In this document: positions 1-64,000 of the stretch, in pieces
How the letters are laid out: each line of letters begins with the position of its first letter
Position numbering within the stretch: the first letter of the stretch is position 1
DNA from: Cyclobacteriaceae bacterium
Lineage (GTDB): Bacteria > Bacteroidota > Bacteroidia > Cytophagales > Cyclobacteriaceae
Direction of reading: 5' to 3'
DNA length: 64,000 nucleotides
NCBI GenBank assembly: GCA_016787605.1
Contig: JAEUUE010000042.1
Location: forward strand, 47,003-111,002
Notes under the pieces: generated by a model
What the model was told of the DNA's origin: nothing
Databases searched by the model: none
What the model saw: the letters and a program-made list of their open reading frames with translations, nothing else
Translations under genes and position numbers: made by a program

Positions 1-43
1 CAGCCACTCGGGCCTTCACGTCTTTCAGCTGGTCGGTTGTCAT
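1..43 (-). CDS. prfB: Probable peptide chain release factor 2, N-terminal 14 codons only
   Basis: Only the first 14 codons lie in the window. They read MTTDQLKDVKARVA from the ATG at 43. This resembles the start of bacterial release factor 2, which recognises UGA and UAA stop codons and releases the finished protein from the ribosome. A good TAnnTTTG promoter box lies 19 bases upstream of the ATG, so the start is well placed. The programmed frameshift site typical of prfB would fall outside the window. The identification rests on a very short stretch and could be wrong. Confidence 0.45.
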   Translation of the reverse strand, partial: MTTDQLKDVKARVA

Positions 44-61
44 GGAAAAAATGATAAGGTG

Positions 62-69
62 CAAATGTA
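62..69 (-). promoter_or_regulatory. TAnnTTTG -7 promoter box for the probable prfB
   Basis: On the minus strand the bases read TACATTTG, an exact match to the Bacteroidota sigma-A -7 consensus TAnnTTTG. It lies 19 bases before the ATG at 43, implying a leader of about 10 bases. No convincing -33 TTTG was seen. Confidence 0.55.
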
Positions 70-116
70 ATACTTTCCGGCGCTTGGCAGTTAGCTAATG
101 GCTGTTGGGGTCGATG

Positions 117-653
117 TTAGCTGCCCTTGTAGAACTTTGAGCCATATTCCACTGTCCGCATGATGGTCCCATTGCCCACCCGGCGGTACTTGGGGCGGAT
201 AAAAATCAGGGAACTGCCCACACCCATGAGTGCTGCAGAGGTAACGACTACGCCAGTATCCACTCCGGGCGGGTTATATCCCAATGCGCTGTTCACCAGG
301 TCAAGGCCGAGGTAAACGGCACCCGAGGTGGCCAGCAATCCGCCGAGCAATGGGGCGATGCCTCTGCGCTCATCTTTTGGAATGAGTATTTTCTGCGTTT
401 TAATGTAATGAATGGTATCGACCGGAACGAGGCGGCTGGTATCCGCTTTGGGCGCCACCGAAATAATCGCCGCAAACTCCAGCAACTCCAGGATGGCGCC
501 TTGCCTCTGCGTGCCGTCTTTCATCACAAAATAGACGTACTCGCCTTCCACATACCGACCCACCGGCTTGCCGTTCTTGAGCAAGACGAGCTGCTTCTGG
601 GCCTGGGAGGCGAAGGAGGTCAAAATCAGCAAACAAGCCAGCAGCCGAAACAT
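117..653 (-). CDS. Hypothetical exported protein with two hydrophobic segments
   Basis: A 178-residue protein with a signal peptide (MFRLLACLLILTSFASQAQ). An N-terminal region of about 70 residues carries a 'VLLKNGKPVGRY' / 'VYFVMKDGTQRQG' pattern, resembling small beta-rich domains in Bacteroidota envelope proteins. Two hydrophobic stretches follow, near residues 100-120 and 135-152, so the protein may be membrane anchored. It stands alone between the probable prfB and ilvE. No family is recognised and no function is assigned. Confidence 0.7.
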   Translation of the reverse strand: MFRLLACLLILTSFASQAQKQLVLLKNGKPVGRYVEGEYVYFVMKDGTQRQGAILELLEFAAIISVAPKADTSRLVPVDTIHYIKTQKILIPKDERRGIAPLLGGLLATSGAVYLGLDLVNSALGYNPPGVDTGVVVTSAALMGVGSSLIFIRPKYRRVGNGTIMRTVEYGSKFYKGS

Positions 654-674
654 GGCTTAATTTCGGCATTTGCC

Positions 675-700
675 ACTAATTGCACGAATTGGCACGAATG
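675..700. repeat. Short tandem AATTGGCACGAAT-type repeat
   Basis: Two imperfect copies of an AATTG-CACGAAT word lie side by side in the gap between ilvE and the hypothetical gene. Similar words are common between genes in Bacteroidota. No function is evident. Confidence 0.3.
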
Positions 701-715
701 AATGCAGTAGAAAGA

Positions 716-1780
716 TCAAATCGAATGAATCCAACCGAAGGGATCGGGACGGGTTCCGCGCTTGATGCCGTCCAGCTCTTCGAGGATACGGTTGGAAAAT
801 TTGCGGGTTTCCACCGGGGGAAGGAAGTAGTTGTGCCCTTCATGGCCGATGAGCTCGATGTGGGCAATGGTTGCCGCAGTACCGGCACCGAAGGCTTCCG
901 TTACTTTGCCGGTCTTCAGGCCGTCCACCAGCTCCTTGACGGTAACTTTGCGCTCTTCGACTTTCATACCCCACGACCGGGCCAGTGTCAGCACGCTGTC
1001 GCGTGTGATACCGCGAAGGATGGTGTCTCCCAGGGCAGGCGTCACCAGCACGTCGCCAAACACGAACATGACATTCATGGTACCTGACTCTTCCACGTAC
1101 TTGTGTTCGTGGCCGTCGGTCCAGATCAACTGATGGTAACCTTGCTCCTGCGCCAGCTTGGCCGGGTAAAGGGATCCGGCGTAGTTGCCGCCGGTCTTCG
1201 CGAAGCCCGTACCCCCATCGATGGCGCGGGTGTATTTGGTTTCAATTTTCACCCGAACCGGAGTGGAGTAATAGGGGCCTACAGGCGAATTGATAATCAT
1301 GAAGGTGAAATCCAGCGAGGGCCGGATGCCAATGTATTCTTCCGCCGAAAACATGAACGGACGGATATACAGTGAGCTTCCCGGCGTGGTCGGAATCCAA
1401 TCCCTGTCCATCCGAATCAGCGTCTCCATTCCCTCCATGAAAATGTCTTCCGGGAGGTAAGGCATGCACATCCGGTCCGCGGAGATGTTCATGCGCTTCC
1501 AGTTGTCGAGCGGACGAAATACGAGGGCCTTACCCTCGTCGTTCTTAAAGGCCTTCAATCCTTCGAAAATGCTCTGGCCGTAATGCAATGCCGGGGTAGC
1601 CGGGCTAACCTGGATGTGGCCGTAGGGCACCACCCGAAAATTTCGCCAGTCACCGTTGCGGTAGTCGGCGAGAAACATATGGTCGGCATATACCTTGCCG
1701 AACGGGATGTTGTTAAAGTCAACTTGCGACAGCCTGGAGGTGGCCACTTTGTCAATCTTGATATCCAGCGTTTCGACCAT
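716..1780 (-). CDS. ilvE: Branched-chain amino acid aminotransferase
   Basis: A 354-residue fold-type IV PLP enzyme that interconverts leucine, isoleucine and valine with their 2-oxo acids using glutamate/2-oxoglutarate. The Schiff-base lysine lies in FAKTGGNYAGS, and the downstream YVEESGTMNVMF segment matches the family's phosphate-binding region. The length fits the bacterial class close to eukaryotic BCATs. The frame is open further upstream, to 1900, but the ATG at 1780 (MVETLDIKIDK) gives the usual length and leaves room for a leader. On the minus strand TATCTTGC, a variant -7 box, lies about 20 bases before this ATG. The adenosyltransferase gene lies upstream on the same strand, 127 bases away. 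Confidence 0.93.
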   Translation of the reverse strand: MVETLDIKIDKVATSRLSQVDFNNIPFGKVYADHMFLADYRNGDWRNFRVVPYGHIQVSPATPALHYGQSIFEGLKAFKNDEGKALVFRPLDNWKRMNISADRMCMPYLPEDIFMEGMETLIRMDRDWIPTTPGSSLYIRPFMFSAEEYIGIRPSLDFTFMIINSPVGPYYSTPVRVKIETKYTRAIDGGTGFAKTGGNYAGSLYPAKLAQEQGYHQLIWTDGHEHKYVEESGTMNVMFVFGDVLVTPALGDTILRGITRDSVLTLARSWGMKVEERKVTVKELVDGLKTGKVTEAFGAGTAATIAHIELIGHEGHNYFLPPVETRKFSNRILEELDGIKRGTRPDPFGWIHSI

Positions 1781-1906
1781 GACCTGTTGGTTTGGGTGGC
1801 AAGATAGATTTATTCCTAAAGTCAGGCTAACGGATGTTAGGAAAATTTGGTTTCTGCCGAATTTGTTAAAAAAAACTAATCCTGGCCACCCGATGATCAC
1901 CCAAGA

Positions 1907-2455
1907 TTACATCCGGGGCTTCCAGGGTGTCTCAGGCGCCTTCAGTTCCGAAGCCATGGCGCGACAGAGGACGAAGAAATAGTCGGATAACCGGTTGAGG
2001 TATTTCATCGTCAGCGCCCCCACTGGCTCCTGTTCGTTCAGCTCGATGACCAATCTCTCCGCCCTTCGGCAAACGGTCCGCGTAACGTGCCCGAAGGAAA
2101 CCGACGGATGGCCGCCGGGAAGGACAAATACTTTCATGGGTTCCAGTTTCCCTTCCATGGCGTCGATGCGCTGTTCGAGAAAAGTGACATCATCGGGTGA
2201 CAACGAGGGCACCTTCACTTTAGTGTTGCCGGGCTCGACGGCCAGTATCGACCCGATGGTAAACAGCCGGTCCTGGATCTCTACCAGTTCGTCGTGCCGG
2301 GAATGGTTCACTGGTTGATCGCGGAGAACGCCCACCCAGGAATTGAGTTCATCAATTGTACCATATGTATTGATGCGCAGATCAGATTTGGAAACCCGCT
2401 TTCCTCCGAACAGGGCGGTGGTTCCCTCGTCGCCGGTCTTGGTGTAGATTTTCAT
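1907..2455 (-). CDS. Cob(I)alamin adenosyltransferase, PduO type
   Basis: A 182-residue PduO-family ATP:corrinoid adenosyltransferase, which makes adenosylcobalamin from cob(I)alamin and ATP. The N-terminal ATP-binding motif is present (YTKTGDEGTTALFGGKRVSK), as is the later conserved VTRTVCRRAERLVIEL helix of the five-helix bundle. The length is normal for the family. It implies that the organism uses a B12-dependent enzyme such as methylmalonyl-CoA mutase; none is encoded in this window. It lies between ilvE and an outer-membrane protein on the same strand with no sign of a shared pathway. Confidence 0.9.
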   Translation of the reverse strand: MKIYTKTGDEGTTALFGGKRVSKSDLRINTYGTIDELNSWVGVLRDQPVNHSRHDELVEIQDRLFTIGSILAVEPGNTKVKVPSLSPDDVTFLEQRIDAMEGKLEPMKVFVLPGGHPSVSFGHVTRTVCRRAERLVIELNEQEPVGALTMKYLNRLSDYFFVLCRAMASELKAPETPWKPRM

Positions 2456-2471
2456 AGGTCTTGTTGGCGTG

Positions 2472-3209
2472 CTATTTCAGCGACTTCAGGTTAACGGAAT
2501 AAACGACACCTAAGTTTATGCAATGCTGAACAAAATCGGGATTCCCATAGTGAGAATCAGCCCCGGGAGGAATGCCTGAAGTCTGATACCACGATGAAAT
2601 ACTCTGTTGGTACGAAGCCAAGACTGTAAGTCGGCTATTGTCGGAAAGTTCAAAATGGCAACCCGCCTGAATAGTCGGAAAAAAATTCCACTCATTCACA
2701 CCGGAATTCAAAGATGAATTGAAGGTGAATCCATTTCCAAGAAGCACGGAAACGTCGGTGGAGGCTTTGAGCAACTTTCGGACTGAGAGGCCAATTCCCG
2801 CGAAGTAAGACACCTTGTCACGGCGCCAAAACGCGTAATTCAGACTCAACGGCACCTCTAACCAAGAGTAGGTGCTATGTGCCTCCGAATACGCCACCAT
2901 TGCGCTGGGGTTCCCACCCCACCTTTCAAACCTGTAATTGCTGCGCTCGAAGACATACCCCAGTGAAGTTTCAAGAGTAAACCTCGAGGAAAGACCATGA
3001 TGAATCGTAACTCCGGCTTTATAGCCAGCACCTGGCTCCTTCAAATACCTTACCGTCGGGCCTTCGATGTTATTCGCTGTCAAATACGACAGATTGCCAG
3101 AGAAATAGAATCCGAGCCTTGTATCAGAATCAGTGGCGCTATGATCAGATTGGCCAACGCTATCGAAAAGCAAACAAACGAGGAAAAGTAATGTAGCCGC
3201 CCGCCTCAT
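2472..3209 (-). CDS. Outer-membrane beta-barrel protein, PorT/OmpW-like
   Basis: A 245-residue exported protein. From the ATG at 3209 it begins with a signal peptide (MRRAATLLFLVCLLFDSVGQ) and continues as alternating aromatic/polar strands, for example 'LGFYFSGNLSYLTAN', 'RFTLETSLGYVFERS' and 'VSYFAGIGLSVRKLL'. These are typical of the Bacteroidota outer-membrane barrel domain (PF13568-like). The frame is open further upstream to 3317, but that start would overlap the ABC gene and lacks a signal sequence at its N-terminus. Base composition is somewhat lower in GC than in the neighbours. Ligand and role are unknown. Confidence 0.75.
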   Translation of the reverse strand: MRRAATLLFLVCLLFDSVGQSDHSATDSDTRLGFYFSGNLSYLTANNIEGPTVRYLKEPGAGYKAGVTIHHGLSSRFTLETSLGYVFERSNYRFERWGGNPSAMVAYSEAHSTYSWLEVPLSLNYAFWRRDKVSYFAGIGLSVRKLLKASTDVSVLLGNGFTFNSSLNSGVNEWNFFPTIQAGCHFELSDNSRLTVLASYQQSISSWYQTSGIPPGADSHYGNPDFVQHCINLGVVYSVNLKSLK

Positions 3210-3256
3210 AGCTAACGAAACTACAAAAAAAGAGGCTCTCTTAAAACGCCTTTGGG

Positions 3257-3982
3257 CTAGTGGGCGATTACTGCATCCGGCGTCTGCCGGGTAATCCGGT
3301 CGTTCGGACGATCCCACTCCACCAGTCCGTCGCGGAGTCGGATGATGCGATGGGCATAGTGCGCAATATCATCTTCGTGCGTCACCATGATGATCGTGTT
3401 CCCCCTATCATGCAGTTCCTGGAAGAGCGCCATGATGCTATGCGACGTCTTCGAGTCGAGGTTACCGGTGGGTTCGTCGGCGAGGATAATCGAGGGATTG
3501 TTGACGAGCGCCCGGGCAATGGCCACACGCTGGCGTTGACCACCCGACAACTCATTGGGTTTGTGGTGGTGACGATCGGCCAGGCTCACACTTTCCAGGG
3601 CGGCCATGGCCATTTCATTCCGTTCGTCCTTCTTGTAGCCGGCGTAGATCAGGGGCAAGGCCACGTTCTCGAGGGCCGTGGCGCGGGGAAGGAGGTTAAA
3701 GGTCTGGAACACGAAGCCAATCTCCTTGTTTCGCACGGTGGCCAACTCGTTCTCCGTCATCTCGCTCACCAACTGGTTATTCAGGATGTACGACCCACTG
3801 GTCGGCGTATCCAGGCAGCCTACGATATTCATCAGGGTGGACTTGCCCGAGCCTGAAGGGCCCATGAAGGCCACATACTCCCCTTTATCGATATTGATCG
3901 ACACCCCCTGGAGCGCCCTCACAATATTGTCGCCCATCTTGTATTCCTTCCGGATATCGTGCGTTTCGATGATTTTGGCCAT
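3257..3982 (-). CDS. ABC transporter ATP-binding protein, LolD/MacB type
   Basis: A 241-residue ATPase with Walker [10 protein letters not shown], signature [15 protein letters not shown], Walker [13 protein letters not shown] and H-loop MVTHE. The [16 protein letters not shown]-loop region is typical of the LolD/MacB/FtsE branch, which drives lipoprotein release or macrolide and peptide efflux without moving substrate through its own channel. The ATG at 3982 ([14 protein letters not shown]) gives the usual start; an ATG three codons upstream is possible. No permease is adjacent, so the partner must be encoded elsewhere and the substrate cannot be given. Confidence 0.88.
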
Positions 3983-4142
3983 ACGGTGCAATCTTTTGAG
4001 TTCTATTCCTTCAACTGATGGAGGGCTTCAGGGTTTCAAACCAGGGCCCAAAATCTTTAAATAATGCGTTTTCAGGGCGCCAAGGTACAATAATTACATG
4101 ACCGGAAGGGACCTCACCGGAGACGAAAAAGAGACCGGGAGG

Positions 4143-5012
4143 TTACACCCCACGGATAAAGCTGATGGCTCTCTGGATGACCTCCTCGTCTTTGAGAATC
4201 CGGTTGTGCCCCAATCCCTTGGTCCGGTAGAGCCTCGCGGCCGGGTAAGCCTTCACCAGTTCCTCGGCACTCCGGAACACCACATCGGTATCGTCCTCGT
4301 CATTGATCACGAGCAGGTCGATGGGTTTGGGGAGATGCCGGACGGCGTAGAGCGCAGTGAACTCGTCAAACGTCTTCCCGGTCTTGCGGATCACGAATTT
4401 CTTAAACCGTTCGGCCGACGACCAGGATCCGTTGATAGCCCGGAGGAAGGTCTTGAGTATTTCGTCGCCAATGGAAGGGCTGGCGATGTTCACGAGCTTT
4501 CGGACCGGCAGCCCGTTCATCGCGGCATACAGCATGGCCGCCCCTCCGAACGAGTGGGTGATGATGCCTGCCGGTTCACCGAACTTCTCGTAGACGGCCA
4601 AAAACATCTGGTGAAATTCAGGGATGGATGTCGCCCGTCCGTCTGATCGACCGTGGGCAGGACCATCCGGTCCTACCACCGAAAAACCCTGGGCGACCAA
4701 CTCGGGAATGAATTTTCGGAATTGCGTTGCCCTTCCGGCCCATCCGTGCACCAACAACACGTACGGATCCTGCGGGCGGCCCCATTGCCGCCCACGGATG
4801 GTTTTATCTCCCAGCTGGAAAGAGAACTCGACTCCTTCCCGGGCGACGTCCTGCTCCCGCTCGGGTGTCGGGTAGCGCAAGGGCACATAGAATACCAGTC
4901 GGAAGATTCGGTCAGCGAGAAAGGGGGCTACTTTCTCCAGGACGGGGAAGGCGGCCCTGACGATGCGGAGCAACCACGGTACATTGTTCTTCTTTTTCTT
5001 GTCTCCTTTCAT
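4143..5012 (-). CDS. Alpha/beta hydrolase
   Basis: A 289-residue alpha/beta-hydrolase-fold protein. The oxyanion-hole motif LVHGWAG is near residue 97 and the nucleophile elbow is THSFGG, with Ser as nucleophile. An acidic residue follows in LLVINDEDDTDV and the catalytic His is in KGLGHNRIL near the C-terminus, so the catalytic triad appears complete. It has no signal peptide. A basic, hydrophobic N-terminal segment of about 40 residues could associate with membrane. It starts five bases after the NRDE gene and is probably co-transcribed with it. The substrate is unknown. Confidence 0.82.
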   Translation of the reverse strand: MKGDKKKKNNVPWLLRIVRAAFPVLEKVAPFLADRIFRLVFYVPLRYPTPEREQDVAREGVEFSFQLGDKTIRGRQWGRPQDPYVLLVHGWAGRATQFRKFIPELVAQGFSVVGPDGPAHGRSDGRATSIPEFHQMFLAVYEKFGEPAGIITHSFGGAAMLYAAMNGLPVRKLVNIASPSIGDEILKTFLRAINGSWSSAERFKKFVIRKTGKTFDEFTALYAVRHLPKPIDLLVINDEDDTDVVFRSAEELVKAYPAARLYRTKGLGHNRILKDEEVIQRAISFIRGV

Positions 5013-5017
5013 GCGGC

Positions 5018-5782
5018 TTACTCGATCGCAAATTCAAACTGGCGGGTCGAGTGCGCAAAGGTAGTGAGGTCGTACACACGTTCAGCGAAATGCACCTGGT
5101 TTTGCCGATCCACAAGAATGACCGTGGAGCAGCGGGAACCGTAATTGGGACTCTTGATAAACATGGAGGAGAGTACGCGCTCCCGTTCGATGCCCACCCC
5201 GGTATCGGGCAATGCGTCGTCAGGGGCCTGCTCTTCGTCGTAAAGAAGGTCAAGCAATTCTTCGGGAAGGACGGTCTCCTTCCTAAGGAGGGGTGACAGC
5301 AACTGCTTGCCTCGCTCCACTTTTGGCCAGGGCGTGTTCAGGAGGTGGTTACTCAGTCCATGAAGGCCATCGGTCATCGCGTGGATACCTTCCGCGTAGT
5401 TGGAGTAGTACCAAAGCCTATCCGGAGTGCCTACGAGCAAATTGAAACCGTTGTACTCCCGGCCCCGCTGCATGACTTCACGGAGGTAGATTTCTCCTTC
5501 AACTTCTCGCATGAGGTAATCGGATACCAGGTGACCCCGGGAAGGTGCTGAGGGATTGATGTTGGCGGGATCCCTGAAATTGGTAAGCAGACTGATTCGT
5601 CCCTTGCGCGAGATACCCAGCCACGTGCCGTTGGCCTCCAGGTCTCGCCCGGCAAGCACATGAGGGACATCCGGCCAAAACGAAGCCGGGGCGGTGCGCC
5701 GTTGATGAAACTCGTCGCGGTTTCCCGCAAGAATCAACTTATAGCGGGGGTGCTCATTAACAGAAAGAAAGATCAGGCACAC
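5018..5782 (-). CDS. NRDE family protein (TANGO2-like)
   Basis: A 254-residue member of the NRDE/TANGO2 family (PF05742). The name-giving motif is in AGNRDEFHQRRT and the chain begins MCLIF, with Cys2 where the family's Ntn-hydrolase-like nucleophile is expected. Other family hallmarks are 'LAGRDLEANGTWLGIS' and 'RCSTVILVDRQ'. The eukaryotic relatives affect Golgi organisation and haem or lipid handling; the bacterial role is not established. It is followed five bases later by the alpha/beta hydrolase gene on the same strand. Confidence 0.87.
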   Translation of the reverse strand: MCLIFLSVNEHPRYKLILAGNRDEFHQRRTAPASFWPDVPHVLAGRDLEANGTWLGISRKGRISLLTNFRDPANINPSAPSRGHLVSDYLMREVEGEIYLREVMQRGREYNGFNLLVGTPDRLWYYSNYAEGIHAMTDGLHGLSNHLLNTPWPKVERGKQLLSPLLRKETVLPEELLDLLYDEEQAPDDALPDTGVGIERERVLSSMFIKSPNYGSRCSTVILVDRQNQVHFAERVYDLTTFAHSTRQFEFAIE

Positions 5783-5845
5783 GGCAATACGGGTCGATTT
5801 AGGAGTGAAAACAAGCGCACCCTCGGAAGGGTTCCCTTGCCGCTG

Positions 5846-6448
5846 TCAATCATCGAACAGTTCGAGTTGAGCTGGCAACAGCTGAAAGGTTTTGCGGTGG
5901 TAGAGACTTACGCCAAGATTCCGGATGCCATCGCGGTGCTCCGGTGTGGGGTAACCCATGTTGGTCTCCCATGCATACCCCGGGCATTCGAGTGCCAATT
6001 GTTGCATCCGCTCGTCACGATAGGTCTTGGCAAGAACAGACGCGGCGGCAATGGAATAGTAAAGCGCGTCGCCTTTGACAATACACTGGTAAGGAAGATC
6101 AAGCGCTGGCCGAAAGCGGTTTCCATCGATCAGGAGCATCTCCGGTCGCACCGAGAGCTTCTCTACCGCGCGATGCATGGCGAGAAAGGAAGCGTTGAGG
6201 ATGTTGATTTCATCAATTTCTTCATGACTTGCTTCACCCACTCCCCAAGCCAGCGCCTCGCGCAGGATGTCGGTTCGCACCTCCAGGCGCTCATCGCGGG
6301 TCAACTGCTTGGAATCGTTCAGCAACGGGTGGCGAAATTTCTTGGGCAGGATGACTGCCGCGGCGACCACCGGGCCGGCGAGGCAGCCGCGGCCGGCTTC
6401 ATCGCAACCGGCTTCAACGAGGTCATGGGTATAGGCAGACTTCAGCAC
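5846..6448 (-). CDS. rnhB: Ribonuclease HII
   Basis: A 200-residue ribonuclease HII, which nicks RNA-DNA hybrids 5' of embedded ribonucleotides. The N-terminal catalytic pair lies in [13 protein letters not shown] (Asp16, Glu17). Further acidic residues lie in LLIDGNRF and in the YRDERM segment, and the [11 protein letters not shown] helix is characteristic. The start codon is GTG at 6448, with no better ATG nearby. A near-match to the -7 box (GAACTTTG) lies roughly 20 bases upstream on the minus strand. The gene faces away from the Nudix gene. Confidence 0.93.
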
Positions 6449-6516
6449 GCAGATCCGTAGGTCGTGCCAAAGTTCGGAGATTAATGTCGTTTTTTGCCGG
6501 GTAAACCCTCAAAACT

Positions 6517-7062
6517 GTGGACCAAGCCAAGAAAAATCCATGGATAACGCGTGGCTCGCGGGATATTTACGAAAACGCCTGGATCAGCCTCACCGAATTC
6601 GACGTCCTTAATCCATCCGGCAAGCCCGGCATCTATGGCAAAGTGCATTTCAAGAACAAGGCCGTCGGCATCGTGCCGGTTGATGCGGAGGGCTGCACAT
6701 ACCTCGTTGGCCAATACCGGTATGTACTGGATGCCTGGAGCTGGGAGATCCCGGAAGGAGGCGCCCCGCTGGGCACCGATCCATTGGAATCCGCCAAACG
6801 GGAGCTCAAGGAGGAGACCGGGTTCACGGCAGCCCGCTGGACATTGCTCCAGCGAGCCCACCTCTCCAATTCCGTGTCGGACGAAGAGGCACTCATCTAC
6901 CTGGCCGAAGATCTAACGCCCGGCGACAACGCGCTGGACGAAACAGAAGCCGGGCTGGTGATGAAAAGACTGCCGCTCAGCGAAGCGGTAAGAATGGTGC
7001 ATGAGGGAGAAATCACCGACAGCATGAGCGTGATCGGACTCCTTCGGGTCGGCCAGAGTTAG
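6517..7062 (+). CDS. Nudix hydrolase, ADP-ribose/ADP-sugar pyrophosphatase-like
   Basis: A 181-residue Nudix hydrolase resembling ADP-ribose pyrophosphatases, which cleave nucleoside diphosphate sugars to AMP and sugar phosphate. The Nudix helix is clear (RELKEETGF) and is preceded by the family's PEGGAPLG loop. The outer Glu expected before the helix is Thr here, so the box is slightly non-canonical. The metal-binding REL-x-EE core is intact. The start is a GTG at 6517, because the in-frame ATG at 6484 is cut off by a stop. It is followed 34 bases later by the MATE gene. Confidence 0.88.
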   Translation: MDQAKKNPWITRGSRDIYENAWISLTEFDVLNPSGKPGIYGKVHFKNKAVGIVPVDAEGCTYLVGQYRYVLDAWSWEIPEGGAPLGTDPLESAKRELKEETGFTAARWTLLQRAHLSNSVSDEEALIYLAEDLTPGDNALDETEAGLVMKRLPLSEAVRMVHEGEITDSMSVIGLLRVGQS

Positions 7063-7096
7063 AAATCGAAATCCTATTATTGAACCTAGATTTTCC

Positions 7097-8437
7097 GTGG
7101 CCACCCTTTCCTCCTATCGCGCCGAAGCACGCACGAGCTTTCTCCTCGCCTACCCCGTCATGATCAGCATGCTGGGCCAGGTGATGACCGGCGTCGCCGA
7201 CAGCATCATGATCGGATGGACCGGCGCCGTTCCCCTGGCGGCCTCTTCGCTGGCCAACAGTTTCTTCACGGTGCTCCTGTTTTTCGGAGTCGGGGTCTCG
7301 TACGCGATCACTCCGCTGGTCGCCGAAGCCTCCGGATCTGGTGACGAGCGGAGGATCATCGACGCCCTCCGTCACGGAATGATCATTAACCTCGTGACTG
7401 GCGTCGTGCTTGTCGCTATCGTGATCTCCGGCCAGCAGGTCCTTGTCCACATCGGGCAGCCCGCTGATGTGGTAGACCTGGCCATTCCCTACCTGCTCAT
7501 CATCACCTACTCCATTATTCCTACGATGATCTTTCAGACCTTCCGGCAGTTCGCGGAGGGCCTGCATCGCACGCGCATGGCCATGGTGATCATGATCGTC
7601 AGCAACCTGCTCAATGTCGTTCTCAACTACGTGCTCATCTACGGCATCTGGATCTTCCCGGAGATGGGATTGAATGGTGCAGGCTGGGCAACGTTCATTG
7701 CGCGGGTGGTCATGGCAGTATGGATGGGGGCCTACGTCTTCTACGGCCATCGATTTACCGCCTACCGCGCCGGCTTCCGCTTTGGAGACTATTCCCGCTC
7801 GCTCATCAACCGGATGCTTCACATCGGCATTCCCGCCGGGGCACAATTCATCTTCGAAGCGGCCGCGTTCGGCTTCTCCGCCATCATGATGGGATGGCTG
7901 GGGGCCAACACGCTGGCGGCGCATCAGATCGCCATCAATCTGGCGACCGTCAGCTACATGACTACCTCCGGCCTCGGAGCCGCTGCCACCATCCGTGTCG
8001 GCACCTTCCTCGGGCAACGGGATGGGGTCGCCGTGAGGAGATCCGGATTTACGCTCATCGGGTTGGGGATCGGCATCATGCTTCTCTGGGCGATTGCCTT
8101 CATTGCCGGCAAGCATCTGCTTCCAGGCTTTTACATCGATAATGCCTCCGTACTGGAAATCGCCGCGCCGCTGATGGTTATCGCCGGCTTCTTCCAGATG
8201 TCAGACGGCGTGCAAGTAGTCTGCGCCGGCGCGCTTCGCGGTTTACAGGATGTCAAGATTCCCTCGTTGCTCATCTTCGTCGCCTATTGGGTGCTGGCCC
8301 TGCCGATCGGTTACGTGCTGGCTTTCGTCCTCGGCTACGGCGCACTGGGCATCTGGATGGGTCTCCTGCTAGGGCTTACCTTGACGGCCGGCGCCATGGT
8401 CTGGCGCTTCAACCAACTCTCCCGCCGTCCGCTCTGA
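7097..8437 (+). CDS. MATE family efflux transporter
   Basis: A 446-residue multidrug and toxin extrusion transporter, exchanging cationic drugs or metabolites for Na+ or H+ across the inner membrane. It has about 12 hydrophobic helices in two similar halves. Typical segments include 'AYPVMISMLGQVMTG', 'GWTGAVPLAASSLANS', and 'IPAGAQFIFEAAAFG' at the start of the second half. The start codon is GTG at 7097. No regulator is adjacent and the substrate cannot be predicted. Confidence 0.9.
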   Translation: MATLSSYRAEARTSFLLAYPVMISMLGQVMTGVADSIMIGWTGAVPLAASSLANSFFTVLLFFGVGVSYAITPLVAEASGSGDERRIIDALRHGMIINLVTGVVLVAIVISGQQVLVHIGQPADVVDLAIPYLLIITYSIIPTMIFQTFRQFAEGLHRTRMAMVIMIVSNLLNVVLNYVLIYGIWIFPEMGLNGAGWATFIARVVMAVWMGAYVFYGHRFTAYRAGFRFGDYSRSLINRMLHIGIPAGAQFIFEAAAFGFSAIMMGWLGANTLAAHQIAINLATVSYMTTSGLGAAATIRVGTFLGQRDGVAVRRSGFTLIGLGIGIMLLWAIAFIAGKHLLPGFYIDNASVLEIAAPLMVIAGFFQMSDGVQVVCAGALRGLQDVKIPSLLIFVAYWVLALPIGYVLAFVLGYGALGIWMGLLLGLTLTAGAMVWRFNQLSRRPL

Positions 8438-8504
8438 TCGGTCTATATGGAGACCGGGGTTGCATTATGTATCCCGCAAGGCGTACCTTCACCCACGCTG
8501 AACC

Positions 8505-9065
8505 ATGACCGAAACTGCGCGACCTGTCCGACATTCCCAGACGACCATCACGGAACTGATGGTCCCGTCCTACGCCAACTTTGGCGGGAAGATTCACGGC
8601 GGGATCCTGCTTTCGCTGATGGACAAGGTTGCCTATGCCTGCGCCACCAAGCATGCCGGCACCTACTGCGTGACCGTTTCGGTCGACAAGGTGGAGTTTC
8701 TCGCCCCCGTCGACGTCGGCGAATTGGTGTCCATGCACGGTTCCGTTAACTATGTGGGCCGGTCATCGCTCGTAGTCGGCATTCGGGTGGAGGCGCTCAA
8801 CGTCCGGACCAACGTGGTCAAGCATACCAACTCCTCCTTTTTCACCATGGTCGCCAAGGATGAAAACGAGAAGCCGACGACGGTTCCCCGACTTATCCTG
8901 GAAACCAAAGAAGATGTCAAGCGCTTCATCGAGGCGATGAACATGCGCAAGGTAAAGGCGGCGATGAAGGAACAGATGGACGACGCGCGATCGCACATCG
9001 ACATCGCCCATGCGGCCACCTTGCTCAAGGATGAACGCTGCGTTTTGGCCTGGAAACAAGAATAA
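8505..9065 (+). CDS. Acyl-CoA thioesterase, hotdog fold
   Basis: A 186-residue hotdog-fold thioesterase of the acyl-CoA hydrolase (YciA/ACOT) group, releasing CoA and a fatty acid. The core reads GGKIHGGILLSLMDKVAYACA, 'VTVSVDKVEFLAPVDVGE' and 'NYVGRSSLVVGIRVEA', which covers the central helix and the sheet strands. The C-terminal 50 residues are charged and helical and probably form an oligomer contact. It lies between the MATE gene and a secreted peptidase, all on the plus strand. Confidence 0.87.
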   Translation: MTETARPVRHSQTTITELMVPSYANFGGKIHGGILLSLMDKVAYACATKHAGTYCVTVSVDKVEFLAPVDVGELVSMHGSVNYVGRSSLVVGIRVEALNVRTNVVKHTNSSFFTMVAKDENEKPTTVPRLILETKEDVKRFIEAMNMRKVKAAMKEQMDDARSHIDIAHAATLLKDERCVLAWKQE

Positions 9066-9085
9066 GCTAATCTCAACCCATACCC

Positions 9086-10414
9086 ATGAAGGCACTCGGC
9101 ACGTTTCTGTTGTTTCTCCTGGTTTCCTTTTCCTATGCCCAATACCCGGTCATCCTCTCGCAACGCGACCAGGCGAAAGTGATTGACGAAATCCTCGAAG
9201 ACCGGTTGCGCCAGCTGCTCCCCACCCTTATGCGGCGCGAAGGCTTTGACATGTGGGTGCTGATCTCCCGTGAAAACAACGAAGACCCGGTATTGAAGAC
9301 CATGCTTCCCGCCACCTGGCTGGCGGCGCGGCGTACCACCATGCTCCTGATCGTAGATCGCGGTGCCGGACAGGAATTCGAATACCTGGCCGTGGCCCGG
9401 TACGATGTGGGAAAAGTATTCAAGCGGGCCTGGGACCCCGACTCGAACCCCGACCAATGGGCCCAGCTCGGCAAACTCATCGCCGAACGCAAACCCAGAA
9501 AAATAGGGATCAACAAAGCCGAACATTATGGCCATGCCGACGGGCTTACGGCCAACGACTATGACAACCTGGTCCGCGTCGTCCCCAAAGAGCTGAAGGG
9601 CAACATCGCATCCGCAGAAAAGCTTGCCGTGGCCTGGCTGGAAACGAGGACGGAAAAAGAGATGACGATCTACCAGCAAATTTGCCGCATCGCCCATCAA
9701 ATTATCGCCGAAGGGTTTTCCGATAAAGTGATTCAGCCGGGCGTCACCACGACAGAAGACGTGGTCTGGTGGTACCGCGAAAAAATCAAGGAACTCAAGC
9801 TCGACACCTGGTTCCACACCTCCGTGTCCATCCAGCGCAACGAGCCCGATCCCATCACCCTGAAGCGGCCGCAGCCACTGGTGATCCTTCCCGGTGACCT
9901 GCTGCACGTCGACTTCGGAATCACCTACCTGCGCCTCAACACCGACACCCAGCAGCATGCGTATGTGTTGAAAGCCGGCGAGACCGACGCTCCGGAATAC
10001 CTGAAGAATGCGTTCGCAAAAGGCAACACCCTGCAGGACTACCTGACCACAAACTTCAAGGAAGGCAAGACCGGCAACCAGATCCTGGCCGACGCGCGCA
10101 AACAGGCCATCAACAACGGCATCACGCCATCCATCTACACGCATCCCATCGGCCTGCATGGTCATGCTTCCGGCACCACCATCGGCATGTGGGACATGCA
10201 GAACGGCGTTCCTCACACGGGCGACTACCCCATGCACCTCAACACCGCGTATTCCATTGAGCTGAACTGCTCCGTTCCTATCGCCGAATGGAAGAAGGAG
10301 ATCCGCATTCAATTGGAAGAGGACGGGTACTTTGATGCGAACGGGTTCCGCTACATCGACGGGCGGCAGCGTGAACTCATCCTGATCCCCAAACCGGCAA
10401 GCAACGCGCGCTGA
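9086..10414 (+). CDS. Secreted M24-family metallopeptidase (Xaa-Pro aminopeptidase-like)
   Basis: A 442-residue M24 peptidase-fold protein with a signal peptide (MKALGTFLLFLLVSFSYA). An N-terminal creatinase-like domain covers roughly residues 25-185 and the pita-bread domain follows. The dinuclear metal ligands can be followed: Asp in HVDFG and a second Asp eleven residues later, His in HPIGLHGHASG, Glu in YSIELN and Glu in LEEDGYF. It probably removes N-terminal residues before proline or cleaves dipeptides in the periplasm. The ORF starts 20 bases after the thioesterase stop codon. Confidence 0.85.
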   Translation: MKALGTFLLFLLVSFSYAQYPVILSQRDQAKVIDEILEDRLRQLLPTLMRREGFDMWVLISRENNEDPVLKTMLPATWLAARRTTMLLIVDRGAGQEFEYLAVARYDVGKVFKRAWDPDSNPDQWAQLGKLIAERKPRKIGINKAEHYGHADGLTANDYDNLVRVVPKELKGNIASAEKLAVAWLETRTEKEMTIYQQICRIAHQIIAEGFSDKVIQPGVTTTEDVVWWYREKIKELKLDTWFHTSVSIQRNEPDPITLKRPQPLVILPGDLLHVDFGITYLRLNTDTQQHAYVLKAGETDAPEYLKNAFAKGNTLQDYLTTNFKEGKTGNQILADARKQAINNGITPSIYTHPIGLHGHASGTTIGMWDMQNGVPHTGDYPMHLNTAYSIELNCSVPIAEWKKEIRIQLEEDGYFDANGFRYIDGRQRELILIPKPASNAR

Positions 10415-10429
10415 GTCCCTTACGCCGGC

Positions 10430-11173
10430 ATGAAATTCCTCCGCAGACTGCACACGCTCCAGGGGCTGATCGGTTTCCTGTTATTCTTTGTTTTGCTTCT
10501 GCCCTTTTTCCTCGTGCCCATTTACTCGCCGCGGCATTACCGATGGACCGGCAAACTCAATCGTATCTGGGCGAAAGGAACGCTGCTCTTCTGCTGGCTT
10601 GGCTACCGGGTCGTGGTGGAAAAGCCGTTGGATCCGTCTCGCAACTACATTTTCTGCCCCAACCACTTCTCGTACCTCGACATTCCCACCATGGGACTCA
10701 ACCCGATCGACACGATCTTCGTCGGAAAGCAAAGCATGGAGAATGTCCCGGTCTTCGGCTGGATGTACCGCAAACTGCACATCACCGTTGACCGGTCGCG
10801 CCTCCGCAGCAAGTACAGCACTTTTGTAAGGTCCGCCGAGGCGCTCGATGAAGGAAAAAGCATCGTCATTTATCCGGAAGGAGGAATCTTCTCCCCCTAT
10901 CCGCCTCAACTGGCCCCGTTCAAGGAAGGCCCCTTTCGCCTGGCTATCGAGAAACAAATTCCCATCGTGCCGGTCACGATACCCAACAATTGGATAATTT
11001 TGCCCCCACACGAATTCCTGGTCCGGTTCGGCATCGTGGAGGTCATCTTCCATGAGCCGATCGAAACGTCGGGAATGACCCTGGCCGACCTGCGCCCACT
11101 CATGAACCAGACGTTTGCCGTGATCGAGAATGAACTGAACGCCCATGGAAATAACCCGCGCCACCCTGGATAA
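10430..11173 (+). CDS. plsC: 1-acyl-sn-glycerol-3-phosphate acyltransferase
   Basis: A 247-residue PlsC-family acyltransferase that transfers an acyl group to lysophosphatidic acid to make phosphatidic acid. The catalytic HX4D box is NHFSYLD and the substrate motif is YPEGGIFS. An N-terminal hydrophobic helix (near residues 12-30) anchors it to the membrane. A second PlsC homologue lies at 44.5 kb, so the two may differ in substrate or in growth condition. The last 29 bases overlap the start of gatC in another frame. Confidence 0.9.
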   Translation: MKFLRRLHTLQGLIGFLLFFVLLLPFFLVPIYSPRHYRWTGKLNRIWAKGTLLFCWLGYRVVVEKPLDPSRNYIFCPNHFSYLDIPTMGLNPIDTIFVGKQSMENVPVFGWMYRKLHITVDRSRLRSKYSTFVRSAEALDEGKSIVIYPEGGIFSPYPPQLAPFKEGPFRLAIEKQIPIVPVTIPNNWIILPPHEFLVRFGIVEVIFHEPIETSGMTLADLRPLMNQTFAVIENELNAHGNNPRHPG

Positions 11174-11432
11174 CCTCGCGCACCTCGCGCGGCTGGAGTT
11201 CAACGAAGCCGAAGCCGGGCAAATGATTTCCGATCTTACTGAAATTGTCAACTGGGTGGAAAAACTCCGTGCGGTAGACACGACGGGAGTGGAACCCCTT
11301 ACCTCGATGAGCCAGGAAGTCAATGTCTTCCGGGAAGATGCCCCTCAGCAAACGCTCAGCCGTGAGGAGGCCCTCCGGCGCGCTCCGCACCATGACGACG
11401 AGTTCTACCGCGTACCCAAAGTGATCGACTAA
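11145..11432 (+). CDS. gatC: Aspartyl/glutamyl-tRNA amidotransferase subunit C
   Basis: A 95-residue GatC, the small subunit that stabilises GatA in the complex converting Glu-tRNA(Gln) or Asp-tRNA(Asn) to the amidated forms. Typical features are 'LDNLAHLARLEFNEAE', the helix 'DLTEIVNWVEKLRAVDTTGVEPL' and the C-terminal 'DEFYRVPKVID', which inserts between the partner subunits. It overlaps the end of plsC by 29 bases, which suggests translational coupling. gatA and gatB are not in the window. Confidence 0.92.
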   Translation: MEITRATLDNLAHLARLEFNEAEAGQMISDLTEIVNWVEKLRAVDTTGVEPLTSMSQEVNVFREDAPQQTLSREEALRRAPHHDDEFYRVPKVID

Positions 11433-11447
11433 TTCCGAAGGGCCCTC

Positions 11448-14420
11448 ATGAATTCGATCTCTTCCCTGCTGACCTCACGGCACAGAAACCTGTACCTCTT
11501 TTTCATCATCCTGTTCCTGGTAGTCTTCCTGGGAGCACTGGTGTCCTATGCCATCTACCCGGCACCGGTATTTACCTGGCAGCAATTGCAGGAACTCCAA
11601 CCCCAGGAACTTCCGCTGTATGCCTTTGAGCGGGGTAACCTGGAGTTCACGATCGCAGGAGAAAACTATATTCTCTTTGAGCGATGGATGGGCAACCCGA
11701 TCCAGCCCCACCTGCTGGCGCTAGACGTCTACTTCCTTTTTTTCGGCATCTCCCTGGCGGCATTGCTCGCCCTTATTTCCACCCTTCCCCGTTTTTCATT
11801 TTACTTCGGTGCGCTGATCACCGCCTTTTTGCTCGCCCTGATGCAATGGGAGACGATTCGTCTCCTGGGGTCTGACAGCGGTTACGTCGGGCTGTTGATC
11901 ATCGGATTGGTGATGGCCTTGCTGTTCGCGTTTCAGTACTATCGTACCGACGCCTCCTATCTCCATCGCTTCCTGGCCTTTCTTGGCCTTGCCGGCGGAA
12001 TCGCCTTAGTGGCTGTGTCCACTTCTACGGTGGAGCACCCCTTGCGGCTTCTGGCCGCCAACAGCCTGAATCCTGCCCTGGTCATCGCCCTCGCTTTCAT
12101 CATCCTGGTGGCCCACCAGCTCATGGCTTCCTTCGTATCCTTAGCCACCGCCAGCTCAAAAACACACGCTTTCAAACAATACCTGATCCTGGCCGCCATC
12201 TACCTGCTTAACCTCTGGCTGGCGTACTGGAACCGGATCGGCTGGATGGAATGGGACTACACTCTTCCCTCCTTCGCGCTCCTCGCCATATCCGCGGCTC
12301 TTACCGTCTGGACCATCCGGCAACGGATGCCTATCTACGAACAGGTTTTCCCCGACGAAGGCCTGCTCACCATTTTTATCCTGTCGTTTTCCACCCTGGC
12401 CCTGGCCACCTACGGATACTTTCTCTCCGCTGCCAACGACATCGCCCTCCTCTCGCTGAATGACCTCATCCTGTACACCCACCTCGCGTTCGGGATGATG
12501 TTCCTCGTCTACGTGATCGCCAATTTTCTTGGTGTCTTCGAACAGCGCCTGCCCGTCGACAAGGTGCTCTACAAGCCGCCGTACATGCCCTACTTTACCT
12601 TCCGCTTCGCCGGGATCATCGTTACCCTGGCTTTTATCTTCTACGGCAATTGGCTTTCCCATGTCAACCACTTCACATCGGCTTACTACACGGCTCTTGG
12701 GGATGTCTACTTCGATCAACCCACCGGCAAGGCACATACCTTTTATAAGCGCGCACACTTTTACGCCTCCTACAATCAATACGCGTCAACCGTGCTGGCC
12801 GACCTGGAGGCCGCCGCGCAGAACTACGGTAAGCAAAAGAACTACTCCGTTGACGCGAACGGATTCCAGCCCACGGAATTCACCTTCCTGAATACCGACC
12901 AGGTGCACCTGATGGCAGGAAACGCCTATGCCGAAATCCGACTGCTTCGACAGGCCAAGAGCAGGTTCCCCTCCAGCGGCGTAATCAACAACAACCTCGG
13001 CCTGGCCCTGGCCCGGGTAAACATGAACGACTCGGCGGCCTATTACTTCACCCAAGCCCAGCGGGATCGCCGAACGAAAAACTCCGCCATCCTGAACCTC
13101 CTCGCTCTCCAGGCCAAATCCATGAAAGCCTGGGATGCCGACTCCATCGAGCAGGCCGTCTCCGGCGCCCCGACTGCCGTGAGGAGCAATGCGCTGGCCA
13201 TCATCAACCACCAGGGAAAGGTATCGTCCTCGAGCGTACTACTCCCACAAGACTCTGTCTTTGACTTATTCTCCGCTACCCTGGTAACCAATTTCCTCAC
13301 CAACAAGACCAACCTCGCTGACTCGACTTTTGTCAGCGCAAGCGTTCAGATGGCCCGACGACCGGAGAATATTTCCTATCGCCACATGATTCTCCCGGCC
13401 GCGGCCAAAGCCTGTTATGCTGCCGGACAAGTCAACCGGGCTTTCCAACTGCTCCAGGAGGCGGTCTTTCTGGGAGGCAACGAAGCCGCACACAACTATA
13501 CACTGGGGCTCCTGGCGATGGACCAGGAAAAATATGAAGTCGCCACCAGCTATTTCCTGTACGCGATTCACCACAACTCCAAGCCGGCGGCCATGGCAAA
13601 TGCCGTGGCGTTGGCCGAGGCAGGGCGAATCAACGAGGCGATCATCGCCTGGGATACGCTGAGCAGGGCTGACGATTCCACGCACTATGAACTTGCCGAA
13701 AGCATGAAGCGCGTTCTGGCGGTCCCGCAAGAGTGGTTCGATGACCTTTCTGAGACCGAGAAACTCTATTATTCCCTCTACCGGATACCCTTGTCAGACT
13801 CGATCCTTTTTGAAAGGCTTGTTCGCCGGATTTCCAATGAGGACCTCAGGGCCAAAGCCTACCTGAACCGCTCCCGGCAGTTTTACCGGATGGATGAAGC
13901 AGCCCTCGCCGCCAGGCAATACCAGCACCTCACCGGGCTTCACCTGACCGACACCGAACTCTTTGCCGAAATCAAGTACTTTGAATTGCGCCTCCTCGCT
14001 GAGGAAGGCCGCCTGGACGAACTCCAAAAAATCATCGACCAGGGAATTCTCTTTGGCCCCTACCGCGAATCGGAAAGAATTTATTATGAGGCGCTCCAGC
14101 GCTGGAAGGCCGGCGACAAGACAGCGGCCGGTGAACGTCTCAACTGGCTGGCGCGCCACAATTGGTACTTTGACGAGGGCGTCGTAGCGGCCGCAGCCTT
14201 CCACGGCGAAGACCTGAAAGCGGCCTACGGCATTCTGTCGGAGGCGCTCCAGGTGAACCCTCGTTCGGCCCGACTCCTCAAAGCCTACATCCCGGTGGCC
14301 CTTGCCCGCGGTTTTGATCAATATGCCGCCGATGCGCTGGAGACACTTCGAACTGTGCTTCCCCCGGCTTCCTTCCGGAAGTATGTGGCCGAAAATCAAC
14401 TGGCCGGACTGATTCAATAG
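11448..14420 (+). CDS. Large multi-pass membrane protein with C-terminal TPR repeats
   Basis: A 990-residue protein in two parts. Residues 1-410 hold about ten or eleven hydrophobic helices, for example '[18 protein letters not shown]' and '[15 protein letters not shown]'. Residues 430-990 form a long helical repeat region with TPR-like segments such as '[20 protein letters not shown]' and '[19 protein letters not shown]'. The layout resembles membrane-anchored scaffolds in Bacteroidota, but no characterised family is recognised. It starts 15 bases after gatC and ends 40 bases before gcvT, probably within the same transcription direction. A role in assembling envelope complexes is only a guess. 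Confidence 0.75.
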
Positions 14421-14431
14421 CGGCTATTCTT

Positions 14432-14439
14432 TACCTTTG
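14432..14439 (+). promoter_or_regulatory. TAnnTTTG -7 promoter box for gcvT
   Basis: TACCTTTG matches the Bacteroidota -7 consensus exactly and lies 21 bases before the gcvT ATG at 14461. It supports that ATG over the in-frame TTG at 14437. No clear -33 element is visible. Confidence 0.55.
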
Positions 14440-14460
14440 CCCACCTTTATCGCTCTTCCC

Positions 14461-15549
14461 ATGGAATTGAAACATATCCCCCTGGAATCCCTTCACGAAA
14501 AACTCGGCGGCAAGATGGTTCCCTTTGCCGGATACCTCATGCCGGTCCGTTACAGTTCCGACATCGAAGAACACATGACCGTTCGTCAAGGCGTGGGCGT
14601 ATTTGACGTGTCGCACATGGGCGAATTCACAATCCGTGGTCCGCACGCGCTCGACCTGATCCAGCGGGTCACCAGCAACGATGCCAGCAAACTCGTGGAC
14701 GGACAGGCGCAATACTCCTGCCTGCCCAACGAAACCGGAGGAATCGTCGACGACCTCATCGTCTACAAGAAAAAGGACAATGACTACCTCATCGTGGTCA
14801 ATGCCTCCAACATTGAAAAAGACTGGAACTGGTTTGTGAAGTACAACACCAAAGGCGCGGAGATGAAGAACATCTCTGACGATATCTGCCTGTTTGCCGT
14901 GCAGGGGCCCAAGGCCGCCGGCGTCCTTCAGAAACTAACGTCCGTAGACTTGTCCACCATCAAGTATTATCACTTTGCGATTGGAAAGTTTGCCGGCGTT
15001 GACGATGTGATCATCAGCAACACTGGTTACACCGGGGCTGGCGGTTTTGAAATCTACGTCAACAAGGCCGCCGCCGAAAAGACCTGGAATGCCATCTTCG
15101 AAGCGGGCGCCGCAGAGAACATCAAGCCCATTGGCCTGGGAGCGCGCGACACCCTGCGCCTGGAAATGGGTTTCTGCCTCTACGGAAACGACATCGACGA
15201 CAACACCTCGCCGCTGGAAGCTGGCCTTGGCTGGATCACGAAGTTCACCAAGGAGTTCACCAACAGCGCTAATCTCAAAGCCCAGAAAGAGGCCGGTGTG
15301 AAAAGAAAACTGGTCGGTTTCCGCATGGTCGACAAGGGCATACCCCGTCATGACTATATTCTTCGCGACGCGGCTGGTGCCGAGATCGGCAAGGTCACCT
15401 CAGGCACCATGTCGCCGATGCTGAATATGGGTATCGGACTGGGTTATATTTCCAATGCCTTTTCCGCACCCGGCTCAGAAATATTCGTTGATGTGCGCGG
15501 GAAACTCCTCAAAGCAAGGGTCCATAAGCTGCCCCTGATCCAGGAGTAG
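14461..15549 (+). CDS. gcvT: Glycine cleavage system aminomethyltransferase (T protein)
   Basis: A 362-residue T protein of the glycine cleavage system. It moves the methylene group from the H-protein lipoyl arm to tetrahydrofolate and releases ammonia. The family pattern is complete: '[15 protein letters not shown]', '[11 protein letters not shown]', '[15 protein letters not shown]' and '[18 protein letters not shown]'. The ATG at 14461 (MELKHIPLE) gives the normal length, and a promoter box precedes it. The other glycine cleavage genes are not in the window. The stop codon is followed seven bases later by the palindrome array. Confidence 0.95.
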
Positions 15550-15556
15550 GTTTTTA

Positions 15557-16044
15557 TCGGGCTAAAGCCCGATCCTGGTCTTTTTGATCATCCTCGACCC
15601 CGCCTTAAAAGGCGGGGCAATTGAAAGGCGGGGCAATTGAAGATTCCCTGCAACAAAAAAGCAATTGCCACGGCCTTTAGGCCGTGGATAATGGATCAAC
15701 AAGCACATCTGGGCTTTAGCCCAGGGAATGACAATCGGGCTAAAGCCCGATCCTGTATTTCTTCCTCATCCTAAACCCCGCCTTGAAAGGCGGGGGAATT
15801 GAAGATTCCCTACAACAAAAACAATTGCCACGGCCTTTAGGCCGTGGATAATGGATCAACAAGCACCTCTGGGCTTTAGCCCAGGAACTGACTAATCGGG
15901 CTAAAGCCCGATCCTATTTTTTTGATCATCCTCGACCCCGCCTTGAAAGGCGGGGCAATTGAAGATTCCCTACAACAAAAACAATTGCCACGGCCTTTAG
16001 GCCGTGGATGAAGGATCAATAAGCACATTTGGGCTTTAGTCCAG
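15557..16044. repeat. Tandem array of compound palindromic elements (REP/BIME-like), three units
   Basis: Three tandem units of 178, 161 and about 149 bases. Each has four palindromes in fixed order. P1 is TCGGGCTAAAGCCCGA at 15557, 15735 and 15896. P2 has CCCCGCC/GGCGGGG arms at 15598, 15776 and 15936. P3 is CCACGGCCTTTAGGCCGTGG at 15668, 15828 and 15988. P4 has a GGGCTTTAGCCC core at 15709, 15869 and 16029 (the last imperfect). P1 and P4 mirror each other, as do P2 and P3. The centre is marked by CAATTG on each side, after P2 and before P3. Unit 1 carries an extra copy of the 16-bp right arm of P2 at 15627-15642. The array lies between gcvT and the RAYT gene, and nothing in it codes for protein. 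Confidence 0.85.
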
Positions 16045-16125
16045 AAAATGTCATGAAAACCGTCAGCACTTCCGGCCATTAATCCGGCCCTGTTCAAGTA
16101 GGTTGCCCTCCAGAACTATTCAACA

Positions 16126-16566
16126 ATGCCTTTTCTCAAAATCTGGATTCATGCGGTCTGGGCTACTTCCGGAAGGCAGCCGCTTCTCCTGCCCCACATC
16201 AGGAAGAAAGTATTCCTGCACATCAAGGAAAATGGCATTCAAAAAGGAATCGTTGTTGATCGCGTCAATGGATATGATGATCATGTCCATGTCCTTCTCT
16301 CACTCAGCAACGATCAGTCCATTGCAAGAACTATCCAGTTGCTCAAGGGAGAATCCTCATTCTGGATAAACAAGAATTCCCTGATCCCCATGAAATTTCA
16401 ATGGCAGGACGAATATTACGCTGCCTCGGTCAGCGATACACACCTGCTCAACCTGAGGAACTACATTGACAGCCAGGAAGAACACCATCGCAAGAAGACC
16501 TTCCTTGACGAGTATGAGGAACTTATTCAGGAAATAACAGCCACCTTGCCTCCTGTACAGGTCTGA
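16126..16566 (+). CDS. REP-associated tyrosine transposase (RAYT), IS200-like Y1 family
   Basis: A 146-residue single-domain Y1 transposase. The HUH metal-binding motif is His53-Val-His55 in DDHVHVLLSL. The candidate nucleophile is Tyr113 in RNYIDSQEEHH, and the WQDEYYAASVS segment before it is typical of the family. Such enzymes cut and join single-stranded DNA at hairpin ends. RAYTs are domesticated, usually single-copy relatives associated with REP palindromes rather than mobile on their own. No tnpB or accessory gene is present. The gene lies 82 bases downstream of three tandem palindromic units, which argues for RAYT over an ordinary insertion sequence. All catalytic residues are present, so it may be active. 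Confidence 0.85.
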   Translation: MPFLKIWIHAVWATSGRQPLLLPHIRKKVFLHIKENGIQKGIVVDRVNGYDDHVHVLLSLSNDQSIARTIQLLKGESSFWINKNSLIPMKFQWQDEYYAASVSDTHLLNLRNYIDSQEEHHRKKTFLDEYEELIQEITATLPPVQV

Positions 16567-16609
16567 GTTCTTTGCCATCCCGCCCCGATTCGCCATTTTT
16601 GGGGCGCCT

Positions 16610-17314
16610 ATGAAGACCATCGACGTCTGTCTCAGTCCCGAACTCATGCATCTCTACCATGTGCGCGACCGCACCATCGTGGTGGTCGACATTCTTCGCG
16701 CCACCTCGTGCATGGTGACGGCCTTTGCTCACGGCGTGGAGAGCATCACCCCGGTAGCCGACCTGAACACCTGCCGGATGATGAAATCCAAGGGCTACAT
16801 CATTTCCGGGGAACGCGACGGCAAAAAAGTGCAGGGCTTCGACAAGGGCAATTCGCCCTACGAATATGCCGGGTCCGACATCCGGGGCAAACGGATCGCG
16901 TTCACCACCACCAACGGAACCCAGGCCATCGAGAAATCGAAAGATGCCAACAAGGTGATTATCGGCTCGTTCCTCAACCTTTCCACCGTGGTCAAATACC
17001 TCCTCTTCGGAGAAAATAATGTGCTCATCGTATGCGCCGGGTGGAAAGGCAAAGTCAACCTCGAAGACACGCTCTTTGCCGGCGCGGTGATCGACAAACT
17101 TCGCAACCACATCGAGCCCGACTGCGATGCGCCGCTGATCGCACATGATTTGTACACGCGGGCCAAGGGCGACATGGTCACTTACTTGTCTAATTCCTCA
17201 CACGTCAAGCGGCTGGACAAACTCGATATCCACAAGGACATCGAGTATTGCCTCACCCCGGACCAATTTGATGTGCTGCCGAAACTGAAAAACGGTGTGC
17301 TGACCTTGTCCTGA
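16610..17314 (+). CDS. 2-phosphosulfolactate phosphatase family protein (ComB-like)
   Basis: A 234-residue ComB-family protein (PF04029). The archetype dephosphorylates 2-phosphosulfolactate in coenzyme M synthesis. Conserved stretches are 'VVVDILRATSCMVTA', 'ISGERDGKKVQGFDKGNSP', 'IAFTTTNGTQAI' and 'CAGWKGKVNLEDTLFAG'. No other coenzyme M or sulfolactate gene lies nearby, and Bacteroidota do not make methanogenic coenzyme M by the known route. The family assignment is therefore safer than the substrate. It starts 43 bases after the RAYT and converges on the amidohydrolase gene. Confidence 0.85.
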   Translation: MKTIDVCLSPELMHLYHVRDRTIVVVDILRATSCMVTAFAHGVESITPVADLNTCRMMKSKGYIISGERDGKKVQGFDKGNSPYEYAGSDIRGKRIAFTTTNGTQAIEKSKDANKVIIGSFLNLSTVVKYLLFGENNVLIVCAGWKGKVNLEDTLFAGAVIDKLRNHIEPDCDAPLIAHDLYTRAKGDMVTYLSNSSHVKRLDKLDIHKDIEYCLTPDQFDVLPKLKNGVLTLS

Positions 17315-17321
17315 TCGCCTG

Positions 17322-18962
17322 TTACTGGGCGACGTAGACAACCCTACCACCCACCACCGTGCGCAATACCTTCACCTCGCGAATCTCTGCAGGGTCGATT
17401 GTCGTGATGTCTTTGTCGAGGATGACAAAATCAGCAAGTTTTCCCTTCTCCAGGGATCCCTTGATGTCTTCTTCAAAGGAAGCGTAGGCACCGTTAACCG
17501 TATAGGCCCTGAGCGCCTGTTCGACGGTGATCTTCTGCTCAGGCACCCATCCGTCGGGATTCTTGTCGTCCAGCGTCCGGCGGGTAACGGCAGCATAAAT
17601 TCCTTCCAGCGGAGTGGGTGGCGCCACAAACCAGTCGCTGCCGAAGGCCACCGTCGTGCCGGCATCCATCAGCGACTTGAAGGCATAGGTGGTTTTGCAC
17701 CGCTCGTAGCCCAGGTATTTCTCCGCGAAACGTCCGTCGTCGATTGCATGGTAGGGCTGCATGCTGGCGATTACGCCCAGTTCCTTCAGTCGGGGAATAT
17801 CCGCAGGATGAATGTGCTGAAGGTGCTCGATGCGGAACCGACGGTCGCGCGGGCCATTTTCTTTCTGCACCCGCTCAAAGATATCGAGCAGCGTGCGTAT
17901 CCCTTTGTCACCGATGGCGTGAACCATCAGGTGAAGCCCGGCGCTATCGGCCGACTTGATGCCGCGGTAGAGTTGCTCGGGCGGAGTGAGGAAAAATCCT
18001 GAATCGTTAGGGGCGTCTGCAAAAGGCTTGAAGAAAGCCGCCGTGTGCGAACCCAGGGAACCATCGACAAACTCCTTGAGATTGCCGAACCGCAGCCATT
18101 CGTCTCCTCGTCCCTGTTTCTTGATTTTTTCATCCAGCTCGCGCCAGTTGCCCAACGTTGCGCCGGCGTAGATTCGAGTGATGAGCCGGTTCTGGCTTCG
18201 GGCGCGCTCCAGCGCCTTCCAGTAACCCGACATGTTGTGCGCCGAAGTGACCCCCTTGGAGGCGACATAATTCATCGCCGCATCCAGGGCCCTGTCCTCC
18301 TGCAGCTCCGAAGCAGGTGGAACAGCCCGATCGATCAGCAGCATGGCGTTGTCTTTGAAAATACCGGTAGGCCGACCCTTCTTCCGCTCGATGGCCCCGC
18401 CGGGAACGTCTTTGACATTGTCGGCAATGCCTGCCGCCTTCAGGGCAACAGAATTGGCAAGGGCCATATGACCATCCAGGCGATTGATCCACACTGGGTG
18501 ATCGGGGGTTACGGCATCGATCCAGGTGCGCTCCGGCAGTTCGCCGCCCCAGTTCTGGTTATCCCAGTCGCCGCCCATGATCCAGGTTCCGGCGGGTACC
18601 GTTTTGGCATAGTCGGCTATTCGTTGCACAAACTCCTCTTTCGTCTTCGCGTCGCGCAGTTGTACGGATGAAAGCCGGAAGCCGCCATCCACGAAATGGG
18701 TATGTGCATCTATGAAACCAGGAGTTACCAGCTGCCCTGCGGGCAAGGCAATGACCAGCGTGCTGTCGCCAATCCATGAACTGAGTTCGGCCCCGCTTCC
18801 GACCGCCACAAGGGTATCTCCACTGATGGCCATGGCTTCTGCCCACGGTTGCTCCGGGTTGCCCGTCCAAATCTTTCCCCGTATAAACAGATCGGCAGTC
18901 GGATGATTCGTGCAGGCTGAAAGCAGGAAAACAAGCCAGACAAAATTCAGGATGTTCTTCAT
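17322..18962 (-). CDS. Exported amidohydrolase family 3 lipoprotein (YtcJ-like)
   Basis: A 546-residue metal-dependent hydrolase of the YtcJ group. The N-terminus is a lipoprotein signal (MKNILNFVWLVFLLSAC) with the lipobox cysteine at residue 17. The HxH metal motif is in DAHTHFVDGG. Further family marks are 'GDWDNQNW', 'VMVHAIGDKGIRTLL'-like text (here LHLMVHAIGDKGIR), 'RIEHLQHIHPADIPRL' and 'AFGSDWFV' near the C-terminus. It probably hydrolyses an amide or related bond in the periplasm; the substrate is unknown. It converges with the ComB-like gene. Confidence 0.87.
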   Translation of the reverse strand: MKNILNFVWLVFLLSACTNHPTADLFIRGKIWTGNPEQPWAEAMAISGDTLVAVGSGAELSSWIGDSTLVIALPAGQLVTPGFIDAHTHFVDGGFRLSSVQLRDAKTKEEFVQRIADYAKTVPAGTWIMGGDWDNQNWGGELPERTWIDAVTPDHPVWINRLDGHMALANSVALKAAGIADNVKDVPGGAIERKKGRPTGIFKDNAMLLIDRAVPPASELQEDRALDAAMNYVASKGVTSAHNMSGYWKALERARSQNRLITRIYAGATLGNWRELDEKIKKQGRGDEWLRFGNLKEFVDGSLGSHTAAFFKPFADAPNDSGFFLTPPEQLYRGIKSADSAGLHLMVHAIGDKGIRTLLDIFERVQKENGPRDRRFRIEHLQHIHPADIPRLKELGVIASMQPYHAIDDGRFAEKYLGYERCKTTYAFKSLMDAGTTVAFGSDWFVAPPTPLEGIYAAVTRRTLDDKNPDGWVPEQKITVEQALRAYTVNGAYASFEEDIKGSLEKGKLADFVILDKDITTIDPAEIREVKVLRTVVGGRVVYVAQ

Positions 18963-19057
18963 AAACTACGATTAAGCATAACAAAGGACATGATTTTGAA
19001 AGGAAATGGCAATGAATCTTACGACGCAATTCGGCAGAGCACGACTAAGGCAATCTC

Positions 19058-20239
19058 TTATAGAGGTGGCTCTGTGGAAATGTGCCTTCCCGACGCAAGG
19101 GCGAGTAAGCCAAGAGCGGGTCCGGGCGCAAGAAAGAGAAACAAGTACTGGATCGGGACGTCTTTGAGAAGCCATCCCAATACCTGGATGCTTACGATGG
19201 TGATGAAGAACCCCACGCAATTGACCAGCGTCAGGGCGGAGCCCCGCTGGTGGGCATGCGTATTTTTGGCGACAAGCGTCGAAAACATGGGTGAATCGGC
19301 CACCACCACGATGCCCCAGAAGACCAGGAATCCGAGAAACAGTGCGGGGTGATCGGTCTGAAAGATCAGCGGGGAAACGAGGCAACAAATTCCGGAAGCG
19401 GCGAGAGCCAGTGTAGCCGTCGTTCGCTCGCCTGCGTAGGACGATAAGTACCCTGCGCCGATACAGGCGAGGCAGCCTACGCCGATGATGAGGAAACTCC
19501 ACAGGGAAATATTCCATTCCACGCCCGACTGGCTGTTGATGTATGTGGTCAGCATGAGCGGAACAAACGACCAAAACGCATACAACTCCCACATGTGGCC
19601 GAAATAGCCGAACGATGCACTGCGAAAACCGGCGCTGGCGAAGATCTTCCTGCTCGCCGCCCTGTCGATGACGCCAGCCTTCTTTCGGAATGGGCCGTCG
19701 GGCACCCACATGAGGATCAGGATGCCGCCGGTAACCGCCAGGCAGGAAGCAGCAATAATGATGTACTTCCAGTCCTGGGTGACGAGATATCCCCGCAGCA
19801 GGTGCGGGAAGGCGGTACCGAGAACGAGGGCGCCGACTAAAAACCCCAGCGACTTGCCCAGTCCCTTGTCAAAATAGTCGGAGGCGATCTTCATGCCTAC
19901 CGGATATATGCCAGCCAGGAAGAAGCCTGTGGCGAAGCGAAGGAACAGGATGCTTGAAGCCCCGTTGCCTTCCGCGATCAGCCCCAGATTGAAAACGGAG
20001 GCCGCCAGGGAACTGAGGAAGAATACCTTGGAGGGAGAATATCGGTCAGCGACAGTAAGAATGGCAAAAACGAGGGTGCCAGAAATAAATCCGAACTGAA
20101 CAGCGCTCGTCTGGTGAGCGAAAAACAATTCGTCCAGGCCAAACGTCGCAGCCACCTCGGGCATCACGGCATTGCCGACAAACCACAGGGTAGTACAAAG
20201 AAACTGGGATACCACGATGACCGGCAGCACGTACCTCAT
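19058..20239 (-). CDS. Major facilitator superfamily transporter
   Basis: A 393-residue transporter with about 12 hydrophobic helices. The MFS loop 2-3 motif appears as VADRYSPSKVFFL, and 'LRFATGFFLAGIYPVGMKIASDYF' is typical of helices 4-5. It is the last gene of a minus-strand group with the MazG-like and VanX-like genes, starting only six bases after the MazG gene stop. Because of that linkage it may import a product of peptide or nucleotide breakdown, but the substrate is not predictable. Confidence 0.85.
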   Translation of the reverse strand: MRYVLPVIVVSQFLCTTLWFVGNAVMPEVAATFGLDELFFAHQTSAVQFGFISGTLVFAILTVADRYSPSKVFFLSSLAASVFNLGLIAEGNGASSILFLRFATGFFLAGIYPVGMKIASDYFDKGLGKSLGFLVGALVLGTAFPHLLRGYLVTQDWKYIIIAASCLAVTGGILILMWVPDGPFRKKAGVIDRAASRKIFASAGFRSASFGYFGHMWELYAFWSFVPLMLTTYINSQSGVEWNISLWSFLIIGVGCLACIGAGYLSSYAGERTTATLALAASGICCLVSPLIFQTDHPALFLGFLVFWGIVVVADSPMFSTLVAKNTHAHQRGSALTLVNCVGFFITIVSIQVLGWLLKDVPIQYLFLFLAPGPALGLLALASGRHISTEPPL

Positions 20240-20245
20240 CGGCCG

Positions 20246-20572
20246 CTATTTCAATTTTGGGTTGGCCCGGTGTCGCTCCTTGTCCCGCTCCGTCTTTTTC
20301 TCCAGGTTCTTTTTGAATGCTTCCGTCAGATTCACGCCGGTTTGGTTGGCCAGGCAAATCAACACCCACAGGACATCGGCCATTTCGTCGCCAAGGTCTT
20401 TGCCTTTGTCCGATTCTTTTTCCGACTGCTCCCCATAGCGACGTGCCATGATCCGGGCCAGCTCACCCACCTCCTCGGTGAGGATGGCCATGTTGGTGAG
20501 TTCATTGAAGTAGCGAACCCCGTGGGTTTTTATCCAGCGGTCCACTTCTTGTTGCGATTGCTCCAGGGTCAT
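20246..20572 (-). CDS. MazG-like nucleotide pyrophosphohydrolase
   Basis: A 108-residue all-alpha NTP pyrophosphohydrolase of the MazG/dCTPase superfamily, which turns NTP into NMP and pyrophosphate for nucleotide housekeeping. The Mg-binding residues are in ILTEEVGELARI and in KDLGDEMADVLWVL, matching EExxE...ExxD. The start ATG overlaps the stop of the VanX-like gene by four bases (ATGA), a sign of translational coupling. The MFS gene follows six bases later. Confidence 0.9.
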   Translation of the reverse strand: MTLEQSQQEVDRWIKTHGVRYFNELTNMAILTEEVGELARIMARRYGEQSEKESDKGKDLGDEMADVLWVLICLANQTGVNLTEAFKKNLEKKTERDKERHRANPKLK

Positions 20573-21255
20573 TTTTTTCCGTTTGGTTCCAGCTGCTCAA
20601 AATCAATGTCCATGACTTCATAATTCTTCCATCCGTTGAAGTCGAAGTGCCACCACTCATGCTCATATACGGTGAATCCGTTTCGCTCCATGACGGAAAT
20701 CAACAGGTCGCGGTTCTTGCGGATGACCGGGTCGGCAACTGTCGCCGTGGGCCAGGCCTGCGGGTCAAAGGAGTCCCAGGATGTCGGCATGGGCAGCTCC
20801 TCTCCTGTCTTCAGGACCACCAGCGTCATATCGAGGGCGCATCCCCGGTTGTGCCGCGAGCCACGATAGGGTGATGCCACATAGGTGGTATCATGGTACT
20901 CTTCGTAGAATTTCACGGTCGCCTTGTACGGACGGTAGGCATCAAACACCTTGATCCCGTAGCCCAGCTTGTTGAATTCCGCCTGTGCCTTCTTGAGGGC
21001 GTCTGCTACCGGCTTGCGCACATAGGCTCGTGCGAGGGTATAGATCTTCTTCCCGGTGAAATTCTTTTCGGTGGCATAGCCTATTTCGAGCTTGATATCG
21101 GGTGCCACCGTTGCCAGGTTGACCAACTCCTTTTCGGGGTTGACCTTCAGGCTGGACTTGTACTCCTCCAAACCGGTAGTCCGAAGCCCGTACTTGTTCT
21201 GGGCATAGGCCCCAGTGGCCAGCACCCACACCATAAGTATTACCCTGATCCTCAT
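20569..21255 (-). CDS. D-alanyl-D-alanine dipeptidase, VanX/DdpX family
   Basis: A 228-residue zinc dipeptidase of peptidase family M15D with a signal peptide (MRIRVILMVWVLATGAYA). The zinc ligands are His in SRHNRGCALDM, Asp in the same motif, and His in EHEWWHFDF, where Glu is the catalytic base. It cleaves D-Ala-D-Ala, here most plausibly for recycling cell-wall dipeptide in the periplasm. There is no vanHA partner or VanRS pair nearby, so glycopeptide resistance is not implied. The MazG-like gene overlaps its end by four bases. Confidence 0.9.
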   Translation of the reverse strand: MRIRVILMVWVLATGAYAQNKYGLRTTGLEEYKSSLKVNPEKELVNLATVAPDIKLEIGYATEKNFTGKKIYTLARAYVRKPVADALKKAQAEFNKLGYGIKVFDAYRPYKATVKFYEEYHDTTYVASPYRGSRHNRGCALDMTLVVLKTGEELPMPTSWDSFDPQAWPTATVADPVIRKNRDLLISVMERNGFTVYEHEWWHFDFNGWKNYEVMDIDFEQLEPNGKK

Positions 21256-21298
21256 ACTGAAATAATCCGCAACACGCGCACGGTGGTTGATTGTTTAC

Positions 21299-21306
21299 TA
21301 ACTTTC
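21299..21306 (+). promoter_or_regulatory. Variant -7 promoter box for the penicillin acylase gene
   Basis: TAACTTTC differs from TAnnTTTG at one position and lies five bases before the ATG at 21311. If used, the transcript would have essentially no leader. No -33 element was found, so this is a weak call. Confidence 0.3.
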
Positions 21307-21310
21307 TTCC

Positions 21311-23713
21311 ATGAAAATACTGAAAAGAACACTAATCGTTCTGCTGATCCTCGTGCTGGCTGCCACCGTGGGTGGCTACTTCTATGTGCAATCTACCGCG
21401 CCGGTTTACGAAGGCTCCGTAACACTGAAAGGACTGAAGGGTGAAGTGGAGGTCTACTACGACACCTACGGCGTTCCGCACATCTATGCGACCACGCTGG
21501 AAGACGCCTATTTTGCCCTCGGTTACGCGCACGCGCAGGACCGACTGTTCCAGATGGAGTTGGCTCGGCGCGCTGCCGGAGGCCGGTTGGCGGAAGTGCT
21601 CGGCAAAGACCTCGTTCCTACCGACAAACTCTTTCGCACCCTGGGCATCAACCAGTTTGCCGAAGCACATGCACAGAAGTTTCTCAACGCAGACACCTCC
21701 GAATTCCAGCGGGGCGCGCTCTCCTATCAAAAAGGAATAAACGAATACATCCGCACGGGCAAGACGCCCATCGAATTCAGCATCATCGGCATCCCCAAGA
21801 CCGAGTTCGTCCCGGCCGACATTTACCGTGTCATCGGGATCATGGCTTTCGGTTTTGCCGAGGGGGTGCAGATCGATCCCATGCTTGAAAAAATCAGGAC
21901 AGAGTTGGGCGACGCCTACCTCAAAGACCTTGCCGTTCAGACTCCGGCCAACGCGGAGCGAATCAGGAACTTCAAAGGAGCACCGCCGACCGCCGGTACG
22001 GAAAAACTGATCAGCGCCATTCGCCAGGGTCTCGACAAGCTCCCGCTTCCGCTATGGGTGGGCAGCAACGGCTGGGTGATCTCCGGTGATCGCACGGACT
22101 CGGGCGAGCCCATCCTGGAAAACGACACCCACATGGGCTATGCGCAACCCGCGGTATGGTATGAGGCCCATCTTGAATTCCCCGGACATCGCTTCTATGG
22201 CCATCATGCAGCCGGCGTACCCTTTGGCTTCCTGGGCAACAACGCGTTCTGCGCATGGGGGCTCACCATGTTTGAAAACGACGATACCGACTTCTTCCGC
22301 GAAGAGATCAACCCCGAAAATCCCAACCAGGTCAAGTTTGGCGACCAATGGGAAGATCTTACCCTGCGGGAGGAGATCATTAAAGTGAAAGGCGAAGAGG
22401 ATGTCGTCGTCACGGTAAAGACGTCACGTCATGGTCCCCTTTTCAATTCCATTATGGAGGAGACTGTGCCTTCTCCTGCACCGGTAGCCTTGTGGTGGGG
22501 GCTCCACCATCAGACCAACTATGCCCTGCAGACGGTATACGAACTCAACCACGCCACCTCCTTCGCCCAGGTAAGTCACGCCGTTTCACAGATGACTGCA
22601 CCTGGCCTCAACGTGATGTATGCTGACGTGGAGGGCACGATTGCCTGGTGGGCAGCGGCCCGTCTGCCGATCCGGCCTCCTCACGTCAACTCGAAGTTCT
22701 TCCTGGATGGCGCGTCCGGAAAAGACGAATACCTGGGCTACTATGATTTCTCGAAGAACCCCCATGCCATCAATCCGCCGTGGGGTTTTGTGTATTCCGC
22801 CAACAACCAACCTGACACCGTCGACGGCGTGTACTACCCGGGCTACTATTACCCGCGATCCCGGGCCGGCCGTATCGTCGAGTTGCTCAGCGAGGAAAAA
22901 ATGTGGACCCCCGATGAGGTGCGAAAGGTGAACCTGGATGTACAGTCACCAATGCACAGGGATATCGCAAGAACACTCTCCGAAGTGCTCCTCGCTTCCG
23001 GCGACGCCCGCTTCACCGACATGGGTCGCGTGCTGCAGGAATGGAACGGCGACATGAAAAAGGAGGATATCGCCCCATCAATTTATTTCAACCTGCTGTC
23101 CCAGACCACCTACCGGGCGATGATCGATGAACTGGGATGGGAAGCTTACCAGGCTTTTAACAACACGTCCATCGCCCGCAACAGTTGGGAAATCCTGGTG
23201 GCCAGCGAACAATCGCCGTGGTGGGACGACATCAAGACAGCAGATAAGAAGGAAACCCGTACCGATATTGTTATCCGCGCCGCTGAAAAATCGCTGGCTT
23301 TGCTGCAGCAGCACGGGGGTCCGAATATGCAGGACTGGAAATGGGAGAAATATCACCTCCTCAAGCACCCGCACGCCCTCGGCGCGGTGAAATTGCTTGA
23401 CGGATATTTTTCCGTCGGGCCCTTTGGCGTGCCGGGCGGCAGCGAGGTCATCAACAACCTCCATTTCGATCTCGACACCACCGGGATATTCCAGTGCGAC
23501 GGAGGCCCGGCGCTGCGCAAGGTCACCGATATGTCGGATGTGGAAAACGGCATGACGGTGTCACCCACCGGACAATCGGGGAATTTCCTCAGCCCGTATT
23601 ACCAGGATCAGGCGGAGATGTTTGTGAAGGGTGAGGTGCGAAAGATGATGATGAACCGGGAGGAGATTGTGGCAAAGTCGAAGAAACTCCTCCTTAGTCC
23701 GAGCCGGGACTAA
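21311..23713 (+). CDS. Penicillin acylase family protein (peptidase S45)
   Basis: An 800-residue Ntn-hydrolase precursor of the penicillin/AHL acylase family, membrane-anchored or exported through an N-terminal hydrophobic segment (residues 7-27). After autoproteolysis, Ser252 in VG-SNGWVISG would be the N-terminal nucleophile of the large subunit. 'DTHMGYAQPAVWYE', 'NNAFCAWGLTMFENDDTDF' and 'GVPGGSEVINNL' are typical family segments. Substrates may be penicillins, acyl-homoserine lactones or other amides; the sequence does not decide. The stop TAA lies inside the core of a palindrome (23706-23719), so the last residues are encoded by the repeat. Confidence 0.9.
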   Translation: MKILKRTLIVLLILVLAATVGGYFYVQSTAPVYEGSVTLKGLKGEVEVYYDTYGVPHIYATTLEDAYFALGYAHAQDRLFQMELARRAAGGRLAEVLGKDLVPTDKLFRTLGINQFAEAHAQKFLNADTSEFQRGALSYQKGINEYIRTGKTPIEFSIIGIPKTEFVPADIYRVIGIMAFGFAEGVQIDPMLEKIRTELGDAYLKDLAVQTPANAERIRNFKGAPPTAGTEKLISAIRQGLDKLPLPLWVGSNGWVISGDRTDSGEPILENDTHMGYAQPAVWYEAHLEFPGHRFYGHHAAGVPFGFLGNNAFCAWGLTMFENDDTDFFREEINPENPNQVKFGDQWEDLTLREEIIKVKGEEDVVVTVKTSRHGPLFNSIMEETVPSPAPVALWWGLHHQTNYALQTVYELNHATSFAQVSHAVSQMTAPGLNVMYADVEGTIAWWAAARLPIRPPHVNSKFFLDGASGKDEYLGYYDFSKNPHAINPPWGFVYSANNQPDTVDGVYYPGYYYPRSRAGRIVELLSEEKMWTPDEVRKVNLDVQSPMHRDIARTLSEVLLASGDARFTDMGRVLQEWNGDMKKEDIAPSIYFNLLSQTTYRAMIDELGWEAYQAFNNTSIARNSWEILVASEQSPWWDDIKTADKKETRTDIVIRAAEKSLALLQQHGGPNMQDWKWEKYHLLKHPHALGAVKLLDGYFSVGPFGVPGGSEVINNLHFDLDTTGIFQCDGGPALRKVTDMSDVENGMTVSPTGQSGNFLSPYYQDQAEMFVKGEVRKMMMNREEIVAKSKKLLLSPSRD

Positions 23714-24013
23714 AGTCCCAAGAATTCATCTTCTCTTTTTCAATCCCCGCCCTAAAGGGCGGGGCAATTTGAAACTCCTGCTCACACTGGGCGGGGACTA
23801 AAGTCCCCTAATTTCACATCTCATTTCAATCCCCCCCTAAAGGGCGGGGCAATTGAAACTCCTGTTCAGCCCGGGAGGGGACTAAAGTCCCGGATTTCTT
23901 ATTCTCTTCTTCTATCCCCGCCCTAAAGGGCGGGGCAACTTTCTGAAACAATTGCCACGGCCTTCAGGCCGTGGGTAGCCAGTTAATAGATAGATTTTTG
24001 GGGCTTTAGCCCC
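23706..24013. repeat. Palindromic element array between convergent genes
   Basis: Seven or eight palindromes of the CTAAAG/CTTTAG family fill the gap. Three P1-P2 pairs repeat with an 85-86-bp period. The P1 copies have GGGAC/GTCCC arms at 23706, 23793 and 23877. The P2 copies have CCCCGCCC/GGGCGGGG arms at 23745, 23830 (one arm imperfect) and 23916. A single mirror pair follows: P3 is CCACGGCCTTCAGGCCGTGG at 23955 and P4 is GGGGCTTTAGCCCC at 24000-24013. CAATTG again sits on the inner side of P3. The array begins inside the acylase stop region and ends one base before the stop codon of the DUF5107 gene. No gene lies in it. Confidence 0.85.
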
Positions 24014-27000
24014 TCACCTGACCAGAGTCACCAACTCCTCCACCACCCGCGACCCATCGGGCTCCGGACCGAATTCCCATGCGGCTGCCTTGCCTTCATA
24101 CACATCCAGGCACCAATTGGCGATCGCTGACGGTTTCGGACCAGCCCACGATTTCAACAGGGCCTCGCCTTCGGCCGACTTCCCCTGCTTGCGCAGCGCC
24201 CAGGCCGATACCAGGTTGTTGATTCCCGGAACAGCCGTTTGTTTCGTAACGGCCGACCAGGCGGCCGCGGCCTTGTCCGTCCTCTTCATCGCCTCGTGAC
24301 ACATTCCTTCCATGAACGACTCAATCCGCGAGTCGATGTTTTCATCATAGGGCTTGCCCACTCCAAGGTTTGCCGGGTAAAGTCTTGCGTTCGCGATCAT
24401 GACCAACGCATCGGCATACTTCTTCGCCTTGATTTTCGCGATGGCTTGCATCAGCCAGGCTTCGCGGTAGAGGGCGTGACCCTCGGTGGAGCCTTCGTAG
24501 GGCAACACATTCGTTTTGGAGAGCACTTCGTTGCAGGCGGGATAGTTGCTGTTCAGCAAGTGAGCCTTGGCCATGAGCAGCCGGATCCGGAAGTCGTTGG
24601 GCAGCCGCTTGTCATAGTCCTGTGCGACGCGCAGAGCTTCGGGGTACTTTTTCTCCGCGATATAATGCTGGATCAGCATCTTGCCATAGCGCCATTGAGT
24701 AGGGTTGAGTTCCGACGCCCGCAGCAGATCCTTCAGCGCCGTCTCCTTCATCAGCTCCGCCCTCGCCGCATACAGGGCCGCAAACTCCGGGCGGTTGCCG
24801 CAGGCGGCAAAAAGCTCACGCGCTTTGTCCAATTGATTCCGGCTCCAGTAGATCAGTCCCAGGAAATACTTCGGCTTCCAGTTGCCCGTCACTCCGGTGG
24901 CCCACGCAAACACTTCGGCCGACTCAGGACGGAAGGGAAACACACCTTCGACGCGTCCATCCGCCGCACGCTCGATCGTCTTCTCCGGGTTCCCTCCCAG
25001 CTTGTATTCTACATAGGCCTGCCAGAAAAGCACTTCCGAATTGGTGGGTGACATGGACAGCAAAGTCTGTGTCTCGTTCCAAAGACCCAACCGGGAATAC
25101 CATGCCGCCAGCTCCAGGTACGTCTCAATGGTCAGTTCATTCCGGATGGCCGACGTAAACGCATTGGCATTATCCTGGGTCTTATTGGCTTGATACACTT
25201 CGAAGTTCGCCAGGTGGCTGAGCGGGTTGAGTTGCTTCAATTGCGACACCGCTTCCTTCATGAGGGCATCGGACTTTTTCAGTCGGCCCGCCACGGCCAG
25301 TAGCTGCCAGGCTTCCACGTGCTGCGAGTTTCCGAGCAGGCTTTTCCGGGCGTAGTCAATGGCGCGATCCAGCCTTCCGTCTTTCAGCTCCATGCGTGCC
25401 AATTCCGTAAACGCTGCCGTCCGGTATCCCGGGTCCTGGGCCGCGATGTCAAACCCGTCGCGTGCGTCGGTCTTGTTGCCCACGGCCAACTGGGTGAGTG
25501 CATAATAGAAGTTCGCCTGCGGGTCGTAGGTATCGATGCTCAAGGCCCGCTTCAATTGTTCCTGCGCCCTGGGGTAATTCATGTTGCGATAGTTCACCAT
25601 GCCCAGGTCGGAGAGTGCCGGCAGGTAGTTCTTGTCTTTGGCCAGGCACTGCTCCAGTTTTTCTTCGGCCTTGACGTACTGCCGCTCGCGGATAAACTCC
25701 TTCCCTTCCAGGTACAGGCCTTGTACTGAATTCCAGTCAAAGTCGGCCGGGGATTCAACCGGGCGCGAGAGCACACCTTCTTTCGGGTCGGTGCTGTATT
25801 CGATCAGCCGGTCGCCAAGCACAACTTTCAGCGGTTGCCCGTTTGTGATCTTCACGGAGTCCGCAAAGGGGCGCAGTGTCTTGAGCGTAATTTCTTTGTC
25901 GTAGATTTTTAGCTCCCCTTCAATAACCACCAGCTTCTCCTTGCGGTCACCCAGCGGCGAGATATCGAGACGAGCATAGCCCTTTCGCACACGGACGTTG
26001 AGCGCACCCGCAGGCGTGGCAGCGACAAAGCCTTGTGTGCCCACCACGGGGAACCAATATTCTGTCCAGCTGTCGGAAGAATATGGTTTGAAACCGCGGT
26101 GTTTGAACGGTGTGGCGCTGCTGGTGTGGTCGGTCTGGTTGAACAGGCGACCCGATTGTACTTCCACGTATTGTCCGTCGGTATCCGACAGCAGGTTTTC
26201 CCAGATCATGCCCTGCTGGGACAATCCCCAAACCCATATTTTCTTGCCGGCCTTCTCTTCATGGGCGGCATAGCGTCCCATGCCGAAATTCTCGCTGTGC
26301 CAAAAGCCGCCGAAGAAGTTGGTGTATTTCCCGAAAACGTGGTAGGACTTGTAGGGGCCGAAGTTGTTCTGCTCGTAGAAGGAAAGGTTCCGGCCATTGC
26401 TTTCATGGCTCGGCCAAGACTTGTAGCTGCCGTCGTGGCCAAGGTAATGCGTACCCGGGTAGACAAACTCCAGGTTGCCGGCGGCCTTGATGCCCGCGTT
26501 CATCCACGTATAGTAGGGCTGCTCCATCGGCGTCGTGTTGCTCCAGAACGAGCGTGTCGTGAAGTAGGCCTTGTCTTTGGGTAAGTTCACTTCGATGGTC
26601 CAGTAGGTTTGCGTGAGCAGGTCCAGCGTGCCGATGAAGCAACTCACGCTGCCATCGGCGTTGGTTCGTGTGGTATAGTCTACCGGGGTGGAGCAGTTGG
26701 GCGTATGGCCGATGATGCCATAGTTGGCCTCGATGCCCCCGCTTGTCCACGGCCCGCGCATGGCGATGTCGCGGAACTTGACCACGTGGTTGTAGTACAG
26801 GAAATTCTTGCCCGTAGATTTTTCAGTTGCCGCCCAGATCTTGCCGCCGATCTCCGGGAGAATCATGACGGAGATGTAATCGTTCTGGAGTTCGACCACC
26901 TTCCACGGCTTGTCGATGCCCTTGTCTGAATAGCCATCAAAACGGAAGTACGGGTAGATATTGCCCATGCGGGGCACGGGATCGGGATCGGAGAAGGGAT

Positions 27001-27100
27001 AGGTTTTGAAAACCTTGCTACTTTCCTTGATGGTGGCGGGACTTTGAGAATGGGTGCTGCTGAACGTGAGTGCGAAGAATACAATAAGAAGGAACCTCAC
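24014..27100 (-). CDS. Large exported DUF5107 and TPR protein
   Basis: About 1028 residues. From the GTG at 27100 it starts with a signal peptide (MRFLLIVFFALTFSSTHSQ). An ATG at 27151 is also in frame, but the bases between are a simple AATTTGAA repeat. Residues about 25-420 match DUF5107, a galactose-mutarotase-like beta domain ('MILPEIGGKIWAATEKSTG', 'YNHVVKFRDIAMRGPW', 'GGIEANYGIIGHTPN'). Residues about 450-1028 are TPR-like helical repeats. The mutarotase-like fold suggests binding or processing of a carbohydrate outside the cytoplasm. It is downstream of the DUF6067-type gene on the same strand, and the two may work together. Confidence 0.82.
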   Translation of the reverse strand: MRFLLIVFFALTFSSTHSQSPATIKESSKVFKTYPFSDPDPVPRMGNIYPYFRFDGYSDKGIDKPWKVVELQNDYISVMILPEIGGKIWAATEKSTGKNFLYYNHVVKFRDIAMRGPWTSGGIEANYGIIGHTPNCSTPVDYTTRTNADGSVSCFIGTLDLLTQTYWTIEVNLPKDKAYFTTRSFWSNTTPMEQPYYTWMNAGIKAAGNLEFVYPGTHYLGHDGSYKSWPSHESNGRNLSFYEQNNFGPYKSYHVFGKYTNFFGGFWHSENFGMGRYAAHEEKAGKKIWVWGLSQQGMIWENLLSDTDGQYVEVQSGRLFNQTDHTSSATPFKHRGFKPYSSDSWTEYWFPVVGTQGFVAATPAGALNVRVRKGYARLDISPLGDRKEKLVVIEGELKIYDKEITLKTLRPFADSVKITNGQPLKVVLGDRLIEYSTDPKEGVLSRPVESPADFDWNSVQGLYLEGKEFIRERQYVKAEEKLEQCLAKDKNYLPALSDLGMVNYRNMNYPRAQEQLKRALSIDTYDPQANFYYALTQLAVGNKTDARDGFDIAAQDPGYRTAAFTELARMELKDGRLDRAIDYARKSLLGNSQHVEAWQLLAVAGRLKKSDALMKEAVSQLKQLNPLSHLANFEVYQANKTQDNANAFTSAIRNELTIETYLELAAWYSRLGLWNETQTLLSMSPTNSEVLFWQAYVEYKLGGNPEKTIERAADGRVEGVFPFRPESAEVFAWATGVTGNWKPKYFLGLIYWSRNQLDKARELFAACGNRPEFAALYAARAELMKETALKDLLRASELNPTQWRYGKMLIQHYIAEKKYPEALRVAQDYDKRLPNDFRIRLLMAKAHLLNSNYPACNEVLSKTNVLPYEGSTEGHALYREAWLMQAIAKIKAKKYADALVMIANARLYPANLGVGKPYDENIDSRIESFMEGMCHEAMKRTDKAAAAWSAVTKQTAVPGINNLVSAWALRKQGKSAEGEALLKSWAGPKPSAIANWCLDVYEGKAAAWEFGPEPDGSRVVEELVTLVR

Positions 27101-27105
27101 ATTGA

Positions 27106-27141
27106 TTTGAAAATTTGAAAATTTGAAGATTTGAAGATTGG
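27106..27141. repeat. Simple AATTTGAA repeat at the start of the DUF5107 gene
   Basis: About four tandem imperfect copies of a nine- to ten-base AAATTTGAA/GATTTGAA word. They are read as IFKFSNFQ if the upstream ATG at 27151 is the start. Such words are common between genes in Bacteroidota, and this is the main reason for preferring the GTG at 27100. Confidence 0.6.
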
Positions 27142-27182
27142 GGACGGGCATAGAGCGACGATTAGGTGTCGAAATAATTAAT

Positions 27183-27216
27183 CCCTTAGCCCCGCCATTA
27201 ATGACGGGGCTAAGGG
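27183..27216 (-). terminator. Long hairpin between the DUF6067-type and DUF5107 genes
   Basis: A near-perfect 34-base palindrome with arms CCCTTAGCCCCG and CGGGGCTAAGGG around an inner CATTAATG. It starts four bases after the stop of the DUF6067-type gene on the minus strand. The bases after it are AT-rich but hold no long T run, so it may be a weak terminator or a stabilising mRNA end. Its arms share GGGGCTAAGG with the CTAAAG palindromes, but the loop is different. Confidence 0.55.
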
Positions 27217-27220
27217 TGGG

Positions 27221-30196
27221 TTATTTGATAATGATAATCAATCCTTTTCCTTTTGGTATGGTGAATCCATCGGCCAGGTTGATGGATTGTTTTTCCTGGA
27301 AATCCTGGATGCCGGGGGCTTCGGCGGTCGTGGTCGGCTTCAGGCCTAACGCTTTCCAATCGATGGTCAGTTTCACGTTCACATCCGATGCCGCCCAGCT
27401 GGCTACGGCCACCATCATGCGGTCATTACGCTTGTACACCGTGGCGAGCACTTCGGGGTTATTGGTCTTCACAGGATGAGGATCCACCCAGTAGCCGATC
27501 ATCTCCGATCCCTTCATACCGAAATCGTCCCACACCTTCCACAGGTGACTGGGGTCGCTGTTCTCCGTCCACGGCATGCGGTTGGTCATGCCATAGACCA
27601 TGCCCCTCCACGGGTTGCCGCCCTTTTCCAGCATCTCTCCCATCAGGCCAAACGGGATCCCGGAAACTTCGGTGATCCAGAAGTCAGGCTTGGAGTCGTA
27701 GTCGAAGTACTCACCGAACCATAGTCGGTTGAGGTAGGGAAAATGTTCGAGGTAGAGGTTGGCACTATTGTTGAACCCGTCTCGCTTGTTGTATTGGTTG
27801 GCCGAATGGAGGTCGATGATGCCCGGGCCGCGGTCGCTCTTCAGCACGCGCCGGATGCGCTTCATGGTAGTGCGGTCGAACGCCACGTCGTCGAGGTAGA
27901 TGCCGTCGATGCCCACATTCTTCACGAGCCAGTTCATGCCTTCCACGTAGTAGTTGTGCCACCGGCTCATGCCACTGTTGATGATGGCAGCGTCCTTCAG
28001 CTCGGGCACAAACCACGCGGCGATGTAGTTGTCTCCGAGGTGCTCCTGCAGCCACGAGAAGCCACCCCCGGCGCCGGGAGAATAGATCTCGGTGCCCAGG
28101 CTGCGCAACGCCGGTGTTTCATACGCCCTGTTGGAGAGTTCTCTGACAGTGTTGTAGATTTTGACCTTGAGCCCTTTTTGATGTGCCTCGTCGATGTAGG
28201 CTTTCATTTCCTTCACGCGGAGGAACGGGTAGTTGATATAGGGATTGATTTCATTGGCGTGGTGGATGTTGGCTACCGTGGCACCGCGACGCAGGATGGT
28301 GTCCACCGGGCTGTACTTATGATAGAAGCGAGTCTTCCACTGGAAGTCGGTGTCAAGGGTGTGGAAAGGCGTGAGGAGCAGCGTGAAGTTGTAGTACAGC
28401 GTCTCCCCTGCCTTCATCTCGCGGGCGCCGCTGTAGGCCGTGAGCGTGGCCGTCATGGCATTCTCCGTGATGGTAATTCCACCCTTGCCCTCGTTGCCCC
28501 ACGACGGCGGGAGGTTGAGCGGCTTCTGCAGGTAGAAGTTCGTGTTGAGTGGCCGCACGTAGTTTTCCGCGCGCAGTGAAAACTGCATGCCGCCGTTGAC
28601 ATCGCCGATCCAGGCGCCATCCTGGTTTTCCGTCGCCACATCCCAGTTCCATTTGAAATTGGCCGGGCGCAGGCCACCCCGTTGCCCCAGGCCCATCATG
28701 TACTTCGCGAAGGGCTTGCGAATCGGCATGCGCATCCACGTATCCCCGAGTCGGACATCCTTCAGTGCCGTCAGCTTCATGGTGTACATCACGAAGCCAT
28801 CGAACTCCAGGCGGCCGCTTACCTCGAGCGAGAGCGACTCGTTTCCGGTGGTGGCCGACCAGCTCGCGGCGCCATCAGACTCTTTACGGATTTCCAGCTT
28901 CTTCGACGGCGTCCACCGCATCGGCGTCTTGTTGGCTCGAAGGGCCTGGAACTCAAACGGTGCCGACAGCAACGGCTTGCCCAGGTTAGCCATTCGCGTC
29001 ATGTACTGCGAGAAGTAGGTCGTCACCTGCTTGGGTAAACCATTCTCAGAGATCTCCAGTTTTCTGCCTAGGATGGCGAGCGAGTTGCCTTTGAGTTCGA
29101 TGGGAGCGTAGGGAGCAATCACTTCATTGGTGGCCGCCAGCGTGGAGTTGAGCCAGGCCAGGCGCGTCTGCTTCCAGGGTTCGTCGATCCCGCCATTCGG
29201 TGCCGTGTTTTCAGTTACCGTCAACCGGATGGTTATATTCCTGGGCTCCGCTCCTTCTCCCCGTACGGTAGCTGTGCCGGTGTATTCTCCAGCAGCAGTA
29301 TTGCCTGGAACGGTCAGCAGGCACCACAGCGCCTGGACATTCCCGGCTTCGACATCGAGGTCCTTCTCAAACGGCTGCCCGTTCCACGCGATGCCCGTGG
29401 TGTTGAGGCACGACAGCCCCGATCCGGCGATGGTGCCCTTTGGACCGGTGAGGTCGGAGAAACTCACCTTCACATTCTCCACTTTACCCGCATGAGCCCA
29501 GAGCCCGAGTTGAAACGCGTAATTCTCTCCCTTATCGGCCGTTCCCTCAAAGACATCTGACGGTCCGCGGAGAATCCAGCGCTGGGGAAGATCGGTGCGC
29601 ATCTTCACCGGGAACATCCGGTCTTCGGGGAAAACCAGGAAGGGTTTGCCCGCGCTCTTCTCGCGAAGGGCGTCGGTAGCCGCCTGCGTGGCGATCACCT
29701 CCATCGGGTAGAAACTGTTGAGAGCGTCGATGCTCTGAAATTCTTTTACCGTCGCCGTCACCGGCTTCGTGGTCATCTGCGCCGCCCACACCGGGGCTGC
29801 GGTCTCTTTGTACTCCGGGTAAATAACCGTAGGATAATTCGAGCGGCCTTTTGTATAGTACTTGAGGTAATAGACAAAATATATACCCCCGCCGGCTGCA
29901 GGCTCGAAGAAGACCTCTCCGTATTCCCGGTTGACCGTCCTCCGACCCACATTGGCTATCAGATTGCCTTTCTCGTCCGTGACAAGGATCATCTTCCGCT
30001 CCGGGTTCAGGTCGCGGCGCCGCCATTCAATTCGTACGGATGCCGATTTCCCCGGGGCAGGGACCGTCACCACGGCCCGGTGGTTGCCCAGCGAGTCGGG
30101 ATTCCAGCAGTTCTCGCAGACGGTGTAAGGGATTTCCTGGGAAAAGGCAGAAAAAGCAGCCAGGCAGACAAAGAGTGCAGCAAAGAGGGAGCGCAT
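27221..30196 (-). CDS. Large exported glycoside-hydrolase-like protein (DUF6067 type)
   Basis: A 991-residue protein with a signal peptide (MRSLFAALFVCLAAFSAFSQ). The first 330 residues are beta-rich and include an Ig-like segment ('NTAAGEYTGTATVRGEG'). The middle is a beta-sandwich of the kind seen before glycosidase barrels. Residues about 600-900 look like a (beta/alpha)8 barrel: 'YPFLRVKEMKAYIDEAHQKG', 'VGIDGIYLDDVAFDRTT' and 'GIIDLHSANQYN'. The Asp pair in YLDDVAF is a plausible catalytic or substrate residue. The match is to DUF6067-type glycoside hydrolases from memory; substrate and even activity are not established. It is upstream of the DUF5107 gene. Confidence 0.78.
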   Translation of the reverse strand: MRSLFAALFVCLAAFSAFSQEIPYTVCENCWNPDSLGNHRAVVTVPAPGKSASVRIEWRRRDLNPERKMILVTDEKGNLIANVGRRTVNREYGEVFFEPAAGGGIYFVYYLKYYTKGRSNYPTVIYPEYKETAAPVWAAQMTTKPVTATVKEFQSIDALNSFYPMEVIATQAATDALREKSAGKPFLVFPEDRMFPVKMRTDLPQRWILRGPSDVFEGTADKGENYAFQLGLWAHAGKVENVKVSFSDLTGPKGTIAGSGLSCLNTTGIAWNGQPFEKDLDVEAGNVQALWCLLTVPGNTAAGEYTGTATVRGEGAEPRNITIRLTVTENTAPNGGIDEPWKQTRLAWLNSTLAATNEVIAPYAPIELKGNSLAILGRKLEISENGLPKQVTTYFSQYMTRMANLGKPLLSAPFEFQALRANKTPMRWTPSKKLEIRKESDGAASWSATTGNESLSLEVSGRLEFDGFVMYTMKLTALKDVRLGDTWMRMPIRKPFAKYMMGLGQRGGLRPANFKWNWDVATENQDGAWIGDVNGGMQFSLRAENYVRPLNTNFYLQKPLNLPPSWGNEGKGGITITENAMTATLTAYSGAREMKAGETLYYNFTLLLTPFHTLDTDFQWKTRFYHKYSPVDTILRRGATVANIHHANEINPYINYPFLRVKEMKAYIDEAHQKGLKVKIYNTVRELSNRAYETPALRSLGTEIYSPGAGGGFSWLQEHLGDNYIAAWFVPELKDAAIINSGMSRWHNYYVEGMNWLVKNVGIDGIYLDDVAFDRTTMKRIRRVLKSDRGPGIIDLHSANQYNKRDGFNNSANLYLEHFPYLNRLWFGEYFDYDSKPDFWITEVSGIPFGLMGEMLEKGGNPWRGMVYGMTNRMPWTENSDPSHLWKVWDDFGMKGSEMIGYWVDPHPVKTNNPEVLATVYKRNDRMMVAVASWAASDVNVKLTIDWKALGLKPTTTAEAPGIQDFQEKQSINLADGFTIPKGKGLIIIIK

Positions 30197-30239
30197 CAGG
30201 GGTTGTTAGGTGGACTAAAATTAGGCAATCAATCTGAAC

Positions 30240-30460
30240 TAGAAGACGCTGGCTGGGAAGCCGGGGAGCGGGATAACAAGGTAGCCAGTTGCCGGGTTGC
30301 CAGATTGCCAGTTGCCGGGGTGCCAAGTAACTGGAATGCCAGCGCGTCCAGAGTCAATCCCGTGATCAGAAAATAAGGTGATCAGGTTATCCGTTCATCC
30401 GGTTACCCGGCCACCATGCCATCCGGCCACCTGGCTATCCGGTTACCCGGCCATCCGATT
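30240..30460. repeat. Degenerate 8-10-base CCGG-TTAC/GGTAGCC repeats in a 428-base gap
   Basis: The gap 30197-30624 has no credible gene. From about 30240 to 30340 the plus strand repeats words like GTTGCCGG and GTAGCCAG. From 30380 to 30455 it carries the reverse-complement style, CCGGTTACCCGGCCACC and CTGGCTATCCGG. The two blocks form an inverted arrangement around 30360. The same words recur at 36960-37195. Short frames through them read as P-x-T-x-L-P-G-like text and are not genes. Function is unknown. Confidence 0.65.
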
Positions 30461-30624
30461 GGGAGGATCGTTGTTCCCCTTCAGGGGTCAGGGGCGGGGG
30501 AAAATGGTGACGTCAAGAGTATCCCCCACCCCTTACCCTCATCGACAAGCTCTGAGCAGGCCTAAAGGGGGATGACTATTTCAGCTTAACGTGAGACCTT
30601 TTAGCTTGCAAAGCCATACTCTCT

Positions 30625-31800
30625 ATGAAGCCACTATCAGAATTACGCGCAGAAACGCCCGGTTGCGAATCTCGCATCCACTTCAACAACGCCGGCGCGG
30701 CGCTGATGCCGAAGCCCGTCATTGACATCCAGAAGAAATACCTCGACCTGGAAGCGCAGCTCGGCGGGTACGAGGCGGCGGATGCGTCGAAAGCGGAAAT
30801 CGAAGGGTTCTATACGTCCATGGGCGAGCTGCTGGGCTGCGGACCGCACAACATCGCCTTCACGTCCAGCGCCACCAACGCCTATGCGCGGGCGCTCTCG
30901 TGCATCGCGTTCAAGCCCGGCGACACCATCCTCATCGCCAACGAAGACTACATCTCCAACCAACTGGCGTTCCTTTCCATGGAACGGCGGCTCGGCGTTC
31001 GGCTGCTGCGTGCCGACAGTTTGCCCGAAGGAGGCGTCGACGTAGACAATATGCGTGCGCTGATGGATGCACACAAGCCGCGGCTCGTGTCGCTCACCCA
31101 CGTGCCCACCAACACCGGGCTGGTTCAGCCGGTGGAAGAAGTGGGTAAGTTGTGCCGCGAGCGAAACATTCTTTACCTCGTCGATGGCTGCCAGAGCGCG
31201 GGACAGATTCCCGTGGATATGAAGAAGATCGGTTGCGATTTCTTTTCCGGCACGTTCAGAAAATTCCTGCGCGGGCCGCGGGGTGCGGGGTTTCTCTTTA
31301 TCTCCGACAACATCCTCAACCAGGACATCTGGCCACTATATGTCGACATGCGAGGGGCCAACTGGACCGATCCCAACGAATTCACGCTTCGCAAAGACGG
31401 CGGCCGTTTCGAAGACTGGGAGTTTCCCTACGGGCTTGTGCTGGGCTCGCGCGAGGCCGTTCGCTATGCGCTCAATGTGGGCATAGCCGAGATTGAAAAG
31501 CGCAACGTGGCCCTGTGCGCAAAGGTACGCGACGGGTTGCTGGACCTGGGGCTGCACATTCTTGACAAGGGCAAACGCCAGAGCAGCATCATCACGGTGA
31601 ACTTACCCGGGAAGAATCCCACCGAAGTCTTGCAGCAGTTGCGTGAGCGGAAAGTAAACACCAGCATCAGCTACCGGGGGTATGCCGTGATCGATTATGA
31701 CGCAAAAGGGGTGACTTGGGGACTTCGTATCTCCCCGCACTATTATAATAGTGAAGAGGAGGTATCCCAATTGATGCAATCCTTGCAGCAGATTCTCTAA
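30625..31800 (+). CDS. Aminotransferase class V family protein
   Basis: A 391-residue fold-type I PLP enzyme. The PLP lysine is Lys213 in SGTFRKFLRGPRGAGF, and Asp187 in VDGCQSAGQIPVD contacts the cofactor. 'AFTSSATNAYARALS' forms the phosphate loop. The family includes SufS/NifS desulfurases and isopenicillin N epimerase-like enzymes. The FLRGPRG motif is nearer to the epimerase/selenocysteine-lyase-like branch than to SufS, and no Fe-S assembly genes are adjacent. The reaction is uncertain. A variant -7 box, TAGCTTGC, lies at 30602-30609. The Rieske gene follows 22 bases later. Confidence 0.87.
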   Translation: MKPLSELRAETPGCESRIHFNNAGAALMPKPVIDIQKKYLDLEAQLGGYEAADASKAEIEGFYTSMGELLGCGPHNIAFTSSATNAYARALSCIAFKPGDTILIANEDYISNQLAFLSMERRLGVRLLRADSLPEGGVDVDNMRALMDAHKPRLVSLTHVPTNTGLVQPVEEVGKLCRERNILYLVDGCQSAGQIPVDMKKIGCDFFSGTFRKFLRGPRGAGFLFISDNILNQDIWPLYVDMRGANWTDPNEFTLRKDGGRFEDWEFPYGLVLGSREAVRYALNVGIAEIEKRNVALCAKVRDGLLDLGLHILDKGKRQSSIITVNLPGKNPTEVLQQLRERKVNTSISYRGYAVIDYDAKGVTWGLRISPHYYNSEEEVSQLMQSLQQIL

Positions 31801-31822
31801 CTTCCCCGACCTAATCCGAACC

Positions 31823-32257
31823 ATGGAAAGAAACGAATTCCTTCGACTGCTTGGCACTGCCGGCATCGCGGTCTGCGCCGGCTGTTCACTCGAGTCTTGT
31901 TCCAGCTCTTCCGATCCTGCACCGTCCGGTAACCCGGGGCCGTCGGGCATCGACTTCACCCTCGATCTCACCGCGCCCGCCAATACGGCATTGAATAGCG
32001 ATGGCGGCTTTGTCTACAACAGCGGCGTGATTGTCGTGTGCCTCAGCGCATCCTTGAAGGTGTACACGGCGGTAAGCCAGGCCTGCACGCACCAGGGCAC
32101 CACCATCGGCTTCGACGCCGCCAACGGCAATTTTCTTTGCCCTGCCCATGGCAGCCGATTCAGCACAAACGGCGCGGTAGTCAATGGCCCGGCGGCAACA
32201 TCCTTGCGAAAATTCAATACCTCGCTGACGGGGACGAATCTGAGGGTGTTTGCGTAA
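31823..32257 (+). CDS. Exported Rieske [2Fe-2S] protein
   Basis: A 144-residue Rieske-domain protein. The cluster ligands are Cys88-x-His90 (ACTHQG) and Cys106-x2-His109 (LCPAHGSRFS), a complete set. The N-terminus is hydrophobic with two cysteines (VCAGC), which suggests a lipoprotein, followed by a Ser/Pro-rich linker. It is likely an electron carrier on the periplasmic side, of the small stand-alone type rather than a cytochrome bc subunit. No bc-complex genes are nearby. It lies downstream of the aminotransferase and may be co-transcribed. Confidence 0.88.
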   Translation: MERNEFLRLLGTAGIAVCAGCSLESCSSSSDPAPSGNPGPSGIDFTLDLTAPANTALNSDGGFVYNSGVIVVCLSASLKVYTAVSQACTHQGTTIGFDAANGNFLCPAHGSRFSTNGAVVNGPAATSLRKFNTSLTGTNLRVFA

Positions 32258-32313
32258 TTGCTAAGGCCTTGACGCCTCTGCAAGGGTGCTCATCTATTAG
32301 AAGTTTACCCTAG

Positions 32314-32970
32314 TTAAAATGTTATTGGGATAACCATTCCTACCGGCACTGGCTTACCTCGTTGATATGCAGGTTTCCAGTCCGGCAGAAGTTTCATAAC
32401 CCGTAGTGCTTCCTCGTCACAGCCATATCCAATTCCATTGAGTACTTTAAAATTGCCCATAGTACCATCTGGCATTACCGTGAAACGAACACTCACCTTT
32501 CCATGTACGTTATTGTTCTTGGCTGAGTCAGGATACTGCAGATTTGCACTAAGAAAATCGATTAACATGTTTATTCCACCAGGGAATTCGGCTGGGTCTT
32601 CTACGATTGCTAAGTATGGGGTATTATTTTCAGTTACTGGTGGCTTTAGAAAACCCTTAAGGTCCGGGTAATAGTCTCTCTTCCGAATGTATTTGGCTTG
32701 TATGAAGTTGTTCTTGGTTCCCAAAAAAATTCTGAGTGAGTCTGGTACAGTTTCTAATGAATCATTTGAAAATTTACATATCAATGTGTTGTTCATCGTG
32801 TATTCAAAGATATCACCCACAAATCGACGGGCAGCAGTATCAATTCTCGCTATTCGATAATGAGTAGCAAGTTCCGGCATTGTGATTTCACCTTTTTGGT
32901 TGTAATAAAGTGTTGACTGTCCAGCTACTCTAATACTGATGAAAAAGAAGAGTAAAGAGATGTGTCTCAT
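32314..32970 (-). CDS. TonB C-terminal domain protein
   Basis: A 218-residue exported protein with an N-terminal signal-like segment (MRHISLLFFFISIRVAG). The last 90 residues form a TonB_C domain: 'NNNVHGKVSVRFTVMPDGT', 'EEALRVMKLLPDWKPAYQRG' and a C-terminal 'VGMVIPITF'. It lacks the usual membrane anchor and proline-rich linker of an energy-transducing TonB, as many short Bacteroidota homologues do. Its role may therefore be structural or regulatory. The gene and its upstream flank are clearly more AT-rich than the neighbours, which may mean recent acquisition. Confidence 0.82.
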   Translation of the reverse strand: MRHISLLFFFISIRVAGQSTLYYNQKGEITMPELATHYRIARIDTAARRFVGDIFEYTMNNTLICKFSNDSLETVPDSLRIFLGTKNNFIQAKYIRKRDYYPDLKGFLKPPVTENNTPYLAIVEDPAEFPGGINMLIDFLSANLQYPDSAKNNNVHGKVSVRFTVMPDGTMGNFKVLNGIGYGCDEEALRVMKLLPDWKPAYQRGKPVPVGMVIPITF

Positions 32971-33133
32971 GAAAAGTCTATGGGAAAAATCTGTATCCTA
33001 ATATACAATGCCCAATATCTAAAATATAAAATCCTAACATCGCAAACATCCTTCGTTGCAATTGCGCCCCACCATGAACTAAAACTCGCCTCCTCTGCGA
33101 GCAAGCACCGGTAACATTCGACAAGCTCAGGAT

Positions 33134-35947
33134 CTACAGTCCTAACATTACAAAAGCCCCCCAGTAATAAGGATCCTTATACTTTGGATTCGCCCTCAGC
33201 TGGGCCTGCGCCTGCTTGAAGGCAGTGAGCTTGTTGCCGGTCTTGGTCCAGTTGGCGTAGAAGCTGGTCATCAGCAGCTGGGTGGCGGCATCGTCAACTT
33301 TCCACAAACTCATGAGCAGGGTTCGGGCGCCGGCTACCTGGAAGGCGCGCTGCAACCCGTACACACCTTCGCCGGCACGCACTTCGCCCAGGCCGGTTTC
33401 GCAGGCGCTCAGGACGAGCAGCGTGGTGCCCTCGAGGTTGAGGTTCATGGCCTCGTAGGCGGTCAGGACGCCGTTGTTGCTGCCGCTCAGGTCAGCGCGC
33501 TTCTCTTCTTTCGTCGGGTCCGGGGCACCGGCCAGGATCAAGCCCGACCGCAACAGCGGGTTGTTCTTCGCATGCTCGGCGCTCACCCCCATAGCATCGC
33601 CCTCGCTGTCGGGCAGGAAGTACCCGTGCGTGGCGATGTGCACCAGCGTCGGTCCTTTCAAGGATTTGATGCTGGCTTCGTTGGCCTCGCCGCCGGAAAC
33701 CCGGTCGATGGAGTAACCGGCCGTCTTCAGCACGCCGCCCACAGCTTCCATCTCCGCCTTGGTGCCCGGAAGTTCAGGAGCTGCACCGCCAAAGTCAGGG
33801 AAGCCGAGCAGGAAGGCGGTTTTCGGAGCAGGAGGACGTTTCATTTTAACGTCGGCGAGATCGCGGGTATTCCCCACGATCACGATGTTGTACAGGTTGC
33901 CCAGGTAATCGCCGCCCGTCTTGCGGATGGTGTTTACGTTCAACTGGGCATAAACGCCGTCGGGAGAAAAGTAAAGGGTCTTCTTGCCGGCGAGCAGCGG
34001 ATCGAGCTTCGACCAGAACTGGATGTACGAAAACTCGTCGGGGATGCGCTGGAGGATAACATTCTTGTAGTACTTGGCGAAGCGGGTCTCCAGGTCTTTG
34101 CCGTTGTCGAGCACGACCACCTTGGGCGCCGCGCCCTTGGTCAGCACCACCATGGCGTAGCGCGCGTCGGTGGTGAGGTCTTTGTCGAACTTCCTCAAGC
34201 GGATCACGTCCACCACGGCCTCGGTATCGCCGATCAGCGACGCGACGGTCTTCATGTCGGCCCGCTCCACAGAGTACCCTTTCGAAAACGCAGTCGACTT
34301 CGCTGACAAAGCTTTCTCCCGGTCATTGGCATCTTTTTCCAGTGCCGCGATGTCCACTTTCTGATTGGTGAGCTCTTCCTTCGACAGGGAATAGTACCGT
34401 GCCAGCGCTTCTTTCTTGTCGAGCCAGGCGAGGTAATCTTGCACGAGCGCCTCGTCGCCGCTGTTGAGGATGGCCTGCTTCACTTTGTTCGTGGAGTTGA
34501 GCAGCAGGCCCTTGGTGGCCATCTGGTATTCAAACATCGTCTGCAGGAGGGCCGGGTTGGCCGTGCTCGCCTCGAGGCAATAGTTATAGTAGCGCTGGAA
34601 CCGCGGCTGAAGTACGTCCCAGTATTTCGTCTTCTCCGCCTCGCTCATGGGCGGGAAGTAGCGGTTGATGAAGTCCATCGACTTGCCCATGGCGGCCGAG
34701 TAAAACTCATTGGCCTTCGCCAGGTCGCCCTTCTTCCAGTAGAGTATGCCGAGGTCTTCCTGTGACTTCACATAATCGGGATGACTGTCGCCCAGCGCGG
34801 TACCCCGGATGGTCAGCGCCTGCTGCAAGTTCTTTTCGGCATCCTCCATCCGGCCTTGCATGCGGTAGAAGTTGCCGAGGTCGTTGAGCACCTTGGCATA
34901 GTTGTGATTCTGGTCCCCGAACCGGGCCTTGTACACGTTGGCGGAATTCTGGAGATAGCCTTCCACTTTCTCCAGTTTGCCCATCTGGATGTAGAGCAGG
35001 GCGAGGTTGTTGAGCACGCCAGCGTAGTAGGGATTGCTGCTGCCCAGCGCCTTCTCCAGGCCCAGGTAGATCGCTTCAGCGTCGGCCAGCTTGCCGGTCT
35101 GCTGGTAGAGCAGCGCCAGGTTGGACTTGAAGCCGACCTGGTTGCGCAGGTCTTTTTTCTTGAGCTTGTCGAGGACGGCGGAAGCTTTCTTCAGGTTTTC
35201 GATGGCTGCATCATACCGGCCGATCTCCGAGAACAGGATGGCCTGGTTGTTCAACGCCACGGCATACTCCTGGCTCCCGGTGCCGAGGCGGTTTTCAATG
35301 GTCTTCAGCGCCTGGTCGAAATAGCTTTCCGACTCCTGGTAGCGGGCGTATTCCTGCATGAGCACCCCCACGTTGTTCAGGGACGAGGCGTAGGCCTTGC
35401 TGTTCTTGCCGAGCGTATTCTCCCGCAACGTCATGGCTTCCAGCGTCGATTTCTCCGCGGAGTTGAACCGGCCCATGGTGGCATAGAGCAAGCCGAGGTC
35501 CGCATGCACTTTGCTGTAGTTGATCTCGCCTGTCAGCCCTTCCGATTCATATGCCTGCTGTGCCGTGATAAAGGCAGCTTCCGCGGCCGGGTAAGCACGG
35601 CTCTCATAGAGCTTCTCGGCAATATCGAGCAGGTCGCGACAACGTTGCGCCGGTGTCTTCTCGCTGCTGCTCTTGGTGATGCTGCTCACGCTCGTCACCG
35701 TCTTCACCACCGTCTCGCCCGCGTCGCGGATGTCCATCATCCCCGAGTTGTCGATGACAGAGATGGCATAGTTGAAATCCGACGAGTCCACCCGCGTACG
35801 CTCCTCCTCCAGATCCCCGCTCGCGATCTTCTTCCCCCGGTCAACCTGCTTCTGCAGAATATCCGGAAACTGAGCACTCGCTGAAAATGCCACCAGTAAA
35901 CAAATAGCCATCAAGCCAAGACCCCGTACTCGTTCAATCGATCTCAT
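33134..35947 (-). CDS. Exported TPR and CHAT-domain protein (caspase-like)
   Basis: A 937-residue protein with a signal peptide ending near ASAQ. Residues about 100-430 hold some eight tetratricopeptide repeats ('AYASSLNNVGVLMQEYARYQE', 'YYAGVLNNLALLYIQMGKL'). Residues about 620-937 form a CHAT domain, a clan CD cysteine-peptidase fold. The catalytic dyad is visible: His774 in HIATHGYF and Cys849 in LSACETGLG. 'LLMSLWKVDDAATQLLM' is also typical. Such proteins may be periplasmic proteases activated through the TPR part. Target and partner are unknown, and no gasdermin or CRISPR gene is nearby. Confidence 0.88.
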   Translation of the reverse strand: MRSIERVRGLGLMAICLLVAFSASAQFPDILQKQVDRGKKIASGDLEEERTRVDSSDFNYAISVIDNSGMMDIRDAGETVVKTVTSVSSITKSSSEKTPAQRCRDLLDIAEKLYESRAYPAAEAAFITAQQAYESEGLTGEINYSKVHADLGLLYATMGRFNSAEKSTLEAMTLRENTLGKNSKAYASSLNNVGVLMQEYARYQESESYFDQALKTIENRLGTGSQEYAVALNNQAILFSEIGRYDAAIENLKKASAVLDKLKKKDLRNQVGFKSNLALLYQQTGKLADAEAIYLGLEKALGSSNPYYAGVLNNLALLYIQMGKLEKVEGYLQNSANVYKARFGDQNHNYAKVLNDLGNFYRMQGRMEDAEKNLQQALTIRGTALGDSHPDYVKSQEDLGILYWKKGDLAKANEFYSAAMGKSMDFINRYFPPMSEAEKTKYWDVLQPRFQRYYNYCLEASTANPALLQTMFEYQMATKGLLLNSTNKVKQAILNSGDEALVQDYLAWLDKKEALARYYSLSKEELTNQKVDIAALEKDANDREKALSAKSTAFSKGYSVERADMKTVASLIGDTEAVVDVIRLRKFDKDLTTDARYAMVVLTKGAAPKVVVLDNGKDLETRFAKYYKNVILQRIPDEFSYIQFWSKLDPLLAGKKTLYFSPDGVYAQLNVNTIRKTGGDYLGNLYNIVIVGNTRDLADVKMKRPPAPKTAFLLGFPDFGGAAPELPGTKAEMEAVGGVLKTAGYSIDRVSGGEANEASIKSLKGPTLVHIATHGYFLPDSEGDAMGVSAEHAKNNPLLRSGLILAGAPDPTKEEKRADLSGSNNGVLTAYEAMNLNLEGTTLLVLSACETGLGEVRAGEGVYGLQRAFQVAGARTLLMSLWKVDDAATQLLMTSFYANWTKTGNKLTAFKQAQAQLRANPKYKDPYYWGAFVMLGL

Positions 35948-35970
35948 ATCTAAATCTTTAAATCTCTAAA

Positions 35971-36870
35971 TCAGAACGTATCCACACTTCGGTACGCCGC
36001 AATCAGCGCCGTCTCCCCTTCCTTCCCCGCTCCAAAATTCCCATGCTCCATCCCCATCACGCCGCGATAGCCGCGGTCGTAGATGTATTTGAATACATTC
36101 TTGTAGTTGATCTCTCCCGTTCCCGGCTCTTTGCGTCCCGGGTTGTCGCCGATCTGGAAGTAGGCGATCTCGCTCCAGCACCGGTCGATGTTGTTGATCA
36201 GGTTGCCCTCGTTGCGCTGCATGTGGTAGATGTCATACAGAATCTTGCACGACGGGCTGTTGACTGCCTTGCAGATCTCGTAGGACTGGTCGGAGAAGCG
36301 CAGAAAGAGTTCTGGCGTATCGCTCAGCGGTTCCAGCACCATGATCAGTCCGTGGTGCTCGAAAATCTCCGCTCCCCGTCGCAGGGCCTCGATCACGTTG
36401 GCCGTCTGAAGACCCAGGGGCATCTTGCGTTCATAAAAGCCCGGCACCACGGTCATCCACTTCGCGTTGACACGTTTGGCCGTATCCACACAAGCTTTGC
36501 AGGTTTTTATAAAGGTGTCGAGGAACTCCGGTTTTCCTGTGGTGAGGGAGGTCTTCCAGTTGTCGCCGCCCTCCACGACAAACACACCCATGGTCATGCC
36601 CAACTGAGAAAGTGTCTTGCCGATGCGCTCCTGTTCGGCGACCGGCCGGGCCAGCAACCCGTTGTCTTCGATGGCCCGGAACCCCTGGTCGTGCATGAAC
36701 CTGATCTGGTCGACAAAGTCAGCCCCGGCGGAGTTTTTGAACATCCCGTCGTGGGGGGCGTAGTTCATTCGGAACGTCGGTGCGGCCGCTGCGGCAACCG
36801 ACGGCCGAAGGAAGGCAGCGCCGGCCACCGCGGCGGCGGTATTGAGGATGAATTTTCTGCGTTGCATCAT
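35971..36870 (-). CDS. TIM-barrel sugar isomerase/epimerase-like protein (hydroxypyruvate isomerase type)
   Basis: A 299-residue xylose-isomerase-like TIM barrel with a twin-arginine-like leader (MMQRRKFILNTAAAVAGAAFL), so probably exported. 'GLIMVLEPLSDTPELFLR', 'SPSCKILYDIYHMQRNEGN' and 'AYFQIGDNPGRKEPGTGEINY' match the hydroxypyruvate isomerase group. The metal-binding Glu in LEPLSD, the Asp in LYDIYH and the later Glu near MGMEHG are present. The exported location suggests action on sugars or sugar acids outside the cytoplasm. It is upstream of the CHAT gene on the same strand, with no clear functional link. Confidence 0.85.
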   Translation of the reverse strand: MMQRRKFILNTAAAVAGAAFLRPSVAAAAAPTFRMNYAPHDGMFKNSAGADFVDQIRFMHDQGFRAIEDNGLLARPVAEQERIGKTLSQLGMTMGVFVVEGGDNWKTSLTTGKPEFLDTFIKTCKACVDTAKRVNAKWMTVVPGFYERKMPLGLQTANVIEALRRGAEIFEHHGLIMVLEPLSDTPELFLRFSDQSYEICKAVNSPSCKILYDIYHMQRNEGNLINNIDRCWSEIAYFQIGDNPGRKEPGTGEINYKNVFKYIYDRGYRGVMGMEHGNFGAGKEGETALIAAYRSVDTF

Positions 36871-36956
36871 GGAATGAAGTTAACAAGGAACCGGCAGAGT
36901 GCCTGCAACTTTCCTGAGATAAACTCGCCGTTGAAGTAATTGTCACCCGGCCCCTG

Positions 36957-37195
36957 AAAGACGTGATCGGTGATCGGTGATCGGTAATCGGTAATCGGTA
37001 ATCAGTAAGCCGTTTTACCAACATCCGGTTACCCGGCTATCCGGCTACCTGGCCACCCGGCTACCTGTAGGACATGATCGGTAATCTGTGACAGTAAGCG
37101 GTAAGTAGTTTTTCCAACACCTGGTTACCTGGCTACCCGGTTACCTGGCCACCCGGCAACCGGCCATCTGGCTACCCGGCACCTCCGAGTCAGGC
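36957..37195. repeat. Degenerate GATCGGTA and CCGG-TTACC repeats in a 345-base gap
   Basis: The gap 36871-37215 holds no gene. From 36960 to 37010 there are about six copies of a seven- to eight-base (G)ATCGGTA word. From 37021 to 37065 and from 37130 to 37190 there are CCGGTTACCCGG/CTGGCTACC words like those near 30.3 kb. A spaced second copy of the GATCGGTAATC word lies at about 37077-37090, so the order A-B-A-B is repeated twice, giving a compound repeat of about 110-120 bases. The role is unknown. Confidence 0.6.
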
Positions 37196-37203
37196 CGATC
37201 CGC

Positions 37204-37211
37204 TATGTTTG
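37204..37211 (+). promoter_or_regulatory. TAnnTTTG -7 promoter box for the RsmB-type gene
   Basis: TATGTTTG matches the Bacteroidota -7 consensus. It ends only four bases before the GTG start codon at 37216, so a transcript from it would be leaderless or nearly so. Confidence 0.5.
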
Positions 37212-37215
37212 CACC

Positions 37216-38415
37216 GTGAAACTCTACCGCAATCTTTCCGAAGCCGTTGTTCAGAATCTCCACGACATTTTCGAAGGCAACCGCTATGCCGACAAGGTGA
37301 TCGAGAAAGTGCTGAAACAGAATCCCAAATGGGGCGCCCGTGACCGGCGGTTCATCGCCGAAACGACCTACGACATCGTGCGCTGGTACCGCCTCTTCCG
37401 CGAGCTTTCAGGTGCACAGGAACGCGATTATTGGTCGCTGCTGGCCACCTGGTGCATCTGGAACACCATCGAATTGCCCCCGTGGAAAGAATTTGAAGGC
37501 ATCCAGCCGCGGGAAGTCGAAGAGAACTATGAACGGGTGAAGTCGGTCCGCAAGATCCGGGAATCCATCCCCGACTGGCTGGATACCTTGGGCGAAGCTG
37601 AGTTGCCGGCCTGGTGGGACAAAGAGCTCCACGCCCTGAACGAACAGGCCAAGGTGGTGCTGCGGGTGAACACCCTGAAGATCTCCCGCGAAGGGCTGCA
37701 GAAATTGCTGCTGGAAGAAGAAGGCATCGAGACCGAGCGGCTGCCCGAATTTCCCGACGCCCTGCTGCTCGAAGAGCGCCAGAACATCTTTACGCGGCAG
37801 GCATTCAAAGACGGGCTTTTCGAAGTGCAGGATGCCGCCTCGCAGCGCATCGCCGCTTACCTAGACGTAAAGCCCGGCATGCGCGTGATCGACGCCTGTG
37901 CGGGTGCGGGCGGCAAGACGCTGCACCTCGCAGCACTCATGCAGAACAAAGGGCGCATCATTGCCATGGACACCGAAGGTTGGAAACTCGACGAACTCAA
38001 GAAGCGCGCCCGTCGTGCCGGCGCCAGCGACCTGATCGAAGCGCGCCTCATCGACTCCTCGAAAGTGATCAAGCGCCTGGAAGCCTCGGCCGACCGATTA
38101 CTTCTCGACGTGCCGTGTTCCGGGCTAGGCGTCCTTCGCCGCAACCCCGACGCGAAATGGAAACTGTCACTGGAGTTTATCGAGAAAGTACAAGTACTCC
38201 AGCAGGAAATCTTTCAGCAATATTCCGTCATGGTGAAGCCGGGAGGAATGATGGTCTATGCCACCTGCAGCATTCTGCCCTCCGAGAATGAAAAGCAGGT
38301 TGAGAAATTCCTGGCCACCCACGGCGACAAGTTCGAGATGCTCTCCCAGGACCGCTGCTGGCCGAGCGAGGGATATGATGGGTTCTTTATGGCAAAGATC
38401 CGGCGACGCCAATAG
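37216..38415 (+). CDS. RsmB/NOP2-family RNA (cytosine-5) methyltransferase
   Basis: A 399-residue SAM-dependent m5C RNA methyltransferase, probably of the 16S rRNA RsmB group. The SAM-binding loop is DACAGAGGKTLHLAAL. The two catalytic cysteines are in DVPCSGLGVLRRNPD (motif IV) and YATCSILPSENEKQV (motif VI). The N-terminal region of about 140 residues resembles the NusB-like RNA-binding domain of RsmB. The start is a GTG immediately behind a promoter box. Which cytosine is methylated cannot be told from sequence. The 3' end runs into a CTAAAG palindrome shared with a converging gene. Confidence 0.88.
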   Translation: MKLYRNLSEAVVQNLHDIFEGNRYADKVIEKVLKQNPKWGARDRRFIAETTYDIVRWYRLFRELSGAQERDYWSLLATWCIWNTIELPPWKEFEGIQPREVEENYERVKSVRKIRESIPDWLDTLGEAELPAWWDKELHALNEQAKVVLRVNTLKISREGLQKLLLEEEGIETERLPEFPDALLLEERQNIFTRQAFKDGLFEVQDAASQRIAAYLDVKPGMRVIDACAGAGGKTLHLAALMQNKGRIIAMDTEGWKLDELKKRARRAGASDLIEARLIDSSKVIKRLEASADRLLLDVPCSGLGVLRRNPDAKWKLSLEFIEKVQVLQQEIFQQYSVMVKPGGMMVYATCSILPSENEKQVEKFLATHGDKFEMLSQDRCWPSEGYDGFFMAKIRRRQ

Positions 38416-38425
38416 CGGATCCCAA

Positions 38426-38492
38426 TTGCCCCGGGCTAAAGCCCGGGGCAATGGAAAACCTAATCCATCTTCAGGAGTCCGGGGCAATTGAA
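38426..38492. repeat. Palindromic element plus an isolated right-arm copy
   Basis: A 20-base palindrome with CCCCGGGC/GCCCGGGG arms around TAAA (38429-38448) is extended by ATTG and CAAT on its flanks. About 30 bases later an arm-only fragment, CCGGGGCAATTGAA (38479-38492), occurs without its left partner. The site lies between the convergent ends of the RsmB-type and outer-membrane protein genes. Confidence 0.75.
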
Positions 38493-38499
38493 TTAATTT

Positions 38500-39519
38500 T
38501 CAGAAGATGGATACCGGCAAAAACTTCTCGAAATAGTTAAACCGATACCCCACCGTCAGCCCCAGCTTGAGATCGGACGTACGGAAATAGGAAGGATCCA
38601 GGAGGAAATAACTGTACTCATACGATGACCGGATCGCGGCGTACCAACGGGGGCCGTTGTAGCCGATGTTGAGCACCGCGCTTCCCCTCCACTCGGGATT
38701 GACGTTGGTACGCTCGCCGGAATTCCCCTTGTACACATTGACCGCCACGCCCCCGCCCACAAACACCATCGGGGAAACAAACCACCTGCCATCGCGACCG
38801 GTCCAATTGTAACCGAAACCCGGCTGCAGCGTTATCCCCGGGGCATAGGCGTATTTTAACCCAGCCTGCTCGCCGTACTTCGTAGGCACGTCCTGGCCGG
38901 GCGGCACGATGCTGTTGCCCACGCCCAGCCGCCGGTAGAATGGCTCGATGCGCAACAGGAATGATCCTGCGCTCCGCCTTTGCACTTCATTCTGGAAGGC
39001 CGCCGCCCGAAAGGAGTAGCGGCGATGGTTGAAATAATAGGTGATGGGAAGTCCAAGGCTGAGCATGTCCACGGTGGGCCCGGAGATGAAATTTCCTTCG
39101 CCATCCGCCGCGACGAGGCCTGTGCTCTGCAGCCAGTACCCGCGGATGGTCCAGCGACGGGAAGAATAACTCCCGGACAGGCGGAACTGGCTGAGGTTCT
39201 GCAGCCCGGTTTCCAGCACGCGCGTCTGCGGGAGAGAAAAAGAAAGATCGAGGTCAAGAAACTTGTAGGTAAATCCGCCGCCGAGAAACTCGCTGACGTT
39301 GCTGAAGAGTCCGCTGCCGGAAGAAGACTGCCGCTTCGAACCATATTCCAGCACATAGCGCTGGGAGGTATAATGAAACCGCACATCGTTATTGCGGCGG
39401 AAACCCCCTACAAAGAGACTGTCGGTTCCTTCAATGGTGGTAAATGGACCGGGGGGAGTCTGTGCAGAAGCTACGCCGAGGCCCAGGACAGCACATAGAA
39501 GAAAAGCCTGGCGAACCAT
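38500..39519 (-). CDS. Hypothetical outer-membrane protein
   Basis: A 339-residue exported protein with a signal peptide (MVRQAFLLCAVLGLGVASAQ). The rest is dominated by alternating aromatic and polar residues typical of a beta-barrel, for example 'RFHYTSQRYVLEYGSKRQ', 'WTIRGYWLQSTG' and 'LKYAYAPGITLQPGFGYNW'. It ends in an aromatic strand (VGYRFNYFEKFLPVSIF). It resembles DUF4421-type proteins in style, but I do not recognise the family with confidence. The stop codon lies just after a half-copy of the palindrome element. Confidence 0.7.
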   Translation of the reverse strand: MVRQAFLLCAVLGLGVASAQTPPGPFTTIEGTDSLFVGGFRRNNDVRFHYTSQRYVLEYGSKRQSSSGSGLFSNVSEFLGGGFTYKFLDLDLSFSLPQTRVLETGLQNLSQFRLSGSYSSRRWTIRGYWLQSTGLVAADGEGNFISGPTVDMLSLGLPITYYFNHRRYSFRAAAFQNEVQRRSAGSFLLRIEPFYRRLGVGNSIVPPGQDVPTKYGEQAGLKYAYAPGITLQPGFGYNWTGRDGRWFVSPMVFVGGGVAVNVYKGNSGERTNVNPEWRGSAVLNIGYNGPRWYAAIRSSYEYSYFLLDPSYFRTSDLKLGLTVGYRFNYFEKFLPVSIF

Positions 39520-39550
39520 GACGCAAAAATAAGGTATGATGAGTTCCTAT

Positions 39551-39639
39551 CAATTGCCCCGGGCTTCAGCCCGGGGACACAAAGAACAGGGAATTATTTT
39601 GGATCGGGCTTTAGCCCGACTACTCCACCGGCTTGAACG
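39551..39639. repeat. Direct repeat, copy A: P3-P4 half element with a copy of the ArnT 3' end
   Basis: This segment matches 39797-39881 almost base for base. It contains the P3 palindrome (CCCCGGGCTTCAGCCCGGGG, 39557-39576), the P4 palindrome (39604-39619) and, on the minus strand, a reading F-K-P-V-E-stop like the end of the ArnT gene. No longer reading frame continues upstream of this stop, so only the tail was duplicated. The rest of the 342-base gap (39520-39861) has no gene. Confidence 0.75.
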
Positions 39640-39796
39640 CCTTGCCCCGAACATTTGATGAAGCTCATCCATGCTGGCCAATCAGAGGCGTGCCGCAAAA
39701 CCGATCTGTCTGTGGCCCTCCAAAAAATTCTATCCTTTCAAGCCCGGGGCCATTGGCGAAACAAAGGGGTAGTCCTCAGAACCTGACCTCGAAATA

Positions 39797-39881
39797 CAAT
39801 TGCCCCGGGCTTCAGCCCGGGGACATAAAGAACAGGGAATTTTGGATCGGGCTTTAGCCCGCTACTCACCCGGCTTGAACG
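39797..39881. repeat. Direct repeat, copy B: P3-P4 half element overlapping the ArnT stop
   Basis: This is the second copy of the repeat at 39551-39639, about 246 bases away. The P3 palindrome is at 39803-39822 and P4 at 39847-39861. The stop codon and last five codons of the ArnT-like gene form its right end. Confidence 0.75.
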
Positions 39882-41424
39882 GCGGCAGGTGGGCCTCATC
39901 ATCGGCCTTGTAGCCCTTCATCAGGTATACGGTGAAGTACCGCGACATCCTTCCGCTTCGAAACTGATAGAAGACCTTCTTCAATTCAATGGATTCAAAC
40001 TGACGGTAATAACTCTCGTGCAGCACCATATGGTAATTACTGGGCACGATGCATAGCGCAGCATCCCCTTCCTTCAGCGGAGGCCTCGACAAATTCAGCC
40101 AGGCATACTGATGCACATCACGCACCCAGCCTATCCCCACGACGGGCCGTCCCAGGGGGCGCGCCACGTAGTATTCGATGTGTGCCCCGGGGAACCACTT
40201 GTTCGATACGAACGGCAAACCGGCCGGAATAGCCCCTCTCTTCTCCTCTTCCGTCAGCCAGGTTCGGAACTCCTCTGAAAAAGACGACCAGCCATTCAAG
40301 TCCAGCGTGAAGTCATTTTCGCCGAACTCATTCTTCCGGTGGCTGCCAAACGTTCCCGGGTAAAACTGGATAATGGCCAGCGTGAGCAGGATAAGCCCTC
40401 CCACGGTATAGGCACTTGCCCGGAGCACACGGGGATCGTGGGCAATCCCGCTCATCGTCCTCTTTTCATCGAGGTAAGCGGCGGCAAGGAAAGAGAGAAT
40501 CATCATCGCCGGCCCGCTCCAGTGGGGAAGCATGGTGCTGGTCAGCGACATCACGCTAACCACGATCACCAGCGGAAGACCATTGATGAGCACGAATCGC
40601 AGCGAGTCCACGGAAAGAAATTTCATGGTCTTCAGTTTCCAGGCGGCAATAAGGATGAGCACCGCATTGACCGGGTTGCTGTACACCAACTGGCCGGCCA
40701 CCGCCTGGATAAAGTAATCGGGGTGGATCCATGTCTCCTCGATGCCTACGCGGCCGCTATGGAAACGGTAGGTGATAAAATCATTCTGGATATTCCAGAT
40801 CAGGATCGGGCTGATCACCAGCGCGGTTACGGCCGCGGCGAGGTACAGGCCCGGCTCCTTCAGTTTTCCGCGATTATAGAGAAGGATATAAAGACCAAGG
40901 CTTCCCCACAGGAAGATGCCATGCACTTTGCAGAGGATCGCGAGACCTGTCAACAATCCGAAAAGCAACCAGTTCTTGCGGGGAATCTCCTGATCCGGCG
41001 GTGCGGTCAGGATGGAATGCATGACGAGCACCGAAGCCAGCCAGAAGACCACCTGCGGGCTGTCGGGAATAATGAATGTGCCGGCGAGGAGCGACGTGTA
41101 CAGGTTGCCCGTGTAGAGGATGGCGGCATACCATCCCGTCTGCTCATTCTTCAATGCCGTACCGAGCCGGTAAACCAGGGTCGTACCCACGGCGGCGCAG
41201 AGGATCGACCCGAGGCGGACGAAGAATTCGTCAGTAAGCAGCAAGTTGAACGTAAAGATCCGGATGAGCCAGGCGACGCCGGGCGGATGGTCGAAATAGT
41301 TGGGCTGTAGGTCGAGCGCGTAAAGGAAATAGTAGACCTCGTCGTTCCCGAACTCAAGCACCGCGGCAACGAGCATACGAACCAGGGAAGCGGCAACGAT
41401 AAGTTGGACAAGTCGGCGCGGCAT
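39862..41424 (-). CDS. ArnT/GT39-like dolichyl-phosphate-type glycosyltransferase
   Basis: A 520-residue integral membrane glycosyltransferase of the ArnT/PMT (GT83/GT39, GT-C fold) group, which uses polyprenyl-phosphate sugars. 'NDEVYYFLYALDLQPNYFDHPP' carries the catalytic DE-type motif of the first periplasmic loop and the family's FDHPP sequence. About ten or more hydrophobic helices follow, then a periplasmic domain of about 110 residues. The ATG at 41424 (MPRRLVQLIV) is chosen because the longer frame to 41532 overlaps the divergent gene and is not hydrophobic. Likely target: lipid A or another glycolipid or glycoprotein. The 3' end is shared with a repeat. Confidence 0.85.
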   Translation of the reverse strand: MPRRLVQLIVAASLVRMLVAAVLEFGNDEVYYFLYALDLQPNYFDHPPGVAWLIRIFTFNLLLTDEFFVRLGSILCAAVGTTLVYRLGTALKNEQTGWYAAILYTGNLYTSLLAGTFIIPDSPQVVFWLASVLVMHSILTAPPDQEIPRKNWLLFGLLTGLAILCKVHGIFLWGSLGLYILLYNRGKLKEPGLYLAAAVTALVISPILIWNIQNDFITYRFHSGRVGIEETWIHPDYFIQAVAGQLVYSNPVNAVLILIAAWKLKTMKFLSVDSLRFVLINGLPLVIVVSVMSLTSTMLPHWSGPAMMILSFLAAAYLDEKRTMSGIAHDPRVLRASAYTVGGLILLTLAIIQFYPGTFGSHRKNEFGENDFTLDLNGWSSFSEEFRTWLTEEEKRGAIPAGLPFVSNKWFPGAHIEYYVARPLGRPVVGIGWVRDVHQYAWLNLSRPPLKEGDAALCIVPSNYHMVLHESYYRQFESIELKKVFYQFRSGRMSRYFTVYLMKGYKADDEAHLPPFKPGE

Positions 41425-41457
41425 AGGAACGATGGGGAAAAGTACACTTTTGTAACT

Positions 41458-41465
41458 TACCTTTG
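41458..41465 (+). promoter_or_regulatory. TAnnTTTG -7 promoter box for the formylglycine-enzyme-like gene
   Basis: TACCTTTG lies 20 bases before the ATG at 41486, in the 61-base gap between divergent genes. A weaker TACTTTTC on the minus strand could serve the ArnT gene. Confidence 0.55.
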
Positions 41466-41485
41466 AAATACTCCGATCATTATCC

Positions 41486-42400
41486 ATGATCTTCCGCCTC
41501 CTCCTTCTTCTCTTGCTGGCCTCGCCCGCCATGGGTCAGAAAGAGAAGACCTATGCGCAAAAGATTCCCGGCACCACCCAGACGTTTACCATGGTTGCCA
41601 TTCCCGCGGGGAAATTTACGCTGGGCAGCAAAAGTATTCTGGCGGACAACGACGAGGGTCCTCCGGTAGAAATTGAACTGTCTGCTTTCTGGATCGGCGA
41701 ACATGAAGTGACCTTCGCCGAGTGGGACGCCTTTTTCAAGGATGCATCCGTTCCCCAGGCGAAGAACATGGATGGCGTGACCCGGGCTACGCCCCAGTAC
41801 ATAGACCTCACCTGGGGCATGGGCCGCGAGCCTAACCACCCGGCCAACAGCATGACCCAGCAGGCTGCCCTGATGTACTGCCGGTGGCTGTACTCCAAGA
41901 CGGGCATTTTCTTCCGCCTTCCCACGGAAGCGGAATGGGAATATGCCTGCAAAGCGGGCGAAACCAAACTCCCTGATCCGGCTACCCTCGGTGAATTTGG
42001 CTGGTTTACCGGCAACAGCAGTGGAAGGTTCCAATTGGTGATGCAGAAGAAGGCCAACGCGTGGGGGCTCTATGACATGCTGGGCAACCTGAGCGAGTGG
42101 ACGCTGGACCAGTACGACCCCGTAGGATACGCATCTCTCTCGAAAAAAGACCCCATGGTCACACCCGCCACCCGGTACCCCAAGGCTGTCCGCGGAGGTT
42201 CTTTCGAGGATGCCGCGAACCAATTGCGGTGCACCAACCGGATAGCCTCGGATCCCGCCTGGAATCAGCGCGACCCCCAGATACCCAAAAGCCGCTGGTG
42301 GATGACCGACGCCATGTTTGTCGGCTTCCGCGTGGTGCGGCCTGCCCGCCAGCCGCCGGCAGAAGAGATCGAACAATTCTTCGCCCGCTACCTCAAATAA
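41486..42400 (+). CDS. Exported formylglycine-generating-enzyme-like (SUMF1 family) protein
   Basis: A 304-residue protein with a signal peptide (MIFRLLLLLLLASPAMG) and one FGE-sulfatase domain. Typical segments are 'MVAIPAGKFTLGSKS', 'IGEHEVTFAEWDAFF', 'FRLPTEAEWEYACKAGE', 'AWGLYDMLGNLSEWTLD' and 'RYPKAVRGGSFED'. Cysteines placed like the copper site of true formylglycine enzymes are not evident, so it may be a binding or structural member. GldK and GldJ of the T9SS are exported relatives, but they are lipoproteins and their partner genes are absent here. No sulfatase is nearby. The Gfo/Idh gene follows on the same strand. Confidence 0.85.
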   Translation: MIFRLLLLLLLASPAMGQKEKTYAQKIPGTTQTFTMVAIPAGKFTLGSKSILADNDEGPPVEIELSAFWIGEHEVTFAEWDAFFKDASVPQAKNMDGVTRATPQYIDLTWGMGREPNHPANSMTQQAALMYCRWLYSKTGIFFRLPTEAEWEYACKAGETKLPDPATLGEFGWFTGNSSGRFQLVMQKKANAWGLYDMLGNLSEWTLDQYDPVGYASLSKKDPMVTPATRYPKAVRGGSFEDAANQLRCTNRIASDPAWNQRDPQIPKSRWWMTDAMFVGFRVVRPARQPPAEEIEQFFARYLK

Positions 42401-42438
42401 TGTCCTAACTTGGTTACCTCCATCAAATCCCGCTTACT

Positions 42439-43779
42439 ATGACCAACAACAGCCGCCGCACCTTTATTAAGCAATCGGCCCTCGCCGCCGGGTCACTGGT
42501 TACCATGCCCCTGGTTTCGGAAGGGTCCTTCTTCAACTCCTCCGCGGACGACACCATCAAGGTGGCGCTGGTAGGCTGCGGCGGGCGGGGCACCGGCGCC
42601 GCCTTGCAGGCACTGCTCACCAAGCAAAACGTCAAACTGGTGGCCATGGCCGACGCCTTCCGAGACCGCATCGACGAGTGCTACAATGCCCTCATGGCCG
42701 ACGACCTGAGCGACATCGCCGGCGTTCCCGGCAACGTGAAGAAGCGCGTGGCCGTGAAAGAAGAACATAAGTTCGTCGGGTTCGACGGGTACCTTAAGGC
42801 AATACCCCTGGCCGACGTCGTGATCCTCACCACCCCTCCCGGCTTTAGGCCCCTTCACTTTGAAGAAGTGGTCAAACAAGGCAAGCACGCCTTCGTGGAA
42901 AAACCCATGGCCACCGATCCGGCGGGGATCAAACGCGTACTCGACGCCGCGCAAATCGCCAAACAAAAGAAACTCAATATCGTGGTGGGCCTTCAGCGTC
43001 ACTACCAGAATTCCTACCGCGAACTCTTCGGCCGCTTCAAGGATGGACTAATCGGCGACATCGTGTCCGCGCAAGCCTGGTGGAACAACGACGGCGTGTG
43101 GGTGCGCGAACGCAAGCCGGGCATGACGGAAATGGAATACCAGATGCGCAACTGGTACTACTTCAACTGGGTCTGCGGCGACCACATCGTGGAGCAGCAT
43201 ATTCACAACATCGACGTCATCAACTGGTTCAAGGGCGACTACCCGGTGAAAGCCCAGGGTATGGGGGGCCGGGAAGTACGCAAGGGCAAAGACTTCGGCG
43301 AAATCTTCGATCATCACTACGTTGAGTTCCAGTACGCCGACGGCACCATCATGAACAGCCAATGCCGCCACATCAAGGGCACCCTCAGCAAAGTGGATGA
43401 ACTGATCATGGGCACCAAGGGATCCATTCATTGCGACGCCGGACGCATCACCGACCGGAAGGGCAACACGCTGCATCAGTTTGACACGAAAAAGGAGAAC
43501 AACCCGTACCAGTCGGAACACGACGAGCTGTTTGAAGCCATTGCGAAAGGTGAATACAAATTCGCCGATGCCGAAAACGGCGCGCGCAGCACGATGACCG
43601 CCATCCTGGGGCGCATGGCCACGTATTCCGGGCAGGTAGTCGAATTCGACAAGGCGCTGAATTCGGGTCTTTCCCTCCAGCCGGCGCAATACAGCTGGGA
43701 CGCCGACATGCCGTCGAAGCCCGATGCCAACGGACTGTACGCCTGCGCAGTTCCCGGCGTGACCAAGTACATGATCTAG
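42439..43779 (+). CDS. Tat-exported Gfo/Idh/MocA family oxidoreductase
   Basis: A 446-residue NAD(P)-dependent oxidoreductase with a twin-arginine leader (NNSRRTFIKQSALAAGSLV), so it is probably exported with its cofactor bound. The Rossmann motif is VALVGCGGRGTGAALQAL. The EKPMATDPAG motif carries the conserved Lys, and 'CGDHIVEQHIHNIDVINWF' carries the catalytic His region. Exported members of this family in Bacteroidota include glycosidases that use NAD-assisted hydrolysis, so a glycan-cleaving role is possible. The YdeI-like gene starts four bases after its stop. Confidence 0.88.
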   Translation: MTNNSRRTFIKQSALAAGSLVTMPLVSEGSFFNSSADDTIKVALVGCGGRGTGAALQALLTKQNVKLVAMADAFRDRIDECYNALMADDLSDIAGVPGNVKKRVAVKEEHKFVGFDGYLKAIPLADVVILTTPPGFRPLHFEEVVKQGKHAFVEKPMATDPAGIKRVLDAAQIAKQKKLNIVVGLQRHYQNSYRELFGRFKDGLIGDIVSAQAWWNNDGVWVRERKPGMTEMEYQMRNWYYFNWVCGDHIVEQHIHNIDVINWFKGDYPVKAQGMGGREVRKGKDFGEIFDHHYVEFQYADGTIMNSQCRHIKGTLSKVDELIMGTKGSIHCDAGRITDRKGNTLHQFDTKKENNPYQSEHDELFEAIAKGEYKFADAENGARSTMTAILGRMATYSGQVVEFDKALNSGLSLQPAQYSWDADMPSKPDANGLYACAVPGVTKYMI

Positions 43780-43782
43780 GCC

Positions 43783-44394
43783 ATGGGCACCCGAGACAAG
43801 CGAGTCGACGCCTATATCAAGCGGTCGGCAGACTTCGCCAAACCGGTGCTGATGCATTTGCGCGAGCTGGTGCACCAGGCATGCCCCGATGCCCACGAGA
43901 CCATCAAGTGGGGCTTCCCCCACTTTGAATACCACGGGATACTCTGTAGTATGGCCTCGTTCAAGAAACACTGTGTGTTCGGTTTCTGGAAAGCCAAACT
44001 GATGGCCAGCTATACGAAAGAACTCCAGCCCATCGGAGAAACAGCCATGGGCCACCTGGGGAAAATCACGTCACTGAAAGATCTCCCCTCCGACGCCAAA
44101 CTCAGGAAATACATCAAGGAGGCCGCCCGGCTGAATGAGACCGGAGCCAGGATCGAACGAGGTACCGCTGCCGCCACCAAAAAAAGACTCAGCGTTCCTT
44201 CCGATTTCAGAAAAGCCCTGAGTCAGAATCCTAAAGCCAAAACCGCTTTCGACGCCTTCTCTCACTCCCAAAAGAAAGACTATATAGATTGGGTGACCGG
44301 GGCCAAAACCGAGATGACCAGAAACAAGCGGATGGCCACGTCCATCGAATGGTTGGCCGCCGGAAAGGGACGTAACTGGAAATACGAGCGGTAG
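43783..44394 (+). CDS. YdeI/OmdA-like protein with DUF1801 domain
   Basis: A 203-residue protein of the YdeI family. The first 120 residues are a DUF1801 domain ('VLMHLRELVHQACPDAHETIKWG', 'SFKKHCVFGFWKAKLM'). The last 70 residues are the C-terminal YdeI/OmdA helical segment ('FSHSQKKDYIDWVTGAKT' and 'RNKRMATSIEWLAAG'). Relatives were linked to resistance against antimicrobial peptides or bacteriocins, but the mechanism is not known. Translation is probably coupled to the upstream oxidoreductase gene. Confidence 0.85.
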   Translation: MGTRDKRVDAYIKRSADFAKPVLMHLRELVHQACPDAHETIKWGFPHFEYHGILCSMASFKKHCVFGFWKAKLMASYTKELQPIGETAMGHLGKITSLKDLPSDAKLRKYIKEAARLNETGARIERGTAAATKKRLSVPSDFRKALSQNPKAKTAFDAFSHSQKKDYIDWVTGAKTEMTRNKRMATSIEWLAAGKGRNWKYER

Positions 44395-44449
44395 AAGCGG
44401 TTACGTTTTTCTTTGCTTATTTGCGCGACCAAACCAACCGGTCAATAAG

Positions 44450-45175
44450 GTGCTCGGAAAACTGGCCAGCAAACTCTATGTCGTGTGGGTACTGTTCGTA
44501 TTCACATTCTTCATGATCCTGTATCTGCCGGGAATCCTCATCCCCTTCTTCCTTGGCGACCGCTTCGGAGACATCAGCTACTGGTTCCTCAAACTCTGGG
44601 CGCGGACGTTCAGCCTGCTCAACCGGATTCCCTACCGCATTCACGGACGGGAAAATATTCGTAAGGGACAAGCGTACATCTACCTCAGCAACCACACCTC
44701 CTACCTCGACATCCCGGGCGTGTGCCTCACGGTGCCGCGCCAGATCCGGCCGCTGGCCAAGAAGGAATTGCTTAAGATTCCCATCCTGGGGTGGATCATC
44801 CGGCACGCCTCGGTGATCGTCGACCGGTCGAACAACGAGAGCCGGCGCAAGAGCATGGAGCACCTGAAGGACGTGCTGCGGCGGGGCATCTCCATCCTCA
44901 TCTTCCCCGAAGGCACGCAGAACCGAAGCCCAGAGCCCCTTCAACCTTTCTACGACGGCGCTTTTCGCATCGCCATTGAAACCCAGCAGCCCATCCTTCC
45001 CATGGTGATCCTCAATGCCGGCAAGCTGATGCCGCCGCGGCGCATGTTTATCCAGCCGGGAACTATTACCATCCGGATCAACCCGGAGATTCCCACCCAG
45101 GGAATGACGTTCGCGGATATTCCCGCCTTAAAAGAAAGAGTTCGCTCGGAGATGCTGGAGATGATGAAGGAGTGA
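44450..45175 (+). CDS. Lysophospholipid acyltransferase, PlsC family (second copy)
   Basis: A 241-residue PlsC-type acyltransferase with the HX4D box NHTSYLD and the substrate motif FPEGTQNRS. It has a hydrophobic anchor in residues 8-40. The start appears to be GTG at 44450. It is distinct in sequence from the plsC near 10.4 kb. One of the two may make phosphatidic acid and the other may acylate another lipid, such as an ornithine or amino lipid. The stop is followed 15 bases later by the first palindrome of a compound element. Confidence 0.88.
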   Translation: MLGKLASKLYVVWVLFVFTFFMILYLPGILIPFFLGDRFGDISYWFLKLWARTFSLLNRIPYRIHGRENIRKGQAYIYLSNHTSYLDIPGVCLTVPRQIRPLAKKELLKIPILGWIIRHASVIVDRSNNESRRKSMEHLKDVLRRGISILIFPEGTQNRSPEPLQPFYDGAFRIAIETQQPILPMVILNAGKLMPPRRMFIQPGTITIRINPEIPTQGMTFADIPALKERVRSEMLEMMKE

Positions 45176-45190
45176 GCCCGGTGCCCGGAA

Positions 45191-45343
45191 TGGGCTAAAG
45201 CCCTTTTGTCTTTCTCTTCCCTTAGTCCACGCCCTAAAGGGCGTGGCTATGAAAGGGCGTGGCAATGAAAGGGCGTGGCAATCAATTGCCCCGGCCTTCA
45301 GGCCGGGGTTAAAGAAAACAAACTGCAATTGGGCTTTAGCCCA
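45191..45343. repeat. Compound palindromic element between convergent genes
   Basis: One complete four-palindrome unit. P1 is TGGGCTAAAGCCC at 45191-45203. P2 is CCACGCCCTAAAGGGCGTGG at 45227-45246. P3 is CCCCGGCCTTCAGGCCGGGG at 45289-45308. P4 is TGGGCTTTAGCCCA at 45330-45343. After P2 the right arm plus GCAAT-GAAA is repeated two more times as 16-base units (45251-45282), and CAATTG stands before P3. The unit ends three bases before the stop codon of rsmG. Confidence 0.85.
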
Positions 45344-45346
45344 TCC

Positions 45347-45973
45347 TCACATCGGGAGGTACACCACCTTCTTGGTGACAAAGAACTCTTCGGAGAAATA
45401 GTCCGTGAGCTCGTAATACCGGTAGGGCCGTTTCAGTTGATTCATCTCTTCATCCAGGTCGCCCCCCTTGAGGTATAAGATACCATTATCGATCGGGTGC
45501 CTGGACTCCCGCTTGACTTTATTGTGCACCCAACCATAGAACTCCTTCATCTGCGTGACGGCCCGGCTCACGATGAAATCGTACTTCCTCTTCAGCTGTT
45601 CGGCCCGTGCCTGCTCCGCTTCCACATTCTTCAGCCCGATAGCCTGGCTGACTTCCTTCACGACGGTGATCTTCTTTCCAATGGAATCAACCAGGTGAAA
45701 AGAGGTCTGCGGAAACAGGATGGCCAGCGGGATGCCCGGAAAGCCGCCGCCGGTACCCACGTCAAGTACCTGGGCCCCTGGCAGGAAATCGATCACTTTG
45801 GCAATTCCCAGCGAGTGCAGCACGTGGTTCACGTACAGGTTGTCGATGTCCTTCCGGCTGACCACGTTAATCTTCTCGTTCCATTCGCGATAGAGCGGTT
45901 CCAGCGCTTCGAACTGGCGGCGCTGGACGTCGGTGAGGCCGGGGAAGTAAGTAAAGACGACCGAGGCATTCAT
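45347..45973 (-). CDS. rsmG: 16S rRNA (guanine(527)-N(7))-methyltransferase
   Basis: A 208-residue RsmG, which methylates N7 of G527 in the 530 loop of 16S rRNA. The SAM-binding motif VLDVGTGGGFPGIPLAILFP is diagnostic, followed by 'FHLVDSIGKKITVV' and 'DFIVSRAVTQMKEF'. The length is typical. Loss of this gene gives low-level streptomycin resistance in other bacteria. The gene converges with plsC across a palindromic element. A variant -7 box, TAGCTTGC, is present at 45992-45999 on the minus strand. Confidence 0.95.
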   Translation of the reverse strand: MNASVVFTYFPGLTDVQRRQFEALEPLYREWNEKINVVSRKDIDNLYVNHVLHSLGIAKVIDFLPGAQVLDVGTGGGFPGIPLAILFPQTSFHLVDSIGKKITVVKEVSQAIGLKNVEAEQARAEQLKRKYDFIVSRAVTQMKEFYGWVHNKVKRESRHPIDNGILYLKGGDLDEEMNQLKRPYRYYELTDYFSEEFFVTKKVVYLPM

Positions 45974-46081
45974 GGCATTCCGGAGAATGCTGCAAGCTAA
46001 GGGCTAAATCGCAGCCGCCAAACACAGGGCACGATTTCCGGAATAACAAGTATCTTCCCCATCCGTTAAATCACTGATCAC

Positions 46082-46873
46082 ATGAAACGCCGCACCTTTA
46101 TCCAATCCGTTTCCACTTCGGCCGTGAGCCTGGGCCTCCCGGCCATGGCGCTGGGTGACGATCAGGCCGGCTCGGCCAATGCGTCGCGGAAGATTTTCGT
46201 CTGGGGCGGGGGTACCGACAAGCCCATTCTCAGCCATCTTATCAAACTGACCGGCAAGGAAAACCCCAAGGTGTGCTTTGTGCCCACCGCCACGGGAGAC
46301 AGCCTGGTAAGCATCACCAATTGGTATTCCCTGGTGGAAGGCCTTCCTCTCCGCCCCCATGTCATGCGCGTCTTCATCAACTCGTATACCACAAAGGAGT
46401 CATTTGAAGAGACCCTGATGAAAATGGATGCCGTGATCGTCGGCGGAGGCAACACCCTTAATATGATGGCCATCTGGAAGAGCCAGGGGATTGATCTCGC
46501 CTTGCGCAAGGCCTACGAGGCCGGTATCCTCATGAGCGGTGCCAGCGCAGGATCGCTCTGTTGGTTTGAGAGCGGCACCACAGATTCTCGTCCAAAAGAA
46601 CTCAGCAAGGTGGAATGCCTGGGATGGCTCAAGCACTCACACTGCCCCCACTATAACGTGGAAGAATTCCGGCGCCCGCTGTATCACAAACTCATTCTTC
46701 AGAAAGAGCTATCTTCCGGTTATGCCTGCGACAACCAGTCGGGCATTTACTTCGAGAATGAAACGTTGGTGCAATGTGTGAGCTCCAACCCCAAAAGCAA
46801 GTCCTTCTTTGTGGAGGTGGTCGACGGCAAAGTGGTGGAACGCGAACTGAAAGCCGAACTGATTTCCGGATGA
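46082..46873 (+). CDS. Exported peptidase S51 (cyanophycinase/dipeptidase E family)
   Basis: A 263-residue S51 serine peptidase with a twin-arginine-like leader (MKRRTFIQSVSTSAVSLGL). The nucleophile is Ser155 in SGASAGSLCWF, with His190 in HCPHYN as the likely partner, and 'AVIVGGGNTLNMM' forms the preceding loop. The family includes dipeptidase E, which cleaves Asp-X dipeptides, and cyanophycinases. The exported form could trim peptides or store polymers outside the cytoplasm. The stop overlaps the ATG of the next gene (ATGA), so the two are translationally coupled. Confidence 0.88.
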   Translation: MKRRTFIQSVSTSAVSLGLPAMALGDDQAGSANASRKIFVWGGGTDKPILSHLIKLTGKENPKVCFVPTATGDSLVSITNWYSLVEGLPLRPHVMRVFINSYTTKESFEETLMKMDAVIVGGGNTLNMMAIWKSQGIDLALRKAYEAGILMSGASAGSLCWFESGTTDSRPKELSKVECLGWLKHSHCPHYNVEEFRRPLYHKLILQKELSSGYACDNQSGIYFENETLVQCVSSNPKSKSFFVEVVDGKVVERELKAELISG

Positions 46874-49464
46874 TGCAAAAACTGGTCCCTGCCCTGGCGG
46901 GTGTTCTCCTGCTTCTGCACGGTTCTCTCCTGGCGCAGGTGAACGGAACGTTGACGGCTCCCAACGGCAAGCCGGCCGCCGACGCGGAAGTATTTATCAA
47001 CCGCTCCTCCTACCGGGCGGTGACCGACGATTTCGGGCAGTTTACCCTGGCGGATGTTCCCCCGGGGTTCCACGAAATCGTAGCCTACAAGAAAGGGTTT
47101 TCGCTCTATCGGGCGCCCATGCGCGTTCAACCCGGCCGATCGTATACGTTGAACCTCAAATTCGCCGATACGGAAGGCAAAGCCCGCGGCAAGAGCACGC
47201 CCGAAACGGAGTCGGCGTTTGCCCAGGCGCTGCTGGGGCCGGAAGGGCTCCTGCTCTTCAACCCGGAAACGACTGTCAAAGCAGAGTCTTCAGGTGGTAA
47301 ATTCAGAGTGCTTTCCAGTCCTGTTATCGTAGAATATCCCAACGCCGGGTACCGCATCACGGCGTACTTTAACCCGCACATTTTCCAGGACATCACCGAA
47401 GCAGCGTACTGCTACCAGGAATACCAGGGTTCCAACGTAAACCAGAACATGGCCATTGAGCGGACACGACTGGCCATGTACCAGGGCTCGCTTCGGCACT
47501 GGCTTACCGCCGTGGTCGCCGGAAAAGCCGCCGAAGATGGCTTCCAACATAACGCCGGGGATGGAACGCCCGTCAGCCCGCCGACAGCCACCCCTTCCGC
47601 AACTGAAGGATATTACCGCATACCAATCAACGGTCCACTGAACGTCCGCTACAAGGACCTGCCCAAGTCTTTGCTCTCCGCCGCTGCCCCCGCCGACGTG
47701 AACACCAACGGTATCCTGATCAATCCCCGAAGCATCGCGATCGATGGCGACATGAATAAATCCGGGCTGGCTTACCAGCTTCCGCTGGACTATCGGCCCA
47801 TCCAGGACATTGAATCTACCTACGCCGAGGCCTTAAGGTACTTCTACGAAAAAATTTATGTACACACTGACAAGCCCTACTATTACCCGGGCGAGCCCTT
47901 GTGGATGAAAGCCTACGTCAACTACTATAACCCGGGGTGGCGTGATTCGCTGAGCGATGTGTTATATGTAGAGGTGATCAACGGAAAGAGGGAGGTGCAG
48001 GTAGAGCGAATTCTCCGGATCGAAAACGGAGTGAGCCAGGGTGATTTCATACTTCCCGACTCGATCGAAGAGGGCATGTACTACCTCCGGGCCTATACCA
48101 ACCTGCGCCGCAATTTTGGCGACTCTGGCTTGTTTACCAGGCCATTGCAGATTCTCCGGAGAACTGATCGGATTGATCCTGCCTATCAGCAACCGTCGCA
48201 GGCTGCCGTGGGCCTGGCGGTTCAGACCGATAAAGGCAGGTACCGGGTGCGCGATAAAATCACCCTCCAACTCAAACTTGACGAGGCGCTGGTGGCTTCC
48301 GGGGCCAACCTGTCGGTGGCGGTTACGGATGCCGCCCAGGTGATCGCCATCCCCGCGAAGCAGACGATCCTGGATGTTCTGCCGATCGACCCGAACGAAA
48401 TCCCGCGTATTGACGAACTGAATCGAAGAATCGAGCGCGGCGTAAGCTTTTTCGGTCAGTTCGTCAACAATAAGGGCGAACCGGAGAAAACACAACTGAG
48501 TTTCATCCAGTGGAAGACCGGCGACGTCCTCAGCGTGGAGACCGATGACGAGGGAATGTTCTGGCAAACAGGACTCCAGTTCACCGACAGCGCCATGTTC
48601 TCCTACAAGTCAGACAAAGCCAAAGGCAGGGCCTATGGTTCGGTGAAGGTTCTTCCCCGCGAAGTGCCTGCACTGGAAGGTGTGGCTCCGCCGCTGGCCC
48701 CGATTGTCCGGGCCGGCACTGCGCAGCGTATATTCTCCGAATACGAAGTACCCAAAGACAGCAAGCTGCTGGAGGAAGTGGAGATTGTGGGCCGGCGGCC
48801 GGAAGACACGGAGTTCGAACGCTCCAAGCGCCGTCCCTATGGGAGGGCCGACTATGTGCTGACGTCCAAGAATCTTAATGTCAATTCCGGAAATCTGTTA
48901 CTGGCCCTGGTGGGCAAGGTACCTGGGCTGGTGGTCAACCCGACGCAGGGCACCGTCTACTTCGGTCGTGCCTATGGGTCATCCGTCACCCAACCGCCCA
49001 ACCCGCTGGTTACCATCAATGACGTACCCATGGCGGGCGATGCGGGCACCATCCTGCAGACCATCGACTTCAACATCATCGAATCCATTGAGTTTACCAA
49101 GCGACTCAACGTCTTGTACGGCAGCCAGGGCGGTAATGGCGTGATTTCCGTGTACACCAAGTCGGGCGCGTCGGTGGACGATACAGATCCGAACTTCCAG
49201 ACCATCAAGTTGCCCGGCTTCTCGAAGACGCGAAAGTTCCAGGCGCCGGAATACGACAAACCACAGGATAACAGCCAGGCCGACTATCGGTCTACCCTCT
49301 ATTGGAATCCTGAAGTCATTGTCGACGCGGCTGCCGGCGTGGCCACCGTTACTTTCTTTGCTTCCGACCTGGCCGGCGACTACCGGGTAGTGGTGGAAGG
49401 CGTTGCCGGTAATGGGAAGCCGCTGCGGGCCGAAGCGCTGGTATCGGTGGAAGAGAAACCCTAG
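46870..49464 (+). CDS. Exported carboxypeptidase-regulatory, MG2 and TonB-plug domain protein
   Basis: An 864-residue protein with a signal peptide (MMQKLVPALAGVLLLLHGSLLA, from the ATG at 46870). Residues about 24-110 form a carboxypeptidase-regulatory-like fold ('GTLTAPNGKPAADAEVFINRS'). Residues about 320-430 resemble the alpha-2-macroglobulin MG2 domain ('YVHTDKPYYYPGEPLWMKAYV'). Residues about 650-770 match the TonB-receptor plug ('LLALVGKVPGLVVNPTQG', 'YGSQGGNGVISVYTK'). Only about 80 residues follow, so there is no beta-barrel. Such proteins are common and uncharacterised in Bacteroidota. The S51 peptidase overlaps its start, suggesting a peptide-related task. Confidence 0.83.
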   Translation: MMQKLVPALAGVLLLLHGSLLAQVNGTLTAPNGKPAADAEVFINRSSYRAVTDDFGQFTLADVPPGFHEIVAYKKGFSLYRAPMRVQPGRSYTLNLKFADTEGKARGKSTPETESAFAQALLGPEGLLLFNPETTVKAESSGGKFRVLSSPVIVEYPNAGYRITAYFNPHIFQDITEAAYCYQEYQGSNVNQNMAIERTRLAMYQGSLRHWLTAVVAGKAAEDGFQHNAGDGTPVSPPTATPSATEGYYRIPINGPLNVRYKDLPKSLLSAAAPADVNTNGILINPRSIAIDGDMNKSGLAYQLPLDYRPIQDIESTYAEALRYFYEKIYVHTDKPYYYPGEPLWMKAYVNYYNPGWRDSLSDVLYVEVINGKREVQVERILRIENGVSQGDFILPDSIEEGMYYLRAYTNLRRNFGDSGLFTRPLQILRRTDRIDPAYQQPSQAAVGLAVQTDKGRYRVRDKITLQLKLDEALVASGANLSVAVTDAAQVIAIPAKQTILDVLPIDPNEIPRIDELNRRIERGVSFFGQFVNNKGEPEKTQLSFIQWKTGDVLSVETDDEGMFWQTGLQFTDSAMFSYKSDKAKGRAYGSVKVLPREVPALEGVAPPLAPIVRAGTAQRIFSEYEVPKDSKLLEEVEIVGRRPEDTEFERSKRRPYGRADYVLTSKNLNVNSGNLLLALVGKVPGLVVNPTQGTVYFGRAYGSSVTQPPNPLVTINDVPMAGDAGTILQTIDFNIIESIEFTKRLNVLYGSQGGNGVISVYTKSGASVDDTDPNFQTIKLPGFSKTRKFQAPEYDKPQDNSQADYRSTLYWNPEVIVDAAAGVATVTFFASDLAGDYRVVVEGVAGNGKPLRAEALVSVEEKP

Positions 49465-49473
49465 ATCGATAAC

Positions 49474-50403
49474 ATGAAACACGTCCTGATCGCCAGCCTC
49501 CTATTGGTGTCACTCACGTGCGGAGGGCAACAACGTGCCGACACTCTTTTCCAGTTTGACATTTCACATTCTCGCTACCCGCTGGGAAAAGGCCCGGTGA
49601 TTCTGCTGGATGAAGCGCACCACAACTTTCATACAACTACCGGTCGGTTCCGTCCCTTTTCCGACTTTCTCCGGAAAGACGGTTATGTGGTTAAAGGCAA
49701 TGCGCAACCTTTCACCCCTGAAGTACTGAGGTCTTCCCGGATTCTCGTCATCGCCAATGCGCTTAATGCCGCCAATATTAATGCGTGGACGTTGCCCACT
49801 CCCTCGGCGTTTACCGAGGACGAAATTCGATACGTCACCGAATGGGTGAAGGCCGGCGGTTCCCTCTTCCTCATCGCCGATCACATGCCTTTTCCCGGCG
49901 CAGCAGAAAAGCTGGCCGCCGCTTTCGGCTTTACTTTTTATAACGGGTTTGCCATGCGCAAGAAAGGTGACATTTCTCCCGGCGGCGCACTCAATCGCCC
50001 GGATATCTTTACGCCCGGTCATGGCCTCATCGAAGGACCCATCACGCTGGGCAACCAACCCCATGAGAAGGTCACGTCGGTGCGGACGTTCACCGGCCAG
50101 GCGTTCGGCATTCCCGCCCATGCCACACCTCTGATCGTGCTTGACGACGACTTTGAACTCCTGCTACCCAAGACCGCCTGGCAATTTGCCACGGAGACTA
50201 CCGTGCAACCGGCCGCCGGGCTGGCCCAGGGTGCCAGCCTTCAGCAGGGAAAGGGACGCGTGGTGGTTTTCGGCGAGGCCGCCATGTTCTCGGCACAGGT
50301 GCAGCGCGACTCAGTACGAATGGGGATGAATGCGCCGGATGCCAAACAGAATCCCCAGTTCCTGCTGAACATCATTCACTGGCTGGATTCCCCGAGACCG
50401 TAG
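49474..50403 (+). CDS. Exported DUF4350-like protein
   Basis: A 309-residue protein with a signal peptide (MKHVLIASLLLVSLTCGG) that may be lipidated at Cys16. The body looks like a class I glutamine-amidotransferase-like fold: 'VILLDEAHHNFHTTTGRF', 'ILVIANALN', 'YVTEWVKAGGSLFLIADH' and 'GRVVVFGEAAMFSAQV'. The match to DUF4350 is from memory. No catalytic cysteine is in the expected elbow, so it may be a binding protein. It follows the MG2/plug gene nine bases later and converges with the sigma factor gene. Confidence 0.78.
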   Translation: MKHVLIASLLLVSLTCGGQQRADTLFQFDISHSRYPLGKGPVILLDEAHHNFHTTTGRFRPFSDFLRKDGYVVKGNAQPFTPEVLRSSRILVIANALNAANINAWTLPTPSAFTEDEIRYVTEWVKAGGSLFLIADHMPFPGAAEKLAAAFGFTFYNGFAMRKKGDISPGGALNRPDIFTPGHGLIEGPITLGNQPHEKVTSVRTFTGQAFGIPAHATPLIVLDDDFELLLPKTAWQFATETTVQPAAGLAQGASLQQGKGRVVVFGEAAMFSAQVQRDSVRMGMNAPDAKQNPQFLLNIIHWLDSPRP

Positions 50404-50412
50404 GACGAAAAA

Positions 50413-51021
50413 TCAGATGTGGTCCTTCTTGTTCTTGACCATGTCGTACATCAACTCACGCGCACGGTGCAACTGGGCCTTGACCGTACCCAGGGGAGCC
50501 TCGAGTTCGGCGGCAATCTCCTCGTACGACAACTCATTGAAGTAGCGAAGCCGGACCAGCTTCTGGTATTTCGCGGGCAACATGCCCACGAACACCTGCA
50601 TCAGCTCTTCCTTCTGCATCCGAATGGTCTCTTCCTGCGGGTCGAGATTCCGATCGGGTACATCGATGGAAACAGACTGGCCATCGTCATCCGTCCAGGT
50701 GTTCTCGATACTGAGCGTATTGATCTTCTTCTTCCGGATATAGTCGATGGTATTGTTGGTGGCGATTCGAAAGAGCCAGGTGCTGAAGGTGAAGTCCTTC
50801 TTAAAACGATGGAGGCTCCGGAACGCTTTCGCAAACGACTCGATCATGAGGTCTTCGGCGTCGTCGACGTTGCGCACCATCTTGAGGATCATGTGGTACA
50901 CGGGCCGCTTGTAGCGCTGCAGCAACTTGGCAAAAGCCTTATCATCCCCGCCAACCGCCCGGTCGATGAGTTCAAAGTCTTCCAGCGCTTTGGACGAAAA
51001 GCGGTTTTCTAGTTCTTCCAT
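50413..51021 (-). CDS. RNA polymerase sigma factor, ECF subfamily
   Basis: A 202-residue ECF-type sigma factor. Region 2 spans about residues 33-98 ('YHMILKMVRNVDDAEDLMIE', 'FSTWLFRIATNNTIDYIRKK'). Region 4 spans about 140-195 ('LPAKYQKLVRLRYFNELSYE', 'APLGTVKAQLHRARELM'). The start overlaps the end of the GT2 gene by 13 bases. No anti-sigma factor is adjacent, so its control is not evident here. It may be one of the general ECF factors of this group. Confidence 0.92.
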   Translation of the reverse strand: MEELENRFSSKALEDFELIDRAVGGDDKAFAKLLQRYKRPVYHMILKMVRNVDDAEDLMIESFAKAFRSLHRFKKDFTFSTWLFRIATNNTIDYIRKKKINTLSIENTWTDDDGQSVSIDVPDRNLDPQEETIRMQKEELMQVFVGMLPAKYQKLVRLRYFNELSYEEIAAELEAPLGTVKAQLHRARELMYDMVKNKKDHI

Positions 51022-52121
51022 CGAATTCGTTTGGATGCTAACGCCGACAGGCCCGTTCCAAGATAGTAAATGGCATAATTAAAATCTAAAAGCGGCGTTT
51101 TCCACGCCTCGAAGGGTTCCCCCATCTTCCGGGAGGCCCGGTGTATCAGGATGGACAGCAGCAAAACCCTGAGCACGAATCCGATCCAGGCGAAGTATGG
51201 GAGCGCCGGCGGCAGCAAGGTCACGGGCAGCAGCGCCCAGCTCAGGATCCACGTCGAAGCAAACAGGCCGAGCCTCCAGCGATCGCGCCAGCGATAGTAC
51301 TTGCCGACCGACAAGTGCCGCCTCTTCTGGTGGAAGAACGACGCCCAGGTCCGCTTGGGCAGGGAACGCATAAGGGAGGCATCGCCGAGGCTCACCGCCG
51401 TGTTGGCTGCGGTCGCATGGCGATTGACAAAAAGGTCATCGTCGCCGCCGGTCACGGCCAGGTGGCCGTTGAACCCTTTGTTGTCGAGGAACAGCGCCTT
51501 CCTGTAAGCCAGGTTTCTGCCGGTACCCATGTAGGGCGATCCCAGGAGGGCGCGTCCCACAAACTGGATCGCGGTGACCAGCGACTCAAACCGGATAAAT
51601 GCATTGAGGTAGCCCGGTTCCCGGTAATACGGTGAATAACCGATCACAATTTGCTTGTCGGGCATCATGCGGGACGCCATCGACCGGATCCACTGATTTC
51701 CGGAGGGCCTGCAGTCGGCGTCGGTGAGCAGGACCCAGTCATGCAAGGCCGCCTTCAACCCGAGCGTAACGGCGTATTTCTTCCCGGTCAAATGATCGGG
51801 AAGGTATTTCACCCGCACCATTTTCAGCCGAGCGTGCTGGCGGGTGGCCTCCAGGAGGTAGTCATAGGTGCCGTCGTTGCACCGGTCTTCGACCACGATC
51901 ACTTCAAAGTCGGGATAATCCTGGGCCAGGAGCAAAGGCACAAGCTCTCGCAGGTTGGCCTCTTCATCATGAGCGCACACGACCACCGACACCGGCGGGG
52001 TGGCGCCGGCCGTTTCGATAGGCCTCTTCCGAAAGGCATACGTATAGCGGCCCAGGTAAATGAGCTGCACCGCCACCACAAGACAGGCTATAAGTGTGAG
52101 AAGAAGATACACGGCGCTCAA
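51009..52121 (-). CDS. Membrane glycosyltransferase family 2
   Basis: A 370-residue GT2 enzyme with one N-terminal helix (residues 1-22), a GT-A domain and two or three C-terminal helices. The GT-A motifs are VCAHDEEANLRELV, VVEDRCNDGTYDYL, LLTDADCRPSG (the DxD) and GGDDDLFVN (the base). A QKRRHLSVGKYYRWRDRW segment corresponds to the QxxRW of processive enzymes. It probably adds a sugar to a lipid or polysaccharide at the inner membrane. It overlaps the ECF sigma gene by 13 bases, an unusual and perhaps regulated pairing. Confidence 0.87.
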   Translation of the reverse strand: MSAVYLLLTLIACLVVAVQLIYLGRYTYAFRKRPIETAGATPPVSVVVCAHDEEANLRELVPLLLAQDYPDFEVIVVEDRCNDGTYDYLLEATRQHARLKMVRVKYLPDHLTGKKYAVTLGLKAALHDWVLLTDADCRPSGNQWIRSMASRMMPDKQIVIGYSPYYREPGYLNAFIRFESLVTAIQFVGRALLGSPYMGTGRNLAYRKALFLDNKGFNGHLAVTGGDDDLFVNRHATAANTAVSLGDASLMRSLPKRTWASFFHQKRRHLSVGKYYRWRDRWRLGLFASTWILSWALLPVTLLPPALPYFAWIGFVLRVLLLSILIHRASRKMGEPFEAWKTPLLDFNYAIYYLGTGLSALASKRIRWKN

Positions 52122-52210
52122 AAGAGCCCAAAGATAGACGAATTAACTTCCGCCCGGCCGATCCGTTGTAGCAAAATTGACCCCTGCAGGCACCCGGCAC
52201 GGTACGCTGA

Positions 52211-53365
<1,155 letters not shown>

Positions 53366-53369
53366 CGGC

Positions 53370-54470
53370 ATGAAGATCCTGGATCGCTATATTCTCAAGA
53401 AGGTCCTTTCCACGTTTTTCTTCGTGGTCCTCATTCTTATGGCCATCATCACGGTCATCGATGTGACTGAAAAGATGGACAAGTTTGCCAAGAATAACCT
53501 GGACAGCTCAACGATCCTGGGCTATTACCTCGACTTCGTTCCCTGGATTGCCGGTCTCATCACTCCGATCACGATCTTCATCGCCATCATTTATGTCACG
53601 TCCCGACTGGCCAGTCACACCGAGATCATCTCCATCCTGAGCAGCGGCGTGAGTTTTCGCCGGCTGTTGCTTCCCTACTTCCTGGCTTCAGCGGTCATCG
53701 CGTCGATCAGTTTCGTCCTCAACGGCTGGGTAATCCCGGCGGCCACAAAGTCGAGGTTGGCCTTCGAATTGCGCTATTTCAATAACCGGTACTACACCAC
53801 AACCCAGAATGTTCACCTTCAGGTGGCACCGCAGGTCTACCTCTTCATCAAGGATTACAACAATGTGTCCAACATCGGCTACCAGTTTACCCTGGAGCGA
53901 TTTAATGATAACGTCCTGCTGGAAAAACTCACCGCAGAAACCATCAATTGGGACACCACCAAGCGCACCTGGACCCTGAGCATTTGGAGGATACACCGGG
54001 TCAACGATGTGTTCACCTCTGCGGCCGCCACCAACCCCGAGACGTTTGTAACCTACGGGCAACGGCTGGATACCGCGCTGGCCATTTCCCCCAAGGACTT
54101 TGAAGCGCAGGAAAGGAGCTATGAAGGCATGACAACGCCCGAGCTAAGGGAGCACATCGCCAAACTTAAATTCCGCGGAGCGACCGGTGTGGGGATGTAT
54201 GAAGTGGAGCAGCACATCCGGTTGGCGGCGCCATTTACGACGTTCATCCTGGTCTTCATGGGGGTAACCGTTTCTTCACGGAAGAGTCGTGGGGGTACCG
54301 GTCTGCAAATCGCGCTGGGCTTCGTGCTGGCCTTCATCTTCATCCTTTTCTTCCTGCTGACACGGCGTTTTGCGGAAACGGGGAGCCTTCACCCGGTAGT
54401 CGCCGCCTGGATTCCCAATATTATTTTTGCGGTGGTCTCCCTCGTCCTGTATCGCTTTACCCCGCGATGA
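53370..54470 (+). CDS. LptF/LptG family lipopolysaccharide export permease
   Basis: A 366-residue YjgP/YjgQ-family protein, a membrane subunit of the Lpt machine that pulls lipopolysaccharide out of the inner membrane. The start is the ATG at 53370 (MKILDRYILKK). Helices lie near residues 10-33, 55-76, 95-120, and three more after residue 275. Between them is a periplasmic beta-jellyroll of about 150 residues. 'EIISILSSGVSFRRLLLPYF' is a family signature. It lies between tgt and an EamA gene with four-base spacing or overlap on each side. The distinction between LptF and LptG is not certain. Confidence 0.9.
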   Translation: MKILDRYILKKVLSTFFFVVLILMAIITVIDVTEKMDKFAKNNLDSSTILGYYLDFVPWIAGLITPITIFIAIIYVTSRLASHTEIISILSSGVSFRRLLLPYFLASAVIASISFVLNGWVIPAATKSRLAFELRYFNNRYYTTTQNVHLQVAPQVYLFIKDYNNVSNIGYQFTLERFNDNVLLEKLTAETINWDTTKRTWTLSIWRIHRVNDVFTSAAATNPETFVTYGQRLDTALAISPKDFEAQERSYEGMTTPELREHIAKLKFRGATGVGMYEVEQHIRLAAPFTTFILVFMGVTVSSRKSRGGTGLQIALGFVLAFIFILFFLLTRRFAETGSLHPVVAAWIPNIIFAVVSLVLYRFTPR

Positions 54471-55372
54471 AGCCGGCTACGCCTGATTTCCTCCGCCTTC
54501 ATTTTATCGTCATCCTCTTTGGATTCACAGGGATTCTGGGGAAACTGATCTCCATCCCGGCCGTGGAAATGGTATTCTTCCGAACCCTGTTCGCCGCCGT
54601 CGGGATGGCCGTCTTCATCCTGCTGACCGGTCGTTCGCTGAAAGTCAGCCCCCGCGACGGAATAGCGCTTGTTCTGACCGGGGCGATTGTGGCGCTGCAC
54701 TGGGTCGCCTTCTTCTTGTCGGGCCGGATTGCCAATGTCTCGGTGAGCCTCGTGGGTTTCGCAACCGCCAGTTTCTGGACCGCGTTGCTGGAACCCCTTT
54801 TCAACCGGTCACGCCTGAATTGGTTCGAAGTCTTGCTGGGCCTTTTCGTGCTGGCGGGCCTCTGGATCATCTTCGGGTCTGACTTCCACTACTCTATCGG
54901 GCTATGGATCGGGATTGGTTCCGGCCTTACCTGCGCCATCTTCGCCCTCATCAATGCAAAACTCGTCAGGCGCATTGAACCTTCCGCGATCACGTTTTAT
55001 GAGATGGCCGGCGCCACGCTTTCCATCGCCTGCTTCTTTCCGCTCTACCAGGCGCAATGGGCTGAGGGCCAGCAATTGCGGCTTGTTCCCACGGGGACCG
55101 ATTGGCTTTGGATCCTGGTGCTCGCCTGGCTCTGCACGGTATATGCCTATTCGGCGTCGGTAGAACTTTTCAAACGCATCAGTGTATTCCTCTTCCAGCT
55201 TACCCTGAACCTCGAGCCGGTCTATGGAATCCTTATGGCGCTCGTAGTCTTCGGTGAAGCCGAGAGGATGAACCGGAGTTTTTACCTGGGTTCTTTCGTG
55301 ATCTTCTGCGCGGTGATCGTGTACCCGTTCATCAAGGGCAGGTTACAGCCAGCCCGACCATCCGGGCAGTGA
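54467..55372 (+). CDS. EamA/DMT superfamily transporter
   Basis: A 301-residue drug/metabolite transporter with ten hydrophobic helices in two EamA halves ('GRIANVSVSLVGFATASFWTA' precedes the repeat boundary). It starts inside the stop of the lptG-like gene (four-base overlap), so it is in the same operon. The last 30 bases overlap the end of ispE on the opposite strand. Substrate unknown. Confidence 0.85.
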   Translation: MKPATPDFLRLHFIVILFGFTGILGKLISIPAVEMVFFRTLFAAVGMAVFILLTGRSLKVSPRDGIALVLTGAIVALHWVAFFLSGRIANVSVSLVGFATASFWTALLEPLFNRSRLNWFEVLLGLFVLAGLWIIFGSDFHYSIGLWIGIGSGLTCAIFALINAKLVRRIEPSAITFYEMAGATLSIACFFPLYQAQWAEGQQLRLVPTGTDWLWILVLAWLCTVYAYSASVELFKRISVFLFQLTLNLEPVYGILMALVVFGEAERMNRSFYLGSFVIFCAVIVYPFIKGRLQPARPSGQ

Positions 55373-56149
55373 GGGAAAATTCTTTTCGCGGTCCACTTCG
55401 TCCGGGAAGATTCCGAATATCGAGGAGCCTGACCCGCTCATGCTGGCGTAGAGCGCTCCGTTCGCGTACATCTTCTCTTTAATGGCGGCCAGCTCAGGAA
55501 ACCGGGCAAAAACCGTCGGCTCAAAGTCGTTGACGAGAACATCTTTCCACTCCCGGAGGGGACGAGCCAGGGTGAGTGTCAGCGCCTCATCGGGCTGACG
55601 GGGCGTCACACCCGCATAGGCTTGCGCGGTAGATACATGCACAGGGGGCGTTACCAGGACCAGGTAGTACCCGCGAAGCTGAAGGTTGAGAGGCTCAAGA
55701 TGGTCACCCCGTCCGGTGCCCCGTGCGGCTCCGTTCAGGAGGAAGCAGGCGCAGTCACTTCCCAGTTGCCTCGCATATTCGGTCAACTGGGAAATAGAGA
55801 GATTCAGCGAAAACAGTTCATTGAGGGAGCGCAGCGTAAAGGCACCGTCGGCCGATCCCCCGCCGAGACCCGCACCCATGGGAACGATCTTGTGCAGGTG
55901 ACCTTGCGCAGGAGGCAGGGAATGTTCGCGCCGGAGGAGGTGATAAGCTTTCAGGCAGAGATTATCCTCTTCTGCCCCCGGGATAGGCAGGCCGGTAGAG
56001 GCAAAAGACAAGGTGTCGGCAGGAAGCCATTCCAGCACGTCGCTCCAGGGCAAAGGATAGAAGCACGTATCGAGATCATGGAATCCGTCGGGCCGCCGCC
56101 GGAGGATGTGCAAGCCCAGGTTGATTTTGCAACCGGGAAAAGATACCAT
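55343..56149 (-). CDS. ispE: 4-diphosphocytidyl-2-C-methyl-D-erythritol kinase
   Basis: A 268-residue GHMP kinase, IspE, which phosphorylates CDP-methylerythritol in the non-mevalonate isoprenoid pathway. The ATP-binding loop PMGAGLGGGSADGAFTL is diagnostic. The start CKINLGLHILRRRPDGFHDL carries the substrate-binding Lys and the His of the family. The C-terminal 'YASMSGSGSSIFGIF' is also conserved. The 3' end overlaps the EamA gene by 30 bases in opposite orientation. fabI is 12 bases upstream on the same strand, so they may form an operon. Confidence 0.94.
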   Translation of the reverse strand: MVSFPGCKINLGLHILRRRPDGFHDLDTCFYPLPWSDVLEWLPADTLSFASTGLPIPGAEEDNLCLKAYHLLRREHSLPPAQGHLHKIVPMGAGLGGGSADGAFTLRSLNELFSLNLSISQLTEYARQLGSDCACFLLNGAARGTGRGDHLEPLNLQLRGYYLVLVTPPVHVSTAQAYAGVTPRQPDEALTLTLARPLREWKDVLVNDFEPTVFARFPELAAIKEKMYANGALYASMSGSGSSIFGIFPDEVDREKNFPSLPGWSGWL

Positions 56150-56161
56150 AGAAGTAGTCGC

Positions 56162-56974
56162 TTACTTCTTCAGGCGCTCAATGAGTTCTTCCGTAATCCC
56201 GGTTGTGGAGAATCCTCCATCATGCATCAGGTTCTGCATGGTGACCATACGGCTGTAATCCGAGAACATCAGAACGATGTAATTCGCGCAGTCCTCCGCG
56301 GTGGCATTTCCGAGGGGAGACATCATGTTGGCGAAATCGTAAAACACGTCGAACCCGCTGATTCCCGCTCCCGCGGTGGTCTTGGTCGGCGACTGTGATA
56401 TGGTGTTGACGCGCACCTTCTTCAGCTTGGCAAATCGATGACCATAGCTGCGGGCAATGGACTCCAGCACGGATTTGGCCTGGGCCATGTCGGAGTAATC
56501 GGGGTAAGAGCGTTGCGCGGCAATGTACGTGAGGGCCAGGATAGAACCCCATTCATTCATGGCGTCTGTCTTCTCGGCCGTTTGAAGCACTTTGTGAAAG
56601 GAAACGCCCGAGATGTCCAGCGTCTTCATGAACCACTCGTAGTTCAGGTCGCCGTACGGCCGGTCCTTCCTCACGTTCGGGCTCATGCCGATGGAATGCA
56701 GCACGAAGTCAAGCTTGCCTCCCAGGACCTCCACCGATCGCTTAAAGAGCGCATCCAGGTCCGCCTCGGAGGTGGCGTCGGCGGGGATGATTTCCGCGCC
56801 GCACTGGGAAGCCAGCTCCTTGATCTTGCCCATGCGCATCGCGATGGGTGCGTTCGTCAGCGTGAAGCTCCCACCCTCCTCCTTTACCTTGAGGGCAGTC
56901 TTCCAGGCGATCGAATTTTCATCCAGGGCTCCAAAAATAATACCGCGTTTGCCGCGAAGCAGGTTGTTGGCCAT
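56162..56974 (-). CDS. fabI: Enoyl-[acyl-carrier-protein] reductase
   Basis: A 270-residue FabI, the NADH-dependent reductase that completes each fatty acid elongation cycle and is the target of triclosan and isoniazid-like drugs. The ATG at 56974 (MANNLLRGKRGIIFGAL) is preferred to an upstream ATG at 56998. The cofactor loop reads GALDENSIAW and the active-site pattern Y-x6-K is in YSDMAQAK. Other marks are 'VLHSIGMSPNVRKD' and 'NTISQSPTKTTAGAGI'. A variant -7 box (TATAATTG, 56996-57003) lies upstream. ispE follows 12 bases later. Confidence 0.94.
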   Translation of the reverse strand: MANNLLRGKRGIIFGALDENSIAWKTALKVKEEGGSFTLTNAPIAMRMGKIKELASQCGAEIIPADATSEADLDALFKRSVEVLGGKLDFVLHSIGMSPNVRKDRPYGDLNYEWFMKTLDISGVSFHKVLQTAEKTDAMNEWGSILALTYIAAQRSYPDYSDMAQAKSVLESIARSYGHRFAKLKKVRVNTISQSPTKTTAGAGISGFDVFYDFANMMSPLGNATAEDCANYIVLMFSDYSRMVTMQNLMHDGGFSTTGITEELIERLKK

Positions 56975-57213
56975 AGGGAACGTGTTTTGTCGGCACAATT
57001 ATACAAAATAAGCTCCACGCTGACCGAGCCCGGCCGATGAACCGGCTTTCATGCGGTTGGTAAAGAATCGGGTGCTTCACCAAATTGTCTCGGCCGAGTG
57101 ATATCCGTCATGTAGGATTTTGGCTGTTTTTGAATAATTTGCTTTGATGGAATGGGTGATCTTTGAACCCCGTTAAGTCCCGACACCAGCGGGCTTGACT
57201 ATAAGGTGTTGCT

Positions 57214-59277
57214 ATGTTCCGATGCGGAGTTTCATTGTTCTTTTCCCTGGCGGTTTGCCTGTCGCTTTCGGCTCAATCCCGGGTCGATAGCCTGCAAATA
57301 CTGTTAGGGGCGGCCAAAAATGACTCGGCGCGCTTTCAGCTGCTGAATGAATTGTCGCTGGCTGCCGAATACTCGGACTACGTCCAGGCACGGCAATATG
57401 CTGTCCAGGCCGAGCCCCTGGCCGAGAAACTTGGACCCTGGGCGCAGGGCAAGATCTTCCTGCGCCTCGCCTACCTGGAAACCATGGAAGGTGACTATTC
57501 GGCGGCGCTGCAATATGACCTGAGGTGTGCCAAGCTTTTCGCGAATGAGGGAGACAGCCTGGGGTTGGCGAAGGCCTACATTGATATCGGGGCCGACTAC
57601 CGCGACCTGGGCGAATACGACGAAGCCTATGCTTATCTCACGCAAAGCTTCCGGATAACGCGCAGTTATCCTGCCGTGCTGTCGTCCCAGGACTCGCTGA
57701 TGTTGTCGGTGGCCCTTCACAACATGGGAACCGTATTTGGCGAACTTGGTCAGTATGAGCTGGCCTACCAGCATTTGATGGCATCATCGAGGATCAGTGA
57801 TGCCATCCATGACACCGACGGTCCCGCCTACACCAATGATGAGTTGGGTGAACTTCATCGGAAGAAAGGCGATTTCGAGATGGCCGAGGAGAACTTGCAT
57901 ACGGCGGTCAATCTTGCCCGCAAGCTTCGTATCCGCTTCCTGCTGCCCAGGGCGCAGATTCACCTGGCCAAATTGTACCTGGATAAAGGTGAGTATGCTC
58001 TCGCCCTCCAGTATTACGATTCGGTGCGGGCCAACGAAGCCATCACCAACAACCGCTTCTCGCTGGCGGAATGCGACCTGGGAGCCGGGCAGGTGATGGC
58101 ACGCCAGGGAAGGCATGATGAAGCATTGAAACGGTTCCAGCAAAGCCTCAGCGTGGCCCAACAACTCAATGCCCGCAACCTGGCCCTGTCCAACTACAGC
58201 GCCCTGGCTTCCTTGTACGAAGCCAAGAAAGACTATCAACGGGCCCTGGCCTATCACCGGCAGCACGACGCCCTGCGCGACAGCCTGATGAGCCGGTCTA
58301 CCCTGGAACGCGTCTTCCAGGAACGAATCAGCTTTGTTACCATGAATAAGGACCTGGAGATTGAAGCGCTTAGCGCCGTCCAAGTCCAACAGGAGACCGA
58401 GATGAGGCGTCAGGAATTCATCCAGAATATCCTTGTGGTGGTTGCTGTGCTCTCCATTATTGTCCTGTATAGCGTTTACCGCAGCGGACGCCGCCGAAAG
58501 CGCATCAATCGCCTGCTGCTGGAGCACCAGGAGGAAATCAAGAAACGCAGCCTTGAACTGGAACAACTGAACCAGGTTAAGGACAAATTCTTTTCCATCA
58601 TTTCCCACGACCTGAGATCCCCGATGACAGCGCTCGGAGGCACCCTGGACTTGCTGGATTCGAAAAGGGTTACGCCGGAGGAGTTTGCCAAATTGACGCA
58701 TGCCCTTCGCATTCAGTTCAACCACACCAAGACCCTCATCAATAACCTGCTCGACTGGACCTTGCTGCAGATGGACAAGCTCAATGTGCAACACGAACCG
58801 GTCAAACTGGCCCTGCTTGCCGATGAAAGCTATCAGGCGCTGAGGGAACTCTATCCCAAGAACATACAGTTTGAGAATCGCATTCCCGAAAGTCTCACGG
58901 GCCTGGGCGACCGCAATATTCTCAGCCTTGTCCTTCGAAACCTCATCCTGAATGCCATCAAATTCACGGAATCCGGCGGCAAGGTTTGGGTGGAGGCCCG
59001 GGAGAAGAACGACGAGTGGGTCATTTCTGTGAGTGACAACGGTACGGGCATCAAGCCTGAGGTGCAGGAGTTTCTCTTCACGAAAACGTCGAGTTATACC
59101 TCCCGCGGCACCGCCAATGAAAAGGGGACCGGGCTGGGGTTAATCCTCTGCAAGGAATTCGTGGAGAAGAACGGCGGCAAGATCTGGTTTGAAAGCAAGG
59201 CGGGAGAAGGCTCAACCTTCTATTTTACCCTTCCCAAGGCCACCTCCAAGGTCCCGGCCATTCAGGAAACCGTATAA
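57214..59277 (+). CDS. TPR-containing sensor histidine kinase
   Basis: A 687-residue kinase with a signal peptide (residues 1-20), a helical region of about seven TPR repeats (residues 30-370, for example 'AYQHLMASSRISDAIHDTD'), one transmembrane helix (about 402-420), a coiled stretch and a kinase core. His465 in SIISHDLRSPM is the phosphorylated residue. The N box is NLILNAIKF, with G1 VSDNGTGIKP and G2 GTGLGLILCKEF. The TPR part probably lies outside the cytoplasm and senses a ligand or partner. No response regulator is adjacent, so the output is unknown. Confidence 0.9.
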   Translation: MFRCGVSLFFSLAVCLSLSAQSRVDSLQILLGAAKNDSARFQLLNELSLAAEYSDYVQARQYAVQAEPLAEKLGPWAQGKIFLRLAYLETMEGDYSAALQYDLRCAKLFANEGDSLGLAKAYIDIGADYRDLGEYDEAYAYLTQSFRITRSYPAVLSSQDSLMLSVALHNMGTVFGELGQYELAYQHLMASSRISDAIHDTDGPAYTNDELGELHRKKGDFEMAEENLHTAVNLARKLRIRFLLPRAQIHLAKLYLDKGEYALALQYYDSVRANEAITNNRFSLAECDLGAGQVMARQGRHDEALKRFQQSLSVAQQLNARNLALSNYSALASLYEAKKDYQRALAYHRQHDALRDSLMSRSTLERVFQERISFVTMNKDLEIEALSAVQVQQETEMRRQEFIQNILVVVAVLSIIVLYSVYRSGRRRKRINRLLLEHQEEIKKRSLELEQLNQVKDKFFSIISHDLRSPMTALGGTLDLLDSKRVTPEEFAKLTHALRIQFNHTKTLINNLLDWTLLQMDKLNVQHEPVKLALLADESYQALRELYPKNIQFENRIPESLTGLGDRNILSLVLRNLILNAIKFTESGGKVWVEAREKNDEWVISVSDNGTGIKPEVQEFLFTKTSSYTSRGTANEKGTGLGLILCKEFVEKNGGKIWFESKAGEGSTFYFTLPKATSKVPAIQETV

Positions 59278-59321
59278 GGCAGTTCATGAGCCCTTCGGTT
59301 GAACGGCATCCCGTTTCGGTG

Positions 59322-59329
59322 TACCTTTG
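59322..59329 (+). promoter_or_regulatory. -33/-7 promoter for purF
   Basis: TACCTTTG matches the -7 consensus and lies 15 bases before the ATG at 59345. A TTG at 59299-59301 sits 20 bases upstream of it, which fits the usual -33 spacing. It is the best complete promoter in the window. Confidence 0.6.
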
Positions 59330-59344
59330 CCCTTTGATTTCGCA

Positions 59345-61228
59345 ATGAGCGATACCATCCTCCACGAATGCGGGATTGCCCTGGTGCGGTTGCGCAAGCC
59401 CCTGTCCTACTACATCGAAAAATACGGGCCCGCCTACGGGATGAACAAGATGTACATCCTGATGGAAAAGCAGCACAACCGTGGCCAGGACGGTGCGGGC
59501 ATCGCCAACATCAAGATCGACCAGGAGCCCGGCTATCGGTACATCAGCCGTTACCGGTCCATGAAAAGCCAGCCAGTGGCCGCCCTCTTCCGGAAGATCG
59601 GCAAGAAGTACCGCAAAGCGCAGAAAGCCGGTAAGGACAAATTCAAGGACGAAAAGTGGCTGAAGCGAAACCTGGCCTTCAGCGGTGAACTTTGGCTCGG
59701 GCATCTCCGGTACGGCACACACGGGCTGAACAGCATTGAAAACGTCCATCCCTTCCTGCGCCAGAACAACTGGCGCAGCCGCAACCTGGTGATGGCGGGC
59801 AACTTCAACATGACCAACGTCGATGAACTCTTCGACATCCTGGTCAACCTCGGCCAGCACCCCAAGGAAAAGGTAGACACCGTGACCGTCATGGAAAAGA
59901 TCGGTCACTTCCTGGATGAAGAGGTGCAGCTCCAATTCGAAAAATACAAGGACCAGTATTCCAACCTGGAGATTTCCGAGATCATCGAGAACGAGATTGA
60001 CCTCACGCGCATCCTTCGCCGCGCCTGCAAGGATTTTGACGGAGGCTATACCATGGCAGGACTGATCGGATCCGGATCCGCCTTTGTCGTCCGCGACCCC
60101 AACGGGATTCGGCCGGCCTACTTCTATGCCGATGATGAAGTGGTCGTGGTAGCCTCCGAAAAGCCCGCCATCAAAACCGCCTTCAACGTCGAATACAACC
60201 AGATCGAAGAAGTGAAGCCCGGGCATGCGCTGGTGATCGAGAAGAATGGCGACTATGCGCAGCACACTATCCTCAACCCCGGGGAAAAGACTTCCTGCAG
60301 CTTCGAGCGCATTTATTTCTCCCGCGGCAACGACCCGGATATCTACCGGGAACGGAAGATGCTGGGGAAACTCCTGGTCCCCCAGGTGCTCAAGGCCATC
60401 AACTTCGACCTGAAGAATACGATCTTCTCCTATATCCCCAACACGGCGGAGACCGCCTTCTATGGGATGATGGCGGAAATTGAGAACTACCTGGTTCGCC
60501 GGCAGACCGAGGTGATCATTGAAGGCAAACCCTCCATTGAATCCCTGGAAGACGTCCTGGCTTTCCGGCCCCGCATTGAAAAGATTGTCATCAAGGACGC
60601 CAAGCTCCGGACATTCATTACCGACGACGATGCCCGCGATGAAATGGTGCGGCACGTGTACGACACCACGTATGAAGTCGTCAAGAAAGACAAAGACACC
60701 CTCGTGGTGATTGACGATTCCATCGTTCGGGGAACGACGTTGGAGAAGAGTATTCTCCAGTTGCTCGATCGCCTCGGTCCCAAACGCATCGTGGTGGTAT
60801 CCTCGGCTCCCCAGATCAGGTTCCCCGATTGCTATGGCATTGACATGAGCCGCATGGGTGACTTTGTGGCTTTTCGCGCCGTCATCCAGCTTTTAAAAGA
60901 ACAAGGCAAAGACTTCCTGCTGGGCGAAGTATATGAGAAATGTGTACGGTCCGCCAGTGAGCCGCAGCCCGTCAACTACGTCAAGCAGTTGTACGATCAG
61001 TTTTCCTACGAGGAAATTTCCGACAAGATCGCGGACATCGTGCGGCCTGCGGGAATGAAGGCGGAGCTGAAGGTGGTCTTCCAGACGGTCGACGCCCTTC
61101 ACAAAGCCATCCCGCTCCATTCGGGCGACTGGTATTTTACCGGGAACTTCCCGACGCCGGGTGGCATACGCGTCGCCAACCAGGCATATGTGAATTACAT
61201 GGAAGGGCGTTTGGTACGGGCGTATTAG
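59345..61228 (+). CDS. purF: Amidophosphoribosyltransferase, long Bacteroidota form
   Basis: A 627-residue PurF, which makes 5-phosphoribosylamine from PRPP and glutamine, the first step of purine synthesis. The ATG at 59345 gives MSDTILHECGIALVRL, so Cys9 would become the N-terminal nucleophile after removal of an eight-residue propeptide. 'KQHNRGQDGAGIANI' is in the glutaminase half. The PRPP loop is VVIDDSIVRGTTLEKSI, near residue 460. It is longer than E. coli PurF (about 505 residues), with extra segments in both domains, as in many Bacteroidota. It is preceded by its own promoter. Confidence 0.88.
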   Translation: MSDTILHECGIALVRLRKPLSYYIEKYGPAYGMNKMYILMEKQHNRGQDGAGIANIKIDQEPGYRYISRYRSMKSQPVAALFRKIGKKYRKAQKAGKDKFKDEKWLKRNLAFSGELWLGHLRYGTHGLNSIENVHPFLRQNNWRSRNLVMAGNFNMTNVDELFDILVNLGQHPKEKVDTVTVMEKIGHFLDEEVQLQFEKYKDQYSNLEISEIIENEIDLTRILRRACKDFDGGYTMAGLIGSGSAFVVRDPNGIRPAYFYADDEVVVVASEKPAIKTAFNVEYNQIEEVKPGHALVIEKNGDYAQHTILNPGEKTSCSFERIYFSRGNDPDIYRERKMLGKLLVPQVLKAINFDLKNTIFSYIPNTAETAFYGMMAEIENYLVRRQTEVIIEGKPSIESLEDVLAFRPRIEKIVIKDAKLRTFITDDDARDEMVRHVYDTTYEVVKKDKDTLVVIDDSIVRGTTLEKSILQLLDRLGPKRIVVVSSAPQIRFPDCYGIDMSRMGDFVAFRAVIQLLKEQGKDFLLGEVYEKCVRSASEPQPVNYVKQLYDQFSYEEISDKIADIVRPAGMKAELKVVFQTVDALHKAIPLHSGDWYFTGNFPTPGGIRVANQAYVNYMEGRLVRAY

Positions 61229-61234
61229 CCGCCT

Positions 61235-64000
61235 CTACCGGACGATCCATTTATATCTCCGAACCTCGCTATCGACGGCCAGCGACACCAGGTAGATCCC
61301 GGCAGTCACCGCTTCATTCAACTCCAGCCGGATGCTGTTCGTCTCAATTCCAAAAGGAACCGATTGATAAACCGTCCTGCCCTGGACATCTGTCAGGACA
61401 ACTACGGCTACCTTGCCCAAGTCTCCTGCCGGCAATGCCAGGTTGATCTCCCTGCCATTTCCGGGATTCGGAAACACCGTACGGAAGAGCGATTCCGGGA
61501 CATCAACAGCCGCTAACCTGGAATAGCTGTGCGTACCATCATAATCGGTTTGACGCACCCGGTAGTACCATCGTCCTGGCCGCGGCAGGTTATCAACCAC
61601 CCGGTAATCATGGGTCGCTACCGTGGTACCCTTTCCCTTGACCTGCGCAATATCCTCAAACTGCTCTCCATCAGCCGTTCGCTGCACGGTGAAGAAGTCA
61701 TTATTGGTTTCCGACTCCGTAGTCCAGGTTACTTCGACCTGATCGTCGCGAAGCATCGCGGAAAACGCCACCAGTTCCACGGGGAGAGGAACCGAAGAAT
61801 CCGTGATGGTCCAGGAGGTGGAGTAACTGGAAACCGATGGCACATTCACCTGGAAGGTTCCTGCGGCAGGAGCGTTATTCGTATAGGATTGTGCGGGGCT
61901 CGTCTGAGCCGGATCCCAATACGCCGCGGTATTCCAACGTTGGGTCAACAGCTGGTTGGGATTCGTGGGGGGCTCGCCGATCGCGGTCCATGTCGAAGGC
62001 TTCTCGGTGTTGAGTGCGGTGAAGGTAATTGTCGAAGTAGGCCGTGTTCCGGCAAACTCGGACGAACCCAGGGTAATATTCCAATAGCGGTCGGTGACGG
62101 AAGCACCGCCAGTCGTTCCATTCAGGTTGGTAACCCCGGTGGGGTATTCCCCCGGGGGGTTCGTCGCCGCGGTTGCATAGGTGGAAACCGGAACATAACC
62201 CGACCCCACACCCTTGGTTCCCGCGACGGTAATATTCATCACGAATGGTATATACTGCGTACTGGATACCCCAAAAGGATAAGTATAGGTACCTGTACCG
62301 TTGTTGATAAACCAGCGGATCGTTCCATAGGGGGCCGTCGTGCTCTCGCTCTTGATATAGCCCGTCGTCCGTGAGATCGCCGTCGTTGCGCTATTTCCTA
62401 CCGACAGGGTATTGCCATTCAACTCCAACCCGCCTTGTGTAAGAACCAGGTTATTCAATACCGTGATACTGTTGGTCAGGCGAACGGCATCCGTAGCGGC
62501 ACTGGTGTTGAGCCTGAGGTTGTAGAAAGTTTCTGATACCGTGCCGCCCAGCAACTGCAGTACATTGGCTGCAGGACTGTTGAACGTAACCGTGTTTGTT
62601 CCCTCTGTAAAGTCGCCATCGTTGGTCCAGTTGCCCCCCACGTTGAAGTTGGTGATGTTTGAGCCATCCAGGCTGGCGGAAGAATTAATGGTTACGTTCC
62701 CCGTCACATTGAGCGTCGCCGTTCCTGTTGCCCGGAAGGTCGGGGTCGATGTACCGCTACCCACCGTCAGGTTTCCCGCGACATTGGTGGTAGCATTGGC
62801 AATCTGGAAGTTCCGGGTAGAACCGTTCTGCCCGATGATGAGGTTACCGTAGGTATGCGTTAGCACAGACCAAGGATTGGTATTGCCGATTTGGTTATAG
62901 GCAACTGTACTGGATGCTCCCAGCGAGACGGTACCAAAGCCGGTGGGAAACCCTCCCGTACCCCCGCCCGTCGTGCTTCGCATTTCGAATGTGGCGCCAT
63001 TGGCTACCTCGAAGGTGCTGCCCGCCGCACCTACCAGGTCAAAGTTGCCGAGGGTCATCAACCCCGTCTGCACCCGAACATTCCCGGTTACGCTGGTGGC
63101 CGTGGAAGTAAATCCAAAGGCCACACCGGCACTGCTGGTATTGTTGGCGTGAATGTTGGCGTAGACCCAGGCCGCTGCACTGCTGGTGGGGATGGCAATG
63201 GTTTGGCCCGAAGCAGAGCGATCGAAGTTGAATGTGCTGCCCGCCGCGGAGGAAAGCGTGCCCCGGTTTCCGTTGAATGTCAAGGCTCCGTGAAGATTGA
63301 CCGTTCCCGCTCCGGATATATTAAGCACGGTTTGCACTTCCCGGCCGGCCTGGATAAAGGGTCTGAAGCGGAGACTCCCTGCACCCAAAGTTCCCGTGGT
63401 GATGTTGATTCTTGACACCCGCGTGTTGACATTGCTGGCGGCCGACCCAATGGTTACGTCACCCTGGACATCGGCCGTTCCATCGTTGATGTTCCAGGTA
63501 TTGGTGGCCGCACCGCCCGGCTGGCTCACGGTCGCATTGGCCAGCACGACCAGATCACGGGTGGAGTTTTGGTGCGTCAGTACCTGGGCAGTCGTACGTG
63601 TGGTGGAACCGATGGTGAGCGTGAGGATTTGAGCATCCGTGTCCAGGGTAATGGTGGTGGCCGCATCGGCCAGGTTGGTATTACCGATCACGACTGCATC
63701 CACATCGCTGGCCGGGGGATTGATACCCGGGATATACTGCCTTCCATAACCACCCGAAGTGGAAACAGCAGGCACCGGGGCCACCGTGATTGACTGCAGG
63801 ACGGGATCGATAGTGGCCACGGTATAGACGGTTCCTGGTGAATTGAGCAACATGATGTTGTTGCCTACCGCAAGCTCAGCTTGAAAATTGGTGGAAGCAC
63901 CCGTGATGGTTGCACTGCCATTGGTCAGGGTGATGACCCCGGAACGCTGTTGGATCCAGGTGGCCAGGTTATTCCAGTTGTTGGCGCCCGTGAGGCGATT
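61235..64000 (-). CDS. Large secreted protein with T9SS type A C-terminal sorting domain (5' end beyond window)
   Basis: The visible part is about 921 residues, and the reading frame stays open to the window edge. The N-terminal 650 residues are low-complexity, rich in Thr/Ser/Asn/Gly and beta strands, with repeated words such as 'GNVTINSSAS' and 'AGNLTVGSGTS'. This suggests an adhesin-like or polymer-binding fibre. A fibronectin-like segment (about residues 735-835) precedes the final 80 residues, which form a T9SS type A sorting domain ('VFPNPGNGREINLALPAG', 'VVVLTDVQGRTVYQ', 'AGIYLVSLAVDSEVRRYKWIV'). The protein is therefore secreted through the outer membrane and anchored or released. Its function is unknown. 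Confidence 0.85.
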   Translation of the reverse strand, partial: NRLTGANNWNNLATWIQQRSGVITLTNGSATITGASTNFQAELAVGNNIMLLNSPGTVYTVATIDPVLQSITVAPVPAVSTSGGYGRQYIPGINPPASDVDAVVIGNTNLADAATTITLDTDAQILTLTIGSTTRTTAQVLTHQNSTRDLVVLANATVSQPGGAATNTWNINDGTADVQGDVTIGSAASNVNTRVSRINITTGTLGAGSLRFRPFIQAGREVQTVLNISGAGTVNLHGALTFNGNRGTLSSAAGSTFNFDRSASGQTIAIPTSSAAAWVYANIHANNTSSAGVAFGFTSTATSVTGNVRVQTGLMTLGNFDLVGAAGSTFEVANGATFEMRSTTGGGTGGFPTGFGTVSLGASSTVAYNQIGNTNPWSVLTHTYGNLIIGQNGSTRNFQIANATTNVAGNLTVGSGTSTPTFRATGTATLNVTGNVTINSSASLDGSNITNFNVGGNWTNDGDFTEGTNTVTFNSPAANVLQLLGGTVSETFYNLRLNTSAATDAVRLTNSITVLNNLVLTQGGLELNGNTLSVGNSATTAISRTTGYIKSESTTAPYGTIRWFINNGTGTYTYPFGVSSTQYIPFVMNITVAGTKGVGSGYVPVSTYATAATNPPGEYPTGVTNLNGTTGGASVTDRYWNITLGSSEFAGTRPTSTITFTALNTEKPSTWTAIGEPPTNPNQLLTQRWNTAAYWDPAQTSPAQSYTNNAPAAGTFQVNVPSVSSYSTSWTITDSSVPLPVELVAFSAMLRDDQVEVTWTTESETNNDFFTVQRTADGEQFEDIAQVKGKGTTVATHDYRVVDNLPRPGRWYYRVRQTDYDGTHSYSRLAAVDVPESLFRTVFPNPGNGREINLALPAGDLGKVAVVVLTDVQGRTVYQSVPFGIETNSIRLELNEAVTAGIYLVSLAVDSEVRRYKWIVR

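Follow-up and report, generated by a model that had tools for sequence, protein, structure and literature searches.

A dispersed two-hairpin repeat beside a subclass 1.2-type Y1 transposase points to a REP-like family in Bacteroidota

Introduction

REP/RAYT systems are a leading case of a domesticated bacterial transposase. Among the Y1 transposases classified by Quentin et al. (2018; PMC6006769), the TnpA proteins of subclass 1.2 are characterized, in the available text of that paper, by the motifs DH[IV]H, WQ and Y-x3-Q-x2-HH, a median length of 148 aa, occurrence in Bacteroidetes and low copy number. A table in the same source enters "no" for REPs in this subclass, and the available text states that these proteins generally have no typical IS200 end structures and do not share the properties of insertion sequences. 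The accessible portion of PMC8266576 describes a REP with a TTTA loop whose cleavage was only moderately affected by a stem swap. RepRanger (PMC12306157) tabulates REP counts for two Flavobacterium genomes, and the words RAYT and TnpA do not appear in the main text in its available form. No description of REPs of subclass 1.2 was found in the open-licence literature, a scope outside which subscription papers mostly fall.

The DNA analyzed here, referred to as the window, is a stretch of 64,000 nt from a Cyclobacteriaceae bacterium (assembly GCA_016787605.1, contig JAEUUE010000042.1, positions 47,003 to 111,002). A sequence-only reading of the window had proposed that an array of palindromes and an adjacent Y1 transposase gene form a REP/RAYT unit.

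Results

An array of inverted units upstream of tnpA

As had been reported from the sequence, four palindromes (P1 to P4) recur in fixed order in three blocks, at 15556-16050, directly upstream of an intact Y1 transposase ORF, tnpA. The array follows gcvT, which ends at 15549, and tnpA is followed at 16610 by a gene for a 2-phosphosulfolactate phosphatase of the comB type. P1-P2 is the inverted form of P3-P4, and the element is therefore a single unit, used in inverted pairs: each block consists of one unit of about 63 nt and an inverted copy of it (Table 1). The directional, BIME-like hairpin pairs that had been proposed as cognate to the transposase were recovered as two inverted two-hairpin units per block. 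The proposal that the units mirror one another about a centre flanked by CAATTG holds for the layout of P1/P4 and P2/P3 but not for their stem sequences, and in the second block P2 is followed by GAATTG in place of CAATTG. P1 and P2 recur at intervals of 178 and 160 nt and P3 at 160 and 160 nt; the first block is the longest because 16 nt, a half hairpin plus CAATTG, are duplicated within it. P4 of the third block is imperfect (TTTGGGCTTTAGTCCAGA).

Structure prediction, which had been suggested as a check, folded P1, P2, P3 and P4 (one copy each, from the first block) as single-stranded DNA into the expected hairpins, with z-scores of -3.07 to -4.70 against dinucleotide shuffles. The pattern GGGCTWWAGCCC occurs at 26 places in the genome versus 2 for its reversed control, and CAATTGCCN{2,6}SYTTYA gives 15 matches versus 1. 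Chance palindromes were rejected on these pattern counts and on the hairpin counts against control segments and shuffles given below. Rfam, run over the window at gathering thresholds, returned no match to any described RNA family.

A covariance model (R1) finds 31 units in the window's genome, the best match being C153:92285-92345 on the plus strand (5.6e-16). Several dispersed units of the window end 0-4 nt from the 3' end of a neighboring ORF (24013/24014, 39861/39862 and 45343/45347), so that they may double as gene ends.

Table 1. Repeat units and transposase gene in the window (R1, covariance model match; HP1 and HP2, first and second hairpin of the unit)
Feature	Position	Strand	Evidence
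Unit 1 inverted (P1-P2): HP2' GGGCTAAAGCCC 15559-15570; HP1' CCCCGCCTTAAAAGGCGGGG 15598-15617; head CAATTG 15618-15623	15558..15623	-	R1, C153:62560-62625
16-nt reiteration of 3' arm + head (half-hairpin duplication)	15624..15639	-	
Unit 1 (P3-P4): head CAATTG, HP1 CCACGGCCTTTAGGCCGTGG, HP2 GGGCTTTAGCCC	15662..15723	+	R1, 4.7e-15; hairpins folded
Unit 2 inverted (P1-P2)	15736..15801	-	R1, C153:62738-62803, 2.1e-8
Unit 2 (P3-P4)	15822..15883	+	R1, 1.4e-14; folded
Unit 3 inverted (P1-P2)	15897..15961	-	R1
Unit 3 (P3-P4), HP2 imperfect, closest unit to gene start	15982..16043	+	R1, 1.4e-12
tnpA, Y1/HUH transposase, subclass 1.2 type by motif, 146 aa, HVH 53-55, Tyr113, Y-x3-Q-x2-HH	16126..16566	+	
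Dispersed unit	23706..23770	-	R1, C153:70708-70772
Dispersed compound, inverted unit then unit (P1-P4 order)	23878..24013	.	R1, C153:70880-70943 (-), 70951-71015 (+)
Dispersed single unit	39551..39618	+	R1, C153:86553-86620
Dispersed single unit	39797..39861	+	R1, C153:86799-86863
Dispersed compound, inverted unit then unit, half-hairpin reiterations 45247-45282 between	45191..45343	.	R1, C153:92193-92254 (-), 92285-92345 (+)

Anatomy of the unit

The unit consists, in order, of a head with the consensus T-N-A-A-T-W-G, a first hairpin (HP1), about 20 nt of A+T-rich sequence and a second hairpin (HP2). The earlier identification of CAATTG as the head of P2 and P3 was borne out in this more general form. 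The companion suggestion of GGATC as the head of some P1 and P4 was not supported: among the units of the window's genome 6 of 20 have GGAT in roughly the 8 nt preceding HP2, and among units from other genomes 3 of 212 do.

HP1 has an 8-bp stem of free sequence closed by a TTYA loop (TTTA or TTCA), and HP2 is a conserved hairpin with the core GGCTTYAGCC; in the locus scan the stem length, the loop and the HP2 core were imposed by the search rule. The scan of collected loci yielded 197 distinct units, in 194 of which HP1 and HP2 are separated by 15-29 nt (mode 20) and in three by 40 nt, the scan having allowed 10-41 nt. Heads among these units include ATTG (67), ATAG (33), CTAA (10) and GTAG (1). 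In a set of 232 units, aligned with their flanks and grouped by head, the grouping fixes the last three letters of the head. Here T at position -7 is present in 76% of TTG-head units (96) and 89% of TAG-head units (55), and A at -5 in 81% and 85%, respectively; both are weaker in units with other heads. Conservation is scant before position -8 and past the second base after HP2. No cleavage site or dinucleotide was readable in these aligned unit ends, and no conserved guide or terminal sequence was seen in them at HP2.

HP1 is palindromic despite changes in its letters. In a 48-unit alignment all 8 of its pairs show changes on both sides and 98.7% of cells are paired, a count that is partly circular because the aligned units were chosen for at least 7 of 8 pairs. 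A non-circular test started from HP2 alone, with mononucleotide shuffles as the control: a hairpin of at least 6 bp with a 4-nt loop lies 5' of HP2 at 53 of 94 testable places, compared to 1.1% in the shuffles, and 49 of the 53 have a TTYA loop. A perfect hairpin of this length was absent from the remaining 41 places.

Both orders of the inverted pair exist, with heads inside (the window, G134) or outside (G039, G089). The head and 5' arm of HP1 are directly reiterated at two places in the window (Table 1) and at loci L005, L033, L046, L054, L113, L119, L145, L156 and L215; at L005 and L033 this happens several times, each join leading from the loop or arm into the head. By a strict criterion, 11 of the 232 units, at 10 loci, are reiterated. 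These reiterations could be due to slippage at the hairpin or could be a trace of transposase cutting.

The transposase resembles TnpA subclass 1.2

The 146-aa window protein matches Pfam PF01797 at 7.2e-22, and the HVH motif and Tyr113 noted in the sequence-only reading are intact. His53, His55 and Tyr113 are invariant in 13 of 13 aligned proteins (window protein included), as are Q117, H120 and H121; the Y motif reads YIDSQEEHH, the HUH motif reads DDHVH, and WQ is present. Judged by its motifs, its length near 148 aa and its low copy number, with one match in the window's genome among the matches listed when it was used as query, the protein matches TnpA subclass 1.2. Insertion sequences of the IS200/IS605 type (subclass 1.1) are multi-copy with left and right hairpins on one strand, an arrangement that was not found here: there is one gene copy and the flanking units are inverted.

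The protein had been called a RAYT, and we rejected this assignment. Although the layout is that of a REPtron, and TTTA and TTCA loops also occur in canonical REPs such as those of Haemophilus influenzae (available text of PMC2817692), the protein scores 20.9 bits where the NCBIfam RAYT model NF047646 requires 80, has YIDSQEEHH in place of Y-I-x-x-N-P, and is accompanied by heads that are not GTAG or GTGG, apart from the single GTAG among the 197 distinct units. A phylogenetic tree places clade A, which contains the window protein (92 rows), on one side of a branch with SH-aLRT 96 and class 2, represented by E. coli RayT and three genes of the window's genome, on another with 98; this is a tree made by a quick method from few columns, with long-branch warnings. 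We give no credence to the reading of this locus as a standard class 2 RAYT system with canonical GTAG REPs.

The IS200 model scores the protein at 53.1, with a cut-off of 55. All 13 aligned members match both NCBIfam models, with best E-values of 2.7e-21 for IS200 and 1.2e-8 for RAYT. The nearest solved proteins by profile are the IS608 and ISDra2 transposases; this profile search of solved proteins, taken to E 10, matched 13 sequences, and E. coli RayT (4er8) was absent from them. The predicted structure (mean pLDDT 86.5) matches ISDra2 at 6.6e-9 and RayT 4er8 at 2.8e-5, with a lower rmsd to 4er8 (2.6), which may reflect only the modelling of a monomer.

The window's genome also carries three class 2 type Y1 ORFs (L002, L003 and L004) with the Y motifs YIHENP, YVHQNP and YIHSNP. 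A scan of viral contigs found no relative of the window protein, and a scan of plasmids found three records with at most 31% identity to it. The window's tnpA has units upstream only and its protein sits on a long branch in the tree, for which reasons this copy may be past its prime.

Oriented hairpins beside related transposase genes

Clade A proteins with 48-58% identity are present in 15 of 145 related genomes besides the window's, among the matches listed. A scan of species genomes confirmed at least 573 relatives, from which 79 named loci were kept. These are mostly from Bacteroidota (Flavobacterium, Algoriphagus, Cyclobacterium, Dyadobacter and Pedobacter among others), with some from Ignavibacteria and a few from metagenome genomes labelled Acidobacteria, Deltaproteobacteria, Cloacimonadota, Calditrichia or Neomarinimicrobiota. 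An oriented TTYA hairpin lies within 250 nt upstream of the gene at 54 of the 79 loci, downstream at 52 and on either side at 68, compared to 18 of 1331 distal control segments; none was found within this distance at the other 11. The HP2 core was found within 200 nt upstream at 61 of 95 loci and downstream at 34 (control, 11/1676). Usually a unit is present on one or both sides of the gene, and where both hairpins are seen HP2 is proximal to the gene and the head is outermost. Genome G076 has a tandem array of its own, with a period of 162 nt and a different HP1 stem, beginning about 0.5 kb from its gene.

The two hairpins that flank a gene are more alike than shuffled ones, with a mean of 6.2 differences versus 9.5 (0 of 1000 shuffles as low; 3 of 34 pairs identical); this comparison covers 34 loci of 95, those where a hairpin was called upstream and downstream alike, and a few of its rows may be HP2 in place of HP1. 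Head type follows the protein tree: on a tree of 91 proteins, which has few columns and many open forks, the base at the end of the head (G at 50 loci, A at 19) changes 9 times, versus 16.7 times when shuffled (0 of 500 as low).

Clade B (14 loci, L059-L072), which shares the Y motif and does not form one side of a single branch in the tree, shows hairpins of 7 bp or more in a 300-nt flank at 12 of 14 loci, compared to 4 of 81 control segments. Its palindromes are often CCCACGGTTTAAACCGTGGG, with stems of up to 18 bp, and are probably a second REP class.

Units follow clade A across the phylum

If the palindromes were equally abundant without the transposase, the link between the two would fall, as the sequence-only reading had recognized. 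Units are far commoner in genomes with the clade, although some genomes without the gene carry many. Among 146 genomes (at most 37 candidates scored in each), 15 of the 16 that have clade A contain units, as do 27 of the 130 that lack it (Fisher 1.2e-8, with Fisher p-values only a guide because the genomes are related and not independent). Across the phylum, 247 evenly sampled genomes were searched (at most 22 candidates scored in each), and the covariance model found units in 74: in 33 of 35 with a strong clade A profile match (E < 1e-46) and in 41 of 212 others, a division chosen after viewing the match list, at a gap in that list. Of those 212, units occur in 10 of the 22 whose match is weaker (to 1e-38) and in 31 of the 190 with no match. 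Units were absent by the same model from 2 of the 35 strong-match genomes and from the clade A genome G130. The simple pattern CAATTGCCN{2,6}SYTTYA revealed the G076 array and is too loose for use across the 146 genomes, because in many it gives about as many matches as its reversed control.

Twelve chosen genomes, three of them picked as earlier unit-negative, were recounted with a limit raised to 150 candidates and gave 31 (the window's genome), 75, 47, 38, 24, 24, 18, 8 and 7 copies, and 0 in the three negatives. Several genomes with many units are orphans in which no clade A gene was found. G351 (47 units), G197 (24) and G250 (18) lack a clade A match at 1e-38; G021, G135, G062, G039, G102 and G058 are such genomes in the first sample; and G351, G197, G250, G039, G135 and G062 have 14-47 counted copies. 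Either the units outlive the gene or another protein moves them, and these orphan families weigh most heavily among the results against a strict link between gene and repeat. Two of G351, G197 and G250 come from genus g114. The gene is present in 8 sampled genomes of this genus, and at least 7 others carry units without it, a pattern that would fit repeated loss.

These data also bear on a purely regulatory role, in which the hairpins would be terminators or translation blockers of tnpA or its neighbors, spread by gene conversion or drift and not by the transposase. Of the 13 units in the window, 12 lie outside ORFs and the other overlaps an ORF end by 8 nt, several are within about 10 nt of a stop codon, and at many loci HP2 is near the start codon, all in favor of such a role. 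We nevertheless regard it as very improbable, since inverted copies also occur downstream of the gene (52/79), dispersed units lie far from tnpA, unit presence tracks the gene across the phylum and head type tracks the protein.

Dispersal and insertion sites

The dispersal of units is supported by copies that are 98-100% alike at different sites. Three contigs of G089 (C18, C30 and C22) carry compounds that share 98-100% identity across 160 nt, and the stretch 80-200 nt to their left is at 68-74%, no different by that measure from unrelated sequence. Two sites in G134, separated by 1.3 Mb, are 98% alike, versus 67% in the flank. Copies on four contigs of G039 are 72-91% alike, which is weak by the gapped-alignment measure: unrelated stretches score about 62-84% in gapped global alignments, and only the 98-100% pairs are therefore telling. 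The likeness in G089 extends at least 60 nt past HP1, so the moved piece can be longer than the unit pair.

The relatives read lack the window's whole array and gene block at this gene pair. The genes gcvT and comB overlap or are at most 129 nt apart in 13 of the 14 junctions, and in the other, G013, they are separated by 633 nt with another ORF; the 14 were picked mostly for a short gap, plus G013, and other listed pairs are about 390-780 nt apart. No tnpA match was seen by eye between gcvT and comB in relatives, among the matches listed. Elsewhere, G024 (C1:2470200-2473800) and G013 (C83:27100-31600; L259, L258) show a variable site. The G024 transposase gene is bracketed by a pair of copies, each about 69 nt long, of the end of the upstream gene, and G013 has other sequence at the matching site, with repeats of similar short pieces. 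Although G013 lacks the tnpA stretch of G024, this other sequence means that there is no clean empty site.

Clustering of units near the gene was seen in two of four genomes examined. At least 7 of the 25 units outside the array in the window's genome are on the array's contig, which is 2.8% of the assembly, and in G315, where 52 of 75 units are among the matches listed, 8 of the 49 non-adjacent units listed are no more than 30 kb from the gene (expected, 1.05). Among the units listed for G208 (18 of 24), only the adjacent one is within 30 kb of the gene, and G134 appears likewise by eye.

A single unit might also be read as a compressed insertion sequence of the IS200 type, a MITE of about 63 nt that has lost its interior, keeps HP1 as its left-end and HP2 as its right-end hairpin, and is moved strand-specifically. 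The protein is indeed closer to IS200/IS605 TnpA than to RAYTs, the two hairpins are co-oriented at the narrow distance given above, like left and right ends, and single dispersed units exist (Table 1, 39551-39618 and 39797-39861). Such an element would place a left hairpin on one side of the gene and a right hairpin on the other, yet units are inverted around the gene; the window's genome has a single gene of this type, HP2 has no conserved guide or terminal sequence, and the alike copies in G039, G089 and G134 are two-unit compounds. We consider this explanation unlikely.

Discussion

The locus is probably a REPtron, in which a single-copy HUH/Y1 transposase of subclass 1.2 type is paired with a cognate, dispersed, non-autonomous repeat that it would recognize and spread as single-stranded DNA. 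Dispersed intergenic palindromes, inverted pairs and an adjacent cognate tnpA, by which a REPtron or REPIN is recognized, were all found. The cutting and joining of single-stranded units would be the work of the window protein. It would bind the unit when the DNA is single-stranded, during replication or transcription. The ATWG tetranucleotide at the foot of HP1 may act as a guide that chooses a nearby dinucleotide, as in the IS200/IS605 and REP work covered by the accessible part of PMC8266576; Tyr113 would then cut, and the strand would be joined elsewhere. Under the guide rule of PMC8266576, in which cross-complementarity to positions 4 and 3 or 2 of the head sets the cut dinucleotide, the predicted cuts are at CA for ATTG heads, at CT or CA for ATAG and at TT or TA for NTAA. 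HP2, since it is constant, may provide a second, sequence-specific contact through its TTYA loop and GGC/GCC, perhaps for a second subunit.

REP systems are known already; what is new here is another transposase class, another head and a second conserved hairpin. The evidence suggests that a transposase branch reported without REPs does have a REP-like family of mobile repeats. This would explain the hairpin pair found in the sampled genomes of the phylum. A cognate repeat family also gives subclass 1.2 proteins a substrate that can be tested at once, and heads and stems vary naturally, which amounts to a ready-made specificity experiment. The subclass 1.2 repeats provide an independent comparison for the origin of REPs from IS200-type elements. 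Tentatively, and with slightly less than even conviction, we suggest that REPs arose more than once, an IS200-adjacent subclass 1.2 lineage having independently become REP-maintaining in Bacteroidota. HP1 would then be the old guide-bearing end and HP2 a fixed second site, and the HP1 stem would be free because recognition uses the head, the loop and HP2.

IS608 and ISDra2 (IS200/IS605, subclass 1.1) are the nearest solved structures by sequence and fold, and their hairpins have a 5' guide of the kind proposed here (PMC8266576, available portion). Unlike those multi-copy insertion sequences, the units described here are inverted around the gene, and the IS200 model score is just below its cut-off. 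Class 2 REPtrons (RAYT/TnpAREP with REP, BIME or REPIN), as described in the available text of PMC8266576, PMC2817692 and PMC3116915, likewise combine a single gene and flanking palindromes that share a conserved head and are dispersed and intergenic, often in inverted pairs, with some TTTA-type loops and with repeated blocks beside the gene. They differ in the transposase class and in the head, GTAG/GTGG compared to ATTG/ATAG/NTAA here, and the units here add the second conserved hairpin and have an HP1 stem that varies freely between loci. Class 3 and subclass 2.6 REPtrons, the latter mostly from Bacteroidetes, have non-GTAG heads and atypical hairpins, as here; subclass 2.6 proteins carry YIH[QN]NP and class 3 feet are CnGA, and in the available text of PMC6006769 neither is described with a two-hairpin unit. 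The window protein shares the motifs, length (146 aa), host phylum and low copy number of subclass 1.2 as given in the same source. That subclass was published, in the text available, without REPs, whereas here nearby hairpins accompany 68 of 79 loci in clade A and 12 of 14 in clade B.
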